Below are positions 1 to 37,769 of a stretch of DNA of 37,769 nucleotides, piece after piece. Source of the DNA: an uncultured Erysipelotrichaceae bacterium. GTDB taxonomy: Bacteria; Bacillota_I; Bacilli_A; RF39; UBA660. The notes beneath the pieces are model-generated. The model was given only the letters and a program-made list of their open reading frames with translations, was not told where the DNA came from and did not search any database. Position numbers and translations under genes: made by a program. The stretch's first letter is position 1, and every line of letters begins with the position of its first letter. Where the stretch lies: the NCBI GenBank assembly GCA_902783315.1, contig CACZQK010000029.1, forward strand, positions 1 through 37,769, in the 5' to 3' direction.

Positions 1-1
1 A

Positions 2-136
2 TTTAAAAAAGAAATCAATGATAAAACATATAAATGTTATTCAGTATTTTATCCAGTGGGAAATGGTAGATTTAATATAGGAAAATCTATTGAAGACATA
101 AATTATATTATTGATAATATCAATAATAAAATATAG
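2..136 (+). CDS. C-terminal fragment of an upstream gene, product not recognised
   Basis: An open frame enters from the left edge and stops at TAG 134-136, giving the last 44 residues of a protein. It ends in an acidic/amphipathic stretch with the pattern GRFNIGKSIEDINYIID. This vaguely recalls the C-terminal end of class V aminotransferases or cysteine desulfurases (R-x-S-x-G followed by E-E-I-D-Y), but the match is too short to name. The stop lies 20 bases before the rbgA start, so the two genes are probably co-transcribed. The 5' part is outside the window. Confidence 0.45.
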   Translation, partial: FKKEINDKTYKCYSVFYPVGNGRFNIGKSIEDINYIIDNINNKI

Positions 137-156
137 GTATAAAGGAAGTGATTTCT

Positions 157-1014
157 ATGAATGAAAATAAAACTAATATAAACTGGTTTCCTGGGCATAT
201 GGCTAAAACTAAAAGACAAATAAATGAAAATCTAAATTTAGTTGATATTGTTTACGAAGTTATTGATGCTAGAATGCCACTTTCTTCTAAAATAGTTGAT
301 ATTGATGAATTGCTTGCAAACAAGCCTAGAATATTAGTAGTTACTAAGTATGATTTATGTGACAAAAAAGAAACTGATATTATATTAGATTGGTATAAGA
401 ATAATGGCTATTATGTTGTTGCTCTTGATTTAATGATGGGGAATGTAACGTCTTTATTAAATGTTACTGATAAAATTATGGATGGTATAAATGCTAAAAG
501 AATTCAAAAGGACTTAAAGGAGCGTATTGCTAGAGTTTTAATTGTTGGGGCACCTAATGTTGGAAAAAGTACATTGATTAATAGGCTTGTGGGAAAGAAA
601 TCTGTTGGCGTTGGTAATACTCCAGGTTTTACAAAAAGTCTATCTTGGATTCGGGTAAATAATAAGATAGAATTATTGGATACTCCTGGGATTTTGTGGC
701 CTAAGTTAAGTGATCAAGAAGTTGCTAAAACATTGGCTGCTTTTTCTTCAATAAAAGAGGAAATTCTTAATATGGATGATATTTGTTATTTTATTCTTAA
801 AAAACTATTTGTTTATTATCCAAAGAATTTGTTTGAAAGATATGGTGTTTCTGATATAAGTGATATTAATGAAGTGTATGAAATAATTGGGAAAAGAAGA
901 GGTGCTTTAGCAAAGGGAGGACTTGTTAATTATGAAAAAGTAACTCATATTATTATGAGTGACTTCAAAAATGGTTTGTTTGGGAAGATTACTTTTGATA
1001 GACTAGAAACATAG
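157..1014 (+). CDS. rbgA: Ribosome biogenesis GTPase RbgA (YlqF)
   Basis: The protein is 285 aa, close to Bacillus RbgA. The order of GTPase motifs is circularly permuted: the G4-like TKYD comes first, then the P-loop GAPNVGKST, then the G3 motif DTPG. The N-terminal signature NWFPGHMAKTKRQI is typical of the YlqF family. The C-terminal third is helical and basic, as expected for the RNA-binding domain that contacts the 50S precursor. Known role in the family: a late step in 50S subunit assembly, including incorporation of uL16. The start is ATG 157: AAAGGAAG at 141-148 sits 8 bases upstream, whereas the in-frame GTG at 148 overlaps that site. fabG-like follows 35 bases after the stop. Confidence 0.95.
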   Translation: MNENKTNINWFPGHMAKTKRQINENLNLVDIVYEVIDARMPLSSKIVDIDELLANKPRILVVTKYDLCDKKETDIILDWYKNNGYYVVALDLMMGNVTSLLNVTDKIMDGINAKRIQKDLKERIARVLIVGAPNVGKSTLINRLVGKKSVGVGNTPGFTKSLSWIRVNNKIELLDTPGILWPKLSDQEVAKTLAAFSSIKEEILNMDDICYFILKKLFVYYPKNLFERYGVSDISDINEVYEIIGKRRGALAKGGLVNYEKVTHIIMSDFKNGLFGKITFDRLET

Positions 1015-1049
1015 ATATTTAGTAATTTATTTGGAAAGGATTGATTTTT

Positions 1050-1784
1050 ATGGATAAAAAAGTTGTGCTCGTAACAGGGGCCTCAAGGGGATTGGGTAGA
1101 GCTATTTCTATTCATCTTGCTGAGAATAATTGCATTGTTATAGCTAATTACAATAAGAGTGAAAAAGAGGCAAAAGAATTAGAAAAGTTAGCAAAAGAAA
1201 AGAACTATAATATCATTATTTATAAAGCTGATGTAACTAATAGAGTTGAGATAAAAGAAATGGTAGATTATATTATTAAAACATATCATAAAATTGATGT
1301 GCTAATTAATAATGCGGGGGTTGCAAGAGCTAGAATGTTTAATGAGATAAGTGATGAAGATATTGACTTTGTAATTCAAGGTAATTATTGTTCAGTTTTA
1401 AGAGTTTCTCAGGAAGTATATCCTTATATGAAAATGGCTAATATCGGGTGTATTATAAATATATCTTCTATATATGGAATTACTGGAGCGGCGGGAGCAG
1501 TATTATATGCTTCGTCAAAAGCTGCCGTTGATGCTCTAACTAAATCATTAGCCAAAGAAATTGGAAATTACAATATCAGAGTTAATGCCATTGCCCCTGG
1601 TGTTATGAATACTGACTTAAACAAAGATTTAAATGATGAAGATTGGGATATTGTAAAAAAGGAAAGCCCTCTTTATAGAATAACCGAGCCAATAGATATT
1701 GCCAAATGTGTATTGTGGTTAGTTTTAGATAAAAGTACTACAGGACAAGTGATATCTATAAATAGTGGTACTACAATAATTTAG
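1050..1784 (+). CDS. Short-chain dehydrogenase/reductase, FabG-like
   Basis: A 244-aa classical SDR. Near the N terminus is the NAD(P)-binding TGASRGLG, then NNAGVA, then the catalytic Ser in ISSIYG with the Tyr-x-x-x-Lys pair (YASSK). The PG motif region reads VNAIAPGVMNTDL. Length and motifs fit 3-oxoacyl-ACP reductase (FabG). No other fatty-acid synthesis gene is nearby, however, so another substrate is possible and I give no symbol. The start is ATG 1050, with GGAAAGGA at 1033-1040; a TTG at 1041 is in frame but touches the ribosome site. It follows rbgA by 35 bases and is probably in the same transcript. A weak hairpin with a T run (about 1797-1820) lies after the stop. Confidence 0.85.
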   Translation: MDKKVVLVTGASRGLGRAISIHLAENNCIVIANYNKSEKEAKELEKLAKEKNYNIIIYKADVTNRVEIKEMVDYIIKTYHKIDVLINNAGVARARMFNEISDEDIDFVIQGNYCSVLRVSQEVYPYMKMANIGCIINISSIYGITGAAGAVLYASSKAAVDALTKSLAKEIGNYNIRVNAIAPGVMNTDLNKDLNDEDWDIVKKESPLYRITEPIDIAKCVLWLVLDKSTTGQVISINSGTTII

Positions 1785-1852
1785 ATTTCTGAAGTAAAAA
1801 TGTTTTTCTTGCATTTTTTTTCTTTTTAGTAGACAATTGTTTTGGTGAGTTT

Positions 1853-2776
1853 ATGAAGAAAAAAGAAATTTTTCAATTATTAAAATCTTTACCGATTTCT
1901 CCAAGTCAATTTGTTGTTATTGGAGATAGTAGTATTGTATGTCATGGATTGAAGAGAGAATGTGATTATCTGGAAATAAATAGTTTGGTTCCATTTACTT
2001 TTGAAAATGTAGTGACTTATGACACGGATTCCTTAGGAGAATACGAAATAATTGATGATTTTTTCTTTTCTTCTATAAAAGATTGTTTAGAAGTAAAAAA
2101 ACTTGCGAATAATATAAATGATAAAGTTTTGATTAAAAAATTAGAATTATATCTTTCTTCACTTGATAACTATCAATATGAAAGGGTGTTAAGAAAGAAT
2201 GGGGTTACTCTAATCGGAGGAGTTGATGAAGTTGGACGTGGTCCTTTAGTAGGACCTGTTGTTGCGGCTTGTTGTATTCTTCCAGAAAAATTTCAACTAG
2301 ATGGTTTAACAGATAGTAAAAAGTTGAGTGAGAAAAAACGTGATTATTTCTTTGAAGAAATCAAAAAACAGGCTATTAGTTATGGAATTGGTATTGTTTC
2401 TGCTGAAAGAATTGATGAGATTAATATTTATCAGGCTACAAAAGAAGCAATGATTCAAGCTATTTATAATTGCAATGTTTTACCAGAACATGTTTTAACT
2501 GATGCGATGAAATTAGATATTGATATTCCTATTACGCCTATTGTAAAAGGGGATTTAAAAAGTATTACTATTAGTGCGGCGTCTGTTTTGGCTAAAGTTA
2601 CTAGGGATCGAATGATGATGGAATTGGATAAGAAGTATCCAATGTATGATTTTAAAAATAATGTTGGATATCCTACTAAAAAACATTTAGAGGCTATTAA
2701 AGAATATGGTATTCTTTCTGAACATAGGAAAAGCTATGGCCCTGTTGCAAAGTATTTAGAAAATCATAAGAAATAA
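1853..2776 (+). CDS. rnhB: Ribonuclease HII with an extra N-terminal domain
   Basis: A 307-aa protein. Residues about 118-305 form RNase HII, which cuts the RNA strand of RNA-DNA hybrids and removes single ribonucleotides. The four carboxylates are visible: D125 and E126 in [11 protein letters not shown]217 in LTDAMK and D252 in [14 protein letters not shown] and the GYPTKKH segment also fit. Usual family members are 200-255 aa; here about 115 residues precede the catalytic domain. Residues 18-105 resemble a small nucleotidyltransferase fold (G-x-S then HG, R/K-E-x-x-D), but the metal-binding D-x-D appears as Y39-L-E41. That part is an inference from pattern only. The start is ATG 1853 after GGTGAG. 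Confidence 0.95.
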
Positions 2777-2794
2777 ATTTGTTATTTTTTCTCG

Positions 2795-2823
2795 TTGACA
2801 AAATATAAAATAATTAGTATAAG
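2795..2823 (+). promoter_or_regulatory. Promoter of topA
   Basis: TTGACA 2795-2800 and TATAAG 2818-2823 are separated by exactly 17 bases, a near-consensus sigma-A promoter. The predicted transcript begins only about 12 bases before the topA start. Confidence 0.75.
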
Positions 2824-2842
2824 TATTTGAGGAGTTGATTCA

Positions 2843-4867
2843 ATGCCAAAAAAATTAGTAATTGTGGAAAGCCCTAGTAAAAGTAAAACTATTGAAAAAT
2901 ATTTAGGTGCTGATTATAAAGTGGTCTCTTCTAAGGGGCATATACGTGATTTGGCAACCACTGGTAAGTATGGATTAGGAGTGGATGTTGAGAATAATTT
3001 TGTGCCTAATTATATTCCTATAAAGGGAAAGAACAATGTTATTAAAGAATTAAAAAAAGAAGTTAAGGATAGTAGTATTGTTTATTTAGCAAGTGATCCT
3101 GATCGTGAGGGAGAAGCTATTGCTTGGCATTTAAAGGATGCTTTAAAAATAAAGGATGCTAATTATAAGCGAGTACTATTTAATGAAATAACGCATGATA
3201 AAGTGATAGAAGCAATTAATAATCCGACTTTAATTGATAATAATTTGGTAAAAAGTCAGGAAACCCGTCGTATTTTGGATAGGATTATTGGATTTCGGCT
3301 TTCTAAATTGTTACAAAATAAAATTGGTTCTAAGAGTGCTGGCAGAGTGCAAAGTGTTGCTTTAAAACTGATAGTTGATAGGGAAAGAGAAATTGAAAAC
3401 TTTGTTCCTGAAGAGTATTGGAAAATCGTAGCAATATTTCCTAATTATGAAGCAGAATTATTTAAATATAAAAAAGATGATATAGAACTTCATTCAGAGG
3501 ATGAAGCAAATAAAGTTCTTAATGCTATTGGTGAAGAATATGTAGTAGAATCTATTGAGACAAAAGAAAAAGCAAAGAAAAGTAAAATGCCTTTTATTAC
3601 TTCTACATTACAACAAGAAGCATCTACAAAGTTAGGTTTTCCTGCTAGAAAAACTATGAGTATTGCTCAAAAACTATATGAAGGAATTGATCTTGATAAG
3701 GAGACTGTGGGACTTATTTCTTACATGAGAACTGATTCTATTAGATTATCAGATGACTTTGTAAAGTCTGCTAAGAAATATATTGAAGAAAATTATGGTA
3801 AAAAATATGTTGGTTATGTAAAACAAAGTAAGAAAAAAGAAAATGTTCAAGATGCTCATGAGGCGATTCGGCCAACTAGTATTTTAAGAGAACCTACTAA
3901 AATTAAACAATATTTAAGTGGCGATGAATTTAAGTTATATAGTTTAATTTATAAGAGAACACTAGCATCTTTAATGAGTGATGCTAGTGTTAATCAAACG
4001 ACTATTGTTTTTGATAATAATGATTATAAATTTAAAACTACGGGTAGTATTTTACTTTTTGATGGTTATTTAAAAGTATATAGTGATTATGAATCTAGAG
4101 AGGATAAGATTTTGCCAGAAATAGGTGACAAAGATATTTGTTGTACAACAAATGTTGAATCGACACAACATTTTACGCAGCCTCCTGCTCGTTATACAGA
4201 GGCCAAATTGATTAAAGAAATGGAAGAATTAGGTATTGGTAGACCTTCTACCTATGCAACTATTATTGATACAATAAAATCTCGTAATTATGTTGTTTTA
4301 GAAGAAAAGAAATTTAAACCAACATCCATGGGAATAGAAACTACTGATAGTCTTCAAAATTTCTTTAGTGATTTAATTAATGTTGAATATACTAGTGATA
4401 TGGAAAAGGAGTTAGATGAGATTGCTGATGGAGAATTGTCATCGGTAAAAGTGTTAAAAGATTTTTGGGATGTTTTTGAGCCAAGAGTGAAAGATGCATT
4501 TTCTGATATGAAAAAGAAAGAACCTGAAAAAACAGGAGAAAACTGTCCAGAATGTGGAAAAGAACTTGTTATTCGAAAAGGAAGATATGGAGAATTTGTT
4601 GCATGTAGTAATTATCCAGAATGTAAATATATTAAAAAAGAAGAAGTTCCAGAAGTGGAAATTTGTGACTGTCCAAACTGTGCTGGGAAGATTGTAGAGA
4701 AAAAAAGTCGTAAAGGAAAAATATTCTACGGATGTAATCATTATCCAAAATGTAAGACAGCATATTGGGACAAACCTATCCAAAAAAAATGTCCAGAATG
4801 TGGAGAAATGCTAGTTACTAAGAATGAAAAAGTTAAATGTTCTTCATGTGATTATAAAGAGGAGTGA
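2843..4867 (+). CDS. topA: DNA topoisomerase I (type IA)
   Basis: A 674-aa type IA topoisomerase that relaxes negative supercoils by single-strand passage. The N-terminal Toprim domain shows VESPSKSKTIEKYLG and the acidic ASDPDREGEAIAWH. The active-site tyrosine is Y294 in SYMRTDS. The last 120 residues hold three zinc-ribbon units with CPxC or CxxC pairs: CPECG...CSNYPEC, CPNCAG...CNHYPKC and CPECG...CSSC. Length is close to Bacillus TopA (about 690). The start is ATG 2843 with GAGGAG upstream. The topA-xerC neighbourhood matches Bacillus, except that trmFO, which lies between them there, is absent. Confidence 0.97.
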   Translation: MPKKLVIVESPSKSKTIEKYLGADYKVVSSKGHIRDLATTGKYGLGVDVENNFVPNYIPIKGKNNVIKELKKEVKDSSIVYLASDPDREGEAIAWHLKDALKIKDANYKRVLFNEITHDKVIEAINNPTLIDNNLVKSQETRRILDRIIGFRLSKLLQNKIGSKSAGRVQSVALKLIVDREREIENFVPEEYWKIVAIFPNYEAELFKYKKDDIELHSEDEANKVLNAIGEEYVVESIETKEKAKKSKMPFITSTLQQEASTKLGFPARKTMSIAQKLYEGIDLDKETVGLISYMRTDSIRLSDDFVKSAKKYIEENYGKKYVGYVKQSKKKENVQDAHEAIRPTSILREPTKIKQYLSGDEFKLYSLIYKRTLASLMSDASVNQTTIVFDNNDYKFKTTGSILLFDGYLKVYSDYESREDKILPEIGDKDICCTTNVESTQHFTQPPARYTEAKLIKEMEELGIGRPSTYATIIDTIKSRNYVVLEEKKFKPTSMGIETTDSLQNFFSDLINVEYTSDMEKELDEIADGELSSVKVLKDFWDVFEPRVKDAFSDMKKKEPEKTGENCPECGKELVIRKGRYGEFVACSNYPECKYIKKEEVPEVEICDCPNCAGKIVEKKSRKGKIFYGCNHYPKCKTAYWDKPIQKKCPECGEMLVTKNEKVKCSSCDYKEE

Positions 4868-4880
4868 TCTTCTTTTTTTG

Positions 4881-4909
4881 TTGACTTAAGAAAAAATCTA
4901 CTATATAGT
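4881..4909 (+). promoter_or_regulatory. Promoter of xerC
   Basis: TTGACT 4881-4886 and TATAGT 4904-4909 with a 17-base spacer, in the gap between topA and xerC. Confidence 0.7.
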
Positions 4910-4934
4910 GAACATATATTAAGGATTGATGAGT

Positions 4935-5843
4935 ATGAAAGAAAGCAGAGAAAAAATTTTTAATAAATATTTAGAGTTTTTAAAATATCAAAAGAATTAT
5001 TCTGATTATACTATATTAAATTATCGGAATGATATTTTAGAATATTTTCATTATTTAGATCGGGAAAATTTATTGTTTATTGAGGTGGTTTACAGTGATA
5101 TAAGATTTTATCTGATTTATTTAAAAGAAGAAAAGAAAGATGTTAATACGTCTATTAATCGTAAGTTAAGCTCTTTGAGAAGCTTTTATAAGTATTTGGT
5201 TAATGAAGAAATTGTTAAGAATAATGTTTTTTCTTTATTAAGTGGTCCTAAAAGAAATAGAAAATTACCAAGATATTTTGAATATAATGAATTGGAAGAA
5301 TTGTTTTTAACTCCAGATAAGAGAACTCCTGTGGGACAGAGAGATTTACTTCTTTTAGAAATGTTATATGCGACTGGAGTTCGTGTTGGAGAATTAATTC
5401 ATATTAAAGTAAGTGATATTGATTTACATGATAAAACTATTTTGATATTAGGAAAAGGAAATAAAGAAAGAATCGTTACTTATGGGGAATATTGTGAAGA
5501 GATTTTAAAAATATATCTTAAGGATGGAAGAATTATTTTAAATAAAGATAATAGTGACTTTTTATTTTTAAATCAAAATGGGGGTAATTTAACAGAACGT
5601 GGAGTTCGATATATACTGACTAAGTTAATTCAAAAAACAAGTCTTCATAAAAAAATTTCTCCTCATATGATTCGTCATTCTTTTGCAACGCATTTATTAA
5701 ATGAAGGTTGTGATTTATTAACTGTTCAGAAATTATTAGGACATGAAAGTATTAAAGCAACCCAAATATATACCCATGTTACAACGGATCGCTTGAAAGA
5801 AGTTTATTACCATAGTTTTCCTAGAGCAAAAAGAGAAAAATAA
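4935..5843 (+). CDS. xerC: Tyrosine recombinase XerC/XerD family
   Basis: A 302-aa tyrosine recombinase, the normal length for Xer proteins. The N-terminal SAM-like core-binding domain (about 1-95) is followed by the catalytic domain with R150 (ATGVRVGE), K174 (LGKGNKER), H244-x-x-R247 (HMIRH), H270 (LLGHE) and the nucleophile Y279 (IYTHV). Known role: resolution of chromosome dimers at dif. The position after topA matches Bacillus codV/xerC, so I prefer XerC, but XerC and XerD cannot be told apart with certainty here. The start is ATG 4935, 9 bases after AAGGA; ATG 4929 and TTG 4926 are too close to that site. Confidence 0.9.
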   Translation: MKESREKIFNKYLEFLKYQKNYSDYTILNYRNDILEYFHYLDRENLLFIEVVYSDIRFYLIYLKEEKKDVNTSINRKLSSLRSFYKYLVNEEIVKNNVFSLLSGPKRNRKLPRYFEYNELEELFLTPDKRTPVGQRDLLLLEMLYATGVRVGELIHIKVSDIDLHDKTILILGKGNKERIVTYGEYCEEILKIYLKDGRIILNKDNSDFLFLNQNGGNLTERGVRYILTKLIQKTSLHKKISPHMIRHSFATHLLNEGCDLLTVQKLLGHESIKATQIYTHVTTDRLKEVYYHSFPRAKREK

Positions 5844-5910
5844 AGAGATATTTTTCCTTTTATTTTGACAATTTTTTGAAATAAGTCTTCCTTTTCCTTT
5901 TTAGATTCGA

Positions 5911-5916
5911 TATAAT
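5911..5916 (+). promoter_or_regulatory. Possible -10 element upstream of the comN-secDF operon
   Basis: TATAAT 5911-5916 lies 30 bases before the comN-like start. The matching -35 region (around 5888-5893, TTCCTT) is poor. A perfect TTGACA at 5865-5870 is too far upstream to pair with it. Only the -10 is convincing. Confidence 0.4.
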
Positions 5917-5946
5917 AATAATGATTCAAAAGGAATGTGTACTTCT

Positions 5947-6238
5947 ATGGATTATGAATTTCGTTCATTAATGGATCTATTTAAAAGAGTTCAACCGGCA
6001 CTCTGAGTGAAAAAAATGAATTTCAAAGAAAAGGCTTTTTTATGATAAATGATATTGATATTTGGAGTTGTTTAGTTGAACAAAAATGGTGGCAAATGGT
6101 TTGATGCTTTCGGATATAGTAAGTGATATTTTGAATGTTGATTATAATCAAGTTGAAGATTATGTAAAGAAAAAAGTTAAAAATCAAAATGCACAGACTT
6201 TTGAGAATGTAGAAATTGTTAGAGGTGAAGAAACATGA
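5947..6238 (+). pseudogene. comN: comN-like post-transcriptional regulator gene, broken by two frameshifts
   Basis: With AAAGGAA upstream, ATG 5947 opens a frame that stops at TGA 6004. A continuous small protein can be read only by moving back one base twice. Segment 1 is 5947-6003 (ending VQPAL). Segment 2 is about 6003-6101 (SEKNEFQRKGFF, then NDIDIWSCLVEQKWWQ). Segment 3 is about 6092-6238 (GLMLSDIVSDIL to the stop). The joined product of about 96 aa has the layout of the Bacillus ComN/YrzD family (P-x-L..K..EF...G....DIW..L...KW.....VSDIL). ComN also lies near secDF in Bacillus. The final TGA overlaps the secDF ATG (ATGA). Either the gene is decaying or the assembly lost one base at each of two places. 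The family assignment is by pattern and synteny only. Confidence 0.6.
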
Positions 6239-8511
6239 AAGAAAAGAAAAGTGGAAAAAAGAAAGTTATAATTAGTTCTGTTATTTTAATTTTTCTTGTT
6301 ATAGGTATTGTTGCTTTATGTGTTCCTCTTTTTAAAAATCTAAAATTTGGTTTAGATTTACAAGGTGGATTTGAGATACTATATAAAGCAGAATCTATTG
6401 ATGAATCTAAGATGAGTAAAGAAAAAATAACAGCTACTTATAAAACTTTAAGTAAAAGAATTGATAGTTTAGGTGTTAGTGAGCCAGAAATTATTATTGA
6501 AGGAAATGATAAGATTCGGGTAAAGTTAGCGGGAGTTAGTAATCCAGATGAGGCTAGAGGGCAGCTTTCTACTGTAGCTACTCTTTCCTTTAGGGATACT
6601 GATGATCATTTATTGATGACTAGTGAAGTGTTAAAAGCTGGTGGTGCTAAAATAGGGCAAGATTCTTCTGGAAGGCCTGCTGTATCATTGTCTGTAAAAG
6701 ATAAGGATAAGTTTTATGAAGTTACATCTTCCATTAGTCAAAAAGAAGATAATAAAATTGTTATTTGGCTTGATTATAATGATTTGATGGATAGTTATTC
6801 CAAAGAAGGAAATTTATGTGGGACTAATGCTTCTAATTGTTTGAGTGCAGCAACTGTATCTCAAGGATTTGCTAGTGATGTTATTATTCAAGGAAATTTT
6901 ACTTTGGAAGAAGTTAGTAATTTAGTAGACTTAATTAATAGTGGATCATTACCTAGTAAGTTAACAGAAATTTCTTCTAATACGGTTGGAGCATCTTTTG
7001 GAGATCAAACATTAAAAACAACTTTAATTGCTGGCGTTATTGCAATTGGATCTATTATTTTATTATTAATTTGTGTTTATCATTTTGCTGGTTTTGTATC
7101 TAGCGTATCAATGATGATTTATGCCTTTTTGGTGTTTGGAGTTTTCTGGGTTGTAGGTGGAGTTCTTACTTTGCCAGGAATTGCGGCTTTGGTACTTGGA
7201 ATTGGAATGGCGGTAGATTCTAATGTTATTACTTTTGCAAGAATTCGTGAAGAATTAATGAAGGGTAAGAGTTTAATGAATGCTTGTCGAGAAGGTTTCA
7301 AGGAAAGTTTTAGTGCTATACTTGACTCTAATATTACAACATTGATTGTTGCAATTATTATGTTTATATTTGGGGAGTCTAGTATTAAAGGTTTTGCTAC
7401 CATGTTAATTATTACAGTATTAGTTACTATGGTAACAATGGTATTCTTAACAAGATTTTTAATTCGTATTTTTGTGAAAACTGGATATTTTGATGATAAG
7501 ACTAATTTATTTATAAAAATTCGTAAAGAAGATATTCCAGATGTAAACAGGAATGAAAAAGCAAAGCCTAATAAATTTCATAAGATTAATTTCTTTGCGC
7601 ATACTAAAGCTATTATTAGTATTCCAGTGATTATTATTTTGATTGGAACTGTTATTATGGCTACAACTGGATTGAACTTAGGAATTGACTATAAATCAGG
7701 AACTTCTGTTACTGTTGTTAGTGATACGAAAATGTCTATTAATGGTATTCAAAGTGATATGAAAAAATTGGGATATAAAAATACTAAAATAAATAAATCT
7801 GATGATGAGGTTATTATTCGTATTGATAAGTCTTTAGATGGAGATAAAGTTCGTGAAATTAATCAATACTTTGAGGAAAAATATGATGCTAAAGTTAATA
7901 TTGGAGTTGTTTCTAATATTGTTCAAAAAGAACTTGTAAAGAATGCAATTTTATCTGTTTTAATTGCTTTGGTAGGTATAATTGTTTATGTATCACTTCG
8001 CTTTAAATTTAGTTATGCAGTAGGTGGTGTCGTTGCTCTTCTTCATGATGTTTTAATTATATTTAGTTTATTTGCAATCCTTCGTTTTGAAGTTAGTTCA
8101 ATGTTTATTGCAGCTATCTTGGCTATTATTGGATATTCTATTAATGATACAATTGTTTCTTTTGATAGAATTCGTGAGAATATCAAAAAAGAGAATTCTA
8201 AGAAAATGACTTATGAGAAATTTAAGGCCCTTTGTAATAGTAGTATTCAACAAACATTCACAAGGACAATTTATACAACTATTACTACATTGTTACCTGT
8301 TGTTATTTTAATCCTTTTAGGTTCAAGTGGCATTTTTACGTTTAATATGGCTATGCTATTTGGTCTTATTGCTGGAACTTATTCTTCTATTTATATTGCA
8401 ACTATTATTTTTATGATTTTAGAGAAGAAGAATTTAGGTAAAGAAGAAAAAACAAAGAAAAAATATTATGATGAGCTTGAAGAAAAAAAAATAAAAGGAA
8501 TAAATTGTTAG
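6235..8511 (+). CDS. secDF: Fused protein translocase subunit SecDF
   Basis: A 758-aa membrane protein in which SecD and SecF are joined, as in Bacillus SecDF (737 aa). The first membrane segment is at about 11-33, followed by the SecD signature FGLDLQGGFEI. A large extracellular domain follows, then five helices with GIGMAVDSNVITFARIREE (about residues 322-340). The SecF half starts near residue 455 with its own LNLGIDYKSGTS motif and the GYSINDTIVSFDRIREN motif, about 12 helices in total. Known role: uses the proton-motive force to help SecYEG-dependent export. ATG 6235 overlaps the end of the comN-like frame and has AGAGGTGAAG upstream. rel begins 18 bases after the stop. Confidence 0.96.
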   Translation: MKEKKSGKKKVIISSVILIFLVIGIVALCVPLFKNLKFGLDLQGGFEILYKAESIDESKMSKEKITATYKTLSKRIDSLGVSEPEIIIEGNDKIRVKLAGVSNPDEARGQLSTVATLSFRDTDDHLLMTSEVLKAGGAKIGQDSSGRPAVSLSVKDKDKFYEVTSSISQKEDNKIVIWLDYNDLMDSYSKEGNLCGTNASNCLSAATVSQGFASDVIIQGNFTLEEVSNLVDLINSGSLPSKLTEISSNTVGASFGDQTLKTTLIAGVIAIGSIILLLICVYHFAGFVSSVSMMIYAFLVFGVFWVVGGVLTLPGIAALVLGIGMAVDSNVITFARIREELMKGKSLMNACREGFKESFSAILDSNITTLIVAIIMFIFGESSIKGFATMLIITVLVTMVTMVFLTRFLIRIFVKTGYFDDKTNLFIKIRKEDIPDVNRNEKAKPNKFHKINFFAHTKAIISIPVIIILIGTVIMATTGLNLGIDYKSGTSVTVVSDTKMSINGIQSDMKKLGYKNTKINKSDDEVIIRIDKSLDGDKVREINQYFEEKYDAKVNIGVVSNIVQKELVKNAILSVLIALVGIIVYVSLRFKFSYAVGGVVALLHDVLIIFSLFAILRFEVSSMFIAAILAIIGYSINDTIVSFDRIRENIKKENSKKMTYEKFKALCNSSIQQTFTRTIYTTITTLLPVVILILLGSSGIFTFNMAMLFGLIAGTYSSIYIATIIFMILEKKNLGKEEKTKKKYYDELEEKKIKGINC

Positions 8512-8529
8512 TTTGAGGAGATGATTTCT

Positions 8530-10683
8530 TTGGCGAAAATTAAAAAGGAAATTACAATTGATAATATTCTTTCTAGTTGTGCTGCATATATTGAAGAGAA
8601 AGAACAAATTCAAGTAATTAAAGATGCTTATATGTTTGCTAAAGAAAAACATGCTGGTCAGTATCGAAAAAGTGGAGAGCCTTATATTTTTCATCCAATG
8701 AATGTTGCTTTAATTCTTACTTCTATTTATGCTGATTATGAGACTATTTCAGCAGGACTTATGCATGATGTGTTAGAAGATTGTGATTGTACTGCAGAAG
8801 AGATGGAAGAAAAGTTTGGGGTTGTTATTACTAAATTAGTTCAAGGTGTTACAAAACTTAGTAGAATTAATTTTTCTACTGAGAATGAGTATTTAATTGA
8901 GTATTATAAAAAAATCATTGTTGGGATGAGTGAAGATGTTCGGGTGATTATCATCAAGTTGGCTGATAGGCTTCATAATATGCGAACATTGTGGGCGATT
9001 CCTGAAGATAGGCAAAAAGTTAAAGCTAGAGAAGCTTTAGAAATTCTAGCTCCTATTGCACATCATTTGGGTATTCATAAAATTAAAAGTGAATTAGAAG
9101 ATTTATCTTTGCGATATTTAAAGCCAGATGTTTTTTATGATATAGCAGAAAAATTAAATAAAACAAAATTAGAAAGAGATCGGACAGTTTATGAAATGCA
9201 AGAAGAAGTTACCAAACTTCTTACTGAGCATCATATCCCACATGAAATAAAAGGTCGGGCTAAATGTATTTATAGTATTTATAATAAATTAGATAAAGGT
9301 AAAAAATTTAGTGATATTTATGATTTGTTGGCGCTTCGTATTTTAGTTAATACGGAACAAGAATGTTATTTAGCACTAGGGTTAATTCATTCGAAGTTTC
9401 GTCCGTTACCCAAGAGATTTAAGGATTATATAGCAATGCCAAAACCAAATATGTATCAATCACTTCATACAACAGTATTTGGAATAGATGGATATCTATT
9501 TGAAATCCAGATACGTACCTATGATATGGATGAAGTTGCTGAAAATGGTATTGCATCTCATTGGGCTTATAAAGAAAATGGTGGTAGTAAAACTGCTGCT
9601 AATTTGCAATCTACAACAGAACAAAAACTTCAGTTTTTTAAGTCTATTATTGAACTAAGTCATGACAAAATGAGTAGTGAGGATTTTGTTAATAGTGTTA
9701 AAGATGAGGTCCTTAATAATAGCATCTATTGCTTTACGCCTAAAGGTGATGTTATTGAGTTACCCAGGGGGGCCACTCCACTTGATTTTGCTTATAAGAT
9801 TCATACAAAAGTTGGAGAGACAACAGTAGGTGCTATTGTTAATAATAATATTGTTCCTTTAAACTATGAATTAAAAAATAATGATATTGTAAAAATTAAT
9901 ACAAATAAGAGTTCTAAACCTTCTAAGGAATGGATTCAGATGGTTAAGAGTACAGCTACGCGTAATAAAATTAAATCATTTTTTACAAAGAATGATCGAG
10001 AAGTTTATGTTGAACGTGGAAAATATTCTTTAGAAAAGGAACTTCGTAAGAAAAAAATTACTTTTTCTGAGTTTATTAGCGATGAAAATATAGAAAAAAT
10101 TTGTGATGAACTTAAACTTGAAAATTTAGAAGATATTTATTTATCTATTGGAAATGGTAAGGCTACTGTTCATGGGGTTATTAACATTATTTATAAAACA
10201 GAAGATGCTCCTGTACCAAAAGTTACTAAGATTAATAATAGTTCAATTGATGCAGATATTATTGTTGATGGAATTGATAAAGTTCGTGTTAATCTTGCCA
10301 ATTGCTGTAGCCCTGTTTATGGTGATGAAATTGTAGGATATATTACAAAAGCAAATGGTATTACTGTACATCGAATCAATTGTCATAACTTAGATATGTT
10401 AGAAGATCGAACTTTAGATGTTCGTTGGAATACGAATGTTAATAAGCGATATTTAACATTTATATTGATTTATACTAATGACGGTGCAAATCATATGTTA
10501 GATTTAGTTCAAACAATTTCAATGTTAAATGTTAGTGTAGATGGAGTTAAAACTATGAAAAAAGGAGATAATAATATCTATGAAGTTGCCTGCTATGTTA
10601 CAGGCTTAGAGCAACTAAATAAACTTATTTTAACTGTAAAAAAACATGATTATATTGATAAAGTAGAAAGGGAGATTCGATGA
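8530..10683 (+). CDS. rel: Bifunctional (p)ppGpp synthetase/hydrolase Rel
   Basis: A 717-aa long RSH protein. The HD hydrolase domain (about 40-140) carries HAGQYRKSGEPYIFHP and HDVLED. The synthetase domain (about 235-345) carries RFKDYIAMPKPNMYQSLH. The RFKD motif is the form found in bifunctional Rel enzymes, not in synthetase-only RelA. TGS (about 395-455) and a C-terminal ACT domain follow. Known role: makes and degrades the stringent-response alarmones. The start is probably TTG 8530, 9 bases after GAGGAG (8515-8520). The in-frame ATG at 8521 directly abuts that site, which is too close. The stop overlaps the dtd ATG (ATGA), indicating translational coupling. Confidence 0.96.
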   Translation: MAKIKKEITIDNILSSCAAYIEEKEQIQVIKDAYMFAKEKHAGQYRKSGEPYIFHPMNVALILTSIYADYETISAGLMHDVLEDCDCTAEEMEEKFGVVITKLVQGVTKLSRINFSTENEYLIEYYKKIIVGMSEDVRVIIIKLADRLHNMRTLWAIPEDRQKVKAREALEILAPIAHHLGIHKIKSELEDLSLRYLKPDVFYDIAEKLNKTKLERDRTVYEMQEEVTKLLTEHHIPHEIKGRAKCIYSIYNKLDKGKKFSDIYDLLALRILVNTEQECYLALGLIHSKFRPLPKRFKDYIAMPKPNMYQSLHTTVFGIDGYLFEIQIRTYDMDEVAENGIASHWAYKENGGSKTAANLQSTTEQKLQFFKSIIELSHDKMSSEDFVNSVKDEVLNNSIYCFTPKGDVIELPRGATPLDFAYKIHTKVGETTVGAIVNNNIVPLNYELKNNDIVKINTNKSSKPSKEWIQMVKSTATRNKIKSFFTKNDREVYVERGKYSLEKELRKKKITFSEFISDENIEKICDELKLENLEDIYLSIGNGKATVHGVINIIYKTEDAPVPKVTKINNSSIDADIIVDGIDKVRVNLANCCSPVYGDEIVGYITKANGITVHRINCHNLDMLEDRTLDVRWNTNVNKRYLTFILIYTNDGANHMLDLVQTISMLNVSVDGVKTMKKGDNNIYEVACYVTGLEQLNKLILTVKKHDYIDKVEREIR

Positions 10684-11114
10684 GAGTATTAGTGCAACGA
10701 AGTGGAAAGTCTTATGTTTCTATTGATGAAAGAGTAGTTGGCAAAATAGAAGATGGGCTTGTTTTATTTGTTGGATTTACGGAAGGAGATACCATTGAAG
10801 AAATTAAGTATCTAGTCAAAAAAATCCTGCATCTTAGAATTTTCCCTGATGATGAAGGAGTAATGAATAAAAGTATTTTAGATTATGGTGGAAGCATTTT
10901 GTCAATTTCTCAATTTACTTTGTATGCTGATACTGTAAAGGGGAATCGACCTAGTTATGTAAAGGTAATGAATAGGGAAAAAGCGGTTGAACTTTATTGG
11001 TTATTTAATGAAGAATTAAGAAAATATATTAAGGTAGAGACTGGTGAGTTTGGTGCTGATATGATTGTTTCCATTTCGAATATTGGTCCGACTACTATAC
11101 TTTTGGAGAAATGA
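10680..11114 (+). CDS. dtd: D-aminoacyl-tRNA deacylase
   Basis: A 144-aa protein of standard Dtd length. The SISQFTLYAD segment contains the conserved SQFTL motif. The C-terminal SNIGPTTILLE carries the Gly-Pro of the chirality-selecting loop, with T-T in place of the more common V-T. Known role: hydrolyses D-amino acids, and glycine mischarged on tRNA-Ala, from tRNA. ATG 10680 overlaps the rel stop codon. The rel-dtd pair is a conserved arrangement in Bacillota. Confidence 0.95.
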   Translation: MRVLVQRSGKSYVSIDERVVGKIEDGLVLFVGFTEGDTIEEIKYLVKKILHLRIFPDDEGVMNKSILDYGGSILSISQFTLYADTVKGNRPSYVKVMNREKAVELYWLFNEELRKYIKVETGEFGADMIVSISNIGPTTILLEK

Positions 11115-11118
11115 TATT

Positions 11119-12177
11119 ATGGAAAAAAATAGATTAAATTATAGAATTATTAATTTAACAGCTTTGATGATACTTTTATATATTGGTTTTTCTAATATAG
11201 GATTATGGTGGGGGATAATTAGTAAAGTGGTTTCTGTTTTAGCACCTTTTATTATAGGATTTGCTTTTGCTTATGCATTTACCCCATTGGTTCATTGGCT
11301 AGAAGAACGGGGATTGCCAAGAGTAGTTGCTTTATTAATTGTTGTTTTTGGTTTAATATTTTTGGTTGTTGGAATTTTAGTTTTAACTTTACCAATGTTA
11401 TATGATCAATTATCATTGCTTATAAGGATGCTTGTAGAGGTTTTTGATACGATTAGTAAGAAATTTGATATTAATATTGGTTCTTTTGAAATTGAGGTTA
11501 CAGATTATTTAAATGAAACGTTAAAAGAAATAGGTGCTGTTACATCATCAACAACTATTGGAATTCTAAATAAATCTGTCGGATTTATTAGTAAGTTTAT
11601 CGTTGGGTTCGTAGGTTTTATTTATTTTTTAGTTGATATGGATAAAATTAGAGATACTTTAAAATCATTGATTATATCTATTAATAAGAGATTCTATAAA
11701 TATTTGAAGTGTATGGATGTTGAAATTACGAATTACTTAAGAGGTTTAGAAATTTTTATGGTAATTCAATTGGTTGAATATAGTTTGCTTTTTTTAATTA
11801 TAGGTCATCCAAACTGGTTAATATTAGGAGTGTTGGCCTGTTTAACAACTGTTATCCCTTATTTTGGTGGATTGATAACAAATTTGATTGCTATTGTTTT
11901 GGCTAGTGTTGTATCTTTCCCATTAGTTATTGCGACAACAATTATTTGTTTAATATTTCCTCAAGTGGATGGATATCTTATTTCTCCTAAGGTTTATGGT
12001 AAAACCAATAATGTTAATCCATTAATTACGATTATGGCAGTTTCTATTGGTGGAACATTGGCAGGAGTCCCTGGTATCGTAATTGCATTACCATGTTATT
12101 TATTGATTCGTACTACTTATCAATTTTTTAAGACGGATTTAAAAAAAGGAATGGTTATTGTAAAAGAAACAATTTAA
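11119..12177 (+). CDS. AI-2E family (PerM/YtvI-like) membrane transporter
   Basis: A 352-aa polytopic membrane protein with about eight hydrophobic segments. Two paired helices sit near the N terminus, a longer loop lies in the middle (about 115-170), and a late cluster contains TTVIPYFGGLITN and FPQVDGYLISPKVYGK. This is the layout and sequence style of the AI-2E transporter family, whose members include sodium/proton exporters and putative signal exporters; the substrate cannot be told. The start is ATG 11119, 10 bases after GGAG and 4 bases after the dtd stop. It is probably the last gene of the secDF-rel-dtd operon. Confidence 0.85.
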   Translation: MEKNRLNYRIINLTALMILLYIGFSNIGLWWGIISKVVSVLAPFIIGFAFAYAFTPLVHWLEERGLPRVVALLIVVFGLIFLVVGILVLTLPMLYDQLSLLIRMLVEVFDTISKKFDINIGSFEIEVTDYLNETLKEIGAVTSSTTIGILNKSVGFISKFIVGFVGFIYFLVDMDKIRDTLKSLIISINKRFYKYLKCMDVEITNYLRGLEIFMVIQLVEYSLLFLIIGHPNWLILGVLACLTTVIPYFGGLITNLIAIVLASVVSFPLVIATTIICLIFPQVDGYLISPKVYGKTNNVNPLITIMAVSIGGTLAGVPGIVIALPCYLLIRTTYQFFKTDLKKGMVIVKETI

Positions 12178-12186
12178 TTTATAAAA

Positions 12187-12218
12187 GAGGGATTGATTGA
12201 TTTTAATTCCTTTTTTTT
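12187..12218 (+). terminator. Rho-independent terminator after the secDF-rel operon
   Basis: AGGGATT pairs with AATTCCT (one G-U) across a short loop, followed by a run of eight T. The -35 box of the next gene lies inside it. Confidence 0.6.
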
Positions 12219-12225
12219 GTATAAT
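12197..12225 (+). promoter_or_regulatory. Promoter of the M3-like peptidase gene
   Basis: TTGATT 12197-12202, a 17-base spacer and a perfect TATAAT 12220-12225. The spacer is the T tract of the preceding terminator. Confidence 0.7.
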
Positions 12226-12246
12226 AAGCACTTGTGGTGATGTCTT

Positions 12247-13398
12247 ATGATAGCAACAAATAATACTAGAGGATTATATCATCGATTACAAGTAGCAAAT
12301 AAACTTTTAAAACGTTCACATGATAAAGATGAGAAAATTGCTTTGTCTAATTATATGTGGGATTTATACCATTCTATGGAGCAAGTTTCTAGTAGGGAGA
12401 TTAATGCTAGTGAAAAGAAAATTTTTGGTAGTCATAAAAATTATCAAAAACTTATGAGAAGATTTAACCTGTATAAATTAAAAATGTTAGAAAACCTTGT
12501 AAAATATAAGGGCTTTCATTCAGACTTTTTAAGAGATATTTTAGATGTAGTAGAAGATGATACTAGTGAGTTAGATGATAGAGAATTTGCTGATACTTCT
12601 ATTTTGTCAGAGGGTGATTTTTACACTATTTTCTTTGATTTTATGAAGAAGTATCATTTAGAAAAATTATTTGATGAATTTGTTAAAGAAAAACGTATTT
12701 ATAAAGTAGTCGCTGATTATGATAATACTTTGGGATTCATCTTATTTAATCCTGTTAATCAAGATATTGATATTTTTGTAAAAGACTTTTTTTATAATAT
12801 TTATTCATTATTTGTACTAGCTCATGAATCTGGACATGCTTATGATTTTATTCATTTTGATGGAGATATTTCGGCCTACAATCATTATTATTATCAGTCT
12901 TTTTATGTAGAAACTATTTCTAAATTATTTGAAAGAATATTTTTAGATTATTTATTTCAAAATCATATATTAGGGGATGAAGTTAATGATTTATTAGCTG
13001 AAATGGAAATGAATAATTATGATTATTTATTGTCTTCTTATGTTTTATCTTTATTAGATGATGAGTTATTAATAAATGAGAAATATAGTACTTTGAGCCA
13101 TCAAGAGTTAATTAATAGAATTAAGAAATATTTTATTTCAGAAGAGGCAATTGGATTTTATATTCAAGATGATATTCATTTTGATGTATGGGCCGATTTT
13201 AACTATACTTATGGAAATGTTTTATCATTGTATTTAAAAGAGCCAGTGGAAGAAGAGGGATTTGATAATGCTATGATGAATGATTTTTTAAAGGAAAGAG
13301 GGCGTCTTTTTACTCCAGCATTTTTAGAAAAGTGGGATATTACTCCTTCTGGGTATCAAGAGAAACATTCTAGAGATATGAAAATTCTTAAAAAATAA
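12247..13398 (+). CDS. M3-like (oligoendopeptidase F-like) zinc metallopeptidase, short form
   Basis: A 383-aa protein with H193-E-S-G-H197 (LAHESGHAYDF) and a glutamate 25 residues downstream, E222 in YVETISKLFE. This is the HExGH...E spacing of the M3 (thimet/PepF) gluzincins. The C-terminal part (LFTPAFLEKWDITPSGYQEK) also fits the family style. Usual PepF proteins are about 560-600 aa; here only about 190 residues precede the zinc motif, so it is a compact or diverged member. No signal peptide is seen, so it is likely a cytoplasmic peptidase acting on short peptides. The start is ATG 12247 after GGTGATG. It stands alone between a terminator and the hisS leader. Confidence 0.75.
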   Translation: MIATNNTRGLYHRLQVANKLLKRSHDKDEKIALSNYMWDLYHSMEQVSSREINASEKKIFGSHKNYQKLMRRFNLYKLKMLENLVKYKGFHSDFLRDILDVVEDDTSELDDREFADTSILSEGDFYTIFFDFMKKYHLEKLFDEFVKEKRIYKVVADYDNTLGFILFNPVNQDIDIFVKDFFYNIYSLFVLAHESGHAYDFIHFDGDISAYNHYYYQSFYVETISKLFERIFLDYLFQNHILGDEVNDLLAEMEMNNYDYLLSSYVLSLLDDELLINEKYSTLSHQELINRIKKYFISEEAIGFYIQDDIHFDVWADFNYTYGNVLSLYLKEPVEEEGFDNAMMNDFLKERGRLFTPAFLEKWDITPSGYQEKHSRDMKILKK

Positions 13399-13427
13399 TT
13401 GTATAATTTATAAAACTAGTTTATAAT
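13399..13427 (+). promoter_or_regulatory. Promoter of the T-box leader and hisS-aspS
   Basis: TTGTAT 13399-13404, 17 bases, TATAAT 13422-13427. The predicted transcript starts near 13434, at the base of T-box stem I. Confidence 0.7.
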
Positions 13428-13433
13428 TGAAAT

Positions 13434-13616
13434 AACTTCTTGGGAAAGAGTAGTTTTTAAATATTTTTAGAGACAGTGTGTTTGGTGAAAATACTGAGTA
13501 GATAAAGATGAAGACAGCCTATTAATAAGAAGCGTTTGCCAACGTTATCGGTATAATAGAAAGAAAATAAGGTGGCACCGCGAAGTATTCGCCCTTTGGT
13601 TGTGCTATCTTTTTAT
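13434..13616 (+). promoter_or_regulatory. T-box leader controlling hisS-aspS, predicted to sense tRNA-Asp
   Basis: The leader between promoter and hisS contains the T-box landmarks. CTTCTT (about 13436-13441) pairs with AAGAAG (about 13528-13533) to close stem I. GAGTAG near 13448 is the AGTA element. A GGTG-A rich apical element lies near 13484. AATAAGGTGGCACCGCG at 13566-13582 is the antiterminator T-box. The best-placed specifier triplet is GAC (13513-13515), an Asp codon; no His codon is seen on that side of the loop. The bulge reads TGGC, which pairs with discriminator G73, as in tRNA-Asp; bacterial tRNA-His has C73. Specifier placement was done by eye. Confidence 0.85.
13571..13616 (+). 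terminator. T-box attenuator terminator
   Basis: GGTGGCAC (13571-13578) can pair with GTGCTATC (13601-13609), followed by TTTTT. It uses the same bases as the antiterminator, so the two folds exclude each other, as expected for a transcriptional T-box. Confidence 0.75.
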
Positions 13617-13632
13617 TTTATAAGGAGGATTT

Positions 13633-15129
13633 ATGATACAAAGACAAAAAGGTTGTAGTGATATTTATGGAAGAGAAGCTAAAGTATGGAAATATGTAGA
13701 TACTGTTATTGATGCTATAATGGAAAAATATAATTATAATTATATTCGTACACCTATTTTTGAAGCGACAGAATTGTTTCATCGTGGAGTAGGAGAAACT
13801 ACTGATATTGTTACAAAAGAGAGTTATGATTTTGAAGATAAAGGTGGAAGAAAAATAACCCTTCGTCCCGAAGGAACTGCTGGTGTTGTTCGTAGTTATA
13901 TCGAAAATAAAATGTATGGGGATGTTAGTCAACCTATTAAGGTTTATTATAATGGAACTATGTATCGATATGAGAGGCCACAAAGTGGTAGAGACCGTGA
14001 ACTTACACAATTTGGAATGGAAATTTTAGGTAGTGATGATCCTCTTAGTGATGCAGAGATTATTAGTGCAGCTGTTAACGTTTATAAAATGTTAGGTTTA
14101 AAAAAACTTGTTGTTCATCTTAATACTTTGGGAGATGATGAATCTCGTAAGCAGTATCGGGAAGCTTTAATTGATTATTTTAAACCTCACATTAAGGAGT
14201 TTTGTGAAGATTGTCAAAATCGTTTAAAAAAGAATCCATTAAGAATTTTAGATTGTAAAGTAGATGCAGAAAATGAGATATTAAAAAATGCTCCAAAAAC
14301 TCTTGATTATTTAACTGAAGAGAGTCGCAATCGCTTTGAAAAAGTTCAAGAATTTTTAGATATTATGCAAATTCAGTATGAGATTAATCCTAATATTGTT
14401 AGGGGACTAGATTATTATAATCATACTGTGTTTGAGATTGAGGCAAAAGTAGAAGGTTTTGGATCTAATAATGTTATTGGAGCAGGTGGAAGATACAATG
14501 GATTAGTAAATCAATTAGGAGGACCACAAACTGCCTGCGTCGGTTTTGCATCTGGTATTGGGCGTATTGTTATGGCTCTTGAATTAGAAAAGGTTCAACT
14601 TCCAATAGTTGATAGTATTGATTTGTTTTTACTTTATGTTAATGAAGATGAAAAGAAATATGCTGCTTATTTAACACAAGAATTACGTACTGCTGGTTTT
14701 ATTGTTGAGACAGAGTATACAGGTAGGTCTTTAAAGGGACAATTTAAACAAGCAGATCGATTAAATTCTAAATTTACTTGTGTTTTAAATAGTGAAGATT
14801 TGAATAATAATGAAATAAAAATTAAAAATAATAAAACAAAAGAAGAAGAAGTTATTAGTTTGGATGTTTTAATTTATTATTTGGATGAACATCTTAATTC
14901 TGATTTGTTTGGTGATGATTGTGATTGCGGTTGTGGTTGCCAAGAAGGAGTAGAATGCACTTGTGGTGATGATTGCAAGTGTAAGCATGATTGTGATTGT
15001 GATGAAAATTGTGATTGTGGTTGCCAAGAAGGAGTAGAATGTACTTGTGGTGACGATTGCAAGTGCAAGCATGATTGTGATTGCGATGAAAATTGTGATT
15101 GTGGATGTCATTGTCATCATGAAAAATAG
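13633..15129 (+). CDS. hisS: Histidyl-tRNA synthetase with a cysteine-rich C-terminal tail
   Basis: A 498-aa protein. Residues 1 to about 427 are an ordinary class II HisRS: TLRPEGT (76-82), motif 2 YRYERPQSGRDRE (111-123), the histidine-specific GLDYYNHTVFE (258-268), GAGGRYNG (283-290) and a C-terminal anticodon-binding domain. HisRS usually ends about here (420-430 aa). From residue 428 to the end there are 71 more residues with 23 cysteines, mostly as C-x-C, plus Asp, Lys and His. They comprise DDCDCGC, two identical 28-residue units (435-462 and 463-490, nine Cys each) and GCHCHHEK. The tail is in frame and ends at TAG 15127. It looks like a metallothionein-type metal-binding extension; no function is known to me. 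AAGGAGG precedes ATG 13633. aspS follows 15 bases later. Confidence 0.97.
   Translation: MIQRQKGCSDIYGREAKVWKYVDTVIDAIMEKYNYNYIRTPIFEATELFHRGVGETTDIVTKESYDFEDKGGRKITLRPEGTAGVVRSYIENKMYGDVSQPIKVYYNGTMYRYERPQSGRDRELTQFGMEILGSDDPLSDAEIISAAVNVYKMLGLKKLVVHLNTLGDDESRKQYREALIDYFKPHIKEFCEDCQNRLKKNPLRILDCKVDAENEILKNAPKTLDYLTEESRNRFEKVQEFLDIMQIQYEINPNIVRGLDYYNHTVFEIEAKVEGFGSNNVIGAGGRYNGLVNQLGGPQTACVGFASGIGRIVMALELEKVQLPIVDSIDLFLLYVNEDEKKYAAYLTQELRTAGFIVETEYTGRSLKGQFKQADRLNSKFTCVLNSEDLNNNEIKIKNNKTKEEEVISLDVLIYYLDEHLNSDLFGDDCDCGCGCQEGVECTCGDDCKCKHDCDCDENCDCGCQEGVECTCGDDCKCKHDCDCDENCDCGCHCHHEK
14935..15102 (+). repeat. Tandem duplication, 2 x 84 bp, inside the hisS tail
   Basis: Copy 1 is 14935-15018 and copy 2 is 15019-15102. 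They differ at four positions, all C/T changes in third codon positions, so both encode the same 28 residues. The repeat begins with GGTTGCCAAGAAGG. Confidence 0.97.
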
Positions 15130-15144
15130 GAAGAAGGTTAATAT

Positions 15145-16458
15145 ATGAAGATAAATGTTAATGAATTAAAAAAACATATTGGAGAAAAAATTGTTTTTAG
15201 TGGGTTTATTGATGCTATAAGAGATAAAAAGTGGGTAATGTTTGTTATTCTTAGGGATAATACTGGTAAAGTACAATTAACTATTGAAAAAAGTGATGAA
15301 AATAATAAAGATTTACTTGAAATAATGGCTAATACTACTGTAGAATCTACTATTCGTGCTGAAGTTGAGGTTATGGAAAATGATGCAGTTAAATTAGGTG
15401 GGCTTGAACTAATCCCTAGTAAAATAGAGATTACTAGTAAAGCTGAGCCATTACCATTTGATTTTAATAATTTAGATGGTGTTAATATTGATACAAGGAT
15501 GGATTATAAATGGCTAGATATGAGGAATTTTCGTAATACTTTGATTAGACAAGTAGAATCTTGTATGACTGAAGCAATGAGAAATTACTTATATAAGAAT
15601 AATTTTATTGAGATTCATTCACCTAAATTAATTGGGACAGCTTCTGAATCTGGCTCTGATGTGTTTGAAGTAAAGTATTTTGATCGGTTGGCTTATTTAG
15701 CTCAAAGCCCACAGTTTTATAAACAAATGGCTTTAGCAGGTGGTCTTGATAGAGTTTTTGAAGTTGGACCAGTATTTCGTGCGGAAAATTCTAATACAAA
15801 TAGGCATGCTACCGAATTTACTGGGTTTGACTTAGAATTTGCTTATATTGACTCTTATGAAGATGTAATGGGCTTAGAGGAAGATTTATTAATAGCAGGT
15901 CTATCTGCTGTTAAAAAAAAGTATGGTGATCAAATTCTAGAAGTGTTTGGTAAAGAAGTAATAGTTCCTACTAAACCATTTCCAAAAATTAAATTGAAAG
16001 ATTTATATGCAAAGTTGCATGAAAAATATGGCTTTGATATTCCTAAAGAAGATGTAGGTGATATGAATGCTGAAGCTGAAAAACTAACTTATCAATTGGC
16101 AATGGAGGAATATAATTCAGAATTTATGTTCGTTATTGATTATGCAGCAACAAAGAGACCATTTTATCATATGAGAGATGAAAATGGTAAACTTCAGGGA
16201 TATGATTTGATTTGGAGAGGGGTTGAAATAACGAGTGGTGCTCAAAGGGAGCATCGTTATCAGGAACTTCTTAAAAATGCTAAGGAAAAAGGCTTAGGGG
16301 AAGACGTTAAGTTTTATTTACAATTTTTTAAATATGGATGTCCTCCACATGGTGGGTTTGGAATTGGATTAGATCGACTTACAATGTTACTTTTAGGACT
16401 TTCTAGTTTAAAAGAAACACAATTTTTATTCCGTGGACCTAATCGATTAAATCCATAA
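15145..16458 (+). CDS. aspS: Aspartyl-tRNA synthetase, archaeal-type (AspRS2-like)
   Basis: A 437-aa class IIb synthetase. The N-terminal OB-fold (about 1-105) binds the anticodon. Class II motifs include GTASESGSDVFEV, YLAQSPQFYKQM, FEVGPVFRAENSNT with HATEFTGFDLE (motif 2 region), and the C-terminal GFGIGLDRLTMLLLG (motif 3). The bacterial AspRS is about 590 aa with a GAD insertion domain; this protein lacks that insert and has the archaeal/eukaryotic length and motif wording. Such enzymes may charge tRNA-Asp only, or also tRNA-Asn when GatCAB is present; the sequence does not settle which. GGAAGAAGG lies upstream of ATG 15145. It is co-transcribed with hisS, as in Bacillus, but there the second gene encodes the bacterial-type enzyme. 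Confidence 0.9.
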   Translation: MKINVNELKKHIGEKIVFSGFIDAIRDKKWVMFVILRDNTGKVQLTIEKSDENNKDLLEIMANTTVESTIRAEVEVMENDAVKLGGLELIPSKIEITSKAEPLPFDFNNLDGVNIDTRMDYKWLDMRNFRNTLIRQVESCMTEAMRNYLYKNNFIEIHSPKLIGTASESGSDVFEVKYFDRLAYLAQSPQFYKQMALAGGLDRVFEVGPVFRAENSNTNRHATEFTGFDLEFAYIDSYEDVMGLEEDLLIAGLSAVKKKYGDQILEVFGKEVIVPTKPFPKIKLKDLYAKLHEKYGFDIPKEDVGDMNAEAEKLTYQLAMEEYNSEFMFVIDYAATKRPFYHMRDENGKLQGYDLIWRGVEITSGAQREHRYQELLKNAKEKGLGEDVKFYLQFFKYGCPPHGGFGIGLDRLTMLLLGLSSLKETQFLFRGPNRLNP

Positions 16459-16495
16459 TATTTATTAAAAAATTCATGGCAAATAATTAAAATTG

Positions 16496-16533
16496 GTGCA
16501 AGTCTCAGTAATATAAAGACTTGCACTGTTTTT
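16496..16533 (+). terminator. Terminator of the hisS-aspS operon
   Basis: A perfect 10-bp stem, GTGCAAGTCT (16496-16505) with AGACTTGCAC (16517-16526), followed by TGTTTTT. Confidence 0.92.
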
Positions 16534-16551
16534 ATGATATAGAATAATAAA

Positions 16552-16764
16552 ATGGCTATAAAACTAGATAAGAATGATTAAAAAATTACCTTACTTGGAA
16601 CTGGTGCTGATGTTACATAACGGGATCAATTTTTTAAAGACGAAATAGAAACAAAAAAACGAAGTTTTAAAGAAAAAATAGATATTTATGTTTTAAATAA
16701 AAGCGTTATATTTTATAATTTAATTATTGTATTTACTAGAATAATATCATTATAATTGTATAGG
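16552..16764 (+). pseudogene. Possible decayed gene, unrecognised
   Basis: One frame from ATG 16552 reads like protein but is interrupted by TAA 16579 and TAA 16618. It gives MAIKLDKND, stop, KITLLGTGADVT, stop, RDQFFKDEIETKKRSF and onward to about YVLNKSV. The piece ITLLGTG recalls the first strand of MBL-fold hydrolases, but the rest does not support that. With two stops in about 70 codons and no other evidence, this may simply be non-coding. Confidence 0.25.
16727..16756 (+). promoter_or_regulatory. Promoter of a small unit ahead of the convergent hydrolase gene
   Basis: TTGTAT 16727-16732, an 18-base spacer and TATAAT 16751-16756. It points at a 25-codon open frame or a short RNA. Confidence 0.5.
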
Positions 16765-16771
16765 TGGTATA

Positions 16772-16849
16772 GTGAGTTGTAAATTAAAAATAAATAAAAT
16801 ATTAAAAGAAAAAATTTTTTTTAATGATATGATAAATAATAAAAAATAG
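16772..16849 (+). CDS. Possible 25-aa peptide, unrecognised
   Basis: GTG 16772 opens 25 codons ending at TAG 16847, preceded by AGGTGG (16762-16767, only 4 bases away) and the promoter above. The product starts MSCKLKINKI, is lysine-rich and has no membrane segment. The stop lies inside the hairpin that ends the convergent gene. The unit could instead yield a short non-coding RNA of about 100 nt, or be chance. Confidence 0.25.
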   Translation: MSCKLKINKILKEKIFFNDMINNKK

Positions 16850-16877
16850 CTTAATTGTTTTTTAAGCTATTTATCAT
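16829..16877 (-). terminator. Terminator of the alpha/beta hydrolase gene, possibly bidirectional
   Basis: AATAGCTTAA (16845-16854) pairs perfectly with TTAAGCTATT (16862-16871). An outer helix, ATGATAAAT (16829-16837) with ATTTATCAT (16869-16877), can extend it. Read on the minus strand it is followed by a run of six T; the plus strand has only a weak T tract. Confidence 0.75.
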
Positions 16878-16909
16878 AAATTTAAATTTGTAAAAAAAAT
16901 ATAGCATTT

Positions 16910-17677
16910 TTAATTTTTTTTATAAAAAAAAGTTTCTATTATTTTGAGAGTTAGTAGTGGATTTTCTAAATAAGAAAAATGTTGGGAATTTTTATAAATA
17001 ATTAAAGCTGAATTTTTGATGTTTTTTCTTAAAAATATTCCGTCTTTTAGTGGAGTATCTATATCTTTCTCTCCCCAAATAATTAAGGTTTCGTTTTTTA
17101 TATTTTTATAATATTTTTTTAAATCCTCTTGTATTATATTTTGAAATGTTTTTTTCATAATATTTGGAATATCTTTATAATCTTTTGATGAAAAAAATTC
17201 TAGTAGTTTTTCTTTATATTTTTCTTTCTTTTTTTGGGGGATAAACCTAGTACATTTTTTTAGAATTTTATATATTTTTTCTTTTATATATACTTTGAAT
17301 TTTTTTCTTCTTTTAATTCCTGCAACATCAATTAAAAGTATTTTATTTACTTTTAATTTTTCTTTTCCAACAAGTATAGAGGTGATTCTTCCTCCAAATG
17401 AATGGGCTATTATATTGGGATTTTTTATATGCTCTTTTTCTATAAATTTTTTTATTGTTTCTGCATAATCGTAAATTGTTAGTTCTTGTTCTAGCACTTT
17501 ACTTTTTCCAAAACCTGGGTAGTCTATTATATAGATAGAGTAATTTTGGTTTAAGTTTTCAATAAGAAATTGGAATGTTTTTCTAGTGTCTCCCCATCCT
17601 GGTAAAATAATAATTGTGTCTTTTTTATTTCCATATTTTTCATAATAGAATGAAAAATTATTTGATTTAAAATACAT
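16910..17677 (-). CDS. Alpha/beta-fold hydrolase
   Basis: A 255-aa single-domain alpha/beta hydrolase. The oxyanion-region motif ILPGWGD is near residue 25. The nucleophile Ser is in IIAHSFGG (about 91-98), where the usual first Gly of G-x-S-x-G is Ala. The acid Asp is in WGEKDIDTP and the catalytic His in NSQHFSYLENP. The protein is lysine-rich without a signal peptide, so cytoplasmic. The substrate is unknown; similar proteins include esterases, peptidases and MenH-like enzymes. The start is ATG 17677, with GGTGA just upstream; a GTG at 17686 is in frame but lies within that site. It is convergent with the small unit at 16727-16849 and divergent from the 6S RNA. Confidence 0.85.
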   Translation of the reverse strand: MYFKSNNFSFYYEKYGNKKDTIIILPGWGDTRKTFQFLIENLNQNYSIYIIDYPGFGKSKVLEQELTIYDYAETIKKFIEKEHIKNPNIIAHSFGGRITSILVGKEKLKVNKILLIDVAGIKRRKKFKVYIKEKIYKILKKCTRFIPQKKKEKYKEKLLEFFSSKDYKDIPNIMKKTFQNIIQEDLKKYYKNIKNETLIIWGEKDIDTPLKDGIFLRKNIKNSALIIYKNSQHFSYLENPLLTLKIIETFFYKKN

Positions 17678-17693
17678 GATAGTCACCCATAGT

Positions 17694-17722
17694 AGTTTAT
17701 GTTTTTTTATGAATGTTGTGAA
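17694..17722 (-). promoter_or_regulatory. Promoter of the alpha/beta hydrolase gene
   Basis: Read on the minus strand: TTCACA (17717-17722), 17 bases, TAAACT (17694-17699), about 17 bases before the start codon. Confidence 0.6.
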
Positions 17723-17737
17723 ATTGTTTGAAAAATA

Positions 17738-17766
17738 TTGAATTTTTCTTTATTCTATAGTATGAT
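17738..17766 (+). promoter_or_regulatory. Promoter of the 6S RNA
   Basis: TTGAAT 17738-17743, 17 bases, TATGAT 17761-17766. The expected start near 17773 coincides with the 5' side of the closing helix of the RNA. Confidence 0.7.
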
Positions 17767-17772
17767 GAAAGT

Positions 17773-17955
17773 GTCAGATAGATATGTACAGACACTTTTA
17801 AAACCGACAAATTAACGATAAGGGAGTTCGGAACAGCTATCGGTGTTGAATACTTAATTTTAAAATTAAGGATCCTAATGATAGCGTATGAACACCCACC
17901 TGGTCTATGGATTAGGTTTTATCGTTTGTCCAAGGCATTTTATCTGACTTTTTTG
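17773..17955 (+). ncRNA. ssrS: 6S RNA (regulator of RNA polymerase)
   Basis: A non-coding transcript of about 180 nt with its own promoter and terminator. The ends pair as GTCAGATA (17773-17780) with TATCTGAC (17941-17948), followed by six T. An inner helix joins AACGATAA (17814-17821) to TTATCGTT (17919-17926), extended by GACA/TGTC. This leaves a large central bubble, with the perfect hairpin CTTAATTTTAAAATTAAG (17853-17870) inside. Size, long closing stem and open centre fit 6S RNA. The strongest support is position: in Bacillus subtilis 6S-1 RNA lies between aspS and yrvM, and yrvM is the homologue of the next gene here. Known role: mimics an open promoter and sequesters sigma-A RNA polymerase. 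No covariance search could be run. Confidence 0.82.
17941..17955 (+). terminator. Terminator of the 6S RNA
   Basis: The 3' strand of the closing helix, TATCTGAC, is followed by TTTTTT and more T-rich sequence. The helix partner is 160 bases upstream at the RNA 5' end, so termination may depend on the inner stems too. Confidence 0.6.
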
Positions 17956-18049
17956 TTTGCTTTTTTGTTTATAATAAAATAAGAAGATTTTACTAATATT
18001 AGAGATGGATAAATTTAAAAGTTAAAAAGGGTATTATACAATTATAGGG

Positions 18050-18058
18050 TGCTATAAT
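18050..18058 (+). promoter_or_regulatory. Extended -10 promoter of tcdA
   Basis: TGCTATAAT matches the extended -10 form TGnTATAAT. No good -35 is seen. The leader would be about 95 nt, longer than for most genes here. It contains a TTTACAA/TTGTAAA hairpin (about 18119-18145) just before the ribosome site. Confidence 0.55.
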
Positions 18059-18160
18059 GTATGCAGAAATATTAAAAAAAGTTTCATATGTTTTTTTTGA
18101 TAATATCTATAATGATATTTTACAAATGAAAGGTTTTTTGTAAAAAAAGAGGTGGAAATA

Positions 18161-18868
18161 ATGGCTATTCAGCAACGTAAATTTGATCGCTTTGAAAAAT
18201 TAATTGGTTTTTCAAACTTAGAAGAATTATCTGAAAAAAGTGTTCTTGTTTTAGGTTGTGGAGGAGTAGGAGGATATGTCTGTGAAGCTCTTGCAAGAAG
18301 TAATATTGGGACTCTTATATTAGTTGATTATGATGTGGTTGATGTAACTAATATAAATAGACAAATAGTTGCTTTGGAGTCTACTGTAGGAAAAAAGAAA
18401 GTGGAGGTATTGGAAAAAAGGATTAAAGATATAAATTGTGATTGCAAAGTAATAAAAATAGATGAATTTATTGATAGAAATAATTTAAATGAGCTATTTA
18501 AATATAAAGTAGATTTTTTTGTTGATGCTTGTGATACAGTATCTACAAAGAAGGAAGTAATTAAAAGATGTTTAGCTAGTAAAATAGATTTTATTTCTAG
18601 TATGGGTACTGGTAATAAACTGGATCCATCTAGCCTGGAAATAACAGAGATTCGAAAGACAATTAATGATCCGCTTGCTAGAATATTACGGAAGTTTGTT
18701 AAGGATGAAAAGATAAAGCAAAAAGTAATGGTTTTATCATCGAAAGAATTACCAATAAAGACAGGAGATCGAACTCCTGGGAGTACAGCATTTGTTCCAA
18801 GTTGTGCAGGTTTATTGATTGCTAGTTATATTGTTCGAAAATTTATCAATAATAAAAAAAAGTGTTAG
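18161..18868 (+). CDS. tcdA: tRNA threonylcarbamoyladenosine dehydratase (TcdA/YrvM)
   Basis: A 235-aa E1-like (ThiF/MoeB superfamily) enzyme. The N-terminal RKFDRFEKLIG segment is characteristic of the YgdL/YrvM family. The ATP-binding glycine loop VLGCGGVGGYV (about 31-41) is followed by DYDVVDVTNINRQ and later FVDACDTVSTK. GDRTPGSTAFVPS near the C terminus also fits. Known role: cyclises t6A to ct6A at position 37 of ANN-decoding tRNAs using ATP. The order aspS-6S RNA-tcdA matches Bacillus. The start is ATG 18161 after AAAGAGGTGG; GTG 18152 is in frame but inside the ribosome site. Confidence 0.92.
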   Translation: MAIQQRKFDRFEKLIGFSNLEELSEKSVLVLGCGGVGGYVCEALARSNIGTLILVDYDVVDVTNINRQIVALESTVGKKKVEVLEKRIKDINCDCKVIKIDEFIDRNNLNELFKYKVDFFVDACDTVSTKKEVIKRCLASKIDFISSMGTGNKLDPSSLEITEIRKTINDPLARILRKFVKDEKIKQKVMVLSSKELPIKTGDRTPGSTAFVPSCAGLLIASYIVRKFINNKKKC

Positions 18869-18888
18869 AAAATCTTAACACTTTTTTG
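18861..18888 (+). terminator. Terminator of tcdA
   Basis: AGTGTTA (18861-18867) pairs with TAACACT (18876-18882), followed by T6-GC-T7. The tcdA stop codon is inside the 5' strand. Adjacent A and T runs make it usable in both directions. Confidence 0.85.
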
Positions 18889-18890
18889 CT

Positions 18891-19116
18891 TTTTTTATTA
18901 GCATTATAGTATTTCTTTATTGTACTTTTAATTGAATGATAATTAATCTGTGAAATTTTTGTTATTCCTTTAAACGTTTTCACTAACGGCTTTCGCGTTT
19001 CTATTAATTGAGCTGTATTTTGTAATATTGTTCTTTTTTTCATGGTTTATTTTTCTGACTCTAATAAATAGATACCATAGTTCGTTAATTATTCTGTGGT
19101 TTCGGACCTAAGATAA
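18891..19116 (+). other. Gene-free stretch, nothing recognised
   Basis: About 225 bases with no supportable gene on either strand. A 65-codon frame exists on the minus strand, but it has no ribosome site and runs through the tcdA terminator into tcdA. The right end probably includes decayed transposase sequence belonging to the element at 19117-19263. Confidence 0.5.
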
Positions 19117-19263
19117 ATTAATTATAGCTATAGATGGCGAATTAATTATTATAATTATGCTAGAATTAATGTGAAATTAAAAGGATTGTCTCCTGTAAAT
19201 TACAGATTACAATCTTTAAGTTAGAAATTATTTATAAACTGTCCAACTTTAGGGTTCAGTTCA
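19117..19263 (+). mobile_element. 3' remnant of an IS3-family (IS150-like) insertion sequence
   Basis: The frame ending at TAG 19222-19224 reads INYYNYARINVKLKGLSPV and then NYRLQSLS, the C-terminal end of an IS3-family OrfB integrase (YYNxxRIxxKLKGLSPVxYR). Sixteen bases after the stop is a terminal-repeat-like sequence, TGTCCAACTTTAGGGTTCAG plus TTCA (19240-19263). Read from outside it begins TGAACTGAACCC, as in this family, and it ends in CA. A stop (TAA 19114) blocks the frame on the 5' side, and no left end or catalytic DDE part is present. The element is therefore a dead, truncated copy. It ends 14 bases from the lexA stop. Confidence 0.82.
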
Positions 19264-19276
19264 ATTTAGTTATTTT

Positions 19277-19894
19277 TTAGAACTTTCTATATAATCCAAT
19301 GGCTTTTCCTAGAATTGTTACTTCTTTTAATATGATTGGGTCCATAGTGTCATTTTCTGGTTGTAGCCTAAAATATCCATTTTCTTTGTAGAATGTTTTT
19401 ACAGTAACTTCATTATCGTTATTCATTGCAACTACAGTTTCTCCGTTTTGAGCAGTGTTTTTTCTTTCTACAATTAAAATATCTCCATCATATATTCCTA
19501 CGTTTATCATGGATTCTCCACTTACTTTTAAAGTGAACACTTCATTTCTTGTCGTGATTAAATTTGCAGGTAAGCTAAAATATTCATCTGGCGTTTCAAT
19601 TGCCTCAATAGGTGTGCCAGCTGTTACTTTCCCTAGTAGTGGAACCTCTATAATGTTTTCTTTTTCTTCTAAATATTCGTTTGGTACTAATATTTCAAGT
19701 GTTCTATTTTTATTATCATCTTTTTTGATGTAGCCTTTTTCTTCTAATTTACTTAGATGAAAGTGAATTGTTGCAGGAGAAGATAAATGAGCTTCTTCAC
19801 CAATTTCTCTTACTGTTGGTGGATATCCGTTTTTAGCAACTAATTTCTTTAAAACTTGTAAAATATAACTTTGTTTTCCTGTTAATTTTTCCAT
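19277..19894 (-). CDS. lexA: SOS repressor LexA
   Basis: A 205-aa protein of typical length. The N-terminal winged helix (about 1-65) includes GYPPTVREIGEEAHLSSPATIHFHL. The self-cleavage site is Ala92-Gly93 (KVTAGTPI), the catalytic Ser is S128 (SGESMI) and the general-base Lys is K166 (VTVKTFY). Known role: represses DNA-damage genes until RecA filaments trigger its autocleavage. GGAGGAA lies before ATG 19894. The gene is divergent from a small membrane-peptide gene. Two SOS-like boxes lie between them, one overlapping its own promoter, which implies autoregulation. Confidence 0.97.
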   Translation of the reverse strand: MEKLTGKQSYILQVLKKLVAKNGYPPTVREIGEEAHLSSPATIHFHLSKLEEKGYIKKDDNKNRTLEILVPNEYLEEKENIIEVPLLGKVTAGTPIEAIETPDEYFSLPANLITTRNEVFTLKVSGESMINVGIYDGDILIVERKNTAQNGETVVAMNNDNEVTVKTFYKENGYFRLQPENDTMDPIILKEVTILGKAIGLYRKF

Positions 19895-19916
19895 GTTTAT
19901 TCCTCCTTATTAATTA

Positions 19917-19945
19917 AGTTTATCACTTGTTTTGTAAACTGTCAA
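19917..19945 (-). promoter_or_regulatory. Promoter of lexA
   Basis: Minus strand: TTGACA (19940-19945), 17 bases, TAAACT (19917-19922), 23 bases before the lexA start. Confidence 0.75.
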
Positions 19946-19956
19946 ACAAATGTTTT
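19943..19956. promoter_or_regulatory. SOS (LexA) box 1, lexA side
   Basis: CAAACAAATGTTTT keeps the AAC-N4-GTT core of the Bacillota box CGAACRNRYGTTYG, with mismatches in the outer bases. It overlaps the -35 of the lexA promoter. Confidence 0.6.
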
Positions 19957-19965
19957 AATTTATTG

Positions 19966-19994
19966 TTGACACGAACAATTATTCGAGTTACACT
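19966..19994 (+). promoter_or_regulatory. Promoter of the 49-aa SOS peptide gene
   Basis: TTGACA 19966-19971, 17 bases, TACACT 19989-19994. An alternative -10, TAAAAT at 19994-19999, would need a 22-base spacer. The second SOS box fills the spacer. Confidence 0.65.
19972..19985. promoter_or_regulatory. SOS (LexA) box 2, peptide-gene side
   Basis: CGAACAATTATTCG matches the Bacillota SOS consensus CGAACRNRYGTTYG closely (the G of the right half is A). It lies exactly between the -35 and -10, where bound LexA would block RNA polymerase. Confidence 0.72.
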
Positions 19995-20023
19995 AAAATA
20001 GTAAGATGAAGGGAGAGATTAGT

Positions 20024-20173
20024 ATGAAAAAAGTAATAGAGAAAGGATTATTTTTATTTAGTATTTATATGATTTTTACAGCATACTTATTTTTTGCGTC
20101 TGATCGTATTGAAAGATTAGAAAATACTGATGATATTGAATATGTTAATGTAACAATAAAGCATTATGAATAA
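20024..20173 (+). CDS. Small single-pass membrane peptide, candidate SOS division inhibitor
   Basis: A 49-codon gene with AAGGGAG 8 bases before ATG 20024. Residues 1-7 are basic (MKKVIEK). Residues 8-25 form one hydrophobic helix (starting GLFLFSIYMIFTAYLFF). Residues 26-49 are charged and mostly acidic, and would lie outside the membrane by the positive-inside rule. It is transcribed away from lexA with an SOS box inside its promoter. In Bacillus and Listeria (yneA) and Staphylococcus (sosA), a small membrane protein that halts division lies in this same place. There is no LysM domain and it is shorter than YneA (about 105 aa) and SosA (77 aa). The function is inferred from context and layout, not from sequence identity. 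Confidence 0.75.
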   Translation: MKKVIEKGLFLFSIYMIFTAYLFFASDRIERLENTDDIEYVNVTIKHYE

Positions 20174-20183
20174 TTAAAATGTG

Positions 20184-20192
20184 TGGTATACT
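20184..20192 (+). promoter_or_regulatory. Extended -10 promoter of polA
   Basis: TGGTATACT fits the TGnTATAAT extended -10 pattern, 32 bases before the polA start. The gene may also be reached from the SOS promoter upstream, since no terminator is seen between. Confidence 0.5.
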
Positions 20193-20224
20193 AGAAGCAG
20201 ATGTGTGAAGATGAGGGTGGAAAT

Positions 20225-22834
20225 ATGAAGAAAATAATATTAGTAGATGGAAATAATTTACTATTTAGAAGTTTTTATGCAACTGCTTATCAGGGCGTTA
20301 TTATGAAAAATTCTAAAGGTTTTCCCACGAATGCATTATATGGTTTTATAAATATGATGAATAAGATTATTGCGGAAGAAAAGCCAAACTATATTTTAGT
20401 TGCATTTGATAAAGGAAAAACTTTTAGACATGATAAATATGAAGGTTATAAAGCTGGAAGAGCTGCGATGCCAGATGAATTGAAATTACAATTTCCGAAA
20501 GCAAAAAAAGTATTAGAAACGATGGGAATTAAACACTACGAAATCGATAATTATGAGGCTGATGATATCATTGGAACTTTAGCTAAAGTAGTTGATGAAG
20601 AAGATGAGTTTATTGGAACAATCATTAGTAGTGATAAGGATTTACTTCAGTTAATTAGTGATGAGATTGATGTAAAACTTTTAAAACAATCTGGTTATAT
20701 TATGATGACAAAAGATGAATTTAGAAAGATGTACGGAGTAGATCCTATTCGCATGATTGATTTAAAAGCATTAATGGGAGATTCTTCAGACAATATTCCT
20801 GGAGTTAAAGGAATAGGTGAGAAAACAGCTATTAGTTTACTTACGAAATATGGCAGTTTGGATGGGGTTTATGAAAATCTTGATTCAATTTCAGGTAAGA
20901 CGAAAGAAAAATTAGCAAACGACAAAGAAAATGCCTATAAGAGTTTTGATCTCGCAACTATCTATCGAGAAGTACCGTTAGACTTTGAATTGAATGATTG
21001 CTCTTACAATGGTTATAAACCAGATGAGTTTAAAAAAGAACTTGAAGAACTAGAGTTTTTCTCTTTATTAAAAAAAATAGATTTTAGTGGAGTAGAAAAT
21101 ACTAAAAGGGAAGAAATAGTAGAAGAGAAAATTGTTATAGAAGATATTTCTAAATTTAAAAATAAGGATTTTTCTTTTTATTTAGAAACTAGAGGATCTA
21201 TTTATAGCAAAAGTGAAATATTAGGAATGGGTCTTTATGATGGGGAAAATGGATATTTTATTTCTAAGGAAGACATTTCCAAATATAAAGATTTATTTTC
21301 TAATGACGTTTCAAAATATACATATGATTTAAAAAAGAATATTGTTGTTTTAAATTCTTTGGGGATAGAAATTAAATGTTGTCAATTTGATACCATGATT
21401 GGAACTTATTTATTAGATTATGTTGTTAAAGATGATATTAGTTTTATTGCAAGAAGTTTTGATGTTGATATTCCTAGTTATGAAGAATTATATGGTACAG
21501 ACAAAAGACCTAAAGAATTAGAAGAAAATAAATTAAAAGATATTGTTGTCAAGAAGGCTAAATTTATTTATGATACGAAAGATGAAGTCCTTAAAAAACT
21601 GAAAGAAGATGGAGAATTGGATTTGTTTCATAATATAGAAATGCCTCTATCTTATGTACTTGCTGATATGGAATTAACTGGTATTAAAGTAGATGTTGAT
21701 TATTTATCTGAGGTAGAAAAAGAATTGAAGAAACAAATGGAAGTTGTAGAGCAAGAAATTTATCAACTTTCTGGATGTGAATTTAATGTTATGAGTCCTG
21801 CCCAACTTGCTAAAGTGTTATTTGAAGATTTGGGAATAAAATATCCAAAACGAGTAAAAGATAATAAATATTCTACTAGTAAAGATATTTTAGATAAAAT
21901 AATTCTAGAACATGAAATTGTACCTAAGGTATTAGAATATCGAACATTAGCTAAACTTTATACTAATTATGCAGTTGGTTTAAAGGAAGAAGTTCGAAGT
22001 GATGGTAGAATTCATACAACTTTTACTCAAACATTAACTCGTACAGGGAGATTGTCTAGCATTAGTCCTAATCTTCAAAATATTCCAGCTAGGTCTGAAT
22101 ATTCTCAATTAATTAGAAAAGCTTTTATTCCAGATAGTGATTCTGTCTTATTATCAAGTGATTATTCTCAAGTAGAACTTCGTATCTTTGCTCATATGGC
22201 ACAAGCTACAAATTTGATTCAAGCCTTTATTGAAAATAAAGATATTCATACCAAAACAGCAGCTGATATATTTCATGTATCTGAAGAAGAAGTTACAAAA
22301 GATATGAGAAGGAATGCTAAAGCAGTCAATTTTGGTATTTTGTATGGAATTAGTAGTTTTGGCTTATCTGAAGATTTAGGAATTAATGTTCAAGATGCTA
22401 AAAAGTTTATTGATGATTATTTAGAAACTTATCCTGGTATTTCAGAATACATGGAAAAAGAAAAAAGTGATGCTTATAAAAATGGTTATGTTCGTACTTT
22501 AATGAATCGTAAAAGAGTTATCGAAGAATTAAAGAATAAAAATTATATGATTCGTAGTAGTGGGGAAAGAATGGCTTTAAACACTCCTATTCAAGGTACT
22601 GCAGCTGATATTTTAAAGAAGGCTATGGTTGAAATACATTATGAATTTGAAAAACGTAAATTAAAAAGTAAAATGCTTATTCAAGTTCACGATGAACTTG
22701 TGTTTAATGTGTTAAATAGTGAATTAGATGAAGTTAAACAGATTGTTCGTAATATTATGGAAAATACTTTTAAATTGACTGTTCCATTGAAGGTTGATAT
22801 TGAAACTGGAAATAATTGGTATGAAGCTAAGTAG
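20225..22834 (+). CDS. polA: DNA polymerase I
   Basis: An 869-aa family A polymerase. The 5'-3' exonuclease domain (about 1-290) has VDGNNLLFRSF, AFDKGKTFRH, YEADDIIGTLA and GDSSDNIPGVKGIGEKTA. The middle domain (about 310-480) corresponds to the 3'-5' exonuclease, but the D-x-E motif reads YLET, so proofreading is probably lost, as in Bacillus Pol I. The polymerase domain has motif A SSDYSQVELRIF, motif B RRNAKAVNFGILYG and motif C QVHDELVF. Known role: repair synthesis and Okazaki fragment processing. The start is ATG 20225 with GAGGGTGG upstream; an in-frame ATG at 20201 has no ribosome site. mutM follows by 80 bases, the usual order in Bacillota. Confidence 0.97.
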   Translation: MKKIILVDGNNLLFRSFYATAYQGVIMKNSKGFPTNALYGFINMMNKIIAEEKPNYILVAFDKGKTFRHDKYEGYKAGRAAMPDELKLQFPKAKKVLETMGIKHYEIDNYEADDIIGTLAKVVDEEDEFIGTIISSDKDLLQLISDEIDVKLLKQSGYIMMTKDEFRKMYGVDPIRMIDLKALMGDSSDNIPGVKGIGEKTAISLLTKYGSLDGVYENLDSISGKTKEKLANDKENAYKSFDLATIYREVPLDFELNDCSYNGYKPDEFKKELEELEFFSLLKKIDFSGVENTKREEIVEEKIVIEDISKFKNKDFSFYLETRGSIYSKSEILGMGLYDGENGYFISKEDISKYKDLFSNDVSKYTYDLKKNIVVLNSLGIEIKCCQFDTMIGTYLLDYVVKDDISFIARSFDVDIPSYEELYGTDKRPKELEENKLKDIVVKKAKFIYDTKDEVLKKLKEDGELDLFHNIEMPLSYVLADMELTGIKVDVDYLSEVEKELKKQMEVVEQEIYQLSGCEFNVMSPAQLAKVLFEDLGIKYPKRVKDNKYSTSKDILDKIILEHEIVPKVLEYRTLAKLYTNYAVGLKEEVRSDGRIHTTFTQTLTRTGRLSSISPNLQNIPARSEYSQLIRKAFIPDSDSVLLSSDYSQVELRIFAHMAQATNLIQAFIENKDIHTKTAADIFHVSEEEVTKDMRRNAKAVNFGILYGISSFGLSEDLGINVQDAKKFIDDYLETYPGISEYMEKEKSDAYKNGYVRTLMNRKRVIEELKNKNYMIRSSGERMALNTPIQGTAADILKKAMVEIHYEFEKRKLKSKMLIQVHDELVFNVLNSELDEVKQIVRNIMENTFKLTVPLKVDIETGNNWYEAK

Positions 22835-22914
22835 TGTGCTGAATTGTCATGGTTATTATTGCTTAGAAATTCATACAAGATTGTATTTTAAAGATTTAGA
22901 TAAGGAGTGATTTT

Positions 22915-23736
22915 ATGCCTGAAAAGCCTGAAGTTGTTACAGTTTCTCAAAGTTTAAAGAAAAGAATCCTTCATAAAAAAATTACAGGTTGCTATGTTTA
23001 TTGGGATAATATTATTGCTTATCCTACTGTAAATGAGTTTAAAAAGAGAATTATTGATGAGGTAATTCAAAATATAACTACACGAGGTAAATTTATTGTT
23101 ATAGAATTAGACCATTATTCATTACTTGTTCATCTTAGAATGGAAGGAAAATTCTTTTTTAGGGAAATAGGAGAATCCTTTAGTAAGCATGAGCATGTAG
23201 AACTTATTTTGGATGGAAATATTAGCTTTCGATATCATGATGTACGAAAGTTTGGCAAAATGTATTTATTTGCTAAAAAAGATGTATATGAAGTAAAACC
23301 TTTAAGTGGTTTAGGGCTTGAATATAATGACGAAAATTTAACTGTAGATTATTTATATTGTAAAATTCATCCTAGAAAAAAAGCCATAAAAACTGTTTTA
23401 CTTGATCAAAGTATTATAGCAGGAATTGGAAATATTTATGCTAACGAAATTCTTTTTATGAGTAGAATTCATCCAGAAAGAAAAGCTAGTGAAATTACAA
23501 AAGAGGAATGTAAAAAAATTATAAAGAATTGTAAAATTGTATTAGACAAAGCTATCCAGTTGGGTGGGACTACTGTTCGAAGTTTTACTTCTTCTGAAGG
23601 AGTTCATGGCTTGTTTCAAATTGAATTACTTGTACATGGAAAAGAAGGAGAAGAGTGTGGTTGCTGCAATAATAAAATTAAAAAAATATTTGTTGGTGGC
23701 CGAGGAACATATTTTTGCCCTTATTGTCAAAAATAA
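22915..23736 (+). CDS. mutM: Formamidopyrimidine-DNA glycosylase (Fpg/MutM)
   Basis: A 273-aa protein. After Met removal the catalytic proline is P2, in PEKPEV, with E3 as general acid. The usual N terminus is PELPEV; here Leu is Lys. HLRMEGKFFF carries the conserved Lys of the N-terminal domain. The H2TH region has QSIIAGIGNIYANEILF, and the C-terminal zinc finger is C-x-C-C then CPYC, with GGRGTYFC. Known role: removes 8-oxoguanine and FaPy lesions and nicks the DNA. AAGGAGTG precedes ATG 22915. It probably shares a transcript with polA. Confidence 0.95.
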   Translation: MPEKPEVVTVSQSLKKRILHKKITGCYVYWDNIIAYPTVNEFKKRIIDEVIQNITTRGKFIVIELDHYSLLVHLRMEGKFFFREIGESFSKHEHVELILDGNISFRYHDVRKFGKMYLFAKKDVYEVKPLSGLGLEYNDENLTVDYLYCKIHPRKKAIKTVLLDQSIIAGIGNIYANEILFMSRIHPERKASEITKEECKKIIKNCKIVLDKAIQLGGTTVRSFTSSEGVHGLFQIELLVHGKEGEECGCCNNKIKKIFVGGRGTYFCPYCQK

Positions 23737-23759
23737 AAGAGGAGAATCCTCTTTTCTTT
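23735..23759 (+). terminator. Terminator between mutM and tmcAL
   Basis: AAAAGAGGA (23735-23743) pairs with TCCTCTTTT (23747-23755) around a GAA loop, then CTTTATT. On the minus strand it is followed by TTTTATTTTT, so it probably serves both convergent genes. Confidence 0.85.
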
Positions 23760-23797
23760 ATTATCTAAATTTTTATTTTCTATTAATAATTCATGAA

Positions 23798-24943
23798 TTA
23801 TTGTTCCTTTTCTCTTATGTAAATAATTTTTTGGGTTTCTTTTTTTGACAGTAGGTTCCTTTTTATGTCGTAAATTTTTGTTGTCTCTATTTCAAATTCT
23901 AGCATAGGGTCTTTTTCTTTTTTTATTTTACTAATAATGGGAATGTCTGAATTCTTTTTTACTGTACTTAAATAGTTTCTGCCATTTTCATTAAATCCAA
24001 GAATCCTAATATAATTTATTTTTTGAAATTTTTTTGCTTTTTCCTTGGTAAAATTGCATAGGATATGAAGTAACATTCTACTTATTTTGTTATAGGTATA
24101 ACGTTTGCTTTTTACTCTTTTTATTAAATCTTCATAGGATATTGAGTTTTGAATTTCTTTCTTTAAAAGCTTGTCAATTCCTTCATCTACTGTTTGATAA
24201 ATTGATAAGTCTTGTTCTGTTATAATTTTATATTTTAAAATGTCAAAATAATCTTGCATAAAGTGTAATTCTTTGAAATCATTTATAATGTTTTTTGGGA
24301 TATAATTATCGATCTTTTTCTTTTCTTTTAAAGCTTTTCTTATTGCTGTTGCACTAGAAATGTTTTTCTTTAGTTCCTTTTCGTGATAGGAACCAATTCT
24401 TTTTATTGTTTCATATTTTATTTTATAATTATTTTGTAAAATTGTTTTTATATAGCTAATTCCTAATAAATCATTTGGGGTTTCTATTTTTTTGCCTGTT
24501 AAATCTTCTATTGCACATGAGACGGCTGTTGGATAATTTTTTCCGAGTTTTGAGTATATTTTTACTAGCTTATTAAAATCTTCATTTTCTATTTGTGTTT
24601 TAGCAATAACTTCTAGATCTTTTATATTATTTGATTCGCTTCCAAATACTATTCTTTCAACTTTTAAATGTTCTAGTATTGTAATGGCTCCATAAGCAAA
24701 AAAGTCTGCTGATTGGGTTGCAAAAGGATAGGGAAGTTCTATTATTAGGTCTATTCCATTTTTTAATGCAATTTCGCTTCTTTTCCATTTATCTATTATA
24801 GCAACTTCTCCTCGTTGCATGTAATTACCAGACATAACTAAAACTATTTTATAGTCTTTATATTTTTCCTTTATTTTTTGTAGATGATAGAGATGACCAT
24901 TATGAAATGGATTATATTCAGCAATAACTCCAATAGACTTCAT
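23798..24943 (-). CDS. tmcAL: tRNA(Met) cytidine acetate ligase TmcAL (YlbM)
   Basis: A 381-aa protein, close to Bacillus TmcAL. The N terminus GVIAEYNPFHNGHLYHLQ holds the HxGH nucleotidyltransferase motif. VLVMSGNYMQRGEVAIIDKW, PYPFATQSADFFAYGA and VFGSESN follow, as in the YlbM family. The C-terminal part (ILGFNENGRNYL) also fits. Known role: forms N4-acetylcytidine at the wobble base of elongator tRNA-Met using acetate and ATP. The start is ATG 24943 after GAGGG; an upstream in-frame start at 24979 would add a lysine-rich stretch of 12 residues with no ribosome site. It is convergent with mutM and divergent from murG. Confidence 0.93.
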   Translation of the reverse strand: MKSIGVIAEYNPFHNGHLYHLQKIKEKYKDYKIVLVMSGNYMQRGEVAIIDKWKRSEIALKNGIDLIIELPYPFATQSADFFAYGAITILEHLKVERIVFGSESNNIKDLEVIAKTQIENEDFNKLVKIYSKLGKNYPTAVSCAIEDLTGKKIETPNDLLGISYIKTILQNNYKIKYETIKRIGSYHEKELKKNISSATAIRKALKEKKKIDNYIPKNIINDFKELHFMQDYFDILKYKIITEQDLSIYQTVDEGIDKLLKKEIQNSISYEDLIKRVKSKRYTYNKISRMLLHILCNFTKEKAKKFQKINYIRILGFNENGRNYLSTVKKNSDIPIISKIKKEKDPMLEFEIETTKIYDIKRNLLSKKETQKIIYIREKEQ

Positions 24944-24969
24944 ATTATCCCTCTTTTCTTTTTTTTTGT

Positions 24970-24998
24970 ATTTTATCATAAATGGGACTGTTTTACAA
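24970..24998 (-). promoter_or_regulatory. Promoter of tmcAL
   Basis: Minus strand: TTGTAA (24993-24998), 17 bases, TAAAAT (24970-24975). Confidence 0.6.
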
Positions 24999-25063
24999 TT
25001 GTTCTAATCTTTTTTATACTGAATAATATGTAATGTAAAGTTAGTTACATTTTATTATTATTT

Positions 25064-25092
25064 TTTAGAATTTATGGATTTTATGTTATAAT
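25064..25092 (+). promoter_or_regulatory. Promoter of the murG-murB-divIB operon
   Basis: TATAAT 25087-25092 is preceded by TGT at 25084-25086, giving an extended -10. A weak -35, TTTAGA at 25064-25069, lies 17 bases upstream. The leader is about 15 nt. Confidence 0.65.
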
Positions 25093-25113
25093 TTTTTTAG
25101 ATGGAGTGGTTTA

Positions 25114-26190
25114 ATGAAAATTATTGTAGTAGCTGGTGGAACAGGTGGACATATTTATCCAGCAATAGCCATTATTAATAAGATAAGAGAAAAAGAACCA
25201 GATAGTGATATTTTATATATTGGAACTAGTGATCGGATGGAAAAAGATATTATTCCTAAATTGGGGTTTAAATTTGTTGGTTTAGAGATGGCTGGTTTAA
25301 ATCGAAGAAATGTTTTTTCTAATATTTCTGTTTTTAAGAAATTTAAATTAGCAGTAAAAAAATCTCGTGAAATTATTCATGATTTTAAACCAGATGTTGT
25401 TATAGGTGCTGGCGGTTATGTTACGGTGCCAGTCTTATATGCTGCCCATAAAGAACACAGACCTATTCTTATTCATGAACAAAATTCTGTTCCAGGTATT
25501 AGTAATAAATTTATTGGGAGATTTGCTGATAGAATATGTGTTTCTTTACCAAATAGTTTAGAGCTTTTTCCCAAAAAAAAGACGGTTTATACCGGAAATC
25601 CTAGAAGTGAGGAAATAATGAATGCTCGAAAACTTTTGAAAACAGAGTTGGGATTTCTTGGCAATAAAAAGCTAGTCATAGTTGTTATGGGAAGTTTAGG
25701 AAGTACAACAATGACTTTAAAAATTAAAGATTTAATTCCAGGTTTTAATGAAAAAAGTTATCAAGTGTTGATTATTACTGGTAAAAAGTATTATGATGAT
25801 TATAAGAATATAAAAATTTCTTCTAATGTGAAAGTAGTTCCTTTTATGGATGATTTAATTTGTTTAATGAAAGATAGTGATTTAATTATATCAAGAGCTG
25901 GGGCTAGTACTATTGCAGAGATTACGGCTATTGGTTTACCAGCAATTTTAGTGCCATCCCCTTATGTTACTAATAATCATCAATATAGGAATGCTAAAGA
26001 ACTGGAAGATGCAGGTGCTTGTGTTATTGTTCCAGAAAAAGATTTTTCTAAAGATAGAATTATAAGAGAAATTGATAAATTATTTGATCATAAAGAAAAA
26101 TATGATGCAATGGTTCAAAATAGTAAGAAGTTTGGTTTAAGTGATTCGGCTACAAGAATATATAATGAAATTAGAAAGTTGGTTGAGTAA
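25114..26190 (+). CDS. murG: MurG glycosyltransferase (lipid II synthesis)
   Basis: A 358-aa GT-B glycosyltransferase. The N-terminal glycine loop VVAGGTGGHIYPA (G8-H13) and VIGAGGYVTVPV are family hallmarks. HEQNSVPGISNK and TGNPRSEEI follow. The C-terminal domain has SRAGASTIAEITAIGLPAIL and PYVTNNHQYRNAKEL, which bind UDP-GlcNAc. Known role: adds GlcNAc to lipid I on the inner face of the membrane. The start is ATG 25114 after GGAGTGG. It opens a cell-wall and division cluster, but mraY, murD and ftsW, which usually precede it, are not here. Confidence 0.96.
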   Translation: MKIIVVAGGTGGHIYPAIAIINKIREKEPDSDILYIGTSDRMEKDIIPKLGFKFVGLEMAGLNRRNVFSNISVFKKFKLAVKKSREIIHDFKPDVVIGAGGYVTVPVLYAAHKEHRPILIHEQNSVPGISNKFIGRFADRICVSLPNSLELFPKKKTVYTGNPRSEEIMNARKLLKTELGFLGNKKLVIVVMGSLGSTTMTLKIKDLIPGFNEKSYQVLIITGKKYYDDYKNIKISSNVKVVPFMDDLICLMKDSDLIISRAGASTIAEITAIGLPAILVPSPYVTNNHQYRNAKELEDAGACVIVPEKDFSKDRIIREIDKLFDHKEKYDAMVQNSKKFGLSDSATRIYNEIRKLVE

Positions 26191-26194
26191 ATTT

Positions 26195-27103
26195 ATGAAA
26201 GAAATAATTCAACAGATAAAGAATATGGACATTGGTAGGATAGAAGAAGATGTTTCTTTAAAAAAATATACTACTTATAGAGCTGGTGGAATAGCAAGAT
26301 GTGTTGTCTACCCAAAAAATATTTCTAAATTAGTTGATTTAATGAGATTTTTAAAACAAACAGGTGTAGTTCATAAAATTTTAGGGAGAGGTTCTAATTT
26401 GCTTTTTAGTGAAAAAACATATGAAGGAATTCTTATTAAGCTTGATGAATTTGATTATATTCATTTTTTCGGTAGGGGGAAAATTAGAGTTGGTGCTGGA
26501 GCTTCTTTAATTAAAGTTAGTCTTTTAGCTGCTAAGAAGGGCTATACTGGACTTGAATTTGCTGCTGGAATTCCGGGAAGTATTGGTGGGGCCATCTTTA
26601 TGAATGCTGGTGCTTATAAATCTGACATGGGATATATTGTAGAAAGCGTAAAGGTTCTTACTTCTGATTTAAAGATTATTCATCTGGAAAATAGAGAAAT
26701 GGATTTTCATTATCGTAGTTCCTATTTGCAAAAGCATCCAGATTATGTTTGTTTAGAGGCAATTATAAAATTACAAAAAGGGAAAAAAGAGGCAATTGCA
26801 GAAGTTATTAGAGATAGAAGAAATCGTAGGCTTGAGTCTCAGCCTTTGGAATTTCCGTCAGCAGGAAGTGTATTTCGTAATCCTGAAGGGAACTTTGCTG
26901 GAAAACTAATAGAGGATTTGGGTTTAAAGGGAAAGGTAAAAGGTGGAGCAATGGTTAGTGATAAACATGCTAATTTTATTATAAATCGCGACGGCGCCAC
27001 TAGTGATGATATTAAATATTTAATTGATTTATGTCATGAGAAAGTTTTAAAAAATTATGGTATTGATTTGAAAATAGAACAAGAATTTGTAAATTGGGAG
27101 TAA
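26195..27103 (+). CDS. murB: UDP-N-acetylenolpyruvoylglucosamine reductase MurB
   Basis: A 302-aa flavoprotein of the shorter type found in Bacillota. The FAD-binding part shows YTTYRAGGIA, GRGSNLLFSE and EFAAGIPGSIGGAIFMNAGAY. The active-site segment is FPSAGSVFRNPEG (catalytic Ser in AGSVF) and the C-terminal part has GAMVSDKHANFI. Known role: NADPH-dependent reduction to UDP-MurNAc. The start is ATG 26195, 4 bases after the murG stop; the ribosome site (GGTTGAG) is weak, so coupling to murG is likely. In-frame ATGs further upstream lie inside murG and lack a site. The stop TAA overlaps the region just before divIB. Confidence 0.94.
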   Translation: MKEIIQQIKNMDIGRIEEDVSLKKYTTYRAGGIARCVVYPKNISKLVDLMRFLKQTGVVHKILGRGSNLLFSEKTYEGILIKLDEFDYIHFFGRGKIRVGAGASLIKVSLLAAKKGYTGLEFAAGIPGSIGGAIFMNAGAYKSDMGYIVESVKVLTSDLKIIHLENREMDFHYRSSYLQKHPDYVCLEAIIKLQKGKKEAIAEVIRDRRNRRLESQPLEFPSAGSVFRNPEGNFAGKLIEDLGLKGKVKGGAMVSDKHANFIINRDGATSDDIKYLIDLCHEKVLKNYGIDLKIEQEFVNWE

Positions 27104-27105
27104 TT

Positions 27106-27795
27106 ATGGCTAAAAAAGTTATCAAAAAAAGAAAAATTAAGTTAATTAATTTTCTACTAGTTTTATTTGTTTTTATAGGACTAGGTTTTTGTGCTTTTTT
27201 AATATTAAAAATTCCTGTTAAAAATATTATTATCTTAAATACTAATTATTTAAATGATGATTATATTTTATCTTTAGGGGGAATAAGAGATTATCCTAAC
27301 TTTTTTTTAACAAGAGCTTCACAAGTAGAAAAAAAAATAGCTCATTCAGAATATATACGAGATGTAAAATTAACAAAAAAGGTTGGATTTATATTTGAAT
27401 TAAAAGTTTTTGAAAATCGTCCTTTATTTTTTGACTTTAATCAAAATAAGTATATATTTGATAATGGTAAAGCGAGTGAAGAAGATAGTATTAGCCGTAA
27501 TTTTCGAGTTCCTAGACTTTTAAATTATATACCAGATAATAAATATTCTAAATTTATTAAAGAAATGGCAAATGTAAAAAATAGTACTGTTTGTAAGATT
27601 AGTGATATAGAGTATCAGCCTAATGATTATGATAAGGATCGTTTTTTGCTTTATATGGATGATGGAAATATGGTATATCTTACTCTGACAAAGTTTAAAA
27701 TGATTAATCATTATAACGAGGTTTTAAAACAACTTGATAATCATAAAGGAATTTTATATTTGGATAATGGTAATCACTTTCAAATTAGGGATTAA
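27106..27795 (+). CDS. divIB: Cell division protein DivIB/FtsQ
   Basis: A 229-aa bitopic membrane protein. A basic cytoplasmic start (about 1-13) is followed by one membrane helix (about 14-36, LINFLLVLFVFIGLGFCAFL). An extracellular POTRA-like domain comes next (VKNIIILNTNYLNDDYILSL, then SEYIRDVKLTKKVGFIFEL), as does the FtsQ/DivIB beta domain with ENRPLFFD. Known role: scaffolds the FtsL-DivIC complex at the septum. It starts 2 bases after the murB stop, with GGGAG upstream. The position matches Bacillus (murB-divIB). It is near the lower end of family length. Confidence 0.88.
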   Translation: MAKKVIKKRKIKLINFLLVLFVFIGLGFCAFLILKIPVKNIIILNTNYLNDDYILSLGGIRDYPNFFLTRASQVEKKIAHSEYIRDVKLTKKVGFIFELKVFENRPLFFDFNQNKYIFDNGKASEEDSISRNFRVPRLLNYIPDNKYSKFIKEMANVKNSTVCKISDIEYQPNDYDKDRFLLYMDDGNMVYLTLTKFKMINHYNEVLKQLDNHKGILYLDNGNHFQIRD

Positions 27796-27796
27796 G

Positions 27797-27825
27797 TTGA
27801 AAGTATATTATTTGTGTGTTATAAT
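27797..27825 (+). promoter_or_regulatory. Strong promoter ahead of the unrecognised gene
   Basis: TTGAAA 27797-27802, 17 bases, perfect TATAAT 27820-27825. It starts 2 bases after the divIB stop. The ribosome site AGGGTGA begins about where the transcript would start. Confidence 0.75.
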
Positions 27826-27843
27826 TTTATTAGGGTGATTATA

Positions 27844-28452
27844 GTGGAACAAGTGGAACAATATGGGAAATATAGGGAAGAATATTTAAAGGCATTAGAA
27901 AAATATAATAGTACTAATGATAATGAATATTTGAATCGGCTTATGAGCATAAAGGCAGAATTTAAAAAAATGCCTAATTTTTCAGAGCTGGTTGTACGGT
28001 ATTATGTTAATGCTTTTCAAAATATTTCAAATCTTGAGAACTTAAATTTTTTTTCAACATGTCAATTTGTTCGTTATCTTGTTACAACTTTCTTTTCTAA
28101 AATTATGTTTAATGATCTTTTTCTCTTGGGTTTATTTTGTGAGAATCAAGATAATTATTTAAGCGTTTTGGAAAATGTACGTAATCAAATAGGGGAAATA
28201 TATCATATCCAGTTTTGTTCTAAAGCAGATATCGATGAAAAAATTTCTGATGACACGCTTGATGGAATGGGTTTCAGAGCAAGAGTTTATCTTATTAATG
28301 GTATTCCGAATTATTATATTATCAGTGAGGATGATGTTTATTCTGATCGTGGTTGGGATGAAACAGTAAAAAGACTTCAAACTCTTGGGCTAGATAGTTT
28401 AGTACCTCAAAAAAGAAACTCAGAAGTGCATTCAACTGGATTGAAAAGATGA
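27844..28452 (+). CDS. Unrecognised protein between divIB and ftsA
   Basis: A 202-aa protein I do not recognise. The start is GTG 27844, about 6 bases after AGGGTGA; an earlier GTG at 27814 lies inside the promoter. There is no signal peptide or clear membrane helix. The first 55 residues are charged and helical (EQVEQYGKYREEYLKALEKY), with heptad-like spacing. The middle (about 55-115) is rich in aromatic residues and Leu. The last part has a beta-like piece, MGFRARVYLINGIPNYYII, and a Ser/Lys-rich end. It has its own strong promoter and terminator, so it is a single-gene unit set between two division gene groups. A role in division or envelope growth is a guess from place only. Confidence 0.8.
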   Translation: MEQVEQYGKYREEYLKALEKYNSTNDNEYLNRLMSIKAEFKKMPNFSELVVRYYVNAFQNISNLENLNFFSTCQFVRYLVTTFFSKIMFNDLFLLGLFCENQDNYLSVLENVRNQIGEIYHIQFCSKADIDEKISDDTLDGMGFRARVYLINGIPNYYIISEDDVYSDRGWDETVKRLQTLGLDSLVPQKRNSEVHSTGLKR

Positions 28453-28470
28453 TTTCATATTTATTTTTAT

Positions 28471-28512
28471 AAAAACTGTTAAAATTTTAAGTAATAATTT
28501 TTACAGTTTTTT
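28471..28512 (+). terminator. Terminator after the unrecognised gene
   Basis: AAAAACTGT (28471-28479) pairs with ACAGTTTTT (28503-28511), extended inward by AAAATT/AATTTT, and ends in T7. Confidence 0.75.
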
Positions 28513-28528
28513 TATTTTTAAATAGAGT

Positions 28529-28556
28529 TTGCAAAAAAGAAAAAATACGTTATAAT
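28529..28556 (+). promoter_or_regulatory. Promoter of ftsA-ftsZ
   Basis: TTGCAA 28529-28534, 16 bases, TATAAT 28551-28556. Confidence 0.65.
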
Positions 28557-28580
28557 TAAATTTAGAGTAGGAGGATTTTA

Positions 28581-29816
28581 ATGGGTAATATATATGCTGG
28601 AATTGATTTAGGAACAGATACTATTAAAATTATAGTAGCTGAGAAAAAAAATGATAAATTTTTTGTGCTTGCTTCAGTAAGTAGTCCTTCAGAAGGAATT
28701 CAAAATGGTTTTGTCATTGATACAAAATCTGCTATTTCTAGTATAAAAAATGCCGTAAAACAAATAAATGATTCTTTGGGAATGAAAATTACAAAAGCAA
28801 TTGCCTGTATTCCTCCGTCTAATTGCCAGATGAATATTGTTGTTGGTAGTAGTAATGTTATTGATTATAATGAAATTACAGGAATTGATGTTAGTAATGT
28901 GTTGTTATCTGCCATAAAAGGTCAAGACTTTTCTAAAAATGAACTAGTTACAGCAATGCCAATTAATTTTACTATTGATGATAAAAAAATTGTTACAGAT
29001 CCCAAGGGGATGAAAGGAAGCCTATTAGAGACAAAAGTAGTTATTAGTACAGTGCCTAAGGAACCGTTATATCGTATTTTAGAAGTTTTAAAATTAAGTG
29101 GAATAGAAGTGGTAGATATTGTTTTTCCTTCAGTTGGTGACTATTATTCTATTAAAAATAGGAAATATGATGAATTGGTAGGAGCTATTATTAATATTGG
29201 TGAAGAGTCTACAACTATTTCTGTTTTTAATAAGGGAATTCAAATAAAAAATAGTATATTATCAGTTGGTAGTAATAATGTTGATAAAGATCTTACTTAT
29301 GTGTTTAAATCAAAATTAAGTGAGTCTAGAAAGATTAAAGAGAATTTTGCAGTTGCTGATTATCAATATGCAGATGTAAATGATATTTATACTTTTTCAA
29401 TTGATAAAGATACAAAGAAAACTGTTAATCAGGTTCATGTTTCTAAGGTGGTTGAGGCTAGAATTCGAGAAATTCTAAAACTTGCTAAAAATGAAATAAA
29501 AAACTTAACAAATAGAGAAATACGTTATATAATTATAACAGGTGGCTTGACCGAAATGTCTGCTTTTTCTTATTTAGTAGAGCAGGAATTTGGTTTTGTT
29601 GCAAAGATATGGAATATTACTACAATGGGAATTCGACATAATAAATATAGTAGTTGTTATGGTGCTATTAAATATTTTGATGATAAATTGCTTTTAAGAG
29701 GAAAAAAATATAATATGTTTTCAACGGATGATATTGCTACTATGTTGTCAATAAATTCTAATGTTCCAAAAGAAAATATAATTAATAGAGTGTTTGGGCA
29801 CTTTTTTGATAATTAA
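28581..29816 (+). CDS. ftsA: Cell division protein FtsA
   Basis: A 411-aa actin-family ATPase. The phosphate-1 loop is IYAGIDLGTDTIKIIV. The 1C subdomain follows at about 85-165, the phosphate-2 region is GAIINIGEESTTISVF, and the adenosine loop is IIITGGLTEMS. The C-terminal end PKENIINRVFGHFFDN is an amphipathic helix that would anchor the protein to the membrane. Known role: tethers FtsZ filaments and recruits the division machinery. AGGAGG lies 8 bases before ATG 28581. The gene is 12 bases from ftsZ. Confidence 0.95.
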   Translation: MGNIYAGIDLGTDTIKIIVAEKKNDKFFVLASVSSPSEGIQNGFVIDTKSAISSIKNAVKQINDSLGMKITKAIACIPPSNCQMNIVVGSSNVIDYNEITGIDVSNVLLSAIKGQDFSKNELVTAMPINFTIDDKKIVTDPKGMKGSLLETKVVISTVPKEPLYRILEVLKLSGIEVVDIVFPSVGDYYSIKNRKYDELVGAIINIGEESTTISVFNKGIQIKNSILSVGSNNVDKDLTYVFKSKLSESRKIKENFAVADYQYADVNDIYTFSIDKDTKKTVNQVHVSKVVEARIREILKLAKNEIKNLTNREIRYIIITGGLTEMSAFSYLVEQEFGFVAKIWNITTMGIRHNKYSSCYGAIKYFDDKLLLRGKKYNMFSTDDIATMLSINSNVPKENIINRVFGHFFDN

Positions 29817-29828
29817 GGAGGAAAAGGT

Positions 29829-30962
29829 ATGATAGGCGGATTAGAAATGGATCAGCTAGCAAAGATTAAAGTCATTGGTCTTGGCGGTGGCGGAGGTAAT
29901 GCTATTAATAGAATGGTTGAATCCGGTGTTAAAGGTGTTGAATTTATTGCGGCTAATACAGATTTGCAAGTTTTAAATTCTTCAAAGGCAGATGTTAAAA
30001 TTCAAATAGGTGCTACGCTTACTGATGGATTAGGAGCAGGTGGGAAACCAGAAGTTGGAAAAGAATCTGCTGTGGAGTCTAAGAAAGAAATAGAGGATGC
30101 CTTGAGTGGAGCAGATATGGTTTTTATCACTTGTGGAATGGGTGGTGGAACTGGTACTGGTGCAGCTGCAATCGTTGCAGAAATTGCCCAAGGGCTTGGG
30201 GCTTTAACAGTTGCAATTGTTACGAAACCGTTTTCTTTTGAAGGAAAGAGAAGAATGGAAAATGCACTTCAAGGTATTGATGAATTAAAGAAACATGTGG
30301 ATACTTTAATTGTTATTCCAAATGATCGGTTAAGAGAAATTATTGATAAATCCACTCCAATGCTAGAAGCATTTAAAGAAGTTGATAATGTTTTACGTAG
30401 AGGTGTTCAATCTATTTCTGATTTGATTGCTGTTGTTGGACTTGTTAACTTGGATTTTGCTGACGTTAAAGCGGTTATGGAGAAGAGTGGACGTGCCATT
30501 ATTGGTATTGGAATTGGTATGGGTGAAGATAGAGCACTAGAGGCTGCTAAACAAGCAGTTTCATCCCCATTGTTAGAAACTTCTATTGAAGGGGCTACGG
30601 ATGCTATTATTAATATTACTGGTGGTTTGAATTTGACTTTGTTTGAAGCTGAGCAAGCAGCGGAAGTTGTTCGCAGTGCAGCTAATACCGATATTAATAC
30701 AATATTTGGTTCTGTTATCAATGAAAATTTAAATGATGAGGTTATCGTTACTGTTATTGCTACAGGCTTTGATAAGCAAAAAAAGACAGCAGTTTTGGAT
30801 TCTAATCATGCTCCTTCTAGCTCTACAGCTGGTAGAAGAGGGGTTGGAAGGGATAATTATGCTTATCAACCAGAAATTTTAGAAGATGATGATGGAGATG
30901 CTGGTATTTCGGGAAATGTTGATATGAGTATTCCTGCATTCTTAAGAGATCGTAATTTTTGA
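29829..30962 (+). CDS. ftsZ: Cell division protein FtsZ
   Basis: A 377-aa tubulin-family GTPase. [16 protein letters not shown] begins the nucleotide site, and the signature GGGTGTGA is at 105-112. The T7 synergy region is [12 protein letters not shown] short linker (about 318-355) leads to the conserved C-terminal peptide [12 protein letters not shown], which binds FtsA and other partners. Known role: forms the cytokinetic ring. AAGGAGG is 7 bases before ATG 29829; six residues precede MDQLAK, where many homologues start. ftsA and ftsZ form one operon closed by a strong terminator. Confidence 0.97.
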
Positions 30963-30990
30963 TTTCAGTCTATCTGAAATCTTTTTTTTT
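30961..30990 (+). terminator. Terminator of ftsA-ftsZ
   Basis: A perfect GATTTCAG (30961-30968) and CTGAAATC (30974-30981) stem with a 5-base loop and nine T. The ftsZ stop overlaps the stem. Confidence 0.93.
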
Positions 30991-31019
30991 GAAAGTTAAG
31001 GTTAATAGAATATTTTTAA

Positions 31020-31054
31020 TAAAAAAACAAATAAGTTAGAGAACACTTACTTGT
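31020..31054 (-). terminator. Terminator of the arginase-like gene
   Basis: On the minus strand, ACAAGTAAGT pairs with ACTTATTTGT (31045-31054 with 31027-31036, one G-U), followed by seven T. Confidence 0.8.
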
Positions 31055-31074
31055 ATAATTTGGTTTATTGTTTA

Positions 31075-31989
31075 TTAGTAATTATCATAGTTTTTAATAT
31101 CATCAAATTTCTTTTTATTTTCAGCAGCTTTTATAAATTGTGCTAATATGTTTAATGCTATTTGCTCTGTCTTTCGGTTAACATCTCTTAATGGGTTGAA
31201 TTCAACAAGGTCAAAGGAAAGCACATCTTTTATGTGTTTGATAATGTATTCATTGATGGACATAGCTTCCTCTTCTGATATACCGTCAAATTCTGGAATA
31301 CTTACTCCAGGGGAAATATCTGGATCTATTATGTCTAAATCATAACTAATATGGATTCCTTTTGTTTTATATCCAGCTATTTTAAAGGCTTCATCCATAA
31401 TAGTATCTATTCCTTTTTCTTTTATGTCCTTGGTTGTAAAGACGGTAACTCCAGAATATCTCAAGTTGTCTTTTTCTTTATCATCAATGTTTCTTGCGCC
31501 AATAACAACTGTTTTTGCTGCTTGGATTACCTTTCCATTATGATAATGTCTTAAATCTTGATTTTCGTAGCCATTGATTGTTGCGAGAGCAAGATCATGA
31601 ATGTTTCCTGTAACAGTGGTAGAAAAGGTGCTATAAGTTGCATGAGAGTCAATCCATATACATCCAATATCAATATTTGCTTTAGCTGAGGCTAGTGCTG
31701 AGGCGATAGAGGCAGAATGGTCTCCACCTATCATGATTGGAAAATACTCTTCTTTTATCTTTTCAATTATATTTTTGTATAAATTAGAATTAAAATTATC
31801 AATTTCATATTCATTTTTTCTTCTATCTGATAAGTTCCTGCTTTTGATAATGTCCTTATTCTGTTCAAATAATAGGCTTTCTCCTTGATAAAAAGTCTTT
31901 AAGTCATTCATTATTTGAATTGGTCCTAAACTTGCACCATCAATGTTTACTCCTAAATCAGTGCAGGCACAAAATATCATTGTTCGCAT
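31075..31989 (-). CDS. Arginase/ureohydrolase-fold protein with altered active site
   Basis: A 304-aa protein of the ureohydrolase superfamily, of arginase length. Conserved parts are GGDHS (H91), D114 and H116 in IDSHAT, TGNIHDLALA, D217 and D219 in SYDLDIIDP, and E263 in FDLVEFNP. In arginase the first metal loop is D-A-H-x-D-x-N-T; here it is D-S-H-A-T118-Y-S120-T. The aspartate that helps bind one Mn and the Asn that contacts the arginine alpha-carboxylate are both changed. Arginase activity is therefore doubtful; it could act on another guanidino or formimino substrate, or be non-enzymatic. The start is ATG 31989 after AAAGGTGATT. It stands alone; no arginine pathway gene is near. Confidence 0.8.
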   Translation of the reverse strand: MRTMIFCACTDLGVNIDGASLGPIQIMNDLKTFYQGESLLFEQNKDIIKSRNLSDRRKNEYEIDNFNSNLYKNIIEKIKEEYFPIMIGGDHSASIASALASAKANIDIGCIWIDSHATYSTFSTTVTGNIHDLALATINGYENQDLRHYHNGKVIQAAKTVVIGARNIDDKEKDNLRYSGVTVFTTKDIKEKGIDTIMDEAFKIAGYKTKGIHISYDLDIIDPDISPGVSIPEFDGISEEEAMSINEYIIKHIKDVLSFDLVEFNPLRDVNRKTEQIALNILAQFIKAAENKKKFDDIKNYDNY

Positions 31990-32022
31990 ATTAATCACCT
32001 TTTTAACTATCTTTTCTCGATT

Positions 32023-32051
32023 AGTTTAACATAAAAGTGTCTATTTATCAA
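32023..32051 (-). promoter_or_regulatory. Promoter of the arginase-like gene
   Basis: Minus strand: TTGATA (32046-32051), 17 bases, TAAACT (32023-32028). Confidence 0.65.
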
Positions 32052-32104
32052 GATTGCTTATTTTATAAATTACTAAAAAAATATGTTTTTTTAGTTTTAA
32101 TGTG

Positions 32105-32110
32105 TATAAT
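32105..32110 (+). promoter_or_regulatory. -10 element of murE
   Basis: TATAAT 32105-32110, 34 bases before the murE start. The -35 region (TATGTT at 32082) is weak. Confidence 0.5.
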
Positions 32111-32144
32111 AAATGTATAGGATGTATTAGATGGGATGTGTAAT

Positions 32145-33578
32145 ATGAAAAAATTAAAAGAATTATATCCTGAGGTAGAAAGCGATATATCAATTCGTGG
32201 GATAAAGATAAATTCTAAGGAAGTAGTAACTGGTGATTTGTTTGTCTGCACAATGGGGGTTACAGCCGATCGTCATGAATTTATAGAGGATGCTAAGGAA
32301 CATGGGGCAGCAGCTATTGTTGTAAGTAAAGATGTTGCTGATTTAGGGATTCCTATTATTAAAGTTTCTGATACTAATCGAGAATTGCCTTATTTATGTC
32401 AAAAGTTTAATGATTATCCGGATAGAGATTTAAAAATTATTGGGGTAACTGGTACAGATGGTAAAACTAGTGTTTCGGTGATAGTTCAAACTCTACTTGG
32501 TTCTGATTTGTGTGGATACATTGGTACTAATGGTGTCAATTGTAAGGGCTTTAGTAAATCTGAAGTAAATACAACTCCAGATGCGCCTAACTTATATTCT
32601 TATTTGAAGGAATTTGTTTCTAGAAAATGTCAATATGTATCTATGGAAACTTCGAGTGAAGCATTTTTTCGTGGTCGCTTGCAGGCTATGAGTTTTGATG
32701 TTTCAGTTTTTACAAATATTACTCCAGAGCATTTGAATATTCATGGATCATTTGAAAACTATTTACAATCAAAGCTTATGCTTTTGAAACAAACTAAAAA
32801 GACTGGTTTTTGTATTTTAAATCGTGATGAGGAACATTATGATGTTGTGCGTACTGCTTGTAATGGCAAGATTCTTACTTATGGATTCCATAAAGATTGT
32901 GATATGCGTATTGTTGAATATCAATTAGGTAGTAAAAATACCTCTATTGTTTTTCAATATTTGGGTAAAGAATATAGAATAAATTCTCCTTTACTTGCCT
33001 TGTATAATGTTTATAATTTAGCAGCTGCTATGTTAGCTTGTTTGGCTCTTGGAAAGAGTATGGAAGATATTATTTGCAATATTTCTAAATTACATATTGA
33101 TGGTCGAATGGAAGTGTTAGATACTGGTGATTTGTATAGTGTAATAGTTGATTTTGCACATACTCCTAGTGCTATAGAAAATATTTTGAAATTTGCACAT
33201 TCCATTGAACATGATAGAATTATTACGGTAATTGGTTCGGCAGGTAGAAGAGATAAATTAAAACGACCTCTTATAGGGAATGTTTGCGATAAATATTCTG
33301 ATTATACTATTTTTACAACAGATGACCCGAGAGATGAAGATCCGATGGACATTTGTAAAATGATGATTGAAAATTTGAAAGATGAAGCAAAATATGAAAT
33401 TATTTTGGATCGAAGTAGTGCTGTTTTTAAAGCTATTTCTATGGCTAAAAACCATGATATTGTTTTATTGCTATGTAAAGGGAATGAACCTTATCAAATT
33501 ACAGTAAATGGTTATGAATATTATAACGAAGTAGAAGAAGCAGAAAAGGCTATTCGTGCCAAAAAAGAAAGAAGTTGA
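32145..33578 (+). CDS. murE: MurE, UDP-MurNAc-tripeptide synthetase
   Basis: A 477-aa Mur ligase. The N-terminal domain with GIKINSKEVVTGDLFVC binds UDP-MurNAc-dipeptide. The ATP loop is GVTGTDGKTS, and NTTPDAPNLYSYL, ETSSEAF and FTNITPEHLNIHGSFENY follow. The C-terminal domain has DFAHTPSAIENIL, GSAGRRDKLKRP and DDPRDEDP. That last motif selects the third amino acid. The usual diaminopimelate form is DNPR; here it is DDPR with Arg kept, so I cannot say whether Lys or meso-diaminopimelate is added. The start is ATG 32145 after GGGATG; ATG 32136 is in frame but overlaps that site. It is separated from murG-murB by the ftsZ and arginase-like genes. Confidence 0.93.
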   Translation: MKKLKELYPEVESDISIRGIKINSKEVVTGDLFVCTMGVTADRHEFIEDAKEHGAAAIVVSKDVADLGIPIIKVSDTNRELPYLCQKFNDYPDRDLKIIGVTGTDGKTSVSVIVQTLLGSDLCGYIGTNGVNCKGFSKSEVNTTPDAPNLYSYLKEFVSRKCQYVSMETSSEAFFRGRLQAMSFDVSVFTNITPEHLNIHGSFENYLQSKLMLLKQTKKTGFCILNRDEEHYDVVRTACNGKILTYGFHKDCDMRIVEYQLGSKNTSIVFQYLGKEYRINSPLLALYNVYNLAAAMLACLALGKSMEDIICNISKLHIDGRMEVLDTGDLYSVIVDFAHTPSAIENILKFAHSIEHDRIITVIGSAGRRDKLKRPLIGNVCDKYSDYTIFTTDDPRDEDPMDICKMMIENLKDEAKYEIILDRSSAVFKAISMAKNHDIVLLLCKGNEPYQITVNGYEYYNEVEEAEKAIRAKKERS

Positions 33579-33583
33579 TTTTA

Positions 33584-33612
33584 AGCTGATTATCGTTATA
33601 ATTGGCTTTTTT
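33584..33612 (+). terminator. Terminator of murE
   Basis: AGCTGATTAT (33584-33593) pairs with ATAATTGGCT (33598-33607, two G-U pairs) around CGTT, then T5. The -35 of the next gene lies in its 3' strand. Confidence 0.75.
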
Positions 33613-33630
33613 CTTTATATGTGATATATT
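33602..33630 (+). promoter_or_regulatory. Promoter of vanZ-like and flippase genes
   Basis: TTGGCT 33602-33607, 17 bases, TATATT 33625-33630. Confidence 0.55.
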
Positions 33631-33645
33631 TGTATGGGTGATAGT

Positions 33646-34107
33646 GTGATTCAAAAGATTATAAAATTATTACTTGTTTTATTTTTCATGATTCTTATTT
33701 TTTCTTTTTCTAAAGAAAATGGAAATCAATCTACAAAACGTAGTGATTCGATTATTACTTATACTGTTGAATCTATTTTTCATCGGAAATTAACAAATCA
33801 TGAAAAAGAATTCTATATTGATAAATTTGTTTATGTTGTTCGAAAAAGCGCTCATTTTTTGCTTTATTTTCTTTTTGGCATTTCAGTTCTTTCTTTTATT
33901 AGAGAATTTGTACTTCTTACATGGAAAAGTGTTTTGTTTTCAGCTTTCTTTGTTTTTATTTATGCGTGTAGTGATGAGTTTCATCAGTTATTTATTTCTG
34001 GCCGAAGTGGAGAAATAGGTGATGTTTTTATTGATACTGTGGGAGGCTTTTTGGGATTGAGTTGCTATTTTAAGATTTGTGATATTAGGAGGAGAAAAAA
34101 TGGATAA
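33646..34107 (+). CDS. VanZ-family membrane protein
   Basis: A 153-aa (or 157-aa) membrane protein with about four helices and the VanZ family layout. An early FSFSKENGNQST has the Ser-rich loop, then come RKSAHFLLYFLFG, and finally DEFHQLFISGRSGEIGDVFIDTVGG with its conserved D-E-x-H-Q and D-x-x-x-D. VanZ proteins include a teicoplanin-resistance factor, but most members have no known role. The GTG at 33646 is preferred because GGGTGAT lies just before it and the predicted transcript starts near 33637; ATG 33634 is the alternative. Its 3' end overlaps the flippase start, so the two are coupled. Confidence 0.85.
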   Translation: MIQKIIKLLLVLFFMILIFSFSKENGNQSTKRSDSIITYTVESIFHRKLTNHEKEFYIDKFVYVVRKSAHFLLYFLFGISVLSFIREFVLLTWKSVLFSAFFVFIYACSDEFHQLFISGRSGEIGDVFIDTVGGFLGLSCYFKICDIRRRKNG

Positions 34108-35515
34108 GAAAAAACAGTTGGCTAAAAATACAATTATTATTTTTATGGGAAGGGTTTGTACTCAATTTATTTCTTATTTTTTGCTTCCTTTTTATACATC
34201 TTATTTACTTACTAATGAATATGGATTAGTTGATTTGATTCAAACATATGTGACTTTGCTAGTTCCTATTATTACTTTGGAATTAGAGATGAGTATTTTT
34301 CGTTATTTGATTGATTCTCGCGAAAATGAGCAGGATACAAGAAATTTGATGAGTAATAATTTTTTTGTATTGGGTATTAGTCTGTTGTTTTTTTGTATTT
34401 TATATACTCTTATTACTTATTTTGTAACGATACCTTTTCGTTGGCTAATTTTAGTTGATATTATTGTATGTGTTTTATCTGGCAATTTTTTGCAAGTTAC
34501 TAGAGGGTTTGGAAAAACAGTTGATTATTCTATTAGTTGCATTTTGACAGGAGTTACGACAATCGTTTCAAATATTATTATGATATGTGTTTTACATAAA
34601 GGTGCCTATGGTATGATTTTTTCAATGGCCTTAGCTAATTTTATTTGTGCTAGTTATTTGTTTTTTAGGTTGAGACTTTATAAATATTTTGATTTTTCTA
34701 AAATTGATATGAATCTTATTAAAAAAATGAATAAATATTCTATTCCTCTTATTCCTAATGGAATTAGTTGGTGGATTATAAATGCTAGTGATAGAAGTAT
34801 TGTTTCTTTTATGTTAGGTGCGTCTGCGAATGGACTTTATGCTATTAGTAATAAATTTCCTAATATCATTTCTAGCTTAACAGGAGTTTTTAACTTGAGT
34901 TGGAGTGAAAGTGCTGCTCTTCATATTAATAGTTCTGATCGTGATGACTTTTTTTCTGATATTACGAATACTGTTTTTAAACTTTTTACCTCAATGGGGG
35001 TTGGAATGCTAGCTGTTTTGCCGTTTTTATTTCCTGTCTTTATTAATTCCTCTTATCAAAAGGCATATGATTATATTCCTCTTTTGGTTTTGGCTACTAT
35101 TTTCAATGTTCTTATTTGTTTATATAGTCAAGTTTATCTTGCTAAAAAACTATCGAAGCAAGTAGCTACTACTGCCATTATAGGTGCTATTATAAATATT
35201 GTTATTAATGTCTGTTTTATTCAAAAAATTGGACTTTATGCAGCGGCTCTTTCTACGACTATTTCTTATTTTGTTATGATGATTTATCGACATATAGATT
35301 TAAAAAAGTATGTGCATATTACTTTTGAAAAAGGGCTGATTTTTAAAACGGTTATTATTTTTACAGTGGTAATTTATTTGTATTATAAGAATAATTTTGT
35401 TTTAAATGTTACTAATTTTATCATTGCTTTGATTTATGCTATTTTAATTAATAAGAAGTTGCTATTATCTAGTAGTAGAACTATCTTAAAGAAAATACAT
35501 TTATTAAAGAATTAA
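34100..35515 (+). CDS. Polysaccharide flippase, MOP superfamily (Wzx-like)
   Basis: A 471-aa protein with about 12-14 membrane helices, starting NTIIIFMGRVCTQFISYFLLPFY. That is typical of the polysaccharide biosynthesis (RfbX/Wzx) branch of MOP flippases. A conserved central piece, IPLIPNGISWWIINASDRSI, is found in this group. Known role in the family: moves lipid-linked glycans across the membrane. No glycosyltransferases are adjacent, so the substrate is open. The start is ATG 34100, with AGGAGGAG upstream, overlapping the end of the vanZ-like gene by 8 bases. Confidence 0.88.
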   Translation: MDKKKQLAKNTIIIFMGRVCTQFISYFLLPFYTSYLLTNEYGLVDLIQTYVTLLVPIITLELEMSIFRYLIDSRENEQDTRNLMSNNFFVLGISLLFFCILYTLITYFVTIPFRWLILVDIIVCVLSGNFLQVTRGFGKTVDYSISCILTGVTTIVSNIIMICVLHKGAYGMIFSMALANFICASYLFFRLRLYKYFDFSKIDMNLIKKMNKYSIPLIPNGISWWIINASDRSIVSFMLGASANGLYAISNKFPNIISSLTGVFNLSWSESAALHINSSDRDDFFSDITNTVFKLFTSMGVGMLAVLPFLFPVFINSSYQKAYDYIPLLVLATIFNVLICLYSQVYLAKKLSKQVATTAIIGAIINIVINVCFIQKIGLYAAALSTTISYFVMMIYRHIDLKKYVHITFEKGLIFKTVIIFTVVIYLYYKNNFVLNVTNFIIALIYAILINKKLLLSSSRTILKKIHLLKN

Positions 35516-35530
35516 TTCGGCAAACTTAGA

Positions 35531-35538
35531 CATATAAT
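35531..35538 (+). promoter_or_regulatory. Possible -10 element of sigK
   Basis: CATATAAT at 35531-35538 contains TATAAT and also resembles the CATA-type -10 of sporulation sigma-E. No clear -35 of either type is seen. It lies 14 bases before the start. Confidence 0.4.
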
Positions 35539-35552
35539 TAATTGGTGATTAT

Positions 35553-36248
35553 ATGTTTTTGTTTTTATTTCAAATATTAAGACATTTAATTTGTTTTACT
35601 GGAAGCTATTCTAATAGTGTTTTTTTGGAACCTTTATCTTCTTCAGAAGAAGATAAATGTATTATGGGAAAAATGAAAGGAGATAAAGATTGCAGGAATA
35701 AATTGATTGAACATAATTTGCGCTTAGTAGCTCATATTGCTAAAAAGTATGATAGTAAGCATGTAGATATGGATGATCTAATTAGTATTGGAACAATAGG
35801 TTTGATTAAGGGAGTTGATACTTTTTCTCCTGAAAAAAAAGTAAGAATTACAACTTATTGTGCAAGATGTATTGAGAATGAAATTTTAATGTATTTTAGA
35901 AAAAATAATAAATATAGTAAAGATCTTTCTATTTATGAAGCTGTTGGTTATGATAAAGATGGAAATGAAATTGCTATTCAAGATTTATTACAAGTTGAGG
36001 ATGTCGATTTTTGTGAAGATATTGATTTGAAAGATAATATTCAAAGTCTCTATCAGTATATGGACGTTTTAACTCCTAGAGAGAAAAAGATAATTATCAG
36101 TCATTATGGTTTAAATAATCAGGAAGAAGAAACACAGAAAATGATTTCTAAGAAGATGGGAATTTCAAGAAGTTATGTGTCAAGGATTGAAAAGAGAGCA
36201 CTTACTAAACTTTTACGTGAATTTATAAAAAATAGGGAAAAGATATAG
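35553..36248 (+). CDS. sigK: RNA polymerase sigma factor SigK-like
   Basis: A 231-aa sigma-70 family protein matching sigma-K in wording. FLEPLSSSEED follows a hydrophobic N-terminal pro-peptide of about 20 residues. Region 2 has NKLIEHNLRLVAHIAKKY and DLISIGTIGLIKGVDTF, then ARCIENEILMYFR. Region 4 has LTPREKKIIISHYGLN and MGISRSYVSRIEKRAL. Known role: the late mother-cell sigma factor of sporulation, made as a membrane-bound precursor cut by SpoIVFB. The gene is whole, not split by a skin-type element. It implies a sporulation program, or a relic of one. The start is ATG 35553 after GGTGATT. Confidence 0.9.
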   Translation: MFLFLFQILRHLICFTGSYSNSVFLEPLSSSEEDKCIMGKMKGDKDCRNKLIEHNLRLVAHIAKKYDSKHVDMDDLISIGTIGLIKGVDTFSPEKKVRITTYCARCIENEILMYFRKNNKYSKDLSIYEAVGYDKDGNEIAIQDLLQVEDVDFCEDIDLKDNIQSLYQYMDVLTPREKKIIISHYGLNNQEEETQKMISKKMGISRSYVSRIEKRALTKLLREFIKNREKI

Positions 36249-36290
36249 ATATTATTTAGTTGTAAACTAAAAAAATGAAATTTATATAAC

Positions 36291-36319
36291 TTTACAAAAA
36301 TTTATATATTTTATATAAT
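36291..36319 (+). promoter_or_regulatory. Promoter of the polysaccharide deacetylase gene
   Basis: TTTACA 36291-36296, 17 bases, TATAAT 36314-36319. Confidence 0.7.
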
Positions 36320-36339
36320 TTTGGTAGAGTGTGGTATGA

Positions 36340-37769
36340 ATGAGTACAAAGAAAAAAGAACCTGTTTTTTTTGAAAAAAGTAAAATTTTAAAAAAGAATT
36401 TTCTTTTTGCTGGGGTTTTTATATTTTTATTAATTTTGTTTTGTGTATATTATTTTGTAGTTTCGCCTCAAATTCATTTGAAAGGTAAAACTAAATTAGT
36501 ATTAAATTATAAGGATTCTTATAAAGAAAAGGGCTATTCAGCTTCTTTTTTAGGGAGTGATATTACAAATAAAGTTGTTATTAAAGGCAAGGTAAATGAA
36601 AATAAGCTAGGAGTATACAAAATATCTTATAGTGTAAAAGCTGGTATTTTTCATAAAAAAGTTATTCGTGTTGTTCAAGTGAGAGATCAAGAAAAACCAA
36701 AAATGGAAATTTCTAAAGATGATATTTATATATGTCCAGGTTCTGATTTTGTGCCCGAAAAAATAGCGGCAAAGGATAATTATGATGGTGATTTATCTAA
36801 TAAGGTAAAAAGTACTATTAATAAAGAAAAAAATAAAGTAACTTATAAAGTTACAGATAGTAGTGGGAATATTTGTAGTGTGACGAAAAATATTCTTTAT
36901 AAAGATATTACAAAGCCTACCATTACTCTTAATGGGAATGAACAAATAAGTTTAGTAGTTGGGAACTCTTTTGAAGATCCAGGCGTGATTGTTGAAGATA
37001 ATTGTGATTCCGATTTATCTGCTCAGGTAAAAGTGGAAGGAAGTGTTGATTTTTCAAAAGTAGGGGAATATACGCTTGTTTATTCTGTTAAAGATGCAGC
37101 AGAAAATGAGGCTAGCATTTCTAGAAAAATTTTTGTTAATGAAAGGGAAAGAGGAGGAACTATTTATTTGACTTTTGATGATGGCCCTAATTCTGGAACT
37201 ACAAATATTATTTTAGATATTTTAAAAGAAGAGGGAGTTAAAGCTACATTCTTTGTTACCAATAAAGGCCCTGATGATTTGATTAGGCGTGAATACGATG
37301 AGGGACATACGATTGCTCTTCATACGGCGAGTCATGATTATGCTACTATATATTCTTCTGTTGATGCTTATTTTCAAGATTTGTATCGTGTTCAGGAACG
37401 AGTAAAGCAAATTACAGGAGAAGAAAGTAAAATTATTCGGTTTCCAGGAGGTAGTAGTAATACAGTGAGTCGTAAATATTCTGCTGGGATTATGAGTACT
37501 TTGACTCAAGAAGTCTTGAATCGTGGTTTTAAATATTATGATTGGAATTTGAGTAGTGGAGATGCAGGTGAAACGACTGATCCTGATGGGGTTTATCGAA
37601 ATGTTGTTAATAATTTGCGAAGAGATCGAGTTAATATGGTTTTAATGCATGATATTAAGAGTTATACTAGAGATGCTCTACGTAATATTATTCGTTATGG
37701 AAAAGAAAATGGTTATACTTTTGATAAGATTACAATGAATACAGAGATGATTCGGCAAAGAGTTAATAA
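36340..37769 (+). CDS. Membrane-anchored polysaccharide deacetylase with Ig-like domains (3' end cut off)
   Basis: An open frame from ATG 36340 to the window edge gives 476 codons with no stop; the weak site GAGTGTGG precedes it. Residues 1-20 are cytoplasmic and basic, and one membrane helix lies at about 21-44. Two Ig-like (DUF5011-type) domains follow: about 50-125, with a KDSYKEKGYSA start, and about 200-268, with GNSFEDPGVIVEDN. A NodB deacetylase domain runs from about 275 to the end. It has TFDDGPN (D280, D281), HTASHDY (H328, H332), RFPGGS, DWN and LMHD, so the catalytic and metal residues are present. Known role of such enzymes: N-deacetylation of peptidoglycan or another cell-surface glycan, often giving lysozyme resistance. 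The NodB domain appears nearly complete at the edge. Confidence 0.9.
   Translation, partial: MSTKKKEPVFFEKSKILKKNFLFAGVFIFLLILFCVYYFVVSPQIHLKGKTKLVLNYKDSYKEKGYSASFLGSDITNKVVIKGKVNENKLGVYKISYSVKAGIFHKKVIRVVQVRDQEKPKMEISKDDIYICPGSDFVPEKIAAKDNYDGDLSNKVKSTINKEKNKVTYKVTDSSGNICSVTKNILYKDITKPTITLNGNEQISLVVGNSFEDPGVIVEDNCDSDLSAQVKVEGSVDFSKVGEYTLVYSVKDAAENEASISRKIFVNERERGGTIYLTFDDGPNSGTTNIILDILKEEGVKATFFVTNKGPDDLIRREYDEGHTIALHTASHDYATIYSSVDAYFQDLYRVQERVKQITGEESKIIRFPGGSSNTVSRKYSAGIMSTLTQEVLNRGFKYYDWNLSSGDAGETTDPDGVYRNVVNNLRRDRVNMVLMHDIKSYTRDALRNIIRYGKENGYTFDKITMNTEMIRQRVN

Follow-up and report, generated by a model that had tools for sequence, protein, structure and literature searches.

The window studied here, positions 1 to 37,769 of contig CACZQK010000029.1 of an uncultured Erysipelotrichaceae bacterium from the gut, raises the question of why a histidyl-tRNA synthetase (HisRS) should end in a peptide with 23 cysteines. 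The hisS open reading frame encodes 498 amino acids, of which residues 3-409 match the hisS model TIGR00442 at 470 bits, above its curated cut-off of 286.75; the class II and HisA motifs are conserved in the HisRS alignment, and the protein is predicted to be catalytically active. Read in frame, the last helix of the anticodon-binding domain is followed by a short acidic linker and then by the cysteine-rich tail (Table 1). Thus the original prediction, a 71-residue cysteine tail on a complete HisRS, is borne out by the translation of the reading frame and by the model score.

Table 1. Positions of hisS, its parts and its neighbors within the window
Feature	Position	Strand	Evidence
T-box leader upstream of hisS	13428..13599	+	Rfam RF00230, 84.5 bits, E 3e-19, below gathering score 93
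hisS, whole open reading frame	13633..15129	+	TIGR00442
HisRS core, 417 aa (catalytic and anticodon-binding domains)	13633..14883	+	TIGR00442, PF13393, PF03129
Acidic linker DEHLNSDLFG	14884..14913	+	resembles start of relatives' short tails (tabulated tails)
Metallothionein-like tail, 71 aa, 23 Cys, and stop codon	14914..15129	+	composition; purifying selection on Cys codons in relatives
Repeat copy 1, CGCQEGVECTCGDDCKCKHDCDCDENC	14932..15012	+	Tandem Repeats Finder, codon comparison
Repeat copy 2, protein identical to copy 1, 4 synonymous DNA differences	15016..15096	+	Tandem Repeats Finder, codon comparison
aspS, next gene after hisS	15145..16458	+	NF003483, 446 bits
6S RNA	17769..17953	+	RF00013, 49.3 bits

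The tail (residues 428-498, 14914-15126) contains 14 C-x-C pairs, 15 Asp, 5 Lys and 5 His, ends in CHCHHEK and has no Phe, Tyr or Trp. With cysteine at 23 of 71 positions, its composition is that of metallothioneins in general and is far from that of the other proteins in the window, which average 1.3% Cys (binomial P 6e-26). Tandem Repeats Finder reports an 84-bp unit (28 residues) in 2.2 copies with 93% match at 14924-15104, a feature that the original prediction did not mention. In Pfam the tail has no match at E<=1, and it comes near the cut-off of no NCBIfam model. An AlphaFold prediction run with 9 sequences has a mean pLDDT of 49, too poor for use, with almost no structure predicted after residue 422.

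The aspS gene begins 15 bases after the hisS stop codon, and an aspS-like reading frame is also present at 26 of the 30 hisS loci of the genus. In the window, aspS encodes the non-discriminating aspartate--tRNA(Asn) ligase, a shorter type distinct from the 590-aa bacterial form. Within the 319 kb (320 open reading frames) sampled from the organism's own genome, where the original prediction had proposed to search for the same unit, we found nothing comparable and no other protein resembling the cysteine module. HisRS has 13 Cys in its last 40 residues, and the runner-up has 6, apparently those of a common zinc ribbon. The genome also has another HisRS-like gene, of PRK12420 type and without a tail (L371, G000:C5:300-1595, minus strand), adjoining an ArgE/DapE-like hydrolase; it scores 488.9 bits against the PRK12420 cut-off of 540, also exceeds the hisS cut-off, and was not detected in the other genomes of the genus.

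The possibility that a frameshift or misassembly had joined hisS to a separate small gene, or that close relatives stop before the tail, can be set aside: relatives from many independent assemblies carry the tail in frame, with aspS downstream and no early stop, and we therefore reject an artefact. A HisRS match was found in 38 of 39 genomes of the genus, and an acidic, Cys/His-rich tail with 5-29 Cys follows in frame in all 30 of the HisRS that could be read to the C-terminus. Short tails (31-46 residues, 5-9 Cys) are the majority, while 8 of the 30 are long (56-98 residues, 14-29 Cys); the closest relative is G021. Among 96 HisRS rows from the wider family, the tail has no Cys in 16, 1-9 in 65 and at least 10 in 15. 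On a tree of these rows, built on the HisRS core alone, the long-tail class requires up to 9 changes, at least 4 of them forced by well-supported branches, and thus tail expansion occurred repeatedly.

The cysteine codons of the tail are under purifying selection. In two long tails that align without gaps over 106 codons (L243 and L244), 24 differences are synonymous and 5 nonsynonymous, and all 29 Cys are kept through 11 TGT/TGC swaps; the two 27-codon repeat copies in the window have no nonsynonymous difference. Our argument for selection rests on this pair and on these repeats, since Cys retention in gapped pairs is partly favored by the alignment. The metallothionein-like tail that was predicted is thus also a selected one. 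Synonymous divergence between the L243 and L244 tails is 0.74, about five times the 0.14 of their cores, hinting at repeat conversion or recombination.

The tail had been viewed as a peculiarity of HisRS, perhaps tied to histidine chemistry, but this finds no support, and we can rule out an invention confined to HisRS: the same module stands alone or is fused to unrelated proteins, and the HisRS tails of the clade range from 0 to 29 Cys. The module core, CGCQ(E/D)GxECTC, is common to HisRS tails, stand-alone proteins and other hosts, including the letters between the cysteines (Q, E/D, G, E, T), and we therefore read it as one module and not as mere compositional convergence. A family search with the tail gave matches in 34 of 291 genomes, and a module profile at E<=0.01 gave matches in 29 of 291, mostly in proteins other than HisRS. 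Wide occurrence in the phylum was rejected, as only 2 of 392 sampled genomes had it, both from the same family as the window. Searched with a degenerate DNA pattern for CGCxxGxxECTC, the genome collection yielded at least 114 stretches, nearly all in uncultured metagenome-assembled genomes (MAGs) and many from animal guts. The NCBI lineages among the matches listed include Bacilli, Erysipelotrichia, Clostridia and Mycoplasmatota, as well as Alphaproteobacteria (including Rickettsiales bins), Melainabacteria, Verrucomicrobiota, Bacteroidota, Saccharimonadota and Gemmatimonadota. Gut MAGs with the core thus belong to at least seven phyla, a count that mis-binning could inflate, and the two Gemmatimonadota matches may be chance. 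We also rejected transport of the module on phages or plasmids: no match was found to the pattern in the viral contigs, or by tblastn in the plasmids.

Stand-alone modules are proteins of 40-80 aa, at 42 loci. GrpE carries the module at its N-terminus in Bacilli, Clostridia and Saccharibacteria (L064, L092, L096, L100, L104, L113 and others), an oddity equal to that of HisRS, and a 4Fe-4S ferredoxin carries it at the C-terminus. Further hosts are FKBP, aquaporin, YlbF, an AhpC/TSA peroxiredoxin, SIMPL and DeoC, and in one host type the module is located between RuvX and DUF1292. A strict rule of one host per genome is unsupported, as G055 and G307 each have both a stand-alone and a GrpE-borne copy; none of the nine long-tail genomes of the genus has a full-size stand-alone copy, which is not significant alone. 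One HisRS (G119, L254) is the only member of a 48-row clade without a tail Cys. The genome that encodes it does carry a module of the stand-alone kind (L212), anecdotal support for substitution.

A first link to copper comes from the neighbors of the stand-alone copies. A repressor of family PF02583 adjoins 6 of the 42 loci, against a rough chance expectation of 0.035. Four of the six are one related Bacilli/Clostridia cassette, while those at L128 (horse) and L111 (Rickettsiales bin) look independent, giving at least three different settings overall. All six repressors have a Cys and an H-x3-C motif, the copper ligand set of CsoR. The best NCBIfam match for the four scanned is RicR (NF052430), at 58-67 bits, below the cut-off of 175; RicR controls the copper metallothionein MymT in M. 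tuberculosis (PMC10470581). One 31-aa open reading frame (L202, G018:C1:67666-67713), MKECCKKTERNDEEKKCNCDETCDCGCHNNK, resembles the beginning of a CsoR-like protein fused to the cysteine module. Across the family CsoR is depleted, not enriched, in module genomes (2/29 versus 70/262 others, p 0.02), and thus the regulator link covers few lineages.

Further evidence is that, in the genus, the full module and the copper-exporting ATPase CopA exclude each other. Among the 39 genomes of the genus, 15 have CopA, 15 have the full module (9 HisRS-borne, 6 stand-alone) and none has both (Fisher p 5e-5), and the exclusion is seen for the HisRS-borne module alone (p 0.0013) and for the stand-alone module alone (p 0.008). 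CopA was called by TIGR01511 over its cut-off, with a CPC motif and an N-terminal CxxC in the eight loci read, and the E<=1e-100 cut could miss CopA fragments. The MAGs are incomplete, with a mean completeness of 82% for module genomes and 88% for CopA genomes, and 72% for the window's own genome, but the exclusion persists when genomes are filtered at 70 to 90% completeness (p 1.5e-4 to 0.019); at 90% or more, CopA is found in none of 4 genomes with the full module and in 9 of 12 without it (p 0.019). When CopA and the module are modeled on a HisRS tree of 30 tips, dependent evolution fits better than independent evolution (LR 22.9, p 1.4e-4); by simulation, zero overlap has p 7e-4, so that tree-aware p values are about 1e-4 to 7e-4. 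The test covers one genus and only three well-supported independent pairs, of which an average of 2.8 go in the predicted direction and none ever in the opposite one.

On this evidence, the tail is probably a metallothionein module that sequesters Cu(I) in place of export, its carrier being an essential and constitutively needed protein; in this reading we have moderate confidence. The tail would bind Cu(I), and possibly Zn(II) too, in C-x-C thiolate clusters, and would thereby buffer or sequester soft metal in the cytosol, keeping free copper scarce in cells with no detected exporter. In the genus the module appears to replace copper export, CopA being undetected in full-module genomes. HisRS itself would be a carrier, always needed, soluble and with a free C-terminus; we propose that the module rides on it because it is essential and constitutively needed, and not because of its histidine or tRNA chemistry. 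We read the tail as having begun as a short acidic Cys/His tail and as having been enlarged several times by tandem duplication, probably including capture of the shared module. Since control by the T-box is driven by tRNA and not by metal, the protection would be constitutive.

It is unlikely that the module is instead a buffer for zinc, or for divalent metals in general, and not a copper thionein. The tails are acidic and bear His, and His and Asp residues favor Zn(II); one stand-alone copy (L062) adjoins a cation-diffusion-facilitator exporter; and a Zn/Cd-type ATPase (the two copies typed are IB2) is likewise less frequent in module genomes (1/15 versus 10/24, p 0.02), so the exclusion is not purely about copper. 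Part of this depletion arises because the ATPase shares a stretch with copA in some genomes (L397, L399), and the exclusion is strongest for CopA, while the neighboring regulators have a copper-type set of ligands. The CsoR-type neighbors and the CopA exclusion thus favor copper, tempered by the depletion of CsoR and of the Zn/Cd-type ATPase, and copper is the best-supported ligand of the putative metal-binding module.

HisRS might also be metal- or redox-responsive, with occupancy or oxidation of the tail altering the charging of tRNA-His, such that metal status tunes translation. The tail directly follows the C-terminal helix of the anticodon-binding domain, and at least one tail Cys is present in 80 of the 96 tree rows; that a short tail persists on HisRS across most of a large clade points to something peculiar to HisRS about the short form. 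We nevertheless consider a responsive enzyme improbable, given that the module stands alone or sits on many unrelated proteins, that tail length varies several-fold between close relatives, and that hisS is controlled by a T-box, which is tRNA-responsive and not metal-responsive. That the tail has no role for metal and serves as a thiol store, a carrier of persulfide or a redox buffer is very unlikely: the very high Cys content, the exposure of gut anaerobes to sulfide and the one fusion to a peroxiredoxin (L081) would be in keeping with it, but the C-x-C spacing and the likeness to metallothionein families, the His of the copper set in the CsoR-type neighbors and the CopA exclusion all argue against it. 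That the tail is dispensable and its repeats have expanded neutrally or selfishly is scarcely credible, for although tail length and the non-Cys sites evolve fast, those of the short tails especially (tail dN/dS 0.2-0.8 in several pairs), Cys is nearly invariant amid many synonymous swaps, the non-Cys core is conserved across phyla, and the module correlates with CopA. Among the roles first offered for the tail, copper handling has gained from the CsoR-type neighbors and the CopA exclusion, whereas neither sensing that adjusts charging nor a sink for cysteine has gained anything.

A larger version of the copper-sequestering reading can be offered tentatively, as possible but doubtful: a portable putative copper-thionein module may spread among gut bacteria of many phyla by joining any essential or abundant protein available, such as HisRS, GrpE or ferredoxin, and so stand in for dedicated export of metal. 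Where its host is HisRS, it may in addition link the charging of histidine to copper status.

Among known systems, the closest in logic is MymT of the RicR regulon in M. tuberculosis, a small Cys-rich Cu(I)-thiolate protein under a CsoR-family copper repressor (PMC10470581). Some stand-alone copies of the module likewise adjoin a repressor of CsoR-family type; unlike MymT, the module in the window is a HisRS tail under a T-box, and no CsoR (PF02583 repressor) was detected in its genome. MymT also differs from the module in sequence and in Cys spacing. Judged by its sequence, the module would work like a metallothionein without being a member of a described family. The nearest Pfam family is Metallothionein family 5, the Drosophila copper thioneins (PF02067), which has the C-x-C pattern in common. 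Five of six stand-alone modules score 13.7-17.1 bits against its gathering cut-off of 25 and the sixth has no match, while one relative (L077) passes at 31 bits and the tail in the window has no match at E<=1; as PF02067 is an animal family, the resemblance may be convergent. SmtA and BmtA, bacterial cytosolic metal-thiolate proteins, are alike in kind, and their family, Metallothio_Pro, matches neither the tail in the window nor the stand-alone modules. SlyD-type FKBP is a housekeeping protein with an unstructured metal-binding C-terminal tail, as is predicted for HisRS here. SlyD tails are His-rich nickel binders, and unlike them the module shows no link to nickel. An FKBP that hosts the module does exist, in a Candidatus Cryptobacteroides (L095:6340-7101, plus strand), with a tail of His runs alternating with CGCGG that ends in the Cys module.

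We found no published description of a HisRS with such a tail or of the module, and GCQEGKECTC was absent in a text search of the literature; subscription journals were mostly outside our coverage, so that the novelty is provisional. Annotation libraries mostly miss the module because its hosts bear other names. Metallothioneins are usually regarded as dedicated small proteins, while here an undescribed bacterial cysteine module is carried by housekeeping enzymes, and the tail on one tRNA synthetase has grown repeatedly and independently. The genus, in which no genome has both CopA and the full module, offers a clean natural comparison for asking whether sequestration in the cytosol can replace the export of a metal.
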